64,000 nt of DNA, from assembly GCF_002288925.2 (NCBI RefSeq), contig NW_022098000.1:20284281-20348280 (forward strand), in the 5' to 3' direction. The notes under the pieces were generated by a model. The model searched no databases. It was not told the origin of the DNA and saw only the letters and a list, made by a program, of their open reading frames with translations. The position numbers and the translations under genes are program-made. This DNA is from Delphinapterus leucas. Lineage: Eukaryota > Chordata > Mammalia > Artiodactyla > Monodontidae. Positions within the stretch are counted from its first letter, which is position 1; every line of letters begins with the position of its first letter. Shown one piece after another: positions 1-64,000 of the stretch.

Positions 1-1170
1 CAGGGCCTGGTATATAATACAATCTCAGCATGTATTATATGTTATAATTACTGCCAGAACTCTGGATAGGTACTGCATGAACGTTCTCACCTTGTGGAAA
101 GAGATTGCTTGGAAAACGTAGGAAAGTCAGCTCTTTCTCCTACCTGTAAAAAACATTAGTCCTCTGTGTATTTTCACCAGGGCAGAATTCAGTGAGCACA
201 GAAAATGGATTTAAGAAACATCCAGATGTCATTTCGCATACAAATCAAGAGCAGGGTCTGAATTTCAAACCATTCCTTTGGTACCTGCCCAAATCGATTT
301 TGGCTGAGAGCAGGAGGGATGGAGTGGGAAGAAGTCATCGAAATTGCGTGCACAGTGTTATTGTTCCAACTTGGGAGGTTGGAGTGAAGCCACCTCGAAG
401 GTTTGGCCTTGTATGTTTGTGATCCTAGGAAATTTCCCCAGCATGAAAGTTGTGCTTCGGGGAACAGAAAGAAATAATGATTTTTGTATCTGTAAATAAG
501 GCCGTTGCTATGTGTGAGTGGCAATGTTCCAGAGACATTAGCTATTTTCACTTTCTTGTGGTCCACCCATGAATTACAAAGCGCAAAAGGGTGTTCCCTT
601 CCCAGTTGAAAATAGCTTTTGGCAGCATTTTCTGACACAGTTCTTCAATGCACCACGGGACCTGTCACCTCAATCATTTTGTGTTCCCTTTCATCCTCCC
701 ACAAAAGTGATTTTAAGAAGGGAGGGTAACTGATCAGATGAAGCCAAGAGATGTGTGAGTGTGTTAATAACAACCTGTCAAAACCTGGGATAGCCAGATG
801 CAAGCATGTTAGATTAGGGGTGAGGTGGGCTCCTAAACTGCTCATAACCTGATTTACCTTAAACTCTGCAAGTGTCCCTTTCTCCACCCATCCTGAGAAC
901 GATATTCTCCTCTCATCTTCACCAATATTGTGATAATCAATAGCAAACCTTTTTTTTTTTAATTTTTTTAAGGCATGTGCAAGGCTCACAACTCATAAAA
1001 ATTCACTCCTGGCCTCCTTGATTCCCAAAAGAATATTCTTTACTGGGAGAAACTCAATCACATCATCATCAAGTATTTCACAGGAATTTTAACATGATGA
1101 AGTCCAAATCTTCAAGTAAGCCTTGGCACTGGAGATAAATGGAAGCCTTAAGAGATACAAAATGGACCAC
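1..1170. other. unassigned non-coding sequence
   Basis: No repeat family or gene recognised. Two open frames lie head to tail on the minus strand (638-189 and 989-645, 149 and 114 codons). Neither shows a domain, a signal peptide or similarity to a protein I know, and the second starts in a low-complexity lysine/leucine stretch over a poly-A/T tract near 950. I read both as chance open frames. Confidence 0.5.
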
Positions 1171-1174
1171 TTTG

Positions 1175-1395
1175 GTCCAAGTATTGTTCCAAATGCTTTA
1201 CTTATATTAATTAATTTAGACTTCCATAAAGACGTCATAAGTTAAGTACTAGGATTAGCAACATTTTACAGGTAAAGAAACTGAGGCACAGAGGAGCTAA
1301 GGATCTTGCTTATGTTTGTACAGCCCATTAGGAATTAGAGGAAGGATTCAAACCCAGGTAGGTGTCTCCAGGAAGCTCTTCCGGCCGTACCATGT
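1175..1395 (-). mobile_element. MIR SINE fossil
   Basis: Reads as the reverse complement of the MIR core: an 'acattttacaggtaaagaaa' type motif, then 'ctgaggcacagaggagcta', a degenerate cacagc segment, and 'ggattcaaacccaggt' corresponding to the tRNA B box. MIR is an ancient tRNA-derived SINE shared by mammals. The copy is degenerate, as expected for its age. Confidence 0.75.
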
Positions 1396-1539
1396 GGCCT
1401 TTTGTGATAAAGACAACGTACTACAAGGTTGTCAGTTCTTCTGAGAGACAGTGATAATTGAGAATTCAGTGAGGTTTCTTCCCTTCTTACGGATCAGCTG
1501 GAGTAGAAATATAAAAAACTCCAGTTGCCCAGGTACATT

Positions 1540-1645
1540 AGAGATTGCTTAGGTCCAAAGACACCTCACAGCTAGTTGGTGAGAGACCCAGGGCTCAAAA
1601 TCTGGCTTCCTTTCTCCTTGTTTCTTGACCATCTCTTATACCACG
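1540..1645 (-). mobile_element. MIR-like fragment
   Basis: Contains 'cacctcacagctagttggtg', then 'agacccagggctcaaaatctg', which match the order of the antisense MIR central region and B box. The flanks are too diverged to define ends. It could instead be an L3-associated MIR3-type copy. Confidence 0.45.
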
Positions 1646-1764
1646 AGTGACTAATTAAAGTGGGTTTCACTGAGAAATATTCTCAAAGAAGTCTTCCTTG
1701 TTTCCTCCTCTGTGTTCTGTTCCACTCCCAGTGCCTCCTGCTTCAAGATGTGGAATGCCAGAAG

Positions 1765-1905
1765 GAGGATGGCCAGGTGGTCAAGATCCTGGGATTTGAG
1801 TCCCGACTCTGACATTTTCTAGCTGTGTGAACCTAGGCAACACTCTTTATCCTGGGACCACGTATCTCCTCATCTAGACAATGGTAGTAAATGCCTGCCT
1901 TTTTT
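1765..1905 (+). mobile_element. MIR fossil, interrupted by an L1
   Basis: Sense MIR: 'tttgagtcccgactctgaca' (B-box region), 'tagctgtgtgaacctaggca', then 'cctcatctagacaatggtag'. It runs into the left target duplication of the L1 insertion at 1906. The duplicated host bases resume at 2365, so the MIR is older than the L1. Confidence 0.7.
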
Positions 1906-2364
1906 GTTTTTAAATTGGGGTACAGTTGTTTTACAATGTTGTGTTAGTTTCTACTGTACAGCGAAGTGGAGTTCCCTGTGCTATCCAGTATGTTCTCATT
2001 AGTTATCTGTTTTATACATAGTAGTGTATATATGTCAGTCGCAATCTCCCAATTCATCCCACCCTTCGTTTCCCCCCTTGGTGTCCATGTTTGTTCTCTA
2101 CGACTGTGTCTCTGTTTCTGCCTTGCAAACAGGTTCATCTGTACCATTTTTCTAGATTCCACATATATGTGTAAGTACACGATACTTGTTTTTCTCTTTC
2201 TGACATACTTCACTCTGTATGACAGTCTCTAGGTCCATCCACATCTCTACAGATGACCCAATTTCATTCCTTTCTGTGACTGAGTAATATTCCATTGTAT
2301 ATATGTAACATACCTTCTTTATCCATCCATCTGTTGATAAGCATTTAGGTTGCTTCCATGGCCT
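1906..2364 (-). mobile_element. LINE-1 3' end (3' UTR), inserted in a MIR
   Basis: Antisense L1 3' UTR of the cetartiodactyl type: 'ggggtacagttgttttacaa', 'ttagtttctactgtacagcg', later 'tagattccacatatatgtgt', and near the 5' side 'gtaatattccattgtatata' and 'ttaggttgcttccatggcct'. A 19-base direct repeat (gtaaatgcctgcctttttt) flanks it at 1887-1905 and 2365-2383, the target-site duplication of retrotransposition. It is 5'-truncated and has no coding sequence, so open frames inside it are accidental. Confidence 0.9.
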
Positions 2365-2426
2365 GTAAATGCCTGCCTTTTTTTCATGTCCTTGGGTTTT
2401 TTTCAAGAATCAACATTTCTAGATCT

Positions 2427-2580
2427 CTGCTACTTGAGGTATGGTCCACACATCAGTGGCACTTGGGCCAGTTAGAAATAAGGGATCTCAGGCACAACTT
2501 CAAATCTACTGAATCTGAATCAGCGTTTTAACAAGATCTTTGAGGGATCTGTGTCACATTAAAGTTTGAGAAGCACCATG
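2427..2580 (+). mobile_element. MER5A-type hAT fossil
   Basis: Shows the MER5A layout: 'gaggtatggtccacacatca', 'ctactgaatctgaatcagcg', 'ttttaacaagatctttgagg', ending in 'ttaaagtttgagaagcacca'. MER5A is a short non-autonomous hAT element of early mammals with complementary ends. Confidence 0.7.
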
Positions 2581-2583
2581 AAA

Positions 2584-4010
2584 GTGTCACAGCTTTCAAG
2601 CACAGCACAGAGAGGAAGGGTTGCTGTGGCTTTCCACCTCTTCCCACCTCTCCCTTCTGCTGCTCTAAAAGGGTAATTCAGGCCACAAATCCCTTACTCT
2701 AAAAACCAGTTTTGGAATTCAGAATTTTTTGTATTTTGAAAGGCAATACGCTACATGTACTGTATATTATTTAACACCTTCAGTAGGATCAGGGTAGCTA
2801 GCACCCTTAAATAAAGCACAGTGACTATTATACTGAGTGAGATAGATAAAGATGAAATAAATCTTTATTATTATCTTCAGTGTGGTTGCTGCAAACTTTG
2901 AAGATAACTTTTGGGTTTCAGAGCTTTTTGGGGTTTGGAATGGCTGGTGAAGACTGTGGATTTGAACTTCCCAGGGACGTGCTGACCTTGGTCTGGTAGA
3001 GCTCTGGGGTGTCATTTCCACCTGGAGCAGCTCTTCTCTGGGCAAAGCCTGTGTGGCCATGGTTAGACCAAGGGTGGGAACATGAGGTCCCAGGATGATG
3101 CTGCCCCAGGATTCTCTGGGGTACCATCTGGGGCTTCCTGCCTCTGCAAGATCCTACTGACCGCCTAAACCCAAGGCAGATGCATGGTTTGGGGGAGAGA
3201 GACAGCTCATTTTCTCCTTCATCCTGGAATATTAAGCCTGAGCAAAAAGTGGAGTGGGTAGTAGGTGTAGGCAGCTCTCTTCACATCACAACAAAAATAG
3301 CATGATTCCTAAAAAGAAGGGAACTTAGCTTATTGTTGCTTTTTAATCCTCCAGAAATCAAATAAATAACTCAATGAAATTAAAATGTCTCTTGAAGGTA
3401 TTAATGATGAGGTGCTTTAATTACATAAACAAATGTTCTAATGATAAAACTTCTCAAAAAAAAAAAAAACCAAACAAAAAAACAGAACAAACTACACCCC
3501 CAGTCTGATCCTTTGCACCCACAACTACCTTAAACTTACTCAAATTATGTCTGAGGGCTCCAGCAGGCAGAACATTTGGGCTGCGTCTCTAGCATGGATG
3601 CCTTTGTTGTAGCTCTGCTGGAAGAAAAAGAAAGGGGAAAAAAATCCATTAGTGTAACTTCATCACTGATAACTCAAAATAAGATCTACCTGAAAGGAAA
3701 AACCCTTTGAAGAGCCTGCAAGGTTTAAAAGATGGAAAAGAATAAAGCATCTGGTTCAGAAGAGTTAGTGTCTGATCCCAGCTCTTCCCCAAGCTGCTGG
3801 GAGGAACTGGGACACTCCCCTCTATTTGTCATCTGGCGGGTAGGTGATGCTGGACCAACAGGGTATGCCTTTCCCACCAGAGATATCTGCCGACTCACCC
3901 CAGAGCCCTTCCAGAGACAGTGGAACGGAAACGACCAGCTGCTCCAAAGTGAGCCAGCTCTGGAGCGTGTATAGGAACTCATGTCTGATGACGCCCAGAG
4001 CTGCTTTTGT
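2584..4010. other. unassigned; includes an A-rich tract
   Basis: No gene or clear repeat recognised. An A-rich simple tract with interspersed C lies at about 3456-3488. The open frames at 2767-3127 and 3725-4113 occur on both strands, overlap one another and resemble no known protein. Confidence 0.4.
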
Positions 4011-4014
4011 TAGG

Positions 4015-4190
4015 GCAGGATCTTCATTTGTATTATTTCAGTTAATCTTCATAAAACCCTGGGAGATTGTTCCCGCATTCTGTGGAGCAGGAAACTGCAG
4101 CTCAGGAGGTTAAGTTAATTGCCAGAGGCCACACAGCTAGAACCCAGGTCCGCCTAACCCCCAAAGCTGTTCCCTTAAGCACCGTGGCTT
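4015..4190 (-). mobile_element. MIR SINE fossil
   Basis: Antisense MIR: 'gttaatcttcataaaaccct', then 'gaaactgcagctcaggaggt', 'ttaattgccagaggccacac' and 'agctagaacccaggtccgcc', in the consensus order. Confidence 0.75.
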
Positions 4191-4384
4191 CCAGTTTTAT
4201 CCCGAGGCTTAGACTTGCTTGAGGAGCCCTGGAGTTCAGAGTATAGTAGAGGTGCCCGGGGCAGCAAGGCTGGACGTAAGTACTGTCCACAGAAAAGGTG
4301 TTGGGTAAGGAGTGAGGGGGCAGCAGGACCAGGACTCATGAGCCCACGGGTGATTTATGGCTCCTTTTCAACCTGCCTTCTTTC

Positions 4385-4510
4385 TTATAATCATAGGATT
4401 ATAGTGATGAAATGAAACTCCTAAAACCAATCTATCCCCTGCCTTTAGGCAGTGGTTCATTTAAACCAGACAATTTTCTCCCTTTGTTTAAAGTTCTTAA
4501 GAGGCAGAAT
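4385..4510 (-). mobile_element. possible L3/CR1-type LINE fragment
   Basis: The segment from 'aatcataggattatagtgat' through 'ccctgcctttaggcagtggt' follows the order of the antisense L3/CR1 3' end ('aatcatagaat...' then a cluster of C). Divergence is high, so this is a family-level suggestion only. Confidence 0.35.
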
Positions 4511-4589
4511 TTCCAAATCACTCAAAGATACCTATGACAGGGGCTCACAGGTCTCGTAGTAATTAATCTTTTCGTGATAATAAGCCCAA

Positions 4590-4640
4590 ATTAATTTCCA
4601 AACATTTATTGAGTCCCTGCATTGTGCCCTGTGCTAAGAT
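4590..4640 (-). mobile_element. L2 or MIR 3'-end fragment
   Basis: The stretch 'acatttattgagtccctgca' followed by 'ttgtgccctgtgctaagata' is the antisense 3' end shared by MIR and L2 elements. It is too short to separate the two families. Confidence 0.5.
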
Positions 4641-4644
4641 AGAT

Positions 4645-4694
4645 GGTGTGTGTGGTGTGTGTGTGTGTGTATGTATGTATGTGTGTGTGTGTGT
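4645..4694. repeat. (TG)n/(TATG)n microsatellite
   Basis: Alternating TG with a GG interruption and an internal run of TATG units. Purine-pyrimidine alternation of this kind is usually length-polymorphic. Confidence 0.95.
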
Positions 4695-4829
4695 TAGGTG
4701 TTATAAGGAGGCACAGGTAGCTTGTCCTTAGATTTCTTATAATTTTCTTGGATCAAGAGTAATACACTTGTAGTAATTAAAACCCACTTTAAATATATTC
4801 AAAAATTACTAGCTAAGTAGCAGTAATCT

Positions 4830-4920
4830 ACTTCTGATTCTGCCAGAAATGAGCCATATGACTTGGTACATGTCACTAGACCTCTCTGACATTCAGCTTC
4901 CTCTTGTTGGAAAGTGAGGG
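4830..4920 (+). mobile_element. MIR fragment
   Basis: Sense MIR middle: 'ttctgattctgccagaaatg', 'gccatatgacttggtacatg', then 'cctctctgacattcagcttc'. The ends are not definable. Confidence 0.55.
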
Positions 4921-4989
4921 GCAGGCAATCTTGCCATGACGGTTGCCTAGCAGCCTGCAGAATACAGGTTCTGGGATGTGTGGTGGAGA

Positions 4990-5140
4990 CTGTGAGGGTG
5001 ATAACAGCTCAGAAGAGGAGAGCTCCCGGAGGGACTGGCTAAGGCTTTGGGGAAGAGGAGGGACTTCAGTTGGTTCCTGAAGAATGGGTAGCCTTGGCCT
5101 AGGGAGAGGGGAAGACACTTAGGAAGACAGCAGGAAACAA
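4990..5140 (-). mobile_element. L2 LINE fragment
   Basis: The order 'gggacttcagttggttcctg', 'aagaatgggtagccttggcc' and 'ggaagacacttaggaagaca' resembles the antisense L2 body, in which a 'ttgagctgggtcttgaagga' type motif is followed by a purine-rich segment. Confidence 0.4.
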
Positions 5141-5314
5141 GAATGAGCATTACCTGTTGACCAGCTAGTGAGGGGCCAGCTGAGGGCACAGCTGGGAAGG
5201 GAAGAGTGGAGACAAATTAACTAAAATTGCACTTAGACTTGAGGTATTGGGGTTAGAGGGGGCATCTCATTAAAAACAACAACAACCAAAAAGAAAGGTA
5301 AAAGAAGAGAGAAA

Positions 5315-5500
5315 GGAACTTATAGAGCCCCTGCAGTACCCCAGGCACTAGGCTAGGTTCTTGAGATCTAGAACCCTCTCCACCCTCCAGAAGTAGAAAT
5401 TAGTTTTCTCACCCTACAGATGATGCAATGAGGCTCAGAGAGGTGAAGTAACTTGCCTCTGGTCACCTTGTAAGAATGGATTCAGGTCTATTGAACTCAA
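5315..5500 (-). mobile_element. MIR SINE fossil
   Basis: Antisense MIR: 'ccccaggcactaggctaggt', 'cctacagatgatgcaatgag', 'gctcagagaggtgaagtaac', 'ttgcctctggtcaccttgta' and then 'ggattcaggtctattgaact'. Confidence 0.75.
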
Positions 5501-5573
5501 AGCCTGAGATTTCTGGATGGGCCAGGATATGAATTATATATGTGGTGGAAGTTTTATGAAAAAGTGGAGTGAG

Positions 5574-5780
5574 GGCTTCCCTGGTGGCACAGTGGTTGAG
5601 AGTCTGCCTGCAGATGCAGGCGACATGGGTTCGTGCCCCAGTCCGGGAAGATCCCACATGCCGCGGAGCGGCTGGGCCCATGAGCCATGGCCGCTGAGGC
5701 TGCGCGTCCAGAGCCTGTGCTCCGCAGCGGGAGAGGCCACAACAGCGAGAGGCCCGCGTACCGCAAAAAAAAAAAAAAAA
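5574..5780 (+). mobile_element. CHR-type tRNA-derived SINE
   Basis: Full-length sense copy: the tRNA-like head has a pol III A box (TGGCACAGTGG, 5585-5595) and B box (GGTTCGTGCCC, 5628-5638), then a CpG-rich body and a poly-A tail. A perfect 15-base target duplication (aaaaagtggagtgag) lies at 5559-5573 and 5777-5791, with a few shared A bases at the tail boundary. Intact CpGs and a perfect duplication indicate a fairly young insertion. Open frames on both strands here belong to the SINE body and code for nothing. Confidence 0.95.
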
Positions 5781-5829
5781 AGTGGAGTGAGAATCACCTA
5801 GCGTTAAGGAAACCAGAGGAATGCAGAGG

Positions 5830-6400
5830 TGAGGCAAGCTTAAGGGCAGCAGGGTGAGGCAGAGAGCAGTCGTTCTAAGGAATATTCTGGAAGACTTGAA
5901 GGGAAAGTAGATTGGTTATGGTGTTACGGTGCTAGGAATGGATAAATAAAAGATGATGACAATGTTTGGAATATGAAAAACTTGGAAATCCTTGACTCTA
6001 CAGATACCAAGTAGGAAGAGAAGCTAGTTTGGAGTTGAAGATGACAAATCTCAGACATGCGGAGTCTGAGGTGAAAGTGATCTCCTCCATGGCGTGTCCA
6101 GAAGGATGCTGCCGCAGTGGATGCAGGAGTCTTGGCTTAAAGGCAGGGCTAGTGACAAAGCTATGGGGATTGTTAGTGAAGAGAGCTAATGGAAATCTTG
6201 AAAAAGGGGGAACTCTGCAATGGAGATAAGAGAATGGAGCTCTCTCAGGAGGTATATGGGAAGAGCAACAGAGGTCTGCATGGGAGACAGAGTGGGTATG
6301 CAAGGAGAACACAGGAAAACCAGAGTGCAAAACACCTCGAAGCTGCGTGGAAAGTGACTTACAGGAAAGTGGGGCCGAATGAGGAGGGCAGGGGTGTGGG
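5830..6400 (-). mobile_element. L2 LINE body, diverged
   Basis: The segment 'cagacatgcggagtctgagg' followed by 'tgaaagtgatctcctccatg' matches the order of the antisense L2 body ('ggacatgttgagtttgaggt', then a spaced 'gtggagatgtcc'). Further on, 'aggaaaaccagagtgcaaaa' also has an L2 counterpart. Identity is low and the ends are uncertain. Confidence 0.45.
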
Positions 6401-7385
6401 GGCGCATTAATCCTCAGAAATTCTCACTATAACAGAGAAGTCTATTAGAATGAAAGATCCAGACCATTTGTGTGTGTGTGCATCATTTCAAAGATCTTTT
6501 CTCTTTTGCTATTTCTTCAGGCAAATTGTATAATTATGATCCTCAGATTTTCTGCAAGAGAAAAGCTCTATTGCAAAATTTGCTCTGATATAGCTTTATA
6601 CTGGAAAACAATAAACTTTCCTAGGTTTCCATAGGGTATTAACTGCCGAAATTGTCATACAGATCTTTGGAGCAACTACAGGCTCACTTGATAATCATTT
6701 AAGTTCCTCCCGTGAGCCAGGCTCTGGGTTAGGCAGGCAGAGTCTCACCTCTCTACTCATCCACAAGCCCTGTTATCATCAGCTCAGCTAGACAGAGGGA
6801 GTAGAAGAGGGAAAAGGATGCCCCTGGGAGACTGAGGGCAGCTAGTGGCTGAACCAGCTTCAGCCTCACTCTCTGGCTGGAGATAAACTGCGTTTCACTT
6901 CCAAACAGTGTGACCCTCAATTGCATAAACAAGCCTGAAGTGAATGTCAGCTCTAGCCCAGGAAGCCACTTTCCCCAAGGCAGATTGGCAGGGAGCTCAG
7001 GGGTTTTGCCCCTTTCCCCCCAGCCGTGATCATCTGTTGGGATCAGGTGGGTGTCACCCCAGCAATCAATACCCCGGGTGAGCTGCAGGGGCAGGAAGGG
7101 CGGCAAGTGGGCTGGGCCATTCCTCAAACCTCCTTTGACCTTCAAACTGAGTGCTCGCCTGCCTGCTTTGCAAAGGTAAATCCAGTCTGTTTGAAATGAG
7201 TACAGATTTAATTAAAAATGAGGTATGTCCCTTCTTCCATGATACCCATTTCCCTGACAAGCAGGAGTTTTGGAAAATCGCAGTGGATTCATCTCTGCAG
7301 CTCTCTCTCTCCATCCCCTGCCACACCACTTAGACACACAGAAGCTTTTCTATTCTGTATGTTTTCGTACGTGCAGCCAAATATG
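6401..7385. other. unassigned non-coding sequence
   Basis: A minor TG run lies near 6470. A 130-codon minus-strand open frame (7145-6753) has no recognisable domain and no supporting splice signals. Confidence 0.4.
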
Positions 7386-8160
7386 GAGGAAGGAGAAAGC
7401 CTTTAAAAATAATAATCATCTTCTATTTTTCTTTGTCGGATGAAAATTTCCTGCACTTTTGTTCATGTCAACGCAAAATTATGCTTCTGCAAGTTGAGGT
7501 GGTGGCAGTTTCTGAACACAGTTATATTTTGCAGATAACAGGATTAACTTGGATGTGGGTAATAAGTTGGTGAATCTCCCCCCGGCCATTTCTCAACACT
7601 GTGAGAGCACTAATCCTTTATGCTTTGATGTCTTCTAGCTTTCCATCAGGTGCGCCATGGACTATTTGTCCTGGGGCAGTCAGCTCTCTTATAAGATCTC
7701 GTAGTGCCCTCATTAGCTGCGCCTATTTACCCAGCCAGCCTGTTGAACCCAATTTATAGTTTATGTGATTAATTCCCAAAGTACAGTAAACCCTAGCTCT
7801 AAGGCTCTCTATTATATGACTGCATCTCCTTTAAGGGCAAACACAGCTCCAGCTCTTTTGCTATATGACTGCCTCGTATATGATACGCTAATAATTTTAC
7901 TCTTGACGACGCATTGAACATCTTTCTATACACTTTCTTTACAGCACAAAAGAATGTTCCATAAAGAAAAGGATACTCCATATTGGACTGTAAAGTGCTA
8001 ACTCTATGCGGGAGTCTTTGTTTTTTTTTTGCTTTAAAAATGTTATTTTAGCTGATAATGTGGCACCGCCCTCCTGTCAGGTTTGAATAGGAAATTGGCA
8101 AACTATGTTACTGTACAACTCTTTATCTACTGAATTATAAGTTTCAAAAGGCTTAAGAGG
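7386..8160. promoter_or_regulatory. repeat-free stretch, possible conserved element
   Basis: About 770 bases without an identifiable transposon in a window otherwise full of them. Balanced composition and short AT-rich homeodomain-type words (for example 'gtgattaattccc' near 7765) make it a candidate conserved non-coding element. Conservation itself cannot be seen from one genome. Confidence 0.25.
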
Positions 8161-8248
8161 TAATGTGGCATCACAAACCCATGGGCTCCTTCTCATCCTT
8201 AACATGCAGGCTTGGAAGAGAAAAGGTTCGAGTGCATGCATGTGCACA

Positions 8249-8266
8249 TGTGTGTGTGTGTGTGTC
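8249..8266. repeat. short (TG)n run
   Basis: Nine TG units after a 'catgcatgtgcaca' leader. Confidence 0.85.
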
Positions 8267-8429
8267 TGTAGGGAGCCAGAGAGGGAGACAAAGACAGAAG
8301 GCAAAACGAGGAGAGGCACTCTCAAGGCACCGTATGTCAACTTTGTTGCCATTTTTTCTCACAGCAGAAAGAATTATGGAAAAAGTCACTTACAGTTGGA
8401 ACAAGAGGAAAGAAAGTAACCACTCTACA

Positions 8430-8630
8430 CCAGTTCTCAGCTAGGAGTATTCCCCCGGGACACTGGACATTGTCTAGAGAGATTTTTGGTTATCACAACT
8501 CAGGGGCATGCTACTGGCATCCAGTGGATAGAGGCCAGGAATATGGCTAAACGTTCTACAGGCAACTCCTATGACAAAAATTATTTGGCCCCAAATGCCT
8601 AGAGTGTCAAGGCTGAGAAATCCTGCCCTG
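8430..8630 (+). mobile_element. MER20 hAT fossil
   Basis: Follows the MER20 consensus in order: 'cagttctcagctaggagtat', 'gacactggacattgtctaga', 'gatttttggttatcacaact', 'tgctactggcatccagtgga', 'ttggccccaaatgcctagag' and 'caaggctgagaaatcctgcc'. MER20 is a roughly 220-base placental-specific non-autonomous hAT element. Near full length. No clean 8-base target duplication is visible. Confidence 0.85.
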
Positions 8631-8634
8631 CACC

Positions 8635-9170
8635 TTTGGGTGATGGAATTGAAAGTGGGAAACTTAATCGCTTCTGCTTAACTGACCTCAAAGTGCATAA
8701 AGAGACAGTGGCTTCATGTCATTTCAAATATTCTGACCCTCAGTCTGCAATCCTTTGAAATACAGAGAGTAATGCTTGACTCTCTCATGGGGATGCAGGA
8801 AGAATCATTCATAAAACACACTGTAAAGTTTTTATAAAACTTCCAAGTACTGTAATAAATTTGACGTTGATACCTTTCGGTTCCAAAATTCTTGACTTTA
8901 TGACTAACCAGGGAATTATCACAATCTGTAAAAATTCAGTCTGTGATAGACTGTCCTAAGGCAGAACTTAATTCTCAGTGATACTGCATATTTTTTGTTT
9001 TGTTTTTCAAAATACCGTCAACTCTTGATTTTCCTCATAAATGGAAAAAGTGATAATCTCAAGAAGATGAGATTCAAAAATTTCTTTTAATTGAGCGGCA
9101 TAAATTAGACATTTTTAGTATTAAAATAAGCTTACATTTGCTGAGCATGTAATGATGACAGATCATATAG
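8635..9170. other. unassigned non-coding sequence
   Basis: AT-rich and without a recognisable gene or repeat. Confidence 0.4.
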
Positions 9171-9174
9171 AAGA

Positions 9175-9415
9175 AGGGCTTACTCTGTCCTAGGAACTGT
9201 GCTGAGCATTCTAAACAGATTATATCCATTAATCCCTAAAATAATCCTATGAGGTAAATTGCTGTTATGATCACCAGTTTACTGAGCAGTAAACTGAGGT
9301 TTACAATGGTTATGTGACCTACTTAACCACACTTAGTAAGAGGCAGTGACTGGATTCAAACTGGAATCTTTCTGACTCCAGAATCTGAGCCCTTAGCCAC
9401 TCCATCACAACATAT
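9175..9415 (-). mobile_element. MIR SINE fossil, near full length
   Basis: Antisense MIR in full order: 'aggaactgtgctgagcattc', 'ttaatccctaaaataatcct', 'atgaggtaaattgctgttat', 'ctgagcagtaaactgaggtt', 'cttagtaagaggcagtgact', 'ggattcaaactggaatcttt' and 'cccttagccactccatcaca'. Confidence 0.85.
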
Positions 9416-11365
9416 TGCTTGGGTTCTAACTACCGAGGAATTTCATTAGGACTGACATTCATGGTTTTCCTATTATCTGTTATTGAAACACACTGGACTG
9501 AAATCTCTTGAATTTAGCAACTCAAGCATATTTTTATTTCATAGTTGGTAAAAGTAGAGTAGTTCCTGAGAAATAGGTAGAAAGTAGAACATTCTTTTAT
9601 GTCCTCTTCAGTTGCCTGAGGAAAGTTAGAGAGTGACAATGCCTTCTCACAATTCAGCATAGTGGGAACCTCAGCAATTCTTTGCAGAGCAAAGCTTTTC
9701 CTCTTCTGCCTGGGGAGGGGGTACTTTAGGCTGCTAAGTAGATCAGCTCTGGGCTCAGAGAAAAACAGTCCTAACTAGACATTGGTTAATCTGGAATAAA
9801 GAGCATGATACCAATAGTGATAAGAAGGTAAGGTTTTCCTTTCTTCTCTGACCATCATCACCACACCCTCCCCTCAAAAAAACAAAAAACTAAAACCCTT
9901 TCAACACTAGAAACCGTATGATAGACATAATTTCTCTGAAATTTTCCAATGCTCCACAAAGTAGCTTAGGCATATAGAGGTTGGGGAGGTGTAGAGCACT
10001 CTGAGTTTAGGAGGCTGAGAGAGAGAGAGAAAAAAAATGTGAAACAAAGACAGTGTTATGGGGCATCTGCTATAGGCCATTGAAATGGTAGGTGAGGAAA
10101 AACCAGCTGGTGAGGTCAGTTGAACTCTCATAATGTTGAACTCCGAAGGGACTTGTATTCCCCAGACATCTGCTGGGTTAAAAACCCAGGAAGGATCAAA
10201 GGAGTTACTGAATTGGAGAACTGCAACTTTCTGTTACCAACCATAGCTAATGTAATTAAAGGAGAAATTATGTTCGACCCCCTGCTCATGGACAGGTAAG
10301 ATTTTATTGAAAGTAGGAAAACAAGAGATAGGTTGAATACTATTGCCCATGTGATGATGTGTACATAGCAGAGTAAAAATGAGAAAACTGAATGCAACAG
10401 TACCGGGGAATTAAACTCTGAGGAAGCATATTAAGCAATGGAGTAAGGACGCGAGAAAATATTAAAACTCCGGAAGGTGGTAGCGGGCCAGAGCAGTCTT
10501 GGGGACAGTCATAACTGCAACTTTCTGGACTGCAATTCCTCAGAAAGAGAAAGGTGGAGAAACGATCTAATAAACCCTCACGCAGCTGAGGCTGCGTGTC
10601 AGCTTGGTGTGGGCTAGGCAATGCTGTCCAGGAAGTGCTGCAGCCCCACAGCAGTTAAAGCTCTCAGGGCAGTAGAGATAAGGACAGCAAGTCATCTAGA
10701 ATCAATTAACGATAACAAGAGGGTTAAAGTGAAACCGGGAGTTTTTTGAGATATGCTAGGCAAATGGAAGAGGTCAGAGAGAAAGTTGTCCGGAGCATCT
10801 TACTGAAGCAAGGCTGAGAGTTCAGAAGTCATTAATTCAGATTTTAATCCCAGTTCTTTCTAAGATATGAGGACAAGGACTTGACTTATTGGCATCTAAA
10901 GTTTCCCCTTCAGTGAGAGGAGCCAGTGTTCAAGTAACTAAGCAGAAAGATATCGATTGTTGAAATTTCAGGAAGCTCTGAAAAGCTCCAGGGTTCTCCC
11001 CACATATCATCAAAGCCATTAATGTCTGGCTGTATTCAATAGTGAAGTTAAAATATGCCTGGCAAGGATAACACATTACATTTCATCAAGGGTACACAGG
11101 TACTTTCCTCCGAATAGGCTTTAAATTGGACCTTGGCATTAATTTGGCCATTCGAAGATGGAGGTCACCAATGAGTAGGAAGACATGGCCTGAACTGGGC
11201 GATGGTGAAGTTGGAATACAGGTTTTATCTACCTCATAAGCTTGTGTCAAGACAGTTACAAAATGGTACTAATTCTCACCATATCATGGTCTACCATAGG
11301 TGACACTTCTTTAACGCAGCCAAAAATAGAGGGGGGACAATAAACTGGGGGAAGATCTTTCTTAA
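9416..11365. other. unassigned, low-repeat sequence
   Basis: About 1.9 kb with no transposon I can name and no gene. The words 'aactgcaactttctg' occur twice in direct orientation (near 10222 and 10515), which could be the remnant of an old LTR or duplication. GC is moderate around 10440-10650. Confidence 0.35.
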
Positions 11366-11366
11366 C

Positions 11367-11368
<2 letters not shown>

Positions 11369-11417
<49 letters not shown>
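11369..11417. repeat. compound (TC)n(TA)n microsatellite
   Basis: About 14 uninterrupted CT units switch directly to about 9 AT units. Such compound tracts are hypermutable. Confidence 0.95.
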
Positions 11418-11589
11418 GTGATTGTTGAGGGCAGTAATTACTGGTTGTAGGAGAGAGAGAGGTGATTGATCCATCTCAATTCGCTTTTTGCCTTGGGGAT
11501 ACATTCCTGGTAGAAAGGAACTTCCCTTCTCCAACTGTAGAGGAAAAGCATCATACTCTGATAGAACTATAAAATAGCCCATCTGCAAG

Positions 11590-11705
11590 GGGTCTTAAAA
11601 GTAAACTAAATCCTGCCTCCTCTCTTTAGAATGAAAAAATTGAGACACAATGAAGATGTTTGGCCCACTCAGCTCATTATTAGTGTCAGATCCTGGAGAC
11701 TCCTG
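11590..11705 (-). mobile_element. MIR-like fragment
   Basis: 'ctgcctcctctctttagaat', 'gaaaaaattgagacacaatg', 'tttggcccactcagctcatt' and 'agatcctggagactcctgac' follow the antisense MIR/MIR3 order with strong divergence. Confidence 0.5.
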
Positions 11706-11999
11706 ACATCAAAGAGACACCATTGGCAGTAAAGTGATATATGGAATAACCAGAAAACACTTTTTCTCCCCCAAGCACTTCTAACAACTTAACTGCTTAG
11801 ACTGCTGTCTCCCTTTCTCCCCTCTTGCCTCTCACTTCTGTCTTTGACTCTTATATTTTTGGAAAGTAAGAAAATAAGCATTCTGTTTTTCAAGAAATGT
11901 AAGATAAAAAATAAAACTAAAGTTTCCTTTGATCTTTCTTTCCCCACACTGTGGTTCTCTATTGCCATTCCTAGAGGCAATGACACGTGCCTTTAGGAA
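11706..11999. other. unassigned non-coding sequence
   Basis: Nothing recognisable. Confidence 0.4.
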
Positions 12000-12530
12000 T
12001 GGCATGAACTTTTTTTGGTTTACTCTTTTTAGTCTTTTTTACATACCCATATTTGAATCCATTGAGAATATATAACACTGAAAAAATATGTAGTGTGTGT
12101 GTATTTAAAATTATAAATGATTTCATGCTGCACATATAATTCTCAGCCTGCTTTTGCTGCTCAAGCATTTTTTTGGTATTAATGTTGATATAATATTGAT
12201 CTAGTTCATTTCTTTACACTATGGTATAGTATTTTATTTCATAAATATTTCACATTTTCTTACTGTATTCATTTATTGATGTTGTTTTGATTTTTTCCTA
12301 TTATAAACAATGATGATTGAAAATGCTGTATCTGCCTCTTGGTGTACGTGTACCAAGGATTCTCAAGGTTACCTACCAAGAAATTGAATCTTTGGTTTAT
12401 ATGAAATGCATAATTGTAGGACTCCTAACAATTTGACCTCCAAAGTAGCTAAACTAATTTGCACTACCATCAGTAGAATATTAAAATACTAATTATTTTA
12501 CATCTCCAAACCGTCTTCTGTGATTTATAA
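12000..12530 (-). mobile_element. old mammalian L1 3' end
   Basis: Antisense 3' region of an old (L1M-grade) LINE-1: 'aaatgatttcatgctgcaca', 'cactatggtatagtatttta', 'cctattataaacaatgatga', 'ttgaatctttggtttatatg', then 'aatttgcactaccatcagta'. The motifs are in the expected order but heavily mutated and contain no coding sequence. Confidence 0.7.
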
Positions 12531-12614
12531 CAAATTCTACATTCCAACTTGAGCCTTGAAGTAATGTAACAAACAAACCCCTAATTAAGTTATTATTTGT
12601 TCACTTTTTTCTGT

Positions 12615-12950
12615 CATTTGTTCATTTATTTAGTGAATGCTGACTGCCCACCATATGCCTGACCCTGTGCTAAGAGCTAGTGATGCAAAGATGACCAGTC
12701 TAGGCCCATGAGGACCTCAGAGTTTAGTGAAGAAAAAAAAGGTATAAGTAAGGAAAACCCTACGTTTTTATAGATACAACAAAGGTACAGGCAAGGAGTT
12801 CTTCAAGGATAGAGATGGAAGGGGTTAAACTAAAAAAAAGGAAGGGTTGGAATATGGTTGGAGAAGACTTGAGCCAAGAAGGAGGAGGAGACATTCTCTG
12901 GATGGACAGTAGGTCAGGTGAGAGAATGTTCCAGAAATAGAATTTGTACC
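12615..12950 (-). mobile_element. L2 LINE 3' portion
   Basis: Starts with 'tttgttcatttatttagtga', 'atgcctgaccctgtgctaag' and 'tctaggcccatgaggacctc', the antisense of the L2 terminus, and continues into the diverged body ('gaatgttccagaaatagaat'). Confidence 0.6.
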
Positions 12951-12959
12951 ATCGAGTAA

Positions 12960-13145
12960 AAGTTGTACTACTCAGTGATTGAGTTCTTTTATTGAGTACC
13001 TACAATGTGCGCACATTAATAAACACAGTCTCTGCTGTAGAGTGCTCATAAAACTATTGAGGGTTCATGCAGTCTTTAATGGAGCCAGCATTCAAATCCG
13101 TGTCTAGCTGACTCCACTGCATATGCTCTTAGCCATCATGTTCCC
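12960..13145 (-). mobile_element. L2/MIR 3' fragment
   Basis: 'tcttttattgagtacctaca', 'gtgcgcacattaataaacac', then 'gccagcattcaaatccgtgt' and 'tgactccactgcatatgctc'. The second half matches antisense MIR, the first half either MIR or L2. Confidence 0.5.
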
Positions 13146-14105
13146 CTGCCCCTGATGGCATTTCTAATCTCTATTCTACCTTACTGTTTGTTTATTTATT
13201 TCTCATTACGGAATCCTACTGTATCAAAAGACTGTTTAAATAATCTCCCTTCACTCATCGCCAAAAGATAAATTAGTATCTTCTCAACAAATTTTACCTC
13301 CTTGAAGCCAAATCAGTACTTTCAAAAAAAAAAAAAAAAAAGATTATCACTCTGACTAACTAAACTAATATATTTTGGTAGCCTCCAGAATCAAAGAAAC
13401 CATCAGATAAGTACAAAAAAAGTACAATTTCAAGTTGTAAATTCAATAAAGCACCTTTGAATAATTTGTTCTTGAAAGACATTAGCTGGTTGACAGATGA
13501 TCTTACCACAGTGTTTGTCTCCTCCCCATTAAATACATTCAAATGTAGTAAAACAAATCACATACAACTGCTCTCCTAGTTTTTGAAAAGAAAAATTCCT
13601 CTCCATCCTCTAACATTCTGTCTATACTGATTCCTTTGTATTATAGTACACCCCTGTGTTATCACAGTACTATGGTATTCTCTCTGCTTCTTACAAATTA
13701 AACACCTGTGAGATAAAATGAGCTATGGAATTGTTTTGAGTACTCAGACCAGTTCAAATATTTCCCAAACTTTCTTGGTATAGGAAAATACCAGATGTGT
13801 TTTCCTTGAAAGAAAAAGATAAATAAGCTTAGATGTATTTCCAGGTAAATTTAATCCATCTGTTGTTGATTAGCTGATTGATATAAAAAATATTTCACTG
13901 AAGCGACACGAATAAAGGACTCTTTATTAACTCTTTGTGAAAGTGTAGGTAGATTTCTTTGTTCTTAGATATGAGTAAGAATTTTTTGGCATAAGAATTT
14001 TATATTTCTCATGTATAAAGTTTGGTGTTGAAAATCTGATGATTCTTTGGAACTTTGAGATTTGAGAAGGGGGGATTGCCATGTGTGAGCCCTGATGGTT
14101 ATCAC
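13146..14105. other. unassigned AT-rich sequence
   Basis: Contains a poly-A run at about 13325-13341. No gene or family recognised. Confidence 0.4.
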
Positions 14106-14107
14106 AC

Positions 14108-14330
14108 AGGCAGCATGGTGCAGTGGTTGCGTGTGTGGGTGACAGAGTCAGACTACGTCAGTATCAGTCCTGCATCTACCAGTTACGAACTGTGCAGTTT
14201 TATTCAAATTATGTAACTTGCTATGCCTCTGTTTCTTGTTTCTACAGTGAAGATAATAATAGAATTATCCCAAAGGTTAAATAATTTAAAGCATGTGCAA
14301 CAAAACAGGCACACAATATATGCTTATACA
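14108..14330 (+). mobile_element. MIR SINE fossil, near full length
   Basis: Sense MIR from its tRNA-like head: 'cagcatggtgcagtggttgc', 'gacagagtcagactacgtca', 'tgcatctaccagttacgaac', 'cttgctatgcctctgtttct', 'acagtgaagataataataga', and 'caaaacaggcacacaatata' near the 3' end. Confidence 0.8.
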
Positions 14331-14930
14331 CGTTGCCCATCGTTACATATCAGACTACAAGGATATTATCAATTCCTAGCAATAAAATGGTTCCCCAATG
14401 TTATTTCACATTCCTAGAACCCATCCCGCCAAATCTGAGTCAGCAGTGTTCTTTACAGTCACTTTAGGTGGCTGTGCTGTAGGTGGCTTTCATATGTTGG
14501 CATGAGAAACACTGTGTTGGGAACTGATTTGGGACAGAAGCATCATATTTCATGTAGATATCAATTCTATAGGAAGCTGTGTAAATTTTTTCCTTTGGAA
14601 GATTTTCTGTTGACTAATGTAAAGTTTCACAAATTTGGTCAGTGCTGAACCTTTCCAACAGGACTCTTGTCGGGCAACGAGTTTAGGGTAGCCCTGACCT
14701 CTATAAACCCACCAGATGCGTTCAATTCCATGTGATCTCTCTGATCGTGAAGATATATTTTAATCACATTTCCACACTCCTGACATCATGCTTTCCCACC
14801 ATTCCCCTCAGCTCCATCAACACCACAAGGAGGTGTATGATTATCTTGGACATTGATTAAATTAAGCTTATTTGATGAGTTAGAAACACGGGATCAGTAT
14901 TTAGTGGAGAAAGAGCTGTTCATGTTCAAA
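14331..14930. other. unassigned non-coding sequence
   Basis: Nothing recognisable except a short near-repeat, 'aggtggct' twice around 14466-14490. Confidence 0.4.
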
Positions 14931-14943
14931 TAAAACTGGCATT

Positions 14944-15058
14944 GGGGGTCCAGTGGTTAGGACTCTGTGCTTTCACTGCTGTGGGCCTGGGTTCAATCCC
15001 TGGTGGGGGAACTAAGATCCCACAAGCTGTAAAGTGCAGCCAAAAAAAAAAAAAAAAA
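14944..15058 (+). mobile_element. short CHR-type SINE
   Basis: A 115-base tRNA-derived SINE: 'ggtccagtggttaggactct', 'gcctgggttcaatccctggt' (B box) and 'gtaaagtgcagcc', then poly-A. It lacks the CpG-rich body of the long copies, so it belongs to a different subfamily. A perfect 12-base target duplication (aaaactggcatt) lies at 14932-14943 and 15055-15066. Confidence 0.9.
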
Positions 15059-15066
15059 CTGGCATT

Positions 15067-16090
15067 AGGCAAACAGTGCAGTGACTGGTTGAGTAAGTAC
15101 TTTCCTTTTGTCTGCATTATATAGTAGCAAATGAAAGAAAGTCAGACCAGAAATGTTCTTGGTCACTCTTTAACACTATCATAGCAGGCTTTTGTCTTGT
15201 AGGGACATTTATAAGCAAATGAAGTATATACAAATTAAATCTCAGACATCAGCAATATTAAATATCAAAGGGATTATCTCATTGTTTACAGGCACAGGCC
15301 TGGTTGATATTCAAAATATTTAACAGCTGTTATATCTTTGACACTCACGGACTAATCAGAACAAACAAACATTAGAGAAAATCATCTAGCACAGCTGTAT
15401 TGCCCAGACCAGCTGAGTATTATCCCTTCTATGCTCTTTTAGTCATTTGGGAATTAGTGAAGGCAAGTATTATCTGAACACATTCATAGAGATGTTGTGG
15501 TCAGGAAAACAGAAACAGATATGTCAACAGAGAGAATTTAATATCGGAAATTGTTAAACAAGGGTTGGAGGACTGAAAAAAGCAAAATAGAAACACTGAG
15601 GTAACAAACATATAAGAACTGTGAGAAGCAGCTACCATTCCTAGAGCTGGGGGAACAGAGTAAAGATATTGGAATGACTAGAAGAAATAAACTTAGTGAA
15701 GAAGCAACGCAGACTGGGATTCAGCTTCTGAAAAGGGTATTCCACTTACTCAGGAGCTCTGAAGGGGCCCAGCGGAGCTAAGTACTCAGACTTCTGAGAG
15801 GGAGACACTCCTCTGATGGCGTAATACTTCTGAGGCAGAGTGATGGGCGGTTTCTGGATTACAAACATTACATATGTATGGAAAGGTTGAGAGACAGTAG
15901 CTTCAAAATCAGCACAGTTGACTAGATGTTTCTGTAGGTACTGGTAAACTCATAAAGAGTCATCATTTGTGGCATATACATATGTTATATATATAACAAG
16001 AACTTATGTATATTTATTGTTTGATATATATGTATATGGTTATGTAAAGTTCTAAAGCCACAGAAACTTTGATAAATTAAATAACTTATT
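15067..16090. other. unassigned; AT-rich
   Basis: The segment at about 15495-15660 has the feel of an old repeat ('gagaatttaatatcggaaat', 'ctgtgagaagcagctaccat') that I cannot name. Alternating TA-rich sequence lies at 15964-16036. Confidence 0.35.
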
Positions 16091-16099
16091 TACTAATTT

Positions 16100-16308
16100 T
16101 TTTTTTTTTTTTTTTTTGCGGTACGCGGGCCTCTCACTGTTGTGGCCTCTCCCATTGCGGAGCACAGGCTCCGGACGCGCAGGCTCAGCGGCCATGGCTC
16201 ACCGGCCCAGCCACTCCACGGCATGTGGGATCTTCCCGAACCAGGGCACGAACCCATGTCCCCTGCATCACAGGCGGACTCTCAACCACTGCACCACCAG
16301 GGAAGCCC
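16100..16308 (-). mobile_element. CHR-type tRNA-derived SINE
   Basis: Full-length antisense copy: poly-T, 'gcggtacgcgggcctctcac', CpG-rich body, 'aaccactgcaccaccaggga' and agccc. A 9-base duplication (tactaattt) lies at 16091-16099 and 16309-16317. Several CpGs have decayed (for example cacggcatg), so it is somewhat older than the copy at 5574. Confidence 0.95.
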
Positions 16309-16359
16309 TACTAATTTATTTTAAATGTATTTGTGAGGTTCACTTACTGGCAAACGCAG

Positions 16360-17290
16360 TAAGCTAGAATCTTGAAACCCTTCAACCACAAAATACCTAA
16401 AAATGCCAGATAAAATAGTTTTAGGCCCTCTTTTAAATAAATGTTCTAAGAAACAGGAACAGGAATATAGGAAGGTAAGTGTACACTGAAGTCACTGGGT
16501 GACAGAAGCATCTACTGATCAGATACCTCCTGATAATGGGAAGTCCGGGGCTTAGGTTTCAATGTCTGCCTAGGGGTTGGGGTAGGAAAGATAAAGCTCT
16601 GAGATGTCCAGGAGGTGAGGAAGTAGAACAAAAGGCTGCCATTCCTTCCCCAGCCTGAAGTTTTCTATGATTCAGGAAAATCTACACCCTCAGGGAAGTG
16701 AATTGGGAAAAAAGCACCCTATAGCTGGAAATTGGTGGTCTAGGTTGTGACTCTAGGTAGAGAAGAAAAAATTCATCCTGGAGAATTTGTGTCCAAAAGC
16801 CAGCATTTATATGGATTTGGAACTTGAATTCATATCAGTTTCTTGAAATGAGAACTGTAAGTTGAGAATTCTTTTTTAAAGAGTACCTAGGTAGGTAGCA
16901 CCTCTAAGTGCCTGCAGAAACAAACAGTATCCTCTCTGGAGGAAAACATCTTCAATCCAGTTCTAAAAGACTTTCCTGAGATAGAGTACCAATGATTAAG
17001 GACTCACAAGGAAAAGGTAACAAAGCCATGAGAAAAAAAAAACCAAACACCATGAGTGAGAGTCAGCAAAAATAATAAGCAGTAGAACCAGACCTCAGAC
17101 CCAAAAGTCTTCAGATATTGGAATTTTATGATATATAATATTAAAAAACTATTAAAGACATATAAAAGTGAATCAACAATATGTATCAGAAGCAGGAGTT
17201 AGAGAAAATGATAGTCAATTTGACAAGGAACCAAATAGAAAAATGTAAGAGAAATTAAATATTCTGTGGATGGAACAAGGAGGCTCTGGA
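16360..17290 (+). mobile_element. probable old L1 5' region / ORF1 start
   Basis: The end of this stretch ('ccagacctcagacccaaaag', 'tcttcagatattggaatttt', 'gaaccaaatagaaaaatgta') matches the layout of an old L1 near the 5' UTR/ORF1 boundary. The upstream part (16360-17000) is compatible but weaker. No open frame of useful length survives. Confidence 0.4.
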
Positions 17291-19495
17291 ACAAGGAGGG
17301 ATATGGGGGGACCTGTGTGGATGGACAGCTTCACAGTAAAAGGAGATGGGCTCTGTGAGAGTAATCCCATGTGTACTGAGGGTACACCAGGGACCAGATG
17401 CACCTTACAATGGTTTTGAACTTATTTATATGACTCCAAGACAAAAAGAGAGTAGAATCCCCAATTGACTGAACTTGAGTTCCCTTCTGTGTGGGTTTGA
17501 AATAGAAGTAAAGGTCAAATATAGAAATACATTACTCTTTTGTACATCTGATTGTGCATCCTTTGGGCATTTTGAAAATCTGAGAAAAGGTCATGTGATT
17601 ACAAAACACGTTGCTGAGACTTGAAAAGCTGAAACAAGGAGAATGCAAAGTGTAAAAGATTTCAAATTTCAAGTCATTAGGAGCTGGATGGAAACATTTT
17701 AAAAGAGGTATAGTTTTTAGGAGAGCGAATCTGCTAAAAAGGAATGTTTCTTGAATGACATAAGAAAGCAATTTATGAAAGGGGTTATCTGGCAATTCTG
17801 GGGGGTGGGTTTGGTATACATTTACTTTCAAGAATTTTTTTTTTTTAAACACATACATGTGCATTCAATGTTAACCTTAATGTTTTAATCCTAACCCCCT
17901 GTTTTTTTAATGAGCCCTGATCTTGCCAACTGTGGCTTTTCCAACCATGGCACATTTAACGAATATTGCTCTTAATTGGCAAGAAATTTAATTCCACTTA
18001 TTAAGAAGGAGGAGGGATGGGTGTACTTTTAAAAGATTTTCCAAATAGGTTGAAACAAACAGGGCTTAATTCCTTATTTAACAAAATTAAGTACCCAAAA
18101 CACTCAGTTGCTGGTAATATTGTTCCAGGTAATATTGATATGCTTTTATTAAGTTTATACTTTTTACTTTTTAGTGGCTCCTATTACATAGTCAGCTCTA
18201 GATAATGGAAAATCTTAATTTGGAGAAAAACTATGCATTGATATATAGGGACTAATACTAAAATAAATCCTCAACTTAAAGTTACAATATTATTCTACCA
18301 TCAAAATTCAGTATTTATGATATTTAATGAAACGATAAGCAATATTTTTGAGGTTGGAAAAGCAGAAGAAAGAAAATCAAATTTGAATTATTATGATATG
18401 CTAGTCATTGAATCTATTAAATCCACTTGCCCTTAAGACTTCTTGCTGTTGTGGAAAGCATTTCACAAGGTTATAATTACATTTTGTTTTTTCCCCCCTT
18501 TGCATTTAGGCTGTAGCTTTATTAAATTATTCATTATAATATACCAACTTTAAACCCAAATAGTGTATAAATACAAGATCATGTAACTTCAACACAGTAT
18601 TAGAGCCTTAGGAGCTAAACAGAGGTATGTATTCTACTGTATTATTTTCTGATTTTCACTTGTATTCTCCATGGCTTTAACTGCCCCTACTGCCATAAAT
18701 TAAATACTCTGCAGCCTTACCAGTGTAGCTTTATTCCTTCTCCAGGTGTAACCACTGGATACCCAGACCCTGGATGAAAGGCTGGGTGACTCTTACACTT
18801 ACATATTACTTTTCTCCAAATGACAACAAGCAACACAGTGCAGGCAGTGAGCGTATATGTGGATTTTTTTAAGTGGGGAAACTAAGTTATGCGAAGGCCA
18901 GAAAAACATGTTTCAGTAAAGAAAATAATATAATTTTATTATATTTGTACAAAGGTTTTGTCATAATCAGAAGTTAGAAGGCATTGCCCTGTTTTCCAGC
19001 TCTTATGACTTGTGATCATTTGAGTTAAAAAAACAAAACCAAACCAAAGAAACGTCCAAATTGAGGGTTTCAGCACTGCATCTTTGTGTGTGTGCATGCA
19101 TATGTGTGTCGTTGTGTTTGTTGTAAGAGATAAGCTATTTTTAACTCAAAATTTGCATTGGGATAATGCCACCACCAGCTTTACCTAAACTTCATCCTGT
19201 CATTCCTGTATTTTCATCTATCTACATATAACTGGCTCCAGTGTCAGTTTTTCTCAGCCCCACCCTGATAAACTTGTTTGAATGAAAAGAAAAATCTACA
19301 TTTACCTTCTTTTGGAGGGGAGAAACAGACTCATTTTTGCACTCCTTATGTATCATAGAGTCTGAACATAATAGGTGCTCAGTAAATGTTTGCTAAACCA
19401 ATAAGAGAAAAAATTGTAGATGTCTGCAACCATGGTTTTACATAACATATCCCAGTGTACTTCTCCAAGTTCAGGCATAGTTCCTCAGAAGGAAC
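17291..19495. other. unassigned AT-rich sequence
   Basis: 'ggaacaaggagg' is repeated in tandem near 17272-17300. A small L2/MIR 3' terminus ('aataggtgctcagtaaatgt') lies at 19360-19400. The 18420-18620 stretch is repeat-free and could be conserved. No coding signal. Confidence 0.4.
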
Positions 19496-19499
19496 GTTG

Positions 19500-20429
19500 T
19501 TACAAGTTAACATATTTCCTTATAGTTCTTTTTATATTCATTTATGTACACATACATCTACATTCACATACACACCCACAAACACAGAATTTTTCTACTT
19601 CCTGACATAAATGGAATCATACTATCTTCTAAAATATGATTTTTTGGCTTAGCAGGTATTTTTTAGAGATTTTTGCCATGTCACTTCGTAGAGGTGTACA
19701 ACATTTTTTTAATGATTTCATAGGATAGGTGTTCTATAATTCATTTAATAGCTCCCAACTTGATGAGCATTTAGGCTGTTTACTATTTTTCCTTTGCAAA
19801 CTTTTATACTTTAACAATTTGATGGGTGTAAATCGTACCCCATTTTAATTCTTGAACAATCCTCACCGCAAGTGAGGTTGATCGTTTTCACTCATGAATG
19901 CTTTCAGGCACACTATTTGCATACTTGGCCCATTTTCTCTTGGTTGGTTAATAGAAGAATTTATAAGCTCGGACGAGTGTGATTACTGCTGTGCTTGGAC
20001 TTGACCTTGTCAACCTTGCTGTGTGTTTATTGGCTGTGTTTCCTTCTTTCTTTGCTCTTTTCCTTCCTCTTTCTTTCCTGACGCTGTCTTATGTGAATGG
20101 ATTAAATTATTTTTATTTACCTCATTTCCTTCTATTTCTAACATTCTGGCTAAATTTTAGCCTGTGCATTTAAACTTTTTTGCCATCGTTTGAGGTTGAT
20201 CAGTGTGTTTTGTTCCTCTGAAGATGACAGAAAGCTTAGCATGTTTCCATTTCACTCCTCCTCAGCATCTCCTGTGTTGAGATCATTTGAGATTTTAATT
20301 CCAAACTATTCCTTTATATTACACATCTATAATTATTCAGACTTAACTGTAAATGTCCTGTATCTAAAACATCCTCCTTCATTTCTATCCATTAACTGTT
20401 TATTGTAGTTACAGTTGATTTTACAATTT
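19500..20429 (-). mobile_element. old L1 fragments
   Basis: 19560-19960 is recognisable antisense L1 3' region: 'cctgacataaatggaatcat', 'gatgagcatttaggctgttt', 'tttgatgggtgtaaatcgta', 'acttggcccattttctcttg'. From 19960 to 20429 the T-rich sequence is compatible with more antisense L1 but not diagnostic. Confidence 0.5.
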
Positions 20430-20818
20430 GTCCTGGAGGATATTATGCTTAGTAAAATGTCAGACAGAGAAAGACAAATACTGTATGTTTTTACTTATAT
20501 GTGGAATCTAAAAAATAAAACAACAAAGGAGTATAAAAACACAGAAGTAGACTCAAATACAGAGAACAAACTGGTGGCTACCAATGGAGAGAGGGTAGAG
20601 GAGGGACAAGATAGGTGAAGGGGATTAAGAGGTACAAACTACTAGGTATAAAATAAATAAGACACAAGGACATAATGTACAGCACAGGGAATATAGCCAA
20701 TACTTTATAATAACTTTACATGGAGTAAGAGCTATAAAAATATCAATCACTATGCTGTATACCTGAAACTAATATAATATTATAAGTCAACTATACTTCA
20801 GTTAAAATAATTAATTAA
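20430..20818 (+). mobile_element. L1 3' UTR, sense
   Basis: Sense L1 3' end: 'ggaggatattatgcttagta', 'tacttatatgtggaatctaa', 'ggtggctaccaatggagaga', 'agcacagggaatatagccaa', 'ctatgctgtatacctgaaac', and 'aagtcaactatacttcagtt' at the tail. It lies opposite to the surrounding older L1 and is less diverged, so it is probably a later insertion into it. Confidence 0.85.
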
Positions 20819-20819
20819 A

Positions 20820-21405
20820 TGTTTTCCTTAGGCATTTTTTTGTTTCAGTGGAATGTAACTGTCTGGAAACTTTTTTTAAAAGAAAGTTTTTGTAAACAGT
20901 ACATTTCTTTTGCTCTTGCACTTGAATGCTAGCTTGACTGGGCATGAAATTCCTGGTCAAAGTAATGCCATCTCTGAATTTTGAGGATATTGTTTCATTG
21001 TCTAGCACTCAGTGTTGTCAATGGGAACTCTGATGCCAATCTGATTCTTTTGGCTTTGTGGGCAATATTTTTTTCAAAACATTTTGTGATTTGGTAATAA
21101 TATTTGTGAAATTTTACAAAAGTGAGCTTAGGATACCTATTTGCTAATCCCTTTGGAAACTGAGTCTACTCATTATGGAATCTTTCAATATTCAGTCTTA
21201 TTTATCTTTAGCTCTGCTACTTATCAGTTTATCTCATTCAGCATTTTCATTCTCTCTAGTGTCTTTAGAACTATTTTAAGTAGGTGTTGGCCTCTGGACA
21301 CAGTCTCAGTATGTGTTTATTTCTATTTAATAATTTTCATCTCTTTGTTGTTTAGTGATTATTCTGGGAGAATTCTCTGACTCTCTCCACATATTATTCT
21401 CCCAA
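20820..21405 (-). mobile_element. old L1 fragment
   Basis: 'gcatgaaattcctggtcaaa', 'ttgaggatattgtttcattg', 'tgatgccaatctgattcttt' resemble the antisense L1 segment around ORF1. It probably continues the element broken by the insertion at 20430. Confidence 0.45.
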
Positions 21406-21422
21406 CCCTCCCTAACTTTATT

Positions 21423-21779
21423 TATTTAAAAAAGTTATTTATTTTATTTATTTATTTTTGGCTGCGTTGGGTCTTCGTTGCTGTGTGTGGGCTTTCTCTA
21501 GTTGCGGCGACCGGGGGCTACTCTTCGCTGCGGTGCACGGGCTTCTCATTGTGGTGGCTTCTCTTGTTGTGGAGCATGGGGTCTAGGCGTGTGGGCTTCA
21601 GTAGTTGTAGCACGCAGGCTCAGTACTTGTGGCTCATGGGCTCTAGAGCACAGGCTCAGTAGTTGTGGCGCATGGGCTTAGTTGCTCCGTGGCATGTGGG
21701 ATCTTCCCAGACCAGGAATCGAACCCGTGTTCCCTGCATTGGCAGGCAGATTCTTAACCACTGCACCACCAGGGAAGCC
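21423..21779 (-). mobile_element. long CHR-related SINE (357 bases)
   Basis: Antisense. The tRNA head (21700-21779) resembles the other copies, with 'aaccactgcaccaccaggga' and the B-box complement 'gaacccgtgttccctgcatt'. The body is much longer and made of related units beginning cagtagttg or cagtacttg (near 21600, 21630, 21657), joined to 'gggtcttcgttgctgtgtgt' and an A/T-rich tail. A 17-base target duplication (ccctccctaactttatt) lies at 21406-21422 and 21780-21796. Confidence 0.9.
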
Positions 21780-21796
21780 CCCTCCCTAACTTTATT

Positions 21797-24440
21797 GTGT
21801 ACATTCTGCTGTTCACTCCATACACTTCAGTATATTTAAAATTTTGAGAATTATTTATTTATTCCAAGACAAGCAGTTGTGTTTTCTAAATGGCTGATAC
21901 AGCTTTTTTTTATTTCTATGAGATTCTGTAAGGCTTATTTAAATTTTTTTTCAGTTTGCACTATTAACTCTCTTTTCCCAAGTGTTAGTTCTTTTCTTGA
22001 TTTAGTTTGGTGTTTCTCTTTCCAGGCGTTGGTTGAACTTAAATATCTAGTGATTCTTCCTTGTCTGCTGTCAGGACATACATATTCATGCATGTTAATT
22101 CTTATTTAAGATTTTAATTTTGGATGATTGTTGGGGAGGAAGACAAGTGTGCCAGTAGCTTATCTTCTGGGTAAAGCATTTCCCTCTTCCTTCTAGATGC
22201 CACTAACTCCCTATTGTTCCTCCCTTCCCTGAGTACCCAGACTCATTGCTTTGCCTGGGGGTATATACTGTATTGCAACCTACTAGGGCAAGCTGTGGAA
22301 GGATAAAAGCCAGGATGCCCAGGTATTCTGTATGAATATTCTCAAATAATGGCTCTGATGATGACTTTGGAGCTCTTTTCCACTCCCTGTCTCTGTTTCC
22401 TCAAGAGTGAAGCATTCCCAGCATCACCTCCACTTTGGCAGACATGTTCTTTTGGAAATTTTGGTTGCTTTTTTCCCAGAAGCTCAATCTCATCTTCTTT
22501 CAATATTTCATGAATACTTAAAAATTTCTTACCCCAAAGTGGCATGCCTTCTTATTTCCCTCATTGTCATAGATGAATAGATCTCTCTAGCTCTCTAATT
22601 CTGTTCTTATCTCTGTCTCTCTCCTCATATCCATAACATCTACACCCATAACCATTTCCATAAATAAATCCCTATTATTATGCATAGTTCCATGTCTTTT
22701 GGGCCATATCTTGGGGTTTGGGGTAGACGAGATGTAGGTACCTAAGTTTATTCCTGACATCTTGTTTTAATCTCCTAAAGTGGTCTTTAAATTGACCTTT
22801 ATTCTGTGACCTTTATTCTTTGTTTATTTCTATAAAAAGGAAGGTGTAACATTATAACTTAGGTTAGTGAAATCCTTTCTGTCAACACCTAAGATAGTAG
22901 AGCCGAATAGCATCATTTCTAATGATTTAACTAATGTAGGTATGGAGCTCAAAGATCCTAAAGGAAGAGAATGTTAACATGTTACTTACACTGTCTTTCC
23001 TAAATATTGGATATCTCCAAACAAGGTTGTAGCAAGTACAGGATCAAAGGCAATTAAAGACTGGATTTTCTGAAAACTGCCTGAAGTGTCTATATTCTGG
23101 GTTGTTGATTAAACAAAGATTGATATGCTTGAGATACCATATGGGCAGGCCAGAGTTGACATTCCATTATACAAATTTAAAGCATATCTTATCCTTGTCC
23201 CGATGGAAGGCTGTCCTCTATCTGTAGGAAGGTTCACCCAAAACTTCTTTTTTTCTTAAACAATGAGCTTAGACTGATTTATGGTAGAAAGCAGACAACT
23301 ATTCATGCGAAAACCGCATTTCTTGGTCATAAAGTATAGAAGACATAACAGGTCCCTTCCCTACCACTGTAATGTAGTAATCTCAACACGATTCCTAACA
23401 CTGCTTCTAAAGGATGGGTAAAGAATGTTGTAAAGTGTTTAAATCACAAAAGAATCATTATGAACTGGACTATAAATTACTTTTATTTTCATAATCTTAC
23501 TGCTTATATAAAAGGTGAAGCACAAATATTTTTAGACCCGTGTCACAATGAAGTGATCACTTTCAACGTAGTCTAGATGTTGATGTCAAGAAAGGAAAAA
23601 AGGCCAAAACAGTAATTCTAACTCTTGATTAGAGGCACAAGTGAAACTGTCCCTTACTTATGTCATAGGTTGATCTTTACCCTTATTTGATTCTGCTATG
23701 GAAGAGACCACTGAAAGTTGCTTTCTTCACTGAATCATTCAGAGATTTTGGGAAGCAATAATCCAATTCAGATTTTCTGTGGAAGAAACTCTACTATATT
23801 TATTCTTGATCCTGGCTCTTACATATTTTATAAAACTGTTAGCTCATGAATGCCTGGTGTTGACAAATTAGTTCTAACATCTAAAGGAGTCAGAGACTGA
23901 AAGCTAGACCAGAATAAAAATATATATGAGTTTGTATAGGTGACAGGTATCTTAGAAACTGACCTACTGAGTTTAGTGTGGGCTAGTCCGCCCTGATTTC
24001 TTTCAAGTTTGTTTTGCCAGGAGATTGGTTGGGAAAGGATTTAAAATTAGGACAAAATGAGGTATCTTGAAAACAGATACTCTTAGAGGTGAGAATAGTA
24101 GGGTGCCACTCTCCTTTGTTCTGTTATATTCTCAGCAGAGGGTCTTGCGGTGTAGGCGGGGATTCTTTGTTGCTGTCATTCGGAAACGTTCAAAACGTCC
24201 TTATGATCATAAAAAATGCAGTAACTTGCCTTTCTAGAACTATTTTGTATTTAATCTATTTCGGGAATATGTAGCTACATCTAGGTAAGCCAGACTCCAA
24301 AATGGATTTTTACTTTACATCCATTTTGCCTGTTTATATCAATGAAACTAAACACTTAAGCGCTATATATCTCCTTCACATGTTACTGAATATAAGCATT
24401 TCAAAACATAATTTTGGACTAGACTGTATCTTACATTCTC
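21797..24440. other. unassigned, low-repeat sequence
   Basis: 21797-22140 may be further antisense L1 (T-rich, no diagnostic motif). The rest (22140-24440) has no transposon, gene or RNA that I recognise. Confidence 0.4.
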
Positions 24441-24460
24441 TCTAAGCCCAGAGATATAAG

Positions 24461-24529
24461 AACACACACACACACACACACACGCACAAATGCATGCACA
24501 CATGCACATACGCACTCACAGATACACAC
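24461..24529. repeat. (AC)n microsatellite with degenerate tail
   Basis: About eleven perfect AC units followed by imperfect cacgca / catgca units. Confidence 0.95.
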
Positions 24530-24689
24530 TTGGTAGTTTTGTTTTAGCTTCATCGTAGAAAAATAGCTGTGTATGCAAAGACATGCGCCCAGTTAGCATG
24601 CCATTAAGACAGGCAAATAGAAATAGAAATGGGCAATGGAAATTAAATAACACGAATAACTTCTTGGAAGTTGTTTTTCCTTGCAATTA

Positions 24690-25060
24690 GCAGCACACAC
24701 CTCATGACTTCTTGAGGGGTCATGGTAGGCCTGAAGAGTAAATATTCCTTGGCAGTCGCTTTATATTTTCCCTCAGATGAGTTGTTTTTAATGGTAAAAG
24801 CAGTAGGGTGCAGCCGATATATAGAAAAAGTGACAGGTGCCAGTTTTGTTATTAAATCCCAGCCTCGGAGCCTCTGAATTTCAAATGAGGCCTCTTATTG
24901 GCTGCGTGTGTGAGGGGTCAGGGATGGGAAAGCGTGACCGGAGCAGAATGGGTTTCACTTCACTGAGCCACTCCAAAGTCTTCATTAAACATGGACATAA
25001 CATTTGCACTTGTTTTGTTTGTTCTAGACAGTTTGGATAATTACCCTCTGAAATGGTGTG
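24690..25060. promoter_or_regulatory. repeat-free stretch, possible conserved element
   Basis: No transposon recognised. It includes an inverted CCAAT word in 'cctcttattggctgcgtgtg' (24890-24909) and AT-rich homeodomain-like words. No TATA box or CpG cluster supports a promoter. A candidate only. Confidence 0.2.
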
Positions 25061-25890
25061 CACCCATGTAGATTTGTGTATTTATCAAGGGGAGGGGCTA
25101 TTGGGGCATGGGGAGAGGAGGACGAAGGTTCATTGCACTATTTATTTTAATCCTTCAGTGATGATTGTATTTCTCAACCTCCATACTGAACCTTATCAGT
25201 TGCCCCTTAAAACTGCTAGTTCAGGTCATTCAATTGAAATTGTATTTTATTGTAAGGGTAGCTTTTCGCAGTTCTCATTTCTTTTTCTCCTCCCCCTCCT
25301 GGAGGGTCTGAGGACCCCCATTGACTTGGGAAAGAACTCTGCCCTCTACCAGAAAAGACTAAAGGAGAGAACTCAACCTTAAAAAGAAAAGACAACCAGC
25401 CTATGAACTGCCTCCCCTCAAAATAAAAGAGGCCAGACAGAGATAGGAGGCAAGGAGCAGGGTCCTTTGTCATTACCTTGTCATTCTCCTTAGAATAGTG
25501 TATTGAGAAGGTCAGCAATTCCGAGAAAGCCATTGTTTAGTGGTCTGTACACAGGATTCATGATCAAGCACATCTAGGCAATAAGTCTTAGCCTTTCTTC
25601 ATGAATTTTGCAGGGAATTTAGTTTTTTGTTAGTTGTTGGTTAACTGTATCTTTCACTTGATTAGCAGGCCATTTGCTCCCTCCTTACCTGAAAAAGTAG
25701 ATAATCTCAATATTTCTTTGTAGTGAGGGGAGAAAACTGAGGCAGCCAGTCCTTTAATGCCACCTAACAAAAACCCTAGTCACCATAACTGAGGATGGGA
25801 GACATTATTTCTGCAGACAACTATGGCATAAGAGAACGCCCAATCATAGCATCTTACTTTTAGTTCTCTCAGGTACATCATCAGAGGTAG
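25061..25890. other. unassigned non-coding sequence
   Basis: Overlapping open frames on both strands (25053-25382 plus, 25533-25216 minus) have no recognisable protein content. Confidence 0.4.
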
Positions 25891-25894
25891 GTAT

Positions 25895-26275
25895 AGGTAA
25901 CATTATTAAGAGCTTATTATGTGGAAGACACCATCCTGAGTGTTTGACACCTATTTATTTCTCATAACAACCTCATGAGGAAAGTATTATTATTGTTATT
26001 ATTATTGTAATTATTTTTAAAATGATGATTCCTTTTTTTTTTTTTTGACCACACCTCACAGCATGCGGGATCTTAGTTCCGTCAACAGAGATAGATCCCG
26101 TGCAGTGGATGTGCAGATTCTTAACCACTGGACCTCCAGGGAAGTCCTGATGATTCTAAGGCGTTGAGAAATTGAGTAACTTGCCTAAGCCAGAAAGGTA
26201 CTAATAAGTACCTGAGCTGGGATTTGAGCTCACATAGCATTTGGCCCCAGAGTGTGTGATCTTAACCACCATGCC
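25895..26275 (-). mobile_element. MIR fossil split by a SINE
   Basis: Left part: 'taagagcttattatgtggaa', 'tttctcataacaacctcatg', 'aggaaagtattattattgtt' (25895-26031). After the nested SINE, 'gaaattgagtaacttgccta', 'gagctgggatttgagctcac' and 'atcttaaccaccatgcctct' complete it (26157-26275). The TTA-rich stretch at 25985-26018 is the expanded MIR 'tattatt' region. Confidence 0.8.
26032..26147 (-). mobile_element. short CHR-type SINE nested in a MIR
   Basis: Antisense: poly-T, 'gaccacacctcacagcatgc', 'gggatcttagttccgtcaac', 'ttcttaaccactggacctcc', 'agggaagtcc'. A 9-base target duplication (tgatgattc) lies at 26023-26031 and 26148-26156. It is the short subfamily, like the copy at 14944, and more diverged than the long copies. 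Confidence 0.9.
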
Positions 26276-26565
26276 TCTCATGAAAGGGAGGTAGAGCAGG
26301 CATTAGATACAGTGAGAGACCAAGAACTTAGAGACACTCTTTATAGTCCAAAGTATTAGAGCTGGATGAAGAGCCAAGTGTCCCTACATCTTTGTCTAGA
26401 TTTCCCCTACTGACACCATCTAAGGACTGTATATCTCTAGAAATGGCACCTGAAGAGCCAGTCCTCCTAGGTAACGGGGTACAGAGAAAAAAATCTCTTT
26501 CGTGGAGTTGCCATCCTTGGGATGTGAAGGGTGGAAGGCACCAGAGCCTATGTGTACCTCATGCT
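26276..26565. other. unassigned non-coding sequence
   Basis: No family recognised. 'tattagagctggatgaagag' near 26355 hints at an L3 tail. Confidence 0.35.
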
Positions 26566-26569
26566 CTAC

Positions 26570-26665
26570 TAGATGCTGTGTGCAATTAAACCAAAAAACA
26601 GTTTTGAACTTAGGAATCTCACAGTCTAGTAGGAAGCCAAGACATGGAACTAATGGGACCCAAAA
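26570..26665 (-). mobile_element. L2 3' fragment
   Basis: 'atgctgtgtgcaattaaacc', 'ggaatctcacagtctagtag' and 'gaagccaagacatggaacta' follow the antisense L2 terminal region. Confidence 0.45.
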
Positions 26666-27160
26666 GTTAATAGAGTTTTCCTTATTTCAGGATGTGCCTA
26701 CCCGATGATTGAAAAAAAAAAGATCAACCAACTGATTATTTTTTTTAACAATTTGTTGCCACTTTTCATCCTTAAAAAAGGAATGAACGAACCTCACTGT
26801 TGAAGATTTCAGAGTGAAGGGGAGTCCGTGCGGATCAACAGTACTTTCTGAGGACATGCTTGCAGCTCAGCCGTGGCAGGCACTTTCAGATACAGACTTT
26901 TGGAGGCAGAGTAGTTAGCGGGCAGTGAGCACGCACGGTCCATCTGAGTGTGGACTGAGCCTGTGCCCTCAGCGTCCAGTTGCATGAGAGTATTGTTCAA
27001 AGGGGGTGACAGACTCCATCCACAAATAAATATGGGCACGAACAGTCGTCAAAAAAAATACCGTATAGGAAAGTTTCATAGACATTAGAAGAGAGAGACA
27101 AAGCTAGTATTTACAAGGACCTTATACTTGCATTGGAAATAATATGATGTAAACTTATTT
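26666..27160. other. unassigned non-coding sequence
   Basis: Nothing recognisable. Confidence 0.4.
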
Positions 27161-27178
27161 TTAAAAACCTAGAGAAAA

Positions 27179-27381
27179 GGGGCTTCCCTGGTGGCGCAGT
27201 GGTTGAGAGTCCGCCCGCCAATGCAGGGGACACGGGTTCGTTCCCCAGTCCGGGAAGATCCCACATGCCGTGGAGCGGCTGGGCCCATGAGCCATGGCCG
27301 CTGAGCCTGCGCGTCCGGAGCCCGTGCTCCACAACGGGAGAGGCAAAAACGGTGGGGGCCCGCGGTACCAAAAAAAAAAAA
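27179..27381 (+). mobile_element. CHR-type tRNA-derived SINE
   Basis: Full-length sense copy with intact A-box and B-box regions and a poly-A tail. A 16-base target duplication (aaaaacctagagaaaa) lies at 27163-27178 and 27382-27397. Many CpGs are retained, so it is fairly young. Confidence 0.95.
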
Positions 27382-27399
27382 AAAAACCTAGAGAAAAAT

Positions 27400-28015
27400 A
27401 TAAGACCATACACCCAGGTACCATGGGTGCATACTTGTGTAGGAGTGAAACTAATAAGGGGAAAAGCTAAATCGTTTTAATGTTAGTTTATGTCTGCATT
27501 TGTATTGTCTTCTCTTAAGATTTTTTTAAAGCCTATTTAGAGTGAGAGTGATGAACGTATAATTTGTTAGTTTATGGCTTCAGATGTGATCTTCTTCTCT
27601 ACAGTAAGCTTGCCTGATGTGCTCAGTTTTAGGTGTGTTAGGTAGGAATGGGCATATTTACTTGCACAGTGTGTGCTGGAAACCCCAGCTGGTCTGCCCA
27701 CCTTTCTTCTGGGGCCTTGATTTTCCAAGTATGTTGAAAACTTGGGGCCATTTGCTGCCTGGTGCTTCCTACAACGCCATAGGGTATGTGAGACCAGGAA
27801 CTGTGGCCGGCCTTTAGCAGCATGGGGGAGCCTTGCTGTTCAGGGAGTCTTGGATGTTTAGCGCCTGCAGGAAAATACAGGTAGTGGTGAGGCTACCCAG
27901 GTTACTTTTACATACAACTGTGTATGCAAAAAACTATATACTGCTGAAAAAGAGGTTACGTACCTGATTTCAGTACAAGGAAATGTTTTGGGTTTTAGCA
28001 CTACAAGAACCTTGG
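27400..28015. other. unassigned non-coding sequence
   Basis: Open frames at 27617-27823 occur on both strands at once and carry no recognisable protein. Confidence 0.4.
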
Positions 28016-28019
28016 AAAA

Positions 28020-28445
28020 CATTGGATTCAAATCTTTTCCAGGACAGAGATTCCTTCCGACAACACTTGAAACCCTTATCTGCTTAAACTTGCAGTAATG
28101 AGGAATTTACCAACTTTCGAGGCACCGTATTCCTTAAGTTGAAGCATGCCTTTCGGCATCTTTCCCTGGCTCTTCTTTATAAAGCTGCACAAAATAAATT
28201 GTTCTTTCTAAATCTTCAATAAACCAAAGTAAACTCAGACCACTGACCAGACCTCATATGGGCAATCTTTCATCTTCTGAGTTACTCTGCTTTCTGTTTC
28301 ATTTGCACATCTTAAAATGTGCAACTCAAAATTAAGCACCACAGGTGTCCTCAGACAAGAGCTCAGGTGGTAAGACGTGTCTCCATTGAGCAGGACACCA
28401 TGTCTTTTCTAATAAAACCCAAGATGATGTTAACTTGTTAGAAGC
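28020..28445 (-). mobile_element. L3/CR1 LINE fossil
   Basis: Antisense L3/CR1 3' region. 'cagtaatgaggaatttacca' stands where the consensus has the 'gatggggaactcactacc' motif. 'catcttaaaatgtgcaactc', 'aaaattaagcaccacaggtg' and 'tcctcagacaagagctcagg' match 'cttaaaatgtggcgcccaga ... ccagatgtggtctgaccagg' in order, and 'aataaaacccaagatgatgt' matches the following 'gcctaagatcgc' motif. CR1-like LINEs predate mammals, and such preserved order is uncommon. Confidence 0.65.
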
Positions 28446-28459
28446 TCTGTATCCCCTTG

Positions 28460-28664
28460 ACTGGTGGTTGTCAACTGGGTGATTTTGCCCGCAGGGGACA
28501 TTTGGCATTGTCTGGAGCTTGGTTGTCATACCTGGTAGGGTACTAGAAGCATCTAGTGTAGTGGGTAAAGACCTGGAAAGCTGCTAAAAATCCTCCAAAG
28601 CACACCCACAACAAAGAATGACCTGGGCCTGAATGTCCATAGATCTGTGGTTGAGAAATCCCCA
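28460..28664 (+). mobile_element. MER20 hAT fossil, second copy
   Basis: 'tggtggttgtcaactgggtg', 'attttgcccgcaggggacat', 'ttggcattgtctggagcttg', 'acaacaaagaatgacctggg', 'tgtggttgagaaatccccat' in MER20 order. It keeps the left end better than the copy at 8430. Confidence 0.85.
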
Positions 28665-29155
28665 TCTTGATTACAGACATCCTGAAGACAAGCTTCACCT
28701 GAACACCAAAGCTAGAACTGAAAGGAATAAGGGAGTCAGAAATGCACTTAGTTTACAGTAAGGAGGAAGTCTAAGTGTGCAGAAGGGTGTGAGCCTCGGG
28801 CTGATACCCCTCCTGCAGCATTAGCCAGAAAGCAAGCTTTGGACATTATTAGGAGGAAGAGACGGACAGAAAGCTCAGTGTATCACAAGGGCATCAGATT
28901 GGTACGGCAAGTCTCCCCAGAAGGCAAGCCAGAATGTAAAACTGCCTCTGCACCAGAAAGGAAGCAATAGTAATCATGTTTGCAAATTAAACGCTTAGCA
29001 GAAAACAAAGGTCTTGGTATAATTAGCAGTTTAAACATTCTCTGGTGGGAGAATCATCCTTGGGAAGTGATTCAAATCTAAAGTCTCTGGGACTGAGGAG
29101 AGTGAGGTGACATCAGAAGAGGTCACCTTTGTTATGAATCATTTAGTAAGCAGTA
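28665..29155. other. unassigned non-coding sequence
   Basis: Nothing recognisable. Confidence 0.4.
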
Positions 29156-29159
29156 AGAG

Positions 29160-29720
29160 AGTTAAACACAGGAAATTTATTGATTTTCTTTAATAATTCA
29201 GAAAATGCAATTTAAAATGACATAACCCTGACAAAAATGAAAATAATACCCATTTTGCCTAGAATGTGGATAAATAGGCATTTCCATAGTGGTTATGGGA
29301 GTAGAAATGGATATACTTTTCTAAAATATAAGTTAGAAAATCTGGAAGGAAAGCCCTAAAAATGCACAACCCGATGACTTGTCTCTCGGAGATTGTCATA
29401 AAGGATAATTACATTTAAGGAAAAATATTTAACAATAAGAAATGCTTATTTCTATACTGTTTTAGGGACCAGACTAAATATTTTTAAATGGGGATAGGTT
29501 AAATAAATCATGACGTATCACAGAATAGAATATTATGCCATCATTAAAATTATATGAGAATATATTTATTGACATGAAAATATGGCATGCCCACAAAATT
29601 GTATTAAATGAAAAAAGAAAATGCACATATTTTTGTAGGTAGACATTAAGTGGGCATTGCAGGGAAAGACCTGGATTAAAAATTTTTGTCTGCATGTTTG
29701 TACTTTCTCATTTTTGATAC
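29160..29720 (+). mobile_element. old L1 3' end, sense
   Basis: 'catgacgtatcacagaatag', 'aatattatgccatcattaaa', 'gagaatatatttattgacat', 'gaaaatatggcatgcccaca' and 'attgtattaaatgaaaaaag' follow the sense 3' region of old L1 or HAL1 elements. Non-coding at this age. Confidence 0.6.
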
Positions 29721-30590
29721 TAAGTAGTGCTTTTTTAAAACAAAAAATAGAAGTAATTTTTAAATATAAGAGTAATCTTAGAAAAAAGAAAGCCCATAAA
29801 ACAGTCAAAAGAAATTTATACCACTGTAATAAGTGATTAGCAAGAGGTATGTATAATAGACTGATGAAAAAAGCATTTTAAAAGTCTGAGGAAACAGTAA
29901 AATTAGGCCAGGTAATAATAATGAATGTCTTTGATTGCCCAGACTTAGGCAGGATATTATAAGAGATGAGATTTTCACAAAGAACAAAGGATTGTTTCCT
30001 AGAACAGGCAGTTCACAAGCAAAAGAAATGCACTCCTTCGACTGTTGCATTGAACAGCTGATTCAGAAAATAATGGTAAACGAGTCCGAAACCAATTAGA
30101 AAGAATCTTTACTGAAAGGGAAGGAGCAAATCTGATCATTGTTAGGACTTCTAAGTATTTAAATAGTATTGAGACGAGGATTTAAAACAGGGATTAAAAA
30201 AACGAACAGCAATATAGGACCCACTGAGGGGTCCTCTGTCTAGAATCCTACAGTGAATTGCATAGTGATCTCTGGATTTGTGAGCTCCCCTCATTATCCA
30301 AGTGGTTAACTACGGGGTTCAGACCGACCAGATAAAGCGTTTATGGATCAGTGCGTACAGGCCAGGCATGGCAAAGAGGGTGTTAAGTCTGTCTAAGGCG
30401 TAAATTGATGATCCTATGCTATTGGTTACAACTAGGTCTTACTGCACACGTCTTTCTATAGCAAAGAGGGCCATCCAAAGGTTGGCAGCCAAAAGGAACA
30501 GTTCAAACAAAATGTGAAACACCCTCTTCCCTTTGCCTAACTGTATAAGGAGGTCTCTGCATCTGGTACTCCCTGTGCGGTCCAGGTGTC
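29721..30590. other. unassigned non-coding sequence
   Basis: Nothing recognisable. AT-rich up to 29900, then balanced. Confidence 0.4.
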
Positions 30591-30594
30591 AGAG

Positions 30595-30660
30595 CCTCCA
30601 GAGAGGCCTGTTGAAGTTAGAGAAAATCCAAAGAAAGGCTGCAAAGTAGACTTTGCAAGG
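30595..30660 (+). mobile_element. possible CR1/L3 fragment
   Basis: 'gaagttagagaaaatccaaa' then 'gaaaggctgcaaag' would read LEKIQRKAAK, similar to the LERVQRRA type motif near the C terminus of CR1-clade reverse transcriptases. Very short and tentative. Confidence 0.3.
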
Positions 30661-30734
30661 AGTAAGCAGTAAGGAGAGGTAGGGAAGGAGAAAAAAGGAG
30701 GCAAATTGGATGTAATGAATGTTAGTTTTCCTTC

Positions 30735-30950
30735 CAGGTAACAGAAACTGTGCTGGGCCTTTGCACAAGATACCTTATTTATTCCTCAAAGTTCACTTAA
30801 CTGGCAAGACAAACTTGATATACCAATCCCATTTTTATTATTCTCAATTCATTTCGAGAACATGGTGTATCTCAGCTCCTCACTTTCTGACTGTGTGACT
30901 TCAGGGAGTGATTTAACTTCCCTGTGTCTAGTTTGTATGATAAGTCTGAA
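30735..30950. mobile_element. two MIR pieces, opposed
   Basis: 30735-30860 reads as antisense MIR ('actgtgctgggcctttgcac', 'ataccaatcccatttttatt'). 30870-30950 reads as sense MIR ('cactttctgactgtgtgact', 'taacttccctgtgtctagtt'). Two independent insertions are the simplest reading. Confidence 0.5.
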
Positions 30951-31379
30951 AACCAGCATTCAAGAAGTGGTTGAACTCTGTGGTCTTGTTCACTCAAGTC
31001 TGGGTGCTCCAGAATGAGGTGCTCTTGAAGTTTGAGTTTTGGCCAAGCTGTTCTCCCTCCCTTCGCTTCACGTGGCTGGTAATGAGCTTAGGATGGCCTT
31101 CAGGTGGATGTGACATGCATGAGGCTGCTACCTACAGCTGGCCTGACTTAGTCATATCCCTGTGTTTCTACATGTGAGACAATCTGCTAGACTCATGGAA
31201 AAAAAAAGCATTCCTCCCTTTGAGCCCCAAGCTGACACAAAGGCAAAGACTGAGCTAAATTGCTCCCATCAGCATTTGTTTTTAAATTAAAGGAACGAGG
31301 ATTTGAAGGGAGTGGCTAACCCAGAGACCCCTTGGCTGAGGGCACTTAGAGGCTTATCTTTGCAGGCTCAAAAATGTAA
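30951..31379. other. unassigned non-coding sequence
   Basis: Nothing recognisable. Confidence 0.4.
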
Positions 31380-31640
31380 TTTTATTAAGGGAAAATAGCA
31401 GCCTAATGTCTCCAAATGTTTTAATTATTTATCCACCGCTGTTTCAACTTGTCCTCTGATGTTGGCTGTGAGTCAGATGCAGATTTAAGCAGTGTTTTAG
31501 CAATTACTACACCAGCATTAACTTTTCTTCTGTATTAGAAATCAAATCAAAGGACTTTTTCCCCTTGTTGTTAATTCATTTTTTTACAACAGGGATGAAA
31601 ATATTAACATCTCAGGAGGGAAAATAAAATCGTAAAATAG
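31380..31640. promoter_or_regulatory. candidate conserved non-coding element
   Basis: Repeat-free, AT-rich but not simple, dense in short homeodomain- and MEF2-like words ('gttttaattatttatccacc' near 31419, 'tagcaattactacaccagca' near 31498, 'ttgttaattcattttttt' near 31570). These traits are typical of developmental enhancers, but conservation is not visible here. Confidence 0.3.
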
Positions 31641-32170
31641 TTCAGAAGGTCATAAGCATCCCTGTCAACAGAGTTCCAAGAAAAAAAACCAACAACCCAA
31701 CGACAACACATATTTGCACCTCCAAAACATAAGCTTCCTGGACCAAACGTATTTTGGAAAGAAGTAAAAGCCTCAACAGCCAAAGGGCGTGAGTCCCTGC
31801 CTCCAAGACCGACCCTACCTGAGTTACTAAAGCTACTCTGTGTCTTAGTTTTCTTATGAGAAATAAGGTATGTGAAAATCCTGCTGCACCTTACATCATC
31901 TATTTAATTTGATTTAAATGACTATGTTTTGAGGCATCAAGGTATGGTTGGCACTTTGATGGAGCTGCACTAATCTATAATAATGTTTTAAAGTACCAGA
32001 CAAAATTACCTGCTGAATAGGAGCAAATTAAATCTTTTGCCTTCCTGAGTGTGAAGTATTAAATAGGGACGCATCCTCTTCTGTCTTTAATTCCATACCT
32101 TGCTTAAGAAAGCAAAGAGAGGAAAAGTGGCTGTATTACTCCATATGTGGAACAGGAAGCTCTAGCTTTT
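31641..32170. other. unassigned non-coding sequence
   Basis: Nothing recognisable. Confidence 0.4.
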
Positions 32171-32179
32171 TGATGAGAG

Positions 32180-32300
32180 TATTGTAGATTCTGAAGGTTG
32201 GAAGAGGCATTAGAGGCGAGGCAGTGCACCCATGAGGTCCTCTGTTTAAATAAAGTGAAACTGACCACAGTTCTAGGGAGGAGGGTCAATTGGCCTACCC
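32180..32300 (-). mobile_element. possible L3/MIR3-type fragment
   Basis: 'gattctgaaggttggaagag', 'gcattagaggcgaggcagtg' and 'aagtgaaactgaccacagtt' follow the order of the antisense L3/MIR3 tail. Weak. Confidence 0.35.
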
Positions 32301-32600
32301 TGCATCTTTTACAACTTTCAGATCAAATAGCCTTCAAAAGCTGTTTTTAAAAGAGCCCTTATTTAAATGATCATCTACTGTTGCATAAGTTGTAGCCTTT
32401 TAACCATAAACTCATTTATAAGCTCAATTAGGTCAATGGTGACAAAAACCATGGGGAAAAGATTTATTGTACTTTAAATTTCAGTTAATCTAGATGTAGA
32501 GAAATATACTAAGAAATAAGTAATTCAAGATAGAAAGTGATGAAAGACACTCACCATGGTGCTAAATCAATAAAATGTATATTAAATGCCTGCTGGGTCA
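32301..32600. other. unassigned, repeat-free
   Basis: No transposon seen. AT-rich with scattered TAAT-containing words. Possibly part of a regulatory stretch, but unsupported. Confidence 0.3.
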
Positions 32601-32610
32601 AGGCATGGTA

Positions 32611-32913
32611 TAGTCAGCCCTCTGTATTGATTGGTTCCACATCCTGGGATTCATTTGGAAAAAAAAAATTGAAAAAAATTTCTAGAAAGTTCCAAAAAGC
32701 AAAACTTGAATTTGCAGTGCACTGACAACTATTTACATAGCATTTACATTGTATTAGGTATTATAGGTAATCTAGAGATTTTAAGTATATGGGAAGATGT
32801 GCCTAGGTTATAAGCAAATACTATGTCATTGCCTATGAGACTTGAGCATCGGCAGATCTTGGTATCTGCAGGTGTCCTGGAGCCAATCCCCCATGGATGC
32901 CAAGGGATGACTG
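32611..32913. mobile_element. MER2-type Tigger DNA transposon
   Basis: Terminal regions are complementary: 'agtcagccctctgtattgat' at the left and 'ggatgccaagggatgactg' at the right, with TA dinucleotides immediately outside (32609-32610 and 32914-32915), as expected for mariner/Tigger elements. The interior has 'tctagaaagttccaaaaagc', 'catagcatttacattgtatt', 'aggttataagcaaatactat'. Near full length, with no transposase. Confidence 0.85.
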
Positions 32914-32915
32914 TA

Positions 32916-33715
32916 GTGGTGCTTCAGAGAAACAGACAAAGTACAATGTATGCTTTGACTCCAGGAAGACTACCCCAGTCATCTTTCAGTGTTTTCAGAG
33001 ACCAAGGCCTTTTTTTGCAGAATATGGAGGAGTCACCACTGGGGCCAAGGGAAGTTCAAGAAAGCACTGCAAGACCAGGACCCCTGTTAACTGCTTCCCT
33101 CCAAGCATCTTTTGGGGGAGAGAGCTTCCTCTCACTATTTCATTTGAAAAAGATTCTACTACTTTAAATTAAACTTTGAAGATTAGCTAATGCCTTTACT
33201 TATATATAAGCAAATAGTATTACCCTATATACACATTTTTTGTATTTCCTCTCATTGTTCCCCTTTTCTGTAAGGTCATCATAAATTCCTCAGAAGGAAA
33301 AAGTTTTGTTTGCTTAACAGAATTTTAAAAAGCCACAGGTTATGGCCATCGTTTTCCCTGTGGGTTGCTTGATGAAGAAATCATATATGTTTCTGTTACT
33401 GCCTCTATTTTTGGATTTATTTTGCATTGCAAGTCCAATAAATTTTAAGTTCTCTTTGCTAATTAAAATTAGATTTTTTTCAACTGAAAAGAATTTACTA
33501 AATCCCCAATATAGATTCAGAATAGAAGTTCATACCAAGAGCAGGTAAGGGAAGGTGTAGATATAAAATAAGTTTAAAACATGGCTCTGCCCGTGAGGAT
33601 GTTATAGTCTTGCTGGGCAGACAAGAGGAAAACCCAAAAAGTCACAATAATTAGGAGGAAGTTTCTTTATGGAAAAATTTCCTTTCTCCGGCTAACCTTC
33701 CTGAGGTGAAGAGCA
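32916..33715. other. unassigned non-coding sequence
   Basis: Open frames at 32823-33172 begin inside the MER2 copy and have no recognisable content. The rest is plain AT-rich sequence. Confidence 0.4.
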
Positions 33716-33733
33716 TCAAATAGAAAGAGCAGA

Positions 33734-33942
33734 GGGCTTCCCTGGTGGCGCAGTGGTTGAGGGTCCGCCTGCCGATGCAGGGGACATGGGTTCGTGCCCC
33801 GGTCCGGGAGGATCCCACATGCCGTGGAGCGGCTGGGCCCGTGGGCCATGGCTGCTGAGCCTGTGTGTCCGGAGCCTGTGCTCCGCGGCGGGAGAGGCCA
33901 CAACAGTGAGAGGCCTGCGTACCGCAAAAAAAAAAAAAAAAA
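33734..33942 (+). mobile_element. CHR-type tRNA-derived SINE
   Basis: Full-length sense copy, well preserved, with a poly-A tail of about 20. A 16-base target duplication (aaatagaaagagcaga) lies at 33718-33733 and 33943-33958. Among the younger copies in the window. Confidence 0.95.
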
Positions 33943-33959
33943 AAATAGAAAGAGCAGAC

Positions 33960-34239
33960 TGGGTAAGCGATGGGAGGAAGGGGTCATGTGAAAGAGAAAT
34001 AAAAATGCCAGCTCTTAAGAGTTTTTCCAACATCACAAAATATTAACTAAGGAGAAAAACTAGTACCTTTGGAAGACGTTGCTGCCAAGGGGCTTGGCAT
34101 TTCCATAATGGTGGGGAAGGAGAGACGTCTCTGATTTCCATAGTATTTTGTAATTAAGTTGGTGCTCTTATGGAAAATTAATTGGTTTTCGGATAATGAA
34201 ATAGAAAGAAATATTCAGACTGTGGCATATTAAAAGAAA
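33960..34239. other. unassigned non-coding sequence
   Basis: Nothing recognisable. Confidence 0.4.
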
Positions 34240-34720
34240 TTCTCTTTAATAGACGCAATGTCAGCCTGATAACGTGGTTTTGCTCCCCCAGGTGCTCAGA
34301 TGCAGTTTCAGAGTAGCCCGAGAGAGCCTCAGCGGCTCAACAGTTAAGCAAGCTTCTCCCTTGCAACTAAAGCTAAGCAGATTAATTAAAACTTAAAAGC
34401 ATTATGATTTAGTTATGAATAACAGTTTGCAGGTGACAGAGCTCCCCGTCTATAATTCACCATAACAAAATGACACTTGGGCTCGCTGCTGCTATAATTA
34501 GCTTTTGATATACTATTTCTTGGAAATTTCTCGCCAGCCACAGCCTGTGTGTTTCCAGATGTCCTGCACATACTTAAAAATGGTAAACATTAATTTATAG
34601 GGATGACAGCTGTGGGTCAAGTTTGAGGTTGATTGATAATTCCTTATTCAAATGTGTGCCTATGCACCTTCATTTGTCATCTGCTAGTGAAACAGAAAGC
34701 CATTCTACCACATTCCTAGT
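34240..34720. promoter_or_regulatory. candidate conserved enhancer-like element
   Basis: Nearly 500 bases free of transposons with clustered homeodomain-core words: ATTAATTAAA (34381-34390), 'gatttagttatgaataacag' (34406-34425) and TAATTA (34495-34500, followed by GC). It also contains 'ggatgacagctgtgggtcaa', with an E-box CAGCTG (34606-34611). The mix of TAAT cores and E-box in unique sequence resembles vertebrate developmental enhancers. Function and conservation are inferred, not seen. Confidence 0.35.
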
Positions 34721-34839
34721 TAATATTTCATTTTTTTCATAAATTATCTGTAAAAGCAAAAGCCATGGAATGTAGATCTTTCTTCACCATATGGCATGAC
34801 ATATTAATGGAGTGGAGGGTTTTAAAAAATTATTTTGCA

Positions 34840-34920
34840 GCCAGAAGTGTTGTGATTTGTTAGCCCGATACCTTGTATTTGCACAGTGATAAGCACACAG
34901 TGGGCACACAATAAATGTGG
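34840..34920 (+). mobile_element. L2/MIR 3' terminus
   Basis: 'ttgcacagtgataagcacac' then 'agtgggcacacaataaatgt' matches the sense 3' end shared by MIR and L2. Confidence 0.5.
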
Positions 34921-35340
34921 CCTAGTGACCGCAAGGGAGCTCAAAACGCTTTCTCGAAGACAGGCCGTAATTTCTCCCAGCCGCTGTCCCATTTTATAAA
35001 TTAAGGAATAGCAGACCTGTGAAGTTTTCCTAAGAGGTGATAAAGTGATTCCTCTCTAGGTCAAGTTCAACTTGAGGGTAAAGAAAATGACCCGTGCTCA
35101 CAGAAAACGTCTTCTCTCTGAATTATTTATTGGGTTAGATTCAAAATGCACACCTGACCGAACCTTCCTTCTCTTTGACTCCTTGTATGAAGGCAAAAGA
35201 GATCCCTGAAACATAAAGAAAAATTCAGTCATTTGGCTAATTGTCTTATCTATAAGGCACCAGGTTGGTTGACTGAACTTTCCACCAAACTGGAAGACTT
35301 GTTTTTCGGTTTTGAAATGACAGTTGTTTCAGGATTTTGG
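34921..35340. other. unassigned non-coding sequence
   Basis: A weak antisense MIR-like segment lies at 34980-35040. Otherwise nothing recognisable. Confidence 0.35.
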
Positions 35341-35430
35341 TACTTTGGTACATAGTCAGAATGTACTGAATGGCATAGTCAGAATTCAGAATTCAGATTC
35401 AGGCATAGTCAGAATGCCTGAATCCCCACT
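35341..35430. repeat. local duplication of a 13-base motif
   Basis: The word catagtcagaatg/t occurs three times within about 65 bases (starting near 35350, 35374 and 35404), with 'aattcag' also doubled between the second and third. Looks like replication slippage in unique DNA. Confidence 0.7.
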
Positions 35431-36508
35431 ATGAAATTATAGGCTGCAATTACATGACAACAAAAGATCTCATCAGTGCAATAAAGTATGCAATTTTAGC
35501 ATACTTTTAGCGCTGTATATCCAGCTACTTTATTACCATAACCTTATTCATACAAACAAGGGACTAGATACTCTTATTGAGGCACCAGAAACAAATTGAG
35601 ATTCAGAAAGATACTAGGCTTCCTGGAAACAGGGCAGATTTGTCATCTATGTTTCATAGTCACTGAATAATCATGAACAGATTATTCTACAAAGTATCCC
35701 TGTAAACCAGAAAATGTTATTTCAGTTTAAAGTTATTATAAAATATTGCCTATATTTTCCTGTACTGTACAACGTATCCCTGTCACTTACTTATTTTATA
35801 AGTAGCAGTTTGTACCTCTTAATCCCTGACTCCTATCTTGCCCCTCCCCACTTCCCTCTCCTCACAGGTGACCACTAGTTTGTTCTCTGTATCTGTGAGT
35901 CTGTTTCTGTTTTGTTATATTCATTCCTTTGTTTTATTTTTAGATTCCACATATAAATGATAACATATAGTATTTGTCTTTCTCTGTCTTACTTATTTCA
36001 CTAAGCATAATACCCTCTAGGTCTATCCCTGCTGTTGCAAACGGCAGAATTTCATTTTTTTGTGACTAATATTACACTGTATGTATATATTAATTCCATA
36101 TCTTGGCTATTGTAAGTAATGCTGCTATGAAAATTGAGGTGCATATATCTTTTTGAATTAGTGTTTTCGGCTTTTTTTGATACATACCCAGGAGTGGATT
36201 GCCGGATCATATGGTACTTCTATTTTCAGTCTTTTGAGGATCCTCCATACTGTTTTACATAGTGGCTGCACCAATTTTACATTTCCACCAACAGAGTACT
36301 AGGGTTCCCTTTTCTACATTCCTCCCCAACATTTGTTATTTATAGACTCTTTGATGATAGCCATTCTGACAGGAGTGAGATGATATCTCATTGTAGTTTT
36401 GATTTACATTTTCCTGATGATTGATGATGTTGAACGTATTTTCATGGACCTGTTGGCCATCTGTATGTCTTCCTTGGAATAATGTCTATTCATACCTTCT
36501 GCCCATTT

Positions 36509-36976
36509 TTAAATTGGAATGTTTGGGTTTTTGCTATTGAGTTGTATGAGTTCTTTGTATATTTTGGATATTAGCCTCTTATCAGATATATCATTTGCAA
36601 TTATTTTCTCCCATTCAGTAGAATATCTTTCCATTTTGTTGATGGTATCCTCTGCTGTGCAGAAGCCTTTTAGTTTGTTTATTTTCGCTTTTGTTGCTTT
36701 TGCTTTTGGTGTCAGATTCAAAAAAATCATCTCCAAGTCCGATGCCGAGGAACTAATGCTTATGTTTTCTTCTAGGAGTTTAATGGTTTCAGGTCTCACA
36801 TTCAAGTCTTTAATCCCTTTTGAGTTAATTTTTGTGTTCAGTGTAAGATAGTGGCCCAGTTTCATTCTTTTGCATCTGGCTGTGCAGTTTTCCCAAGACC
36901 ATTTATTGAAGAGACTGTTCTTTCCCATTGTATATTCCTGGCTCCCTTGTTGTAAATTAATTGACCATATATGCAT
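36509..36976 (-). pseudogene. L1 ORF2 C-terminal remnant
   Basis: A 155-codon open stretch of the L1 above. It contains [62 protein letters not shown] and [19 protein letters not shown], the cysteine-rich C-terminal part of mammalian L1 ORF2. The usual sequence between KINK and K(L)KGFC is shortened. A fragment of a dead ORF2, not a gene. Confidence 0.9.
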
Positions 36977-37145
36977 TTATTTCTGGGGTCTCTATTCTGG
37001 TCCATTGGTCTATGTGTCTATTTTTATGCTGATACCAAGCTACTTTCATACTATAGCTTTGTAATATAGTTTGAAATCAGGGAGTGTGATGCCTCCAGCT
37101 TTTTTCTTTCTCAAAATTGCCTTGGCTATATGGGGTATTTTGTGA

Positions 37146-37403
37146 TTACATGCAAATTCTAGGATTGTTTGTTTTATTTTTGTGAAAAATACCATTGGAG
37201 TTTTGATAGGAATTGCACTGAATCTGTATATTGCTTTGGGGGTATGGACATTTTAAAAATATTAATTCAATATACAGGACTTTTACCTCCTTAGTTAAAT
37301 TTATTCCTAGGTATTGATATTTTATTCTTTTTGATGTGATTGTAAATGGGATTGATTTCTTAATTTCTCTTTCTGATAGTCTGTTATTACTGTAAAGAAA
37401 CAC
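37146..37403 (-). pseudogene. L1 ORF2 middle remnant
   Basis: Contains [21 protein letters not shown] and LTKEVKVLY, matching the IPFTIA-KRIKYLGI-LTKEVKDLY block just after the L1 reverse-transcriptase core. An extra QY before LGIN and downstream breaks show decay. Confidence 0.85.
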
Positions 37404-37645
37404 AACAGATTTTTATGGATTGGTTTTCATATCAAGCAGCTTTGCTGAATTTGTTTATTATTTCAAAGAATTTTTTGATAGAGTTTTGAGGATTTTCTCT
37501 ATATAATATCATGTCATCTGCAAATAGTGACAGTTTTACTTCTTCCTTTCCAATTTAGACACATTATATTTCTTTTTCTTACCTAACTGCTCTGGCTAGA
37601 ACTTCCAATACTGTGTTGAATAAAGGTGGCAAGAGTGGGCATCCT

Positions 37646-37848
37646 GGGCTTCCCTGGTGGCGCAGTGTATGAGAGTCCGCCTCCCAATTCGGGAGACACG
37701 GGTTCGTGCCCCGGTCCGGGAGGATCCCGCGTGCCGCGGAGCGGCTGGGCCCGTGAGCCGTGGCCGCTGGGCCTGCGCGTCCGGAGCATGTGCCCTGCAA
37801 TGGGAGAGGCCACAACAGTGAGAGGCCCGCGCACCACAAAAAAAAAAT
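37646..37848 (+). mobile_element. CHR-type SINE nested in L1
   Basis: Sense copy within the antisense L1. A 15-base target duplication of L1 sequence (aagagtgggcatcct) lies at 37631-37645 and 37849-37863. The head is altered ('gcagtgtatgagagtccgcc' instead of cagtggttgag), weakening the A box. The B-box region GGGTTCGTGCCCC is intact. Confidence 0.95.
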
Positions 37849-39355
37849 AAGAGTGGGCATCCTTGTCTTGTTCTTGATCTTAAAGGAAAAGCCTTAAGCT
37901 TTTCACCATTGAGTATGATGTTAACTGTGGGTTTGTCATATATGCCTTTATTAAGTTGAGGTACATTCCCTCTCTACCTGCTTTGTTGAGATTTTTTATT
38001 ATAAGTGGATTTTTTATTATAAACATTTATCAAATGCTTTTTATGCATATATTGAAATGATCATGTGATTTTTATCCTTCATTTTGTTAATGTGGTGTAT
38101 CACATTTGTGAATGTTGAACCATGCTTGCATCCCTGGAATAAATTTCACTTGATCATGATATATGATCCTTTTAATGTATTATTGAATTCAGTTTGCTAA
38201 TATTCTGTTGAGGATTTTTACATCTATGTTCATCCAGGATATTGACCTGTAATTTTCTTCTTTGCGTGTCATCCTTGTCTGGTTTTAGTGTCAAGGTAAT
38301 ACTGACCTCATAAAGTGTGTTTGGAAGAGTCCCCCCTTCTGCTTTATTGGAAGAGTTTTGAGAAAATTTGGTATTAATTCTTCTTTGAATGTTTGATGTA
38401 ATTCACCAGTGAAGCTGCCTGGCCCTGGACTTTTGTATATTGGGAGGTTTTTGATTACTGATTCAGTCTACTTGCTAGTAATTGAACTGTTCAGATTTTT
38501 TTAATTTCATCATGATTCAGTCTTGGTTGGTTGCTTGTTCCTAGGAATTTTCCTAATTCTTCTAGGTTGTCCAATTTGTTGGCATATAATTGTTCATGGT
38601 GATCTCTTATGATTCTTTGTGTTTCTGTAGTGTCAGTTGTAATATCTCCTCTTTCATTCCTAATTTTATTTATTTGAGTTCCCTCTCTTTTTTTTCTTGG
38701 TGAGTCTAGCTAAAAGCTTGTCAATTTTGTTTATCTTTTCAGGGAACCAGCTCTTAGTTTTATTGATCTTTCTTATTGTCTTTTTTGTCTCTAGTTAATT
38801 TATTTCTGCTCTAATTTTTGCTATTTTCTTCCTTCTGCTAACTTGGGACTTCATTTGGACTTCTCTTTATAGCTCCTGAGGTGTAAAGTTAGGTTATTAA
38901 TTTGACACTTTTCTTGTTTCCTAAGGTAGGCATTCATTGCTGTGACCTTCCCTTTAGAACTGTTTTTGCTGCATCCCATAAATTTTGGTGTGTTACATTT
39001 CCATTTTTGTTTGTATCAAGGTATTTATTGATTTCTCTTTTGATTTCTTCTTTGACCCATTGGTTGTTCAGTAGCATGTCGTTTAATCTCCACATACTTG
39101 TGAATTTTCCAGTTTCTTTGTGTAATTAATTGCTAGTTGCATACCATTGTGGTCAAAAGAAATTTGATACAATTTCAGTCCTCTTAAATTTATTAAGACT
39201 TGTTTTGTGGCCTAACATATGATCTGTCTTGGAAAATGTTCCATGTGCATGTGGGAAAAATGTGTATTCTGTTGCTTTTGGTTGGAATGTTCTGTATCTG
39301 TTAAGTTCATCTGTTCTAGCATGTTGTTTAAGGCTGATGTTTCCTTATTGATTTT

Positions 39356-39658
39356 CTATCTGGATGATCTATCCATTGATGTAAGTGGTGCATTAAAGTC
39401 CTTTGCTATTATTGTATATCTGTCTATTTCTCCTTTTAGGTCTGTCAATATTTGCTTTGTATATTTAGGTACTCCTGTGTTGGGTGTATAAATATTTACA
39501 AATGTTATATCCTCTTGTTGGACTGACCCCTTTACCATTATGTAACACCCTTCTTTGACTCTTACTACAGTCTTTGTTTTAAAATTTATTTTGTCTGGTA
39601 TGAGTATAGCTACTCCAGCTTTCTTCTGGTTTCCATTTGTATGGAATATCTTTTTCAT
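39356..39658 (-). pseudogene. L1 ORF2 endonuclease remnant
   Basis: A 100-codon open stretch: KKIFHTNGNQKKAGVAILIPDKINFKTKT, then EGCYIMVKGSVQQEDITFVNIYTPN, ILTDLKGEIDRYTIIAKDFN and MDRSSR. This is the apurinic endonuclease domain at the ORF2 N terminus. NIYTPN replaces the usual NIYAPN, and the GDFN motif with its catalytic Asp-Asn pair reads KDFN. Confidence 0.9.
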
Positions 39659-40004
39659 CCCTTCACTTTCAATCTGTGTGTGTCCTTACATCTAAAGTAT
39701 GTCTCTGTAAGCAGCACATAAATGATTATTGTCTTTTTATCTGTTTAGCCACTCTATGTCTTGACTGGAGAATTTAGTCCATTTACATTTAAAGTAATTA
39801 TTGATAGGTATGTGCTTATTGCCATATTGTTAAATTTTTCTAGCTGTTTTTGTACTTCTTCTTTGTTCCTTTCTTCTTCTCTTGCTCTCTTCCTTTGTGG
39901 TTTGATGACTTTCTTTAGTTATATGCTTAAATTCCTTTCTCTTTATCTTTTGTGTATTTACTATAGGTTTTTACTTTGTGGCTACCATGAGGCTTACATG
40001 TTAT

Positions 40005-40095
40005 CCACACACACGCACACACACACGCACACATACACAGAAAGGGAGAGGGAGAGAGAGAGAGAGAGAGAGAGAGAAAGAATGAGAGAGAGAGA
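40005..40095. repeat. compound (CA)n(GA)n microsatellite
   Basis: CA units with CG/TA interruptions (40005-40039) pass into GA units (40041-40095). A 133-codon open frame running through it (39761-40162) is an artefact: its repeats give alternating Thr-His and Arg-Glu. Confidence 0.95.
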
Positions 40096-40099
40096 AAAA

Positions 40100-40547
40100 T
40101 CTTATCATGTACATGATTCAGATTTCAGAGTTTTCAGTACCTCTATAACCATATTACATTAACAAAACCTCTGGCATTTCACACAAAATGCACTGTGGCA
40201 GGTGATTGGATATTGTGGAGAATACTGTCTACTACTCCACACAACATCCCCTTCTTGTGGACTCAAGAAGAATGTTCTCTCCAACAACACTGGGAGAAGT
40301 TGAGCTGCTTCTTAGTAGTTGCTGAAATGTTGCCAATATTTTGGAAACTTTGAGTTATGCTTCTTTTGTCTTTGGAGACTAGGGAACTCAGGAACCATTT
40401 GCCATCCATACTTATATACAGGAGTTTGTGTACACTTAGTATACTAATTTTATCGCATTTCAATTTACTTGTCTACCCTAAATTTCTCTTTATTTTTGGC
40501 ATTTTCTCCTATGATACTATGTGCACTTTTTAGAGGCCACAGTTTTT
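40100..40547. other. unassigned non-coding sequence
   Basis: Might include further decayed L1 5' of the microsatellite, but no diagnostic motif is visible. Confidence 0.35.
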
Positions 40548-40652
40548 TTTGAAAAACAAAGCAAAAATAGGGTAAAAAAAGATAAAGAACTAAAGGACAG
40601 AAGGAGGAAAATTAGGAGAAGAAGAGGGAAGAAAGAAAAAAAAATCTAAAAT
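40548..40652. repeat. purine-rich (A/G) tract
   Basis: About 100 bases dominated by A and G ('aaggacagaaggaggaaaat', 'taggagaagaagagggaaga'). Low-complexity, with possible triplex-forming character. Confidence 0.7.
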
Positions 40653-40790
40653 GGGTTGAAAAATTGTACAGTTGATTTGGGCCGCATAAATAGCTAAGGG
40701 AATGATTTACACACCACCACTACATTCTTAGCAAATCAAATCTTGGAATGCTTTCTCAATGTTCTTTTCTGCCAAACTTCTTTTTGTTGT

Positions 40791-40816
40791 TATTTTTTGT
40801 TTGTTTGTTTGTTTTT
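40791..40816. repeat. (TTTG)n run
   Basis: Four TTTG units within a T-rich stretch. Confidence 0.8.
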
Positions 40817-40884
40817 GGAGTTGCTTAACTTCTTGTGAACTTACTCTGGTAAGAGTTCCCGGTGGGTAAGTACCACATCTCATT

Positions 40885-40960
40885 CATCTTAGCATTTCCC
40901 CAGCCTAGCACTTTGTCTAGAACATAATAGAAGCTTAGTAAGTCGGCACTAATTGAAAAA
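40885..40960 (+). mobile_element. L2 3' terminus
   Basis: 'tagcatttccccagcctagc', 'actttgtctagaacataata', 'gaagcttagtaagtcggcac' match the sense L2 3' end. Confidence 0.6.
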
Positions 40961-43840
40961 CATCATGCAGTACTCAGATTTTTAGGATGGTATGAAATAT
41001 TTTGGTATTTATTTAATGTTGGCTCTTTTAATTATTTCACCAGAAGCACAATAATAAGGTGAAAAAGAAACAGCTAGTGCTTATGGTGGGGGTGGAAGAG
41101 GGTTCTGTCAATGATTTTTCTTCTGCATGAAAAGGACACAGCTCTTTCAAATTCAGCAGCTGAGTGGATCCATATGCCTTCCAGGCAGAGTGTAGCCAGG
41201 GTAATGCTACAGATAATGTAATTAATTAACCCTTTTGTAGTCTCAGAATTTCAAACTTCTAGGTAATGGCATTTGTATAGTAATTTTCCTTGGTTCTATG
41301 TAAGATCTTTAACAGAATCACAAGATTCGCATTTAAATGTAAATGGTGGAAGGAAGGCAATGGAAGTTATTAAAATGAACACTTGATAAATTTGGATAAA
41401 AGTGGCTTAGTACAATAAACTGTATCTTACATGGTTATTTGTATTCAGGAAATCATTGGTGAATGCCCACAGTTGTGAGCCCCCCATATTTGAAAAATAA
41501 ACCAAAAAATTCATGTGCTCAATTTCCCCAATTCTCTCTGCTTCTCTCCCCACCTCCTGCTGCTCCTCCTTCTTTCCCATTCATTCATGTCTCGAAATTC
41601 GAGCAGAACGTTATCTAAACAATGAACAATTCTTCTGCTTTATGATTATAATTGTACACATTCTGAAGAAGTTTTTTTCTCCTATCCCTTACAAAAGGAT
41701 ATCTTACCCCAACCCTTCTCTTTCCAATTGTGGAAATCAGTAGTATTAATGTGCCCGGTATTCATTTGTATTGATGAAGGTAGAAACATAGCTATTGAAT
41801 TGTGAGTCTTTAAACAGACATACTTAAAAAATCTTCAATATAGTCTTGCCCAAATGTTATTTCAATGCCAGTTAAATCCAAAGACTGAAGATGATAGTAA
41901 ATACAACCCTCTTATTTCACTTCTGGGGCTGTACTCTTTGGCCAGCCTGCGGTCTTTTGCAGAAAATGAGATTGGTTGCCTCAGTTTAGTTTTAGAAAAT
42001 AATTTATAACAAAAATAGCTTATGATAGTCACATTAGTAAACAAGGATAGAGAGGATTTAATGAGTGGGAGTGCCTGGAAAACACTAAAATGACACAAAG
42101 GCAGAGGGTGTGTAGGCAGAAGAGGAGGGATGTTCTGTCAAAAGATACAGTAAATGTTTCATTCTAGGGGAATTTAATATATGAAGCAAGTAGACTTAAT
42201 TTTAGTTGAGTATCAAACATATTCTCAGATGTAAGTTAATTTTCCTATATCAATGAGGCTTCAAGTTTGGCAATAGAATATGATTGTGAGTTTCTGAATT
42301 GACAGAAACTATTGTCAGGGAATTGACAATTGAAGGCACGATTGTTAAGATATCCAGAATTGGGAAACTGAGGGCTTGTTAAAATATGGCCCAAATCCAG
42401 ACCTTGTGAGATAATTGCCTACTTGAGCTGGCATATGTAATCAGTTGTGACTGTGTGCCGTCCTTACATCCTGTAAGTTTAGGGTTTTGGATAGCTAGGG
42501 GTAAGCTGTTTATAAACAGAAAAGAAAATAGTTTTCTATCATAAAGTTTCCCATGGATTTATTTGCCTTGGGTCACATTCTGTCATTCCTGATGTAACAC
42601 ATATGCTATTTGTATTATAATCATATCGTTAAAGCTATAGATATCTCTGCAGATGTGGATAGAAATGAAACATTTCTATTCCTTTTGTTTTGTTCTTTCC
42701 ATTGGGTATCCTGTTGTACTTCGGTCTCTGTGAGATTGGAAGCTCTGAAAGCACGTGTTTCAAGTAGGAGGTGTCTCTTTGCTCTCCTCTGCAGGTGTCT
42801 GGTATCAAGCCACAAGCCCAGGGGACCTCCAATAAATAGACATTTACCGCTACAACTGCAACTACCACATATAAAGATCAATAGAATAAAAAACTGAGTC
42901 CTACTCCAGGCTCCATGGTAATTTTGTTTTGACGAAACCCCAGGGCCAGTAAGGAGGGATCTATGGGAGGGAAAGACTGGAGAAGAAGGAAATTTTACCT
43001 GGTTTCTTATAATGACAAAACACATAAACTTGTTGAACACAGAAACGCTCTTCTAAGCATCTTCTGTGGACTAAGTGGGAAGGAAAGAGAAAGAGATAGA
43101 TTGCATTTCTCTTCAAATACACAGGTTTGTCAAACTCCTTCCTCCCATAATATCTAAGAAAATGAATGCAGTGTATTGCTTTACCCTGAACGTGGTCCAT
43201 TCCGTCATCATTGTCATTTCAGTAGAAATGCATTTCCACTCAGAGGATGATTTAAATAAAAGATTCCCCACTTGTAATCCAAGCTCCTTGGGCTCTGTGT
43301 TCCATTTCCTTTTTCTTTACCTTTTCTTAATTTTTTTAAAATTTTATCTTTGAACTATTTAGTTCAATTTGTGTGCAGAAAAAAGAGGCCTCTTTTATCT
43401 AAGGGAATAGAGATATGGTGGTTGGCTATTTCATTCACATTCTCCATCTAAATGTAATTTCAACGTCTTTTTGTTTTGCATTTAACAAATACAGATATTT
43501 GTACAGAGGAATTTAGCTAATTTACATCTGTATCAGAAAAAAATACTCTTTGGGGTTTTTTAACTACTAATTCTGCAAGGAAAGCTTGTTAGTGGTTTTA
43601 GGGTAAGATTTTAAAAAAAGAAGAAAAGTGGGGTCATCAATGAAAGGTCTGCCCTGCTCTTCTGACTTTAAGGCCATGCCTAGTTTTTACGGCCTATAAA
43701 CTTCTAATATTCTCTAGACCCTCCTTCAATATGTACAGAATTCCAGCATTTGAGCTACTGATATGATGGCTTGCAGATCTGTCCTAAGGAATTTTTTCTT
43801 AATACATAAGAGGTTCTGTGGGATGTCAGACTTTCTCTAG
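40961..43840. other. unassigned, low-repeat sequence
   Basis: About 2.9 kb. A possible decayed L2 end ('ctctgcaggtgtctggtatc' ... 'ccaataaatag') lies near 42735-42850. The open frames at 42610-43040 overlap on both strands and carry no recognisable protein. No RNA gene or promoter signature. Confidence 0.4.
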
Positions 43841-43854
43841 TCAATACTTTTTTA

Positions 43855-44057
43855 TATATTTAAAATAGTTAATCAACAGAGACCTACTGTATACCACAGG
43901 GAACTCTGCTCAATATTCTGTAATAACCTAAACAGGAAAAGAATTTGAAAAAGAATAGGGTACATGTATATGTATAACTGATTCACTTTGCTGTACACCT
44001 GAAACTAACACATTGTTAATCAACTATACTCCAGTATAAAATTTAAAAATTTTTAAA
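43855..44057 (+). mobile_element. L1 3' end, sense
   Basis: Sense L1 3' UTR terminus: 'agagacctactgtataccac', 'agggaactctgctcaatatt', 'gaaaaagaatagggtacatg', 'tgattcactttgctgtacac', 'ctgaaactaacacattgtta'. A 12-base target duplication (aatactttttta) lies at 43843-43854 and 44058-44069. Relatively young. Confidence 0.9.
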
Positions 44058-44339
44058 AATACTTTTTTAAATGATAAATTTGTCAAATTCTAGGGCCTTG
44101 AAAAGGAGGCCTCCATGCTGCATTTTTCTAAAGTTTCCATTTCCTTCATTCTTCACTGTAACTATATTGTGTTTTCCTTTGACTTTCTTTCCTTGCTGCT
44201 GGGTAAATTGATCCTTCTTCATATTTGTTTCCCCAAACTCCCTCAACTTCATGTATCTCTTGGCACAGGGCTACCTATAAGCACCTTAGAAAATAGAGCA
44301 AAACAGAATATTCAGCTATGTGGCTAATGGGGTAGCATA

Positions 44340-44620
44340 GTATTTATAATAGCAACGTCATAATTTAATTAAACAAATTGCATTATACCCCAAAATGCTA
44401 TTTTACTGCTATTAAAATAATGATTGTAAACAATTTACAATGATACAAGAAAATATTTATTATATAATAAGTTATTATAGCAACTACAAAACTATGGATA
44501 ATATAATCTCAACTGCATTCAAAAGTGTATACATAGAAAAAAGGCTGGAATGTAGTACACCAAAATGTACAATGATTATCTTTGATTGTTTGGCTTATTT
44601 TACAAATATTCTGCCTTGAG
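44340..44620 (+). mobile_element. old L1 3' end, sense
   Basis: 'ctatggataatataatctca', 'gtatacatagaaaaaaggct', 'ggaatgtagtacaccaaaat', 'gtacaatgattatctttgat' follow the sense 3' region of old L1/HAL1 elements. Confidence 0.6.
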
Positions 44621-44639
44621 CATGTATTTCCAGCACAAA

Positions 44640-44815
44640 GTACTGACAACCAATTTACTCAGAACCTACTGGATGTTTGGTACTGCGCTAGGTGCGTGCA
44701 GCTATTATCATGTTTAATGCTTGGCACACACTGTAAAGTAGTTATGAATTTCATTTTGCATAGAAGAAACCCTTATCTCAGAAACGCTGTATAAATCATA
44801 TTAGGTCACACAGCT
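44640..44815 (-). mobile_element. MIR SINE fossil
   Basis: Antisense MIR: 'tactgcgctaggtgcgtgca', 'tgcatagaagaaacccttat', ending in 'attaggtcacacagctagta', immediately abutting a second copy. Confidence 0.6.
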
Positions 44816-44817
44816 AG

Positions 44818-44960
44818 TAATAATAATTATCATCCCCATTTTACAGGTGGAAACACCAAGGCTCAGAGAGGTTAATTAACTTGCTTAAGGTCATCTTGCA
44901 AATAAGTAGCAGTATGGATTTGAACCCAGATCTTTCCGGGTGCAAATGTTGAAGTATTTC
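44818..44960 (-). mobile_element. MIR SINE fossil, adjacent copy
   Basis: Better preserved antisense MIR: 'tatcatccccattttacagg', 'accaaggctcagagaggtta', 'attaacttgcttaaggtcat', 'gatttgaacccagatctttc'. Confidence 0.85.
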
Positions 44961-46044
44961 CAACATACCGCACTGTCTCTCTAAAAACAAATAAACAATG
45001 ACAATGGCAACAAAAACAGTACATTAAAAAGTGTGATAAAGAAAGGAGGATATCCAGTAGGAAACAGAGGAATACTTTGTCTCTGCATCATTATCTCAGC
45101 TGGTCAGCTGTTCTTGCTAAGCCCTCTGGTCATTGTCCTTGTTTGTAGATCTGTGTATCATGTGTGAAACACACAATACCTTTTTCATAGTGTCTGTCTT
45201 CTGAGAATTTCAAAATTCACATAATAAATATTTCCTGGTGTCTTAGTAAATGTTTTTTGTTGTTTTATCTAGTAATAATCCTTGTTTAACACAAATTAAG
45301 CTTCAGAGAGTTGAAAAGTTTGTACCCATTCCCAGTCTGCAAATAATGCATGCTCTGAGATTATATTCATAGTGTTTTTTCTTGACTAGTGGTTTCCTGT
45401 TATTGGGCTCAGAAAATGCATATAAAAAGTGCAAACATTACTGGCATAAATATGGTATGTCACCAAAAACTGCTGTGGAAACTCAAAGATAGATAAGAAA
45501 TAATGAGGCTTATAGATTCATTAGCATTTGAATGATGAAACATGTATATGTGTTACTTCTTTGATCAATACTGCCCTGGAGGGAAAGTACTGTATTTAAT
45601 TGTCTTTCACAGACCTTCCACTGTGGACATCTGGTTGTTATGCAGTCCTGTAGCAGGACATTTCATTGCCTCAGTGTTGTAGAATTCAAGTTGCTATTTT
45701 ATTACCAGCGATGGTATATGTTATGAGAAAAACGTATGAAAAGCATGGTCAAAATGCTGGAAACACAGCCAGGAGGGTGCCTCTATTCTCTCTGCATTGC
45801 CTGGACTTGACTAGGAGGCATGCTATAGGTAAACATGTCATATCATTCTAGGTAGTTTTCAAATTTGAGTGTTTTATTATATGTGTTGTTTTAATTATCT
45901 ACATCTGTGAGCTATTTCATTAGATGAGTTCCACTGCATTATGAATGCTTCCTTTTCGTAGACGCCTTTCATTTTGAAATCTCACAAATTTGTGAACTTT
46001 GCATATGCATAAAAGGCCAAGGCAATGTTTAATTGTGGGGAAAA
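44961..46044. other. unassigned non-coding sequence
   Basis: A weak antisense MIR-like segment lies near 45285-45360. Otherwise nothing recognisable. Confidence 0.35.
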
Positions 46045-46240
46045 AATCAAGTGCATTAGAGGCAGAGAGACCTGGCATCAAGTGCTGACATCATTGTTTT
46101 CCAGCTATGTGATTTTTCAGGAAATTATTCAATCCATGAATGCGTTACTTTCCCAATCTGTGAAATGGGGACATTAGTACCTATCTCATGGAATCTTAAA
46201 CAAGTAGCACAAATAAAAAAGCCTGACTCATTGTGTAAAT
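46045..46240 (+). mobile_element. MIR SINE fossil
   Basis: Sense MIR: 'gaggcagagagacctggcat', 'gttttccagctatgtgattt', 'gttactttcccaatctgtga', 'aatggggacattagtaccta', 'tctcatggaatcttaaacaa'. Confidence 0.8.
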
Positions 46241-46279
46241 TATTTTCTTTCTCCCTTTTACCTCTTCTCAGTTATCTGT

Positions 46280-46427
46280 ACTGACGAAGTATTCAGAGTG
46301 AGCTAGTGTACGTAGTAATAATCTAAAACAAAATTTAGTAAAAGTTTATTTTTTTTAACTAGAAATGTATTAGATGATGTTTATGGGGGAGGGGCAGAGG
46401 TTTGCCTAGTTGAAGCTTGTATTAAAA
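46280..46427 (+). repeat. left arm of a 148-base inverted repeat
   Basis: This arm and 48019-48166 are reverse complements over 148 bases with two mismatches (near 46286 g/a and near 46410 g/c), including an identical 8-base T/A run. Neither arm resembles a transposon I know. The match stops abruptly at both ends. See the matching arm and the findings. Confidence 0.97.
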
Positions 46428-47430
46428 TTAGGTACCTCGGTGCTGGCCAGTTAACGTGGAGGAGTGTGCTGCAGAAGCAAACACACGGCTGATGGGAGCT
46501 AGCAGCCAGTGTGGATGTCAAATATACCCTGAATAATCTGTAAGTGGATAACTGAGAATTTCTTATATTTAGTTTCTATGCTTATGACCTGGTGGCACAC
46601 ATGAGGGATGGGGTAATCCAGGAGTTAATGGAGGGCAAATTTTAAAATGCCCCGAAACTTATCTTGCTATAGAGAAGGATGCCGGTGCCTACCAGGTTTC
46701 TGCTTGTTAATTTCTGTGGTTGCTGCTACTGGGGAGATTGTCCTCATTTGCATTGTCTTTCAGTGACCTACCTGGAGGCAAACACCTGCAGACACTTTAT
46801 GTTCACAGAAGTATCACTTGGGACAGAGACCCACATCCATTCAGTGCAGCCAACTATGTTAAAATAACATTATGGGCAAATATTTCAAAGCTTAACATTT
46901 CAAATGGTCGCTTCACATACTATTTTACCCTCTCTTATTGCTCTTGAGTAATATATATCGCTGCCAACATAACTTCTTGGCCACTCCTTGGCCCTGTGTT
47001 TTTAACTTTTCAGATGGAATTCTTACAGAGTTTTAATTGTAGGTTCAGTAGCTGCATTCACTTTTTTTAAGAGAAAAGAAAAAGTCCCTGGTGAAAGAAT
47101 GACTTGATTTCAGTGGGGAAAAAAAAAAGAATAAAAAAATAAAGCGGAAATGCATTTGGAAATGCGATTAGTTATATGTTACTTACAAATTATGCATGTG
47201 TGTATGATTACATATTAAAGAGATCTGTTATAAAATTTATCATTTGCATATTGTACCATATATAAATTTGTTTATTCTAAATATAAGTATATATGTATGT
47301 ATAATGAAAAATATATATTGTCCACATAATTATAATTTATAAATTTTACATTGGAAGAAAAATGGTCTGGACAGGAAAATTCTGAATGTGTATTAGCATT
47401 TTTTAAGAGGTATAAGTTTTTAAAAAAAAA
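46428..47430. other. left part of the inverted-repeat spacer
   Basis: No gene seen. An AT-rich stretch lies at 47275-47325. Open frames at 46679-46947 overlap in two plus-strand frames and have no recognisable protein content. Confidence 0.4.
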
Positions 47431-47438
47431 TTATGTCC

Positions 47439-47635
47439 GGGGCTTTCCTGGTGGCGCAGTGGTTGAGAGTCCGCCTGCTGATGCAGGGGACATGGGTTCG
47501 TGCCCCGGTCCGGGAAGATCCCACATGCCGCGGAGCGGCTGGGCCCGTGAGCCATGGCCGCTGAGCCTGCGCGTCCGGCAACGGGAGAGGCCACAACAGT
47601 GAGAGGCCCGCGTACCGCAAAAAAAAAAAAAAAAA
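47439..47635 (+). mobile_element. CHR-type SINE with a body deletion
   Basis: Sense copy inside the inverted-repeat spacer. A target duplication of about 17 bases (aaaaaaaaattatgtcc) lies at 47422-47438 and 47627-47643. Compared with the other copies, about 13 bases are missing after 'gcctgcgcgtccgg' (47579), the segment that reads agcctgtgctccg elsewhere. Otherwise CpG-rich and young-looking. Confidence 0.95.
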
Positions 47636-47643
47636 TTATGTCC

Positions 47644-48018
47644 TTTGACATAGAATTCAGAATTCTCCGAAATAATGGTTTGGAGTTGAAATGTTTCCTT
47701 TCTTGAATTAATGTTCAAAGTCTTGTTTTATTTAATTAATTTATTTTTATTTGTATGTATGTATGTGCTTTAATAGTTATAGCAAAATAGATTCAGCTAG
47801 TTTGGGGTTACATGAGATTTTTTTTTTTTAAAGTACTTCTTCCCTCTGTAATGTCAAGATACTGTTTACACTGAAGCTATAAACTTTATGTTGGCTTAGT
47901 TACAGAGCTCACTGAAGGAGGAAATGAGTCATATTTAAAGAAAAATAGGTTAACAATTTTCAAAGTGATCATGACAGATTAAAATGTTTAGCACAAATGC
48001 AGTCAAAATGCATTTTAC
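47644..48018. other. right part of the inverted-repeat spacer
   Basis: Unassigned AT-rich sequence with (TGTA)n-like units near 47751-47765. Confidence 0.4.
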
Positions 48019-48166
48019 TTTTAATACAAGCTTCAAGTAGGCAAACCTCTGCCCCTCCCCCATAAACATCATCTAATACATTTCTAGTTAAAAAAAATAA
48101 ACTTTTACTAAATTTTGTTTTAGATTATTACTACGTACACTAGCTCACTCTGAATACTTTGTCAGT
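48019..48166 (-). repeat. right arm of the 148-base inverted repeat
   Basis: Reverse complement of 46280-46427. Spacer 1,591 bases. Arm identity is about 98.6 percent, well above that of the surrounding ancient repeats. Confidence 0.97.
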
Positions 48167-48880
48167 TATTATTTTTTTTAATGGCTGAAATAACTAAAAA
48201 GTCTGCCTTAAAGACTTCTTTCCCTTAGGCAGCCATACTTAAAGATTCTGGTGTTTAGGTTTTAGCTTTTCATTTAGCCCCTACTTAACCATGGAAATAA
48301 AGAATAAAATTTGGGGTATTTTATATACATGACATTCACCAATTAATCTTTTTACTGGTATTGAGAAGCATCAGGTAAATCCTCTAACGACTACTGGTGG
48401 TAGATTGGGTTCATGTGTATTTTGAAGAAGAGGAAACTGAGAGACAGAAAGGAAATATTATGTTACATACACATGCAGAGACGGGATGTGGTCATAAATA
48501 TATTCTACTTAACGATCCTAGGACTCACATTATAAGAGCAAACAGCAGATGAACTCCCATTTCCAGTAAGGCTACAAAGCCCCTGGCCAAGACACCTTCA
48601 TTCCTTCATTGCCATGCAATAGCTATCATCCTGCTAGCGCCTGCGTCTTTTCTCCTCAACTCGACTGCGGCTTATGAGGATTTATACTTTCTTATTACCG
48701 TCCTAGTCCACTCTGTCCAACATTCTACTTTCCATAAGGATCAAGTTTTATTAGATATTTGGTCGAAAAAAATTCCTGTGAGTATTGTAGTGCACATAGA
48801 ATGATTTACTTTATAGAGTTAAAATATTTGAAGAAATGAAAGGAATACAGTGGATGCTAAAATAAGTGAGGCTTTTTAGA
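48167..48880. other. unassigned; weak MIR trace
   Basis: 48395-48500 may be an antisense MIR ('gaagaggaaactgagagaca' then 'acatgcagagacgggatgtg'). The rest is not recognised. Confidence 0.35.
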
Positions 48881-48884
48881 AATT

Positions 48885-49010
48885 ATTATTATTTTTTAAA
48901 AACTTTTTATTTTATATTGGGGTACAGCCAATTAACAATGTTGTGATAGTTTCAGGTGCACAGCAATGATATCTATTGATGTGATTCATACATCTCGGAA
49001 CTAAGTTCAG
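48885..49010 (-). mobile_element. L1 3' end
   Basis: 'ttgggg', 'tacagccaattaacaatgtt', 'gtgatagtttcaggtgcaca' then gcaatga is the antisense extreme 3' end of a cetartiodactyl L1. 5'-truncated to about 125 bases. The target duplication is unclear. Confidence 0.8.
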
Positions 49011-49059
49011 TATCACCTGTTATGGCTTTTAATAACGGTTACTTTCTATTTTCTTCTAG

Positions 49060-49191
49060 GAAACCATCAGGTGTCTCCTGGGCCCATAACAGAATCTGCC
49101 TGCTCTTCCTGAGCAGAATTCAAGATTCTCTGTTCTCCCGGGCCATAGCCACTAAGTGGGGAAGCTGAGGCATTTCTACTCCTCAGATCAG
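49060..49191 (+). other. exon-like segment (speculative)
   Basis: A good acceptor (polypyrimidine run ending 'tttctattttcttctag' at 49059) and donor (atcag|gtaaaa after 49191) bracket 132 bases. One frame is open for 35 codons before a stop, too short to argue coding. If real, it would be a non-coding exon. Such pairs also occur by chance. Confidence 0.15.
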
Positions 49192-49859
49192 GTAAAATAC
49201 ATCGTAGCTTCAAGAGAAGAGTAGCTTGATTTTGTTTGGATCTGAATTCTCCATAATGGAGAATTGTAATAATCACATGTTGAATATATTTGCTGCTATT
49301 TTCATTTCCCTTGTATAGAATAATCCAGCCAGGGAGAGTTTGGGGGAAGAAACTGGAAATGTATAGAACTGCTAGGAAGAGATGCACCAACCCCTCGTTA
49401 GAATTTGAGACCAGCTCAGCTGATTAGTGGATAGACACACTAAGACACCACACTTCCTCCCTCTGATGGAATCCATGTTAATTTTGAAAATCTAAAACCA
49501 AAGACTCATTACCCCCAAGAGGATGTGTTCTAAGTCAAGGTGCAGAAGAGGCCAATGGATGTGCCCGGCATATCCATCCCACAGCCCCGTGGGTGTATAG
49601 TAGAATCAGAAGTTGCCAGGATAAATTTCTCCCCAAGCAATCTCTTTTCCTAGTTTTTCCATGAAGAAACCTGACACAAATCTGAAAATATTCATTTCTA
49701 ATTACCAGTGTCTTCATTTGCAAGTCCTGTTCGTTTTTCCTTCTCCCGCTCCCAGCCCACCTGCTCTGACCCCTGGTACATTTCAGAGAGGGGAAGAGAA
49801 TCCAGGAGGAAAGACTGTGAACTTAGCCACAAAATAAGTCAAGGGAGAAATGAAGTACT
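49192..49859. other. unassigned non-coding sequence
   Basis: No repeat or gene recognised. Confidence 0.4.
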
Positions 49860-50110
49860 AATTAAGAAAGCCGGGGTGTTATGCAAATGCTCCTGCACCA
49901 AAGGCAGCCTAATGAGTGTGCCCGGAGTGGCTGGGCGTCTTCGCTGCGCTGACAGCTGGCTCCCAGGAAGGTCAGGCGCAGGCGGGGCGAGAGAGCATAA
50001 TCCTTCAGATTGGCAGCTCTGCCCCCTGGTCACCGTTTGATTATCTCCCAAATTGCTGTATTTCACAGAGATAATGATTTTTTATGGTCACAGATTTGAA
50101 GACAACTGCT
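49860..50110. promoter_or_regulatory. GC-richer candidate regulatory island
   Basis: A perfect octamer ATGCAAAT (49881-49888) precedes a patch at 49921-49990 with seven CpGs in 70 bases, outside any SINE. A CTCF-like word, GCCCCCTGGTCA (50021-50032), deviates at the last two positions from the usual ...TGGTGG. An E-box CAGCTG lies near 49953. There is no TATA box, so an enhancer is as likely as a promoter. Confidence 0.35.
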
Positions 50111-50609
50111 GTATCCTCAGGGTTGTCATTCTGCAAGGAGCTGAGGCTGCTTCCTTCAGAGGACAGAGAGGGGAGAGAGAGTTTCTTCTCCTTTTCTCTC
50201 CCTTGCAACTTCCTGGAATGTTTTCTTATCATCATGAAAGCAATATCTATTATTAAGGGAACCACCCCAGTTCTGATTAGTCCCAACCCTTTTCCTGTTC
50301 CTTATCCAGTGCTTGGGTCTGGAAGTCTCTTACTCTGCTCTTCCAAGTGTTCCAGAACTTTCTCACACTCAGGAGAAGGATGCTGTTCTCTCTGCATACC
50401 TCAAATTTTCTGTACGTAAAATGAGAAGAGGAAGGTTCACCTGGTGCCTCTTAAGAATCATGTGTATGAGTGTAAGAGTGAATGTGGATGTGTGTGTGGG
50501 GGGGTAATTCATCTGCACCATTACTTGCGGCCCATCTGGGAGCTCAGGACGGAGCAGGTCACCTCCGCTGAACCCAGGTGGAGCTTGCCCAAGGTGGGGA
50601 ATGAGGCTG
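50111..50609. other. unassigned non-coding sequence
   Basis: The open frame at 50084-50419 has no recognisable content. A G-run lies near 50495-50503. Confidence 0.35.
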
Positions 50610-50620
50610 TGAGTTCTTTT

Positions 50621-50830
50621 TTTAAAATGTTTATTGAAATGCAGTTGATTTACAATGCTGTGTAAGTTTCAGGTGTACAGCAAAGTGATTCAATTTTATA
50701 TATATATGTACGTAAGTATACATATATATATATTCTTTTTTAGATTGTTTTCTATTATAGGTCATTACAAGATATTGAGTATAGTATACTGTGCTATATA
50801 GTAGGTCCTTGTTGGTCGATCAATATCATT
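50621..50830 (-). mobile_element. L1 3' end
   Basis: 'attgaaatgcagttgattta', 'caatgctgtgtaagtttcag', 'gtgtacagcaaagtgattca', then an expanded (AT)n/(GTAC) stretch at 50696-50732 and 'gtgctatatagtaggtcctt'. An 11-base target duplication (tgagttctttt) lies at 50610-50620 and 50831-50841. Young, 5'-truncated. Confidence 0.9.
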
Positions 50831-51036
50831 TGAGTTCTTTTAAAAAGCCCTCAAGGTGGAAACTTTTGCCTGGGGTTCCCAAGTAGGATTTTCATTTAAT
50901 TCTGATGTAAAAGCAATCAGGAAAAAAAAATGTTTAACCATATGATTACTCCCCTTGAAGACTGGTTTATTTAACATTAGTTAAATGATTACTTGTGAGC
51001 TCAGGACTAAAAAGAGCATACTTATTTTTCTTTAAG

Positions 51037-51148
51037 AGAGTGACCACCGAAGTTGCGAAGTTCCAGTGTGAACTTGATTGTCTATTGATACTGAGACGTG
51101 ACTGTAATAATCTGAACCCAGTTTCTGCAAGGATGCTCTTCTGACCTG
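51037..51148 (+). other. exon-like segment (speculative)
   Basis: Acceptor 'cttatttttctttaag' ends at 51036 and donor acctg|gtaagt follows 51148. The first frame is open for 35 codons with a stop just before the donor. No protein similarity recognised. It could be a non-coding RNA exon, a conserved element or chance. Confidence 0.15.
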
Positions 51149-51815
51149 GTAAGTGAACATCAAGGTTTTACCACTGGAAGCGCTGCAACTTGGAAACCAT
51201 CATGTTTCAGTTCAGCCTTAATTATTTCAACATTGCTGGCATTTTAATATTTATGAAGAAAAGGATTGCCTGGAATTCATATTTTAAATCAATTCTCTCA
51301 TCTTAATTGAAGGAAAGGTAAACAGTGTAAATGAAACCCACTTGGCTTGAGGTCTTGCTGATGTGAATCTAGAAAACACAAATTCAAAGGTGGCTTGATT
51401 TTATCCTGTTTCCTATCAAATATTAATTTCCTAATATTTTTCACTGTTTCTACTGTATTTAGTTAATATGCATTTATTTTATTTTAAAGTATGGAAGTTA
51501 TTTATATGTGGGGGTCTATGCGTTGATCTACAGAGCTGTCTTCAGAATTTAAAAAAGGGAATATGCTATCATTTATCTTCCCATATCTGCAACTAGAAAA
51601 AATGCAAAACTGAGCGCTTCTGCAGGTTGACTACCCACACATGCATCAGCAGGTCTAGCCATTTTTTTTTAACCTGAAAGGCCTGTCTCTACTCCTAGAT
51701 AAGTTTACATTGAGAAATATGTTACTAGCCTCACTAGAGAGATAAGATGCTTCCTTGGCATTTTGGTGCACATTCATATTATGAGTAACAAAGCCTGATT
51801 TTTTTTTTTAGGCAT
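51149..51815. other. unassigned, repeat-poor sequence
   Basis: No transposon recognised. 51200-51330 contains TAATT-type words ('cagccttaattatttcaaca') and might be conserved. Confidence 0.35.
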
Positions 51816-51819
51816 TATA

Positions 51820-51990
51820 ATCGGCCCTCTGTATTCTCAGGGGATTGATTCCAGGATCCCTGCAGATACCAAAATCCATGGATACCTTTTACAAAATGTT
51901 GTAGTACAGTTGGCCCTCGGTATCCATGGGATCCAGATCCGTGGTTGGTTGAATCCCTGGACGGAACCTGTGTATAGTGAGGACTGCCTG
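51820..51990. mobile_element. MER2-type Tigger fragment, rearranged
   Basis: TA dinucleotides flank it (51818-51819 and 51991-51992). The left end reads 'cggccctctgtattctcagg', 'ggattgattccaggatccct', 'gcagataccaaaatccatgg'. The right end reads 'ccgtggttggttgaatccct'. Between them, at 51905, a second terminus-like motif (cagttggccctcggtatcc) appears where the interior should be. Much shorter than the copy at 32611. Confidence 0.75.
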
Positions 51991-52049
51991 TAAATTATTT
52001 TTCAACAATTTCAATGATTCTTACCAAGTATTGCTCTACGAGTAAAGGA

Positions 52050-52620
52050 AAAAAAAAAAAAACATTTAGCAAGGTTAGGAGGGCAAGGTGAAGGGATTGG
52101 GATTGCTGTTCTAGATGGGCTGGCCACGGCTCTTGAGCAGCTGGTATTGAGCTGAGACTCGGAAAGCCATGTGCATATCAAGGAGAAGAGTGTCCAGACA
52201 GAAGAAACAGGGGAGGTCATGCATGGCTTGTTTGAGAAATAGCAAGGAGAGCATTGTGTCTGGAATGGAGTATATACAAGGGAAAGGGTGGGAGACGAGC
52301 ACTGGGCATGGCTTGGAACCAGGTCATGGATGTTTTATAGATGATGGGGGGAGCGTGGATTCTGTTCTAAGTGGAATGGACAGCTTTAAACAGCCTTCTG
52401 CAGATGGATGTTGAGGATTTCCACTGTTCACAATGATGAAAACACTGAAGTGGACATCCTTGCGTATAAACCTTTGTATGTGTACATTCATTCATCCATT
52501 AAATAAATATTATTGAGCGCCACTCTGTGCCACTGCTGTGCTAGGCACTGGGGATCCAGTTGTGGAGAGAGCAGACATAGTCTTTCCAACACAGAGCTTA
52601 TAGTATATGGGGTATATGAG
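52050..52620 (-). mobile_element. L2 LINE 3' half
   Basis: Antisense L2 body with 'ggtcatgcatggcttgtttg', 'gagcgtggattctgttctaa', 'gtggaatggacagctttaaa', then the terminal region 'attcattcatccattaaata', 'gctgtgctaggcactgggga' and 'aacacagagcttatagtata' at 52490-52620. The segment order suggests two L2 pieces, not one. Confidence 0.6.
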
Positions 52621-52639
52621 CTCCTATATTTATCTTCAG

Positions 52640-53645
52640 TGTATATTTTAATTATTTTTAATTATAATGAAATATAGATATGAAATTACTCCATCAAAAT
52701 GGATGCTCATTTCAAATCATACATACATACATGGATTATATATTTAAAAGTAAATATCCATACTGTTCCCAAGAAAAGTTGTACCACTGTACAACTGTAC
52801 AGTCATATAGTGTCATTTCTAAATATGTAGAACATGCAAATGTTATAATGCTATAAGGACTAACTTTCCATGTTGATCACTGTGGAAATATTAAGTGTAT
52901 CTGCAGCATACATTTCTGAGTGGAATTGCTGGCTCACATGGTATGTTCATTTATAATTTTTTGGATAGTGCCAAACTTACGTCCATAGAGGTTGTACTAA
53001 GCAGTGTATGAAAGTGTTGTTTCACATAAACTACCTGCCTCCTTGATAGGTGCAAAATAGTATCTGTGTCGTTGCAATTTGCATTTCCCTGATTAGGAAT
53101 GAGTTTGAGCATAGTTTAATATGTTTTAGAGCCATTTATTTGTATTTCTTTTTTTTGGTGAATTTTCTGTTAACGCATTTTTTTTTTTTTTGTGCGGTAC
53201 GCGGGCCTCTCACTGCTGTGGCCTCTCCCGTTGCGGAGCACAGGCTCCAGATGCGCAGGCTCAGCGGCCATGGCTCACGGGCCCAGCCGCTCCGCGGCAC
53301 GTGGGATCCGCCCGGACTGGGGCACGAACCCGCGTCCCCTACATCGGCAGGTGGACTCTCAACCACTGTGCCACCAGGGAAGACCTGTTAATGCATTTTG
53401 CCCATTTTTTTTGGCACTAGTTTGTTGGTATATTTATTATTTATTTATATAAGCTCCTTGTGTTTTAAAGAAGTATGTGTTACACATATGTTCCCCAGTT
53501 AGTAATCTTTTTCGTTTTGGTTTTACTTATGGAAGTTTTTGCCACACACAGATTTTTTTTTATTTTTATAGAATTGAATTATTCTATCTTTTCTTTTATG
53601 GGTTTAATGTTTTGTTTTCTAGGGGAAGGTTTAAATGAGTTGCAG
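52640..53645 (-). mobile_element. old L1 3' region, split by a SINE
   Basis: 'gtggaattgctggctcacat', 'gccaaacttacgtccataga', 'aatttgcatttccctgatta' lie left of the SINE. 'ttttgcccatttttt', 'agctccttgtgttttaaaga', 'tttatggaagtttttgccac' type sequence lies to the right. Order and strand agree with antisense old L1. The first 200 bases are weaker. Confidence 0.65.
53181..53384 (-). mobile_element. CHR-type SINE nested in old L1
   Basis: Full-length antisense copy. A 15-base target duplication (ctgttaacgcatttt / ctgttaatgcatttt, one C/T change) lies at 53167-53181 and 53385-53399. CpG-rich and well preserved. Confidence 0.95.
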
Positions 53646-53754
53646 ATTCTATAAATTCATAAGATTCTGGTTTGAGTTTATAATTATGTCTGCCTTTCTC
53701 TCTTCTTCTGAATTTAAGTTGTTTGAGAGCAGAATTTGTGTGAATTAACTTGTA

Positions 53755-53935
53755 TAAATGGCTTTATATGAACGAATCCATTTAATCCCCATAATATCCC
53801 AAAGAAGTTGGTACAATTATTATTGTCATTTTACAGAGGAGTAACCTGAGGCTCAGAGAGTTTGAGTCACTTGCTCAGTATCACGCAGCTACCAAGTTAA
53901 GGTGTCAGGATTCCAGATCATGTATTAGGATGCAT
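53755..53935 (-). mobile_element. MIR SINE fossil
   Basis: 'aatccatttaatccccataa', 'attattgtcattttacagag', 'gagtaacctgaggctcagag', 'agtttgagtcacttgctcag', then 'tatcacgcagctaccaagtt' in antisense MIR order. Confidence 0.85.
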
Positions 53936-54955
53936 GGGAGGCATAGTCAATGAAAGTTAACAGATTTTTCTGTAGAACAGAATCAACTGTTGCAATCTGT
54001 GACCATGGGATACCAAGTGTCACCATAATCACCCTCTCCCAGACCCCGACTCCCCCCCAACATAGATGAACCATCCCGAGACAGCTGTGCAAAAGGTATA
54101 TTTTCCAAAATCATATGTAAAAGAGTCTAAAGCTGAACTTATTGAACAACTTATTGAACAACAAATCTTTCTCATATAGAGACATTAAAAATTGGGAATT
54201 CCTTCCCTGCCCCTCCTTATACCAAGAGAGGTTTGCATACCAAGCTTTCTAGACTTATCTGTGGGGTTGAGCTTAAGCCATCAGCCAAGCAGAAACCTAT
54301 TGATGACCTAGAACTGGACAACAGTGGATTTAGGCATGGGCAACACCAAGAGGTATGAGTCATGTAAGTTTTTAAGCTCTAATGTGCTCCCCATTTGGAA
54401 CTGCACAACACCTGGGTGCTGCATTTGATTTGCAGCATCTGTATGGGCAGGGAAACTTAAAGGAGCCTTCAAAGAGGCAGCATGCTGGCACTGCCCTCTT
54501 GAATGGGGTTTCTGGTTAACAAATTGATCAACTGGGCAGTCATTCCATCTGAATACCCATACTAAACAAAACTAAAAATGCTACCTTTGCACATTTTCAG
54601 ACAATAAATATATCTTAGAAGTTTGTCTTTGTGGCAACCTCTGCGTTCCTATTGAAGGAACATCATTAATCACTTCATTCAATGTTGGCTATGTTTATCA
54701 ATTTTTCACCCCAGAAGCATTTTTCATTATTTTTAAGTGAGTAATGCTAACTATAAGCATTAAAGTAAAATCACTTTGCTTCCTTTTAACCCTAGACTTG
54801 ACTTTTCTGTATCTAAGTATCCAGTCTCCTATGCCCAGCACCACTGATAAAAATGTAGGAAATTGACCGCAGTTTATTCAATGTATGTTTAGTGTGAACC
54901 TGCTACTTGCCAGGAAATCTGAACCCCTGAATTCCAGGACTCAGAACCATCACCA
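53936..54955. other. unassigned non-coding sequence
   Basis: A 13-base tandem duplication (acttattgaacaa twice) lies at about 54137-54162. Otherwise nothing recognisable. Confidence 0.4.
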
Positions 54956-54959
54956 TGGT

Positions 54960-56540
54960 GAATTTTAGAGTATTTTAACACTCTCAAAATAAATCTCATA
55001 CACTTTTAGCTCTCACCCCCTATTCTCCCAACCCCCTCCTCCTAGCTGTAGGCACCTACTAACCTACTTTCTGTCAACATAGCTTTCCCCGTTCTGGACA
55101 TTTCATATGAGTGGAATATATATGTTATCTTTTGTGACTAGCTTCTTTCACTTAGCATCATGTTTTCAAGGTTCATCCATGTTGTAGCATGTATCAGTAC
55201 TTCCTTTCTTTTTTATGGCCAAGTAATATTCCGCTGTATGGATATACCATATTTTGTTTCTCTTTTTATCAGTAATTGACACCTGGGTTGTTTCCACCTT
55301 TGGCCTATTGTGAATAAGGCAGCTATGAACATTTGTGTTTAAGTTTCTTTGTGGACATCTGTCTTAATTTCTCTTACATATATATCCAGGAGTAGAATTC
55401 TGAATCATATGGTGACTCTGTGTTTAATCTTTTGAGGAACTGCCACACTTTTCCAAACTCGCTTTACCATTTTATATTGTCTCCAGCAGTGTATGAGGAT
55501 TCCAACTTTTCTATATCCTCACAAACCGTTGTTATTAGTTGTTAATAATTTTGATTATAGCCAACTTAGTGGCTATGAAGTGGCCTGTCTTTATAGTTTT
55601 AGTTTGTTGTTCCCTGATGGCTAATGATTTCCAGCATCATTTTGGGTGCTTATTGGCCATTTGTATATCTTCCTTGGAGAAATGTCTATTCATATCCTTT
55701 GCGTACTTAGTAACTGGGTTGCCTTTTTACTATTGAGTTGTAAGAGTTCTTTATGTATTATGGATAAAAGTACCTTATCAGATACATGATTTGCAAATAT
55801 TTTCTTCCATTCTGTGGATTGTTTTTTCACTTTCTTGATGGTATCCTTTGAAAAACAGAAGTTTTTAATTTTGATGAAGCCAAATTTACCTATTATTTTT
55901 CTTTTGATGCTTGTGCTTTTGGTGTCATGTCTAAGAATTTTTTGCCCAAACCAAGGTCATGAAGGTTTACCCCTCTATTTTTTTTCTAAGGTATGTAGTT
56001 TTAACTCTTATTTTAAGTCTTTGATATATTTTGAGTTTGTTTTTACATATGGTGTGAGATAAGGGTCCAAATTAATTCTTCTGCATGGGGCTACCCAGTT
56101 GTCCCAGCACCATTTGTTGAAAGGCTATTGTGTCCCCATTGCATCATCTTGGAAATTTTGTCTGAAAACAGTTGACCATAGATGTATGGATTTATTTATA
56201 GACTTTCAATTCCATTCCATTGATCTGAATGTCTGACCTTGTGCTGGTACCACACTGTCTTGATTACAGTTGCTTTGTAGTGAGTTTTGAAATAAGGAAA
56301 TATGAACCCTCCTACTTTGTTCTTTCTCAAGATTGCTTTGGCTACTCTGGGTCCCTTACAAATTCAGATGAAGAGTAAAATCAGCTTGTCAATTTATATG
56401 TAGAAATCAGATGGGATTCTGATAGGGATTTTGTTGAGACTGCAGATCAGCCGGGGAATATTACCATTTTAACCACGTTAAGTCTTCTGATTCATGAGCA
56501 ATGTATGTGGGATCTACATGTCAAGTCTGCTTCTACTCAG
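54960..56540 (-). mobile_element. old L1, about 1.6 kb (3' UTR and ORF2 end)
   Basis: Antisense L1: 'catatgagtggaatatatat', 'taatattccgctgtatggat', 'ggagtagaattctgaatcat', 'gagaaatgtctattcatatc', 'tttgcaaatattttcttcca', 'cccagcaccatttgttgaaa', 'ttctttctcaagattgcttt'. It spans the 3' UTR and the C-terminal third of ORF2. Stop codons and frameshifts are abundant and no long open frame remains. More diverged than the L1 at 35725. Confidence 0.85.
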
Positions 56541-56545
56541 AGTCT

Positions 56546-56765
56546 TTTCTTTTTTTTCTTTTTTTTTCTTTTCCTTTTTTTTTTTTGAGGTACGCGAGCC
56601 TCTCATGTTGTGGCCTCTCCCGTTGCAGAGCACAGGCTCCGGACGCGCAGGCTCAGCGGCCATGGCTCACGGGCCCAGCCGCTCCGCGGCATGTGGGATC
56701 TTCCCGGACCCCGTGTCCCCTGCATCAACAGGTGGACTCTCAACCACTGAGCCACAGGGAAGTCC
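56546..56765 (-). mobile_element. CHR-type SINE with B-box deletion
   Basis: Antisense, with a long T/C-rich tail (56546-56586), 'gaggtacgcgagcctctcat', CpG-rich body, and 'caaccactgagccacaggga' at the head. About 10 bases (ggggcacgaa) are missing between 'cttcccggacc' and 'ccgtgtcccc' near 56711, removing part of the pol III B box. The A-box region is also altered (gagccacagg). No clean target duplication. Confidence 0.9.
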
Positions 56766-56799
56766 TGCAATTTTTTCTTTTGATGCTCGCCCCTGAATG

Positions 56800-56940
56800 T
56801 TCCCTGACCTTCAGATGTTTCCTCAAATGCACCTTCTCAGTGAGGCCCTCTAGGCCAACACTTTATCCTTCACACGCACCTCTTTTCTCTGTTTTCTACA
56901 TTATCTTATTTCTTAACAATTATCGTTATTTATTATATTT
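56800..56940 (+). mobile_element. L2 LINE fragment
   Basis: 'gttccctgaccttcagatgt', 'caaatgcaccttctcagtga', 'ggccctctaggccaacactt' match the sense L2 3' region (the 'caccttctcagtgaggcc' motif). Confidence 0.7.
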
Positions 56941-56944
56941 TATA

Positions 56945-57430
56945 TTTTTCTAAGCCCTAAGAATACAACAATGAACAAAATGAACAAAAATCCTTGCTGT
57001 CGTGGGGTTTACATTCTAGCAGGAACACAGATAATTTTAAAAAAGAAAAATATGTAAAATGTGCAGAATGATAATAATACATCCTGTGTGAAAACTAATG
57101 TGAGAGAAAGGAAAACCATGTTAGGATTGCAATGATGAATAAATACAGTCTTAGACAAGGTGGCCAGAGGCCAAGGACAAGCCAGGGAGGCAGGTGGGTA
57201 TCTAGGGAAAGAGTATTTGGCAGAAGGAACTGTATGTGCAGAGGCCTAGAGGTGGGAACAGACTTGGACTTTCAGAGAGCATTTGGGAAACCAGAGTGGC
57301 TACATCACCGTAAGACTGAACTAAGGAAGTGGTAAGAGGTAAGGAGTGAGCCAGCCATTTAGGGCCTTGTAGGTCATTTTGAATAGAATTCAGTGTTCAA
57401 GGAGATTAGGGATTTTGTCTAAAGGGACAT
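56945..57430 (-). mobile_element. L2 LINE 3' half
   Basis: 'ctaagaatacaacaatgaac', 'aaaatccttgctgtcgtggg', 'gtttacattctagcaggaac', then the body 'gaaggaactgtatgtgcaga', 'ggcctagaggtgggaacaga', 'agggccttgtaggtcatttt'. Clear antisense L2 order, abutting an oppositely oriented L2 piece. Confidence 0.75.
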
Positions 57431-58155
57431 ACTCTGTATGTGGAATGTGCTTCCAAGTGTTTATTATAAGAATAAAGGAAGAGAAAGCAGAAGTGAAGTA
57501 ATAACATTGTCTGATCTCTAACACCATAGCAGTGTTTTATAAACTATCTGGATATTTTAATTAACTGCATGATTGCCTCAGCTATCAACTGTGCCTAAAT
57601 GGATACTAGTTATCTCATTTATTAGCATAGCATATTTTAACATGCTAGCTTCCTCCCTCCTTCTTTGGGCCTGGAGGACTTTAGTTGGTTTACCTCTCAG
57701 GTCTGCTGTAAAACCCACTGTTGGTATGTTTGGTGAAGAATACTTCAGATATCTTTGGGCCATGATAATATAATTTAATGCTAGCAGTATTGATCACTGG
57801 GTTGTGTGTGGGGAACTCAATGAGAGAGGCACATTTTGAATATAGTAGATAGACAGATAGATAGATGATAGATAGAATCACTAATAGAAGCATGTGCATT
57901 TTTGATTGGTTTGTATCCCTATTTAGCCTGCAGTTCCTCTGATCTGGTGATAAAAGTGTTTGTTTTGAATAATTCCATGGCACTTTTACAAATTTAAATG
58001 TTCCCAGGACAAGGACAATTCAAACAATTGTGTATAAACAATAAAGAATGGCAGGGCCTGTGGCTAAACTGGAGAATATATGCCCCGCCTACAGGCAATC
58101 AAATTCAAATTTTTTAAAAATTCAACTCCGTCTAAACAAAAATTGTCAGCTCTTG
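57431..58155. other. unassigned; contains (GATA)n
   Basis: An interrupted GATA microsatellite lies at 57845-57876. No gene or transposon recognised. Confidence 0.5.
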
Positions 58156-58159
58156 GTTA

Positions 58160-58380
58160 CTACCCAAGGCTGGCACTCTGCTAAAATCATTAGGCGAATT
58201 ACCTCATTAAGTCCTCCTAATAAATTATATGAGGCAGGTGCCCCTAAACCCCCATTTTCCTGCTGTGAAAACTAAGACTCAGCAAAGATAAGTAGGTAAC
58301 TATGAAGATGTAGAGTCAGAATGTAGAGACAAACATTCTGGTTTCTCAATCTATGTTCGTAATCACTGTAGTCAGCAAAC
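58160..58380 (-). mobile_element. MIR SINE fossil
   Basis: 'ggctggcactctgctaaaat', 'attaagtcctcctaataaat', 'tatatgaggcaggtgcccct', 'cccccattttcctgctgtga', 'aaactaagactcagcaaaga' in antisense MIR order. Confidence 0.75.
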
Positions 58381-58461
58381 TATAACTGGCAGATAATCAA
58401 CCAGTTATTTTCCCCCCCCACCGTGGATTATGAAGAAAGTAGGATTTGGAAACATGTAGAG

Positions 58462-58755
58462 GAGCATTATCCTATAGATATAAATGCAAGCCACATATGT
58501 CATTTAAAATTTTCTTGTAGCCTCATTTAAAAGAATAAAAAAAAACATGAAATTAATCTCAATAATATGTTCTTTTAATCCAATGTATTCAAAATATTAC
58601 TATAATATGTAAAAATTATTGATGAGTTAGTTTGTATTCTTTCTAATATGAAGTCTTGGGAATTGGTGTCTGTTTTACACAGCTCAAATAAGAGTAGCCA
58701 CATTTCCAGGGCTCTGTAGCTATAGCGGGATTATGGCTACCATAGTGGATAGTAA
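58462..58755. mobile_element. probable ancient DNA transposon fossil
   Basis: Left: 'atgcaagccacatatgtcat', 'ttaaaattttcttgtagcct'. Right: 'aagagtagccacatttccag', 'gattatggctaccatagtgg'. This paired layout of agccacat motifs facing a 'ggctaccata' end is a common mammalian DNA-transposon repeat whose name I cannot fix with confidence. Confidence 0.5.
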
Positions 58756-58797
58756 AGATTCAGACGATTAGCTGCATTTTTCACATTTAAATTTTCT

Positions 58798-58824
58798 TCT
58801 AGATGATTTAATTAATCATCTAGA
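58798..58824. repeat. short perfect palindrome
   Basis: 11-base arms (tctagatgatt / aatcatctaga) around a 5-base centre (taatt). A TAATTTAATTAA run follows closely at about 58831. Confidence 0.9.
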
Positions 58825-58829
58825 GCTGT

Positions 58830-60205
58830 AATTTAATTAAACTCCATTTTCTTAGAGGTAAAACAGGAACTCCACCAGTATAATAATTACAGGGGAGGAG
58901 GTGCCAGCAGGTGCTATCTTCTGATCTCATTAATAAGTTTGTATGAACTCTCAGCACAAAGAGTTTGAGATCCTGTAAATTTATGGCCTAAGTTATATGG
59001 GGTTTACACATATGTACTGATGTTACCTAAACTATCCCTTCCTGTAACATTCTCTTTATGAACCAGTTCAGTGAATGGAATATTTATATGCTTTTACTAT
59101 GAACATAAGCATTATAAAGGAACTATGCTTTGTGCTAGCTTAAATAGATTTGGAAAGCAAAGTGGAAAAACTATAACTTTATGATAAACGTTATCACCTC
59201 CCTTTAATGCATTATTATATTTTATAGTTAGAATGGAACATTGAGGCACTTGTGCAGAATATATAAAAGCACTGAGGCATTGAAGGAGACCAAAAATTAT
59301 ATTTGAGCCTCTTAATTTAGGAAAAAAGCAAACAGTGTATTCTCAGACAGCTGCAGCATCCACTCAAGTTAAAAATATACTAACGTGTCAACAACCTCCA
59401 ACCCGTAATCCTGCCAGGATAAAATTAAACAAAACAATCTCCCCCAAATTATTAAAGTTGAAGTCTTTAGGGGAATGCCCTATATTTTACCTTAAATTAC
59501 TAAACTGTAGGTGTAACTGTGTAGCCACACGTCTGTGTACCTCTGTACTGTGTAACTGTATACAGATGTACCCCATGTTATGCAATGGACTCTCTCCTTA
59601 AAAAAAAGTAGAGTGCAAATTCAATATTAAAAATCCTTTAAATGGACTAGGGGAGCTTACTATTTAAATTTTTTTATAATGAAATTAATCACCCCCTAAT
59701 TCCTCTTTTTGGCAAGGTAAAGTTTTAATATAGGATTTTTGTAGTTTTTAAAAATCATGTTTCAGAAGGTATGGAGAAGCAAGAAAAAAAACTAGTACTA
59801 CAGGTACACGGTCTGGGATGTACCCACACTACACTGGATCCTGTTCCATTTCACCTACACAATTCTCTTCTTTTCCCTGTCTTATCATCATGCAAACATA
59901 CTCTAGTTTTCCCATTAAAAGAAAAAATTCTTCTCATAACCCTATTTTGACTTTCGTCTACCACCATTTTTCTCCCCTTGACAGCAAAATGCCTGGAAAG
60001 GGTTATCTACTTGTGTCTCAGATTCCTCTCCTCAGATGGTGAGTTCCATACTTTGTGAGTTTGTCAAAAAATTTCTGAGATTATTGTCCTTAGTTTTCTA
60101 TAAAATAATAAGAACTAAAAGATCAAAAGTCTTTTCGATATTAAGGAAACAGGTGCACAAATGTGTTCAGACATTCCTTTTCCCCACCAAAAATGTCTTG
60201 TTTCT
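58830..60205. other. unassigned AT-rich sequence
   Basis: No gene or repeat recognised. 59510-59580 has short repeated words (gtaactgt, ctgtgta). Confidence 0.4.
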
Positions 60206-60208
60206 AAC

Positions 60209-60636
60209 TGTGTTAGTTTGGTAGCGCTGCCATAACAAAAGACCACAAACTGGATTAATTAGAAACAGAAATTTATTGTCTCACCGTTCTGGAGGCTAGA
60301 AGTCTGAAATCAAAGTGTTGGCAAAGCCATGTTCCCTCTAAAGGTGTTAAGAAAAGATCTGTTCCATGCTTCTCTGCTAATTTCTGGTAGCCTCAAATGT
60401 TTCTTATTTTGTAGATGGATGTCTTCTCCCTGTGTCTCTTCGTGTGTCTGTATTCAAATTTTCCTTTTTTATAAGGACACCAATCATATGGAATTAGGGC
60501 TCACCCTAATGACCTCATGTTAACTTGATTACCTCTGTAAAGAATGCATGTCCAGATAAGGTCACATTGTGAGGTACTAGGGGTTAGGACTTCAACATAT
60601 ATTTTTGTGGGGGGAACACAGTTCAACTCATAACAA
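60209..60636 (-). mobile_element. MLT1-type solo LTR (MaLR)
   Basis: Antisense LTR, terminus 'tgtgttagtttggtagcgct', then 'gaaacagaaatttattgtct', 'caccgttctggaggctagaa', 'ttataaggacaccaatcata', 'ctcaccctaatgacctcatg', 'aaggtcacattgtgaggtac', 'taggggttaggacttcaaca', and 'gttcaactcataacaa' at the other end. About 430 bases, near full length. No internal retroviral sequence flanks it, so it is a solo LTR. The polyadenylation region (aataaatttctg in sense) is slightly mutated. Confidence 0.9.
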
Positions 60637-60836
60637 CCAAAATCCAAAATCTGGTTTTCCTTTGATCCATCTGTAGGGATATGGATCTCAAATATGCTGG
60701 AAGAGCTTGACCTGTTCTTCAGAACAGGGTCTGCAGATTCATGTGGCTCTAACTAGATAAAATGATTGTTCATAGTTGTTACTGAGATTGACCCTACTGT
60801 CCCTTATAAAGAAATGCAGGGGTTTTATGGAATATG

Positions 60837-60902
60837 TTTATCCATTCATCCATCCATCCGTCTGTGTCCATCTTTCTATCCATCTATCCAAATATCCATT
60901 TA
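60837..60902. repeat. (ATCC)n microsatellite
   Basis: Imperfect ATCC/ATCT units, followed by a short antisense L2/MIR tail ('aaattattgggcacctacta') at 60915-60960. Confidence 0.85.
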
Positions 60903-60960
60903 TTGTTTTCACAAAAATTATTGGGCACCTACTATAGATTTAGTATTCGGCAAAGTACTA

Positions 60961-61607
60961 GGTGGGGGGGGGAAAGCATACAATGGCAAGATTGAGTCGT
61001 CTTTGCTTTCAGGAAAGTGTAATGTAGATGGTAAGACAAGACTTAACATGGGGAAACTGAAGTAAACCAGACTGAAGGAGATGTCTTTTTGTAGTTTAAG
61101 TCATGACTGACCAAGTATTATGCTGGGGATATCACTAATTAAGATGTTAGCAACATTCTTCACAAAGGTATGGCCTGGATTGGCTCCATATCAGCTGGCT
61201 TAAGTTTTGAATTCTGTTTACTATAATCTTATTTTGAAATTGACACCCTAGCTTTGAAGTCCTTGCTCCAGCTTGATCAAGCCTCGCAATATTTCTTCTC
61301 TCCCTTTTTGGTTGAAGGTGAGGCAACCACAGTGCTGCCTATAGGCTCAGCCCAGCCTAAGTATGGGGCCAGTTCTCATGTAAATGGCATCAGTTCACTC
61401 AAGGTCTAGATTGTCCCTGACGGCCCATGACATATTCATCTACTGGTCTGTTTTTCCCTACTTACAGCTCTTGAAGGAAGTAGAGAAAACCTAGAAAGTA
61501 TAGGGTCAGCCTTCTCCATGCAGTTTCTGGGGGCCCAGTGGTCCAAGGGCATAAGGGAAGATCTACTGTTTAACCCCTCATTTTCTACACTCCATGAGAG
61601 CTACCCC
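60961..61607. other. unassigned non-coding sequence
   Basis: A nine-G run lies near 60964-60972. Nothing else recognisable. Confidence 0.4.
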
Positions 61608-61617
61608 CCATCCTTTT

Positions 61618-61825
61618 TTTTTTTTTTTTTTTTGCAGTACACGGGTCTCTCACTGTTGTGGCCTCTCCCGTTGAGGAGCACAGGCTCCGGACGCGCAGGC
61701 CCAGCGGCCATGGCTCACGGACCCAGCCGCTCTGCGGCATGTGGGATCTTCCCGGACCGGGGCACGAACCCGTGTCCCCTGCATCGGCAGGCGGACTCTC
61801 AACCACTGCGCCATCAGGGAAGTCC
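61618..61825 (-). mobile_element. CHR-type tRNA-derived SINE
   Basis: Full-length antisense copy with an intact B-box region ('gaacccgtgtcccctgcatc') and a long poly-T. The duplication ccatcctttt lies at 61608-61617 and 61832-61841, with a few extra bases before the right copy. Confidence 0.95.
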
Positions 61826-61841
61826 GTCCCACCATCCTTTT

Positions 61842-62390
61842 AGTGCACTTATTTTCCACTTAAATTATCAGAGCTGGTTTCTGTTACTTCTAACAAAACC
61901 TCTCTGACTAATGCACTCTCTACCTCCAAATCTCAGGCTTGAGAAAGTTTTAAGCCCCTCACAGTTCCTAAGGGGCTAATAGTGTTTATTGCCTCCTCCA
62001 CATCCCTCGAAGGACTACCCAGGTAATTTCCCGGTGCCGTGAGAACTGCTCACTTTTTCCTCTTGATGCTTACCAGTATCTCTGGTATTCTTTATTCCCA
62101 TCCTTGTCTACCATTTATCCTTGCTGATAAGATACACTTAGATTATCCTTAGAATAATATCCTGGCCTCTGTTCCTAAGTGCATCCCCTTCCAATTCTCT
62201 TATCTAGGCCCAACATCTCCCATTTCCTCAGTCTTGACAAAATAACATCATCAATTATTCTGTGTCCATTAATGTTACATTTCATATCTCCTCTTTCACG
62301 CTTGTGACTCCGGCTGTGCTTCCAGATTGCATTTGCTGATCATATTACCCTTGCCTGGTATCCTCATCCTCTCAACCTTAACCCAAAACA
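61842..62390. other. unassigned non-coding sequence
   Basis: Nothing recognisable. Confidence 0.4.
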
Positions 62391-62394
62391 AGAC

Positions 62395-62505
62395 CTCAAA
62401 ATCACATGGATGATATCCAACCCCCATCTGCTTAATCTGAATCTTTGGCAGTGAGGCCCAGCAGAGGGACCATATATTTTTAGAAGCTCCCCAAATCATT
62501 TTATT
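62395..62505 (+). mobile_element. MER5-type hAT fragment
   Basis: 'ctgcttaatctgaatctttg', 'gcagtgaggcccagcagagg', 'tttttagaagctccccaaat' follow the MER5A interior. Confidence 0.5.
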
Positions 62506-62879
62506 CATAGCCATTTAGAATATATGACCTCAAATTATGGCTTTACTTTCAATGGTCTCTCCCTCTGTCTGCATTTAGAGTTCTGCATACTCAGCCTTGA
62601 TTGCCAGTATTCAGGATCACTCTTGAGCCAAGGGATTTGGACCTTCATTCTCCCCAAAGAAGAAATGGTTTCTAACCTATTTTACAATATCACTGGCTAG
62701 TTCAGATCACCTTGGAATGGAACCAAATTGAGCAACCAGAGTTGTTTGGGATTTTTTAGGCTCTGGAATGATCTCTGTCTCCTCGTTAGACACCTATGTT
62801 CAATTATAAGCCCACAAACTTAATTGTTACCTAGGTATCAGGTCCCCTCTAATACCCGTTCACGTCACCATCCTTCACA
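62506..62879. other. unassigned non-coding sequence
   Basis: Nothing recognisable. Confidence 0.4.
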
Positions 62880-63050
62880 GCACTTATTGGCGGGTAATAG
62901 TATGCCTATTTTATAATTATTTACTATACATTTGTCTTTTTCACTATAAGTTTGATGAAAACAGGGATTTTGTTTTGTATAATTCATAGAACAGTGTCTA
63001 GTACATAGTAGATATTCAATGAGTATATGTTGAATAAGTGAATAAATGCA
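62880..63050 (+). mobile_element. L2 3' end
   Basis: 'taagtttgatgaaaacaggg', 'acagtgtctagtacatagta', 'gatattcaatgagtatatgt', 'tgaataagtgaataaatgca' is the sense L2 terminus. Confidence 0.8.
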
Positions 63051-63149
63051 TATCTCCACCTAGACCTTTCATAGACACCTCAAATATAACATGTCTTAAA
63101 AGGAATTATTATCTTTTCCCCAAATCTTTCCTCCTCTACAGGTTGTCTT

Positions 63150-63790
63150 TTTTTTTTAATTAAACTTTTTATTTAAGAATAGCTTTAGATTTACAGTCAC
63201 TGATCTGTTTACCATCTCTATTGTTTTGCCTCTTCCAGAACGTCATGTAAATAAAAATCATTCAGAATGTAATTTTTTCATACTGGCTTCTTTCACTTCG
63301 TGATACACAATCAGTGAAATAAATCTATGTTTTTGCATGGCACGTTATCTCACTCTTTTTCTCACTGAATACTGTGTTGTGTGGAGGTACCACAGTTTGC
63401 TTACCCTTCACCTATTGGAGGACATCTCAGTTGCTTCCAGATTTTGGTGATTTTGATAAACTGTTATAAAGATTCACATTTAGGTTTTGTATAGACCTAC
63501 AGTCTGACACCAGCTGGAATAAATATCTAGAAGTGCAGTCGCTGGATAAGACTAGTTAGCTCCTTAAGAAACTACCAAACTCCAGGGACTGTACCATTTT
63601 GCATCACTACCAGCAATGAATGAGAGTTCCTGTTGCTCCGTATTCTCACCAGCAACTGGTGGTGTCATTTAAAAGAGATGTATCCATTCTAATATGTACA
63701 GTGGTATCTCTGTTGTTGTAACCCTCCTTTCCCGAATAACAAATGATGTTGAGTGTCGGTTTGTCTTGTTGAATGTTTGACATATGTGGT
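63150..63790 (-). mobile_element. old L1 3' region
   Basis: 'ataatttttt'-type AT start, then 'ggacatctcagttgcttcca', 'ggaataaatatctagaagtg', 'gtaccattttgcatcactac', 'cagcaatgaatgagagttcc', 'tgttgctccgtattctcacc', 'agtggtatctctgttgttgt'. Antisense old L1, with a clean order of 3' UTR motifs. Confidence 0.85.
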
Positions 63791-63809
63791 ATACAACCCA
63801 CTGTTTACC

Positions 63810-63945
63810 ACCTTCTGTCCCCCACTATCTCACAGACGCTCTAAGAGCAGAGACTGGCAATATCGTATTCAGCTCTGCATTTTCTAAACAGTGCCTGGCA
63901 CAGAGCAGGCATTCCTTAAGTGTGATAGCTGACTGGATGACTATC
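63810..63945 (+). mobile_element. L2 3' end
   Basis: 'cgctctaagagcagagactg', 'ctgcattttctaaacagtgc', 'ctggcacagagcaggcattc' match the sense L2 terminus. Confidence 0.75.
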
Positions 63946-64000
63946 TTGGGACTGAAGGCGAGGACTGGTGGTCTTATTCTTCAGAAGAGAAGGACCACTG

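Follow-up and report, generated by a model that had tools for sequence, protein, structure and literature searches.

The window, that is, the whole stretch of 64,000 nucleotides of Delphinapterus leucas DNA that was analysed, carries two 148-base arms that are reverse complements of each other, with two mismatches and no gaps, on either side of an interior segment (Table 1). The original prediction of such a pair, with 1,591 bases between its arms, was borne out by both an inverted-repeat search and an alignment (146 of 148 columns identical), and the presence of the inverted pair in the window is confirmed. The pair can be stretched to 46280-46430 and 48016-48166, respectively, giving arms of 151 nt that are 98% identical (148 of 151 columns, with three mismatches) and leaving 1,585 nt between them. 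The mismatches are CpG versus CpA at 46286/48160, G versus C at 46409/48037 and T versus G at 46428/48018, and the exact runs along the stretched arms measure 6, 122, 18 and 2 bases. The last of the mismatches is three bases from the inner end, and the final three columns (one mismatch and two matches) are as likely to be chance as to be part of the arm; thus, the arm proper was taken as 148 bp with two mismatches. Under independent bases at the composition of the window, an exact inverted match of at least 117 bases is expected approximately 2e-59 times by chance in 64 kb.

Table 1. Features of the inverted pair, its interior and its flanks (positions in the window)
Feature	Position	Strand	Description
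Left arm	46280..46427	+	148 bp, can be extended to 46430; apart from itself, it matches just the right arm in the genome
Right arm	48019..48166	-	Left arm in reverse complement, with 2 of 148 bases mismatched
Direct 8-mer TCAGTTAT	46268..46275	+	Just outside the left arm, 4 bp off
Direct 8-mer TCAGTTAT, second copy	48162..48169	+	Spans the right arm's outer edge, 5 bp inside the arm
Interior	46428..48018		1,591 bp; the queried parts (to 47420 and from 47645) were not found a second time, short old repeats aside; part reads N in the assembly
tRNA-derived SINE in the interior	47440..47635	+	13-nt internal deletion; departs from the 9-copy window consensus at 3 of 142 sites
Old dispersed repeat	46682..46798		Wholly in the interior, off the arm edges; 4 other places in the genome, 74-86%
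Second short old repeat	47267..47344		In the interior; 1 other place in the genome, 78%
MIR-like old SINE, left flank	46059..46189	+	Ends 90 bp before the arm; score 69 (highest of 60 shuffles, 34)
MIR-like old SINE, right flank	48344..48473	-	Score 52 (highest of 60 shuffles, 32)

The match had been described as stopping abruptly at both ends, and so it does. Just past the arms, 23 of 60 bases agree on the outer side and 13 of 60 on the inner side, while in gapped alignments over 400 bp the score was reached by 90 of 200 shuffles outward and by 17 of 200 inward. Homology extending past the arm edges was therefore undetectable over 60 bp ungapped, and over 400 bp gapped the alignments were not clearly better than the shuffles. 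The same 60 bp past the edges show no homology that might mark the switch points, microhomology inside an arm being invisible without the empty site. The direct 8-mer near both outer edges occurs at just these two places on the plus strand of the window, with three more occurrences on the minus strand. A match at least as long was found for 1.6% of 4,000 random position pairs, and, as several edge pairings could have been compared, the 8-mer pair is unremarkable. Its copies are not flush with the arms and thus do not form the target-site duplication of a terminal-inverted-repeat (TIR) element.

Copy number was determined in the assembly from which the window is taken (2,346,454,124 bases, or 2.35 Gb, in 324 contigs), with very common words skipped and with repeat counts as lower bounds. 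The 148-bp arm, queried alone, had two matches, both being the arms of this pair. The longer queries together spanned 45900-47420, 47645-48060 and 48130-48700, to the left and right of the SINE. For the left flank plus its arm (45900-46430), the interior to the right of the SINE (47645-48060) and the right flank plus 37 bp of arm (48130-48700), the matches were limited to the query itself and the other arm. The interior to the left of the SINE (46400-47420) matched itself, with a gap where the assembly copy reads N, and had five weak matches, four of them (74-86%) to approximately 46682-46798 and one (78%) to approximately 47267-47344. Apart from such short old repeats, an alternative copy of the locus was not found in the assembly with the near flanks and the queried interior, and thus there is no pair of rearranged and unrearranged copies within the assembly to be compared.

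The window was further surveyed together with 20 control stretches of 10 kb, placed randomly on six contigs of this genome (264 kb in total; 5,336 of the 200,000 control bases read N), for inverted pairs ≥60 bp long and ≥80% identical within 6 kb. Twelve such pairs were found (four in the window and eight in the control stretches). Eleven of them are dispersed repeats, each with 6-33 further copies in the 264 kb, which leaves the arm pair as the sole private case. Neither arm has a third copy in the 264 kb, and the control stretches contain no private inverted pair in 200 kb, a sample too small for an estimate of genome-wide rarity. The arms might have proved to be copies of a dispersed repeat, a test that the original prediction had itself named; with two places in the genome and none further in the 264 kb, this candidate was rejected. 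The arm pair is a private local inverted duplication, neither a transposon nor a chance match. An exact search with a 34-base pattern from the arm, which an ortholog with a single change would escape, found no match in viral or genome contigs, nor did the 2.7-kb region match plasmids or phages, as expected for animal DNA.

The interior harbours a tRNA-derived SINE, whose target-site duplication was recognized by eye (47422-47438 and a copy ending at 47643), plus the two short old repeats. The old SINE pieces in the flanks were scored against a consensus that we take to be that of MIR. Neither the genome queries of near flanks and interior nor the MIR scoring found a repeat that crosses an arm edge, which would reveal the ancestral order. 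The GC skew of the interior is +0.134, and that of the immediate flanks is +0.026 and −0.001. Across the window, the skew averages 0.030 (s.d. 0.087; 157 overlapping windows), with 13% of these windows reaching +0.13 and 3% reaching −0.13; the interior is thus within range and has the sign of the mean. As a hint against flipping, the skew is at best faint and too weak for an orientation marker, since both immediate flanks are near zero.

Other repeats are spread over the window. A direct pair (36103-37128 and 55300-56344) is 68% identical over 1.06 kb; together with the minus-strand frames 36509-36976 and 39356-39685, it resembles old L1 sequence, but the two frames had no match in Pfam. A short old repeat of 77-81% identity is common to 43988-44059, 48893-48966, 20747-20824 and 1902-1962, and has 15 copies in the 264 kb, the self match counted. 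Nine near-full SINE copies of approximately 200 bp each are located at 5571, 16098, 27180, 33733, 37646, 47440, 53178, 56565 and 61614, with a shorter and more diverged relative at 21627-21783. The nine are 2.1-9.7% off their own consensus (142-155 compared sites); the copy in the interior is the least diverged, the others being at 3.9-9.7%. These SINEs, including that of the interior, we take to be of the CHR type of cetaceans and relatives. CHR-1, CHR-2 and subfamilies with deletions are named in cetaceans in PMC3219603. The surrounding repeats had been described as far more diverged than the arms: this holds for most repeat pairs of the window, but not for the SINE of the interior.

The low divergence of the arms, also part of the original prediction, stands at two differences in 148 sites (exact 95% limits 0.16-4.8%). 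Assuming rates of 2.2e-9, 1e-9 and 0.5e-9 substitutions per site per year, the arms would be approximately 3, 7 and 14 Myr old, respectively, with limits of <1 to 48 Myr, and such estimates are invalid if gene conversion has acted on the arms. The rate given for the humpback whale (1.54e-9 per year in PMC6657726) would place them, by the same arithmetic, at approximately 4 Myr; low substitution rates have been described in cetaceans (PMC6657726) and in baleen whales (PMC6340175). Judged from its sequence, the inverted duplication is thus probably recent, within very wide limits. Given these wide limits, 3 of 142 sites in the SINE and 2 of 148 in the arms do not allow the SINE insertion and the duplication to be put in order.

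The duplex that the arms would form as plus-strand RNA is computed at −248.5 kcal/mol, and when the 1,887-nt stretch is folded to minimum energy, 147 of the 151 positions along the arms are paired with their mirror counterpart. By this predicted fold, the long hairpin that had been suggested for the arms is possible as RNA, and a strong one would form if the locus were transcribed. In DNA, a spacer of 1.6 kb makes cruciform extrusion unlikely. Among the 29 frames of at least 40 aa that overlap 45800-48700, seven were compared with Pfam (E up to 0.01), and the five lying mostly in the arms or the interior had no match; Rfam had no match in the window at gathering threshold. No sign of function for the inverted pair was seen in the Pfam, Rfam and fold analyses. 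Arm length and pairing strength are what would speak for a more active locus, where the arms recombine, the 1.6-kb interior flips recurrently (and is polymorphic within the species) and the transcript forms a 148-bp double-stranded RNA subject to editing or processing; we regard this as very doubtful.

Taken together, the locus carries a real, private and probably recent local inverted duplication, which is a known kind of mutation, and two known mechanisms fit its layout. We favour, at slightly better than even confidence, an origin of one arm as a reverse-complement patch laid down when a polymerase switched templates in the course of replication or of repairing a break (MMBIR type). A nascent 3′ end would have left its template during either process, copied 148 nt from the opposite strand approximately 1.7 kb away and then returned to its own template (MMBIR/FoSTeS type). 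In this single event, one arm would be the old unique sequence and the other the patch, and the interior would keep its old orientation; the type of event, its single step and the unflipped interior are what we infer. Private inverted copies with abrupt edges and low divergence are what the sequence shows, and the privacy of the pair, for which the searches found no dispersed relatives, supports a template switch. So does the lack of extended homology past the edges, which a patch would be expected to show but an old tract cut back by conversion would not. Template switching has been described to create reverse-complement repeats (PMC8794818 and PMC7954356), and two inverted copies of a locally unique sequence with abrupt ends are present here.

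A template switch shares its present layout, however, with an inversion by staggered breaks, and a diagnosis from microhomology needs the ancestral sequence. In such an inversion, a segment of approximately 1.6 kb would have been released through staggered single-strand breaks at one of its ends, the 148-nt overhangs there filled in and both breaks end-joined, yielding the order X-D-(Y reversed)-(D reversed)-Z of the 'dupINV' type, which has an inverted duplication at both segment ends just as is found here. That duplicated ends are the expected footprint of this process, as the original prediction stated, is indeed published (PMC7584159), and dupINV is a recognized class in human genomes (PMC5338099). 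In PMC6467913, the median size of human inversions whose breakpoints are outside segmental duplications is 3.4 kb; 227 of the 308 calls are copy-neutral and 79 have a copy-number change, mostly inverted duplications, so that the size and kind of an inversion at this locus would be ordinary. Yet no repeat was found to cross an arm edge and show the reversal, and the GC skew hints, weakly, at the opposite. For a Drosophila inversion, PMC7584159 presents readings of both kinds, with the argument that repair by itself may also leave such duplications. The inversion is a serious candidate, which we nevertheless hold to be rather less than an even prospect. A template switch is preferred over it as it takes one event and no flip, which is a judgement of parsimony and not a measurement.

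The remaining explanations are less likely. Gene conversion might have maintained the likeness of an older inverted pair, the interior perhaps being flipped repeatedly through recombination between the arms. The identity of the arms is high, and 148 bp may suffice, as the minimal homology for eukaryotic homologous recombination is between 50 and 250 bp (PMC8755829). However, diverged remnants are lacking outside the arms, the edges are as sharp as those of a fresh copy and 2 differences in 148 sites need no conversion; as each arm ends abruptly at both of its edges, a patch copied in or an overhang filled in fits better than an old repeat with a converted core, and conversion is improbable. 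A false inverted copy made in assembly is harder still to credit: the arms are known from the assembled sequence alone and no second copy of the locus was found for comparison, but they differ at two to three separated sites, one of which is the CpG/CpA change expected from ageing, and each arm is flanked by unique sequence of its own. Least of all do we credit a DNA transposon or MITE-like element with the arms as its terminal inverted repeats. The inverted ends and the 8-mer near both outer edges would suit such an element, but the 8-mers do not abut the arm edges (4 bp outside the left arm and overlapping the right arm by 5), no further copy of the arm was found in the genome and the five frames mostly in the arms or interior contain no Pfam domain. 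The candidate was rejected on these grounds.

By itself, the locus represents one ordinary rearrangement, in all likelihood left by a small copying or repair accident of a sort familiar from other animals. It is, on the other hand, a clean case in which staggered-break inversion and template-switch copying, two processes that are hard to tell apart, predict opposite orientations of the interior in a close relative.

Among known systems, the inverted duplications of template switching and MMBIR (the four-point model and templated inverted insertions) resemble the arms in being reverse-complement copies of nearby unique sequence with abrupt ends and hairpin potential (PMC7954356, PMC8794818 and PMC2621351). 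In the short-range set from great apes, fragments have a median of 12 and a maximum of 128 nt, with the template tens to hundreds of nt away (PMC7954356). With 148 nt and approximately 1.7 kb, as read from the present layout alone, the arms exceed that published set and thus were filed only under the wider MMBIR type. The dupINV rearrangements of human genomes have the same present-day layout (PMC7584159 and PMC5338099); their interior is reversed, whereas the interior here is known from its present layout alone. The O7 inversion (PMC7584159) is unlike the locus in that it arose in a complex way and spans 9.9 Mb, its inverted duplications measuring 59 and 534/540 bp. Finally, in the inversions described in PMC8755829, inverted repeats adjoin the segment as the arms do here, but 17-33 nt are inverted between repeats of 3-75 nt, in contrast with the 1.6-kb interior between the 148-bp arms of this locus.
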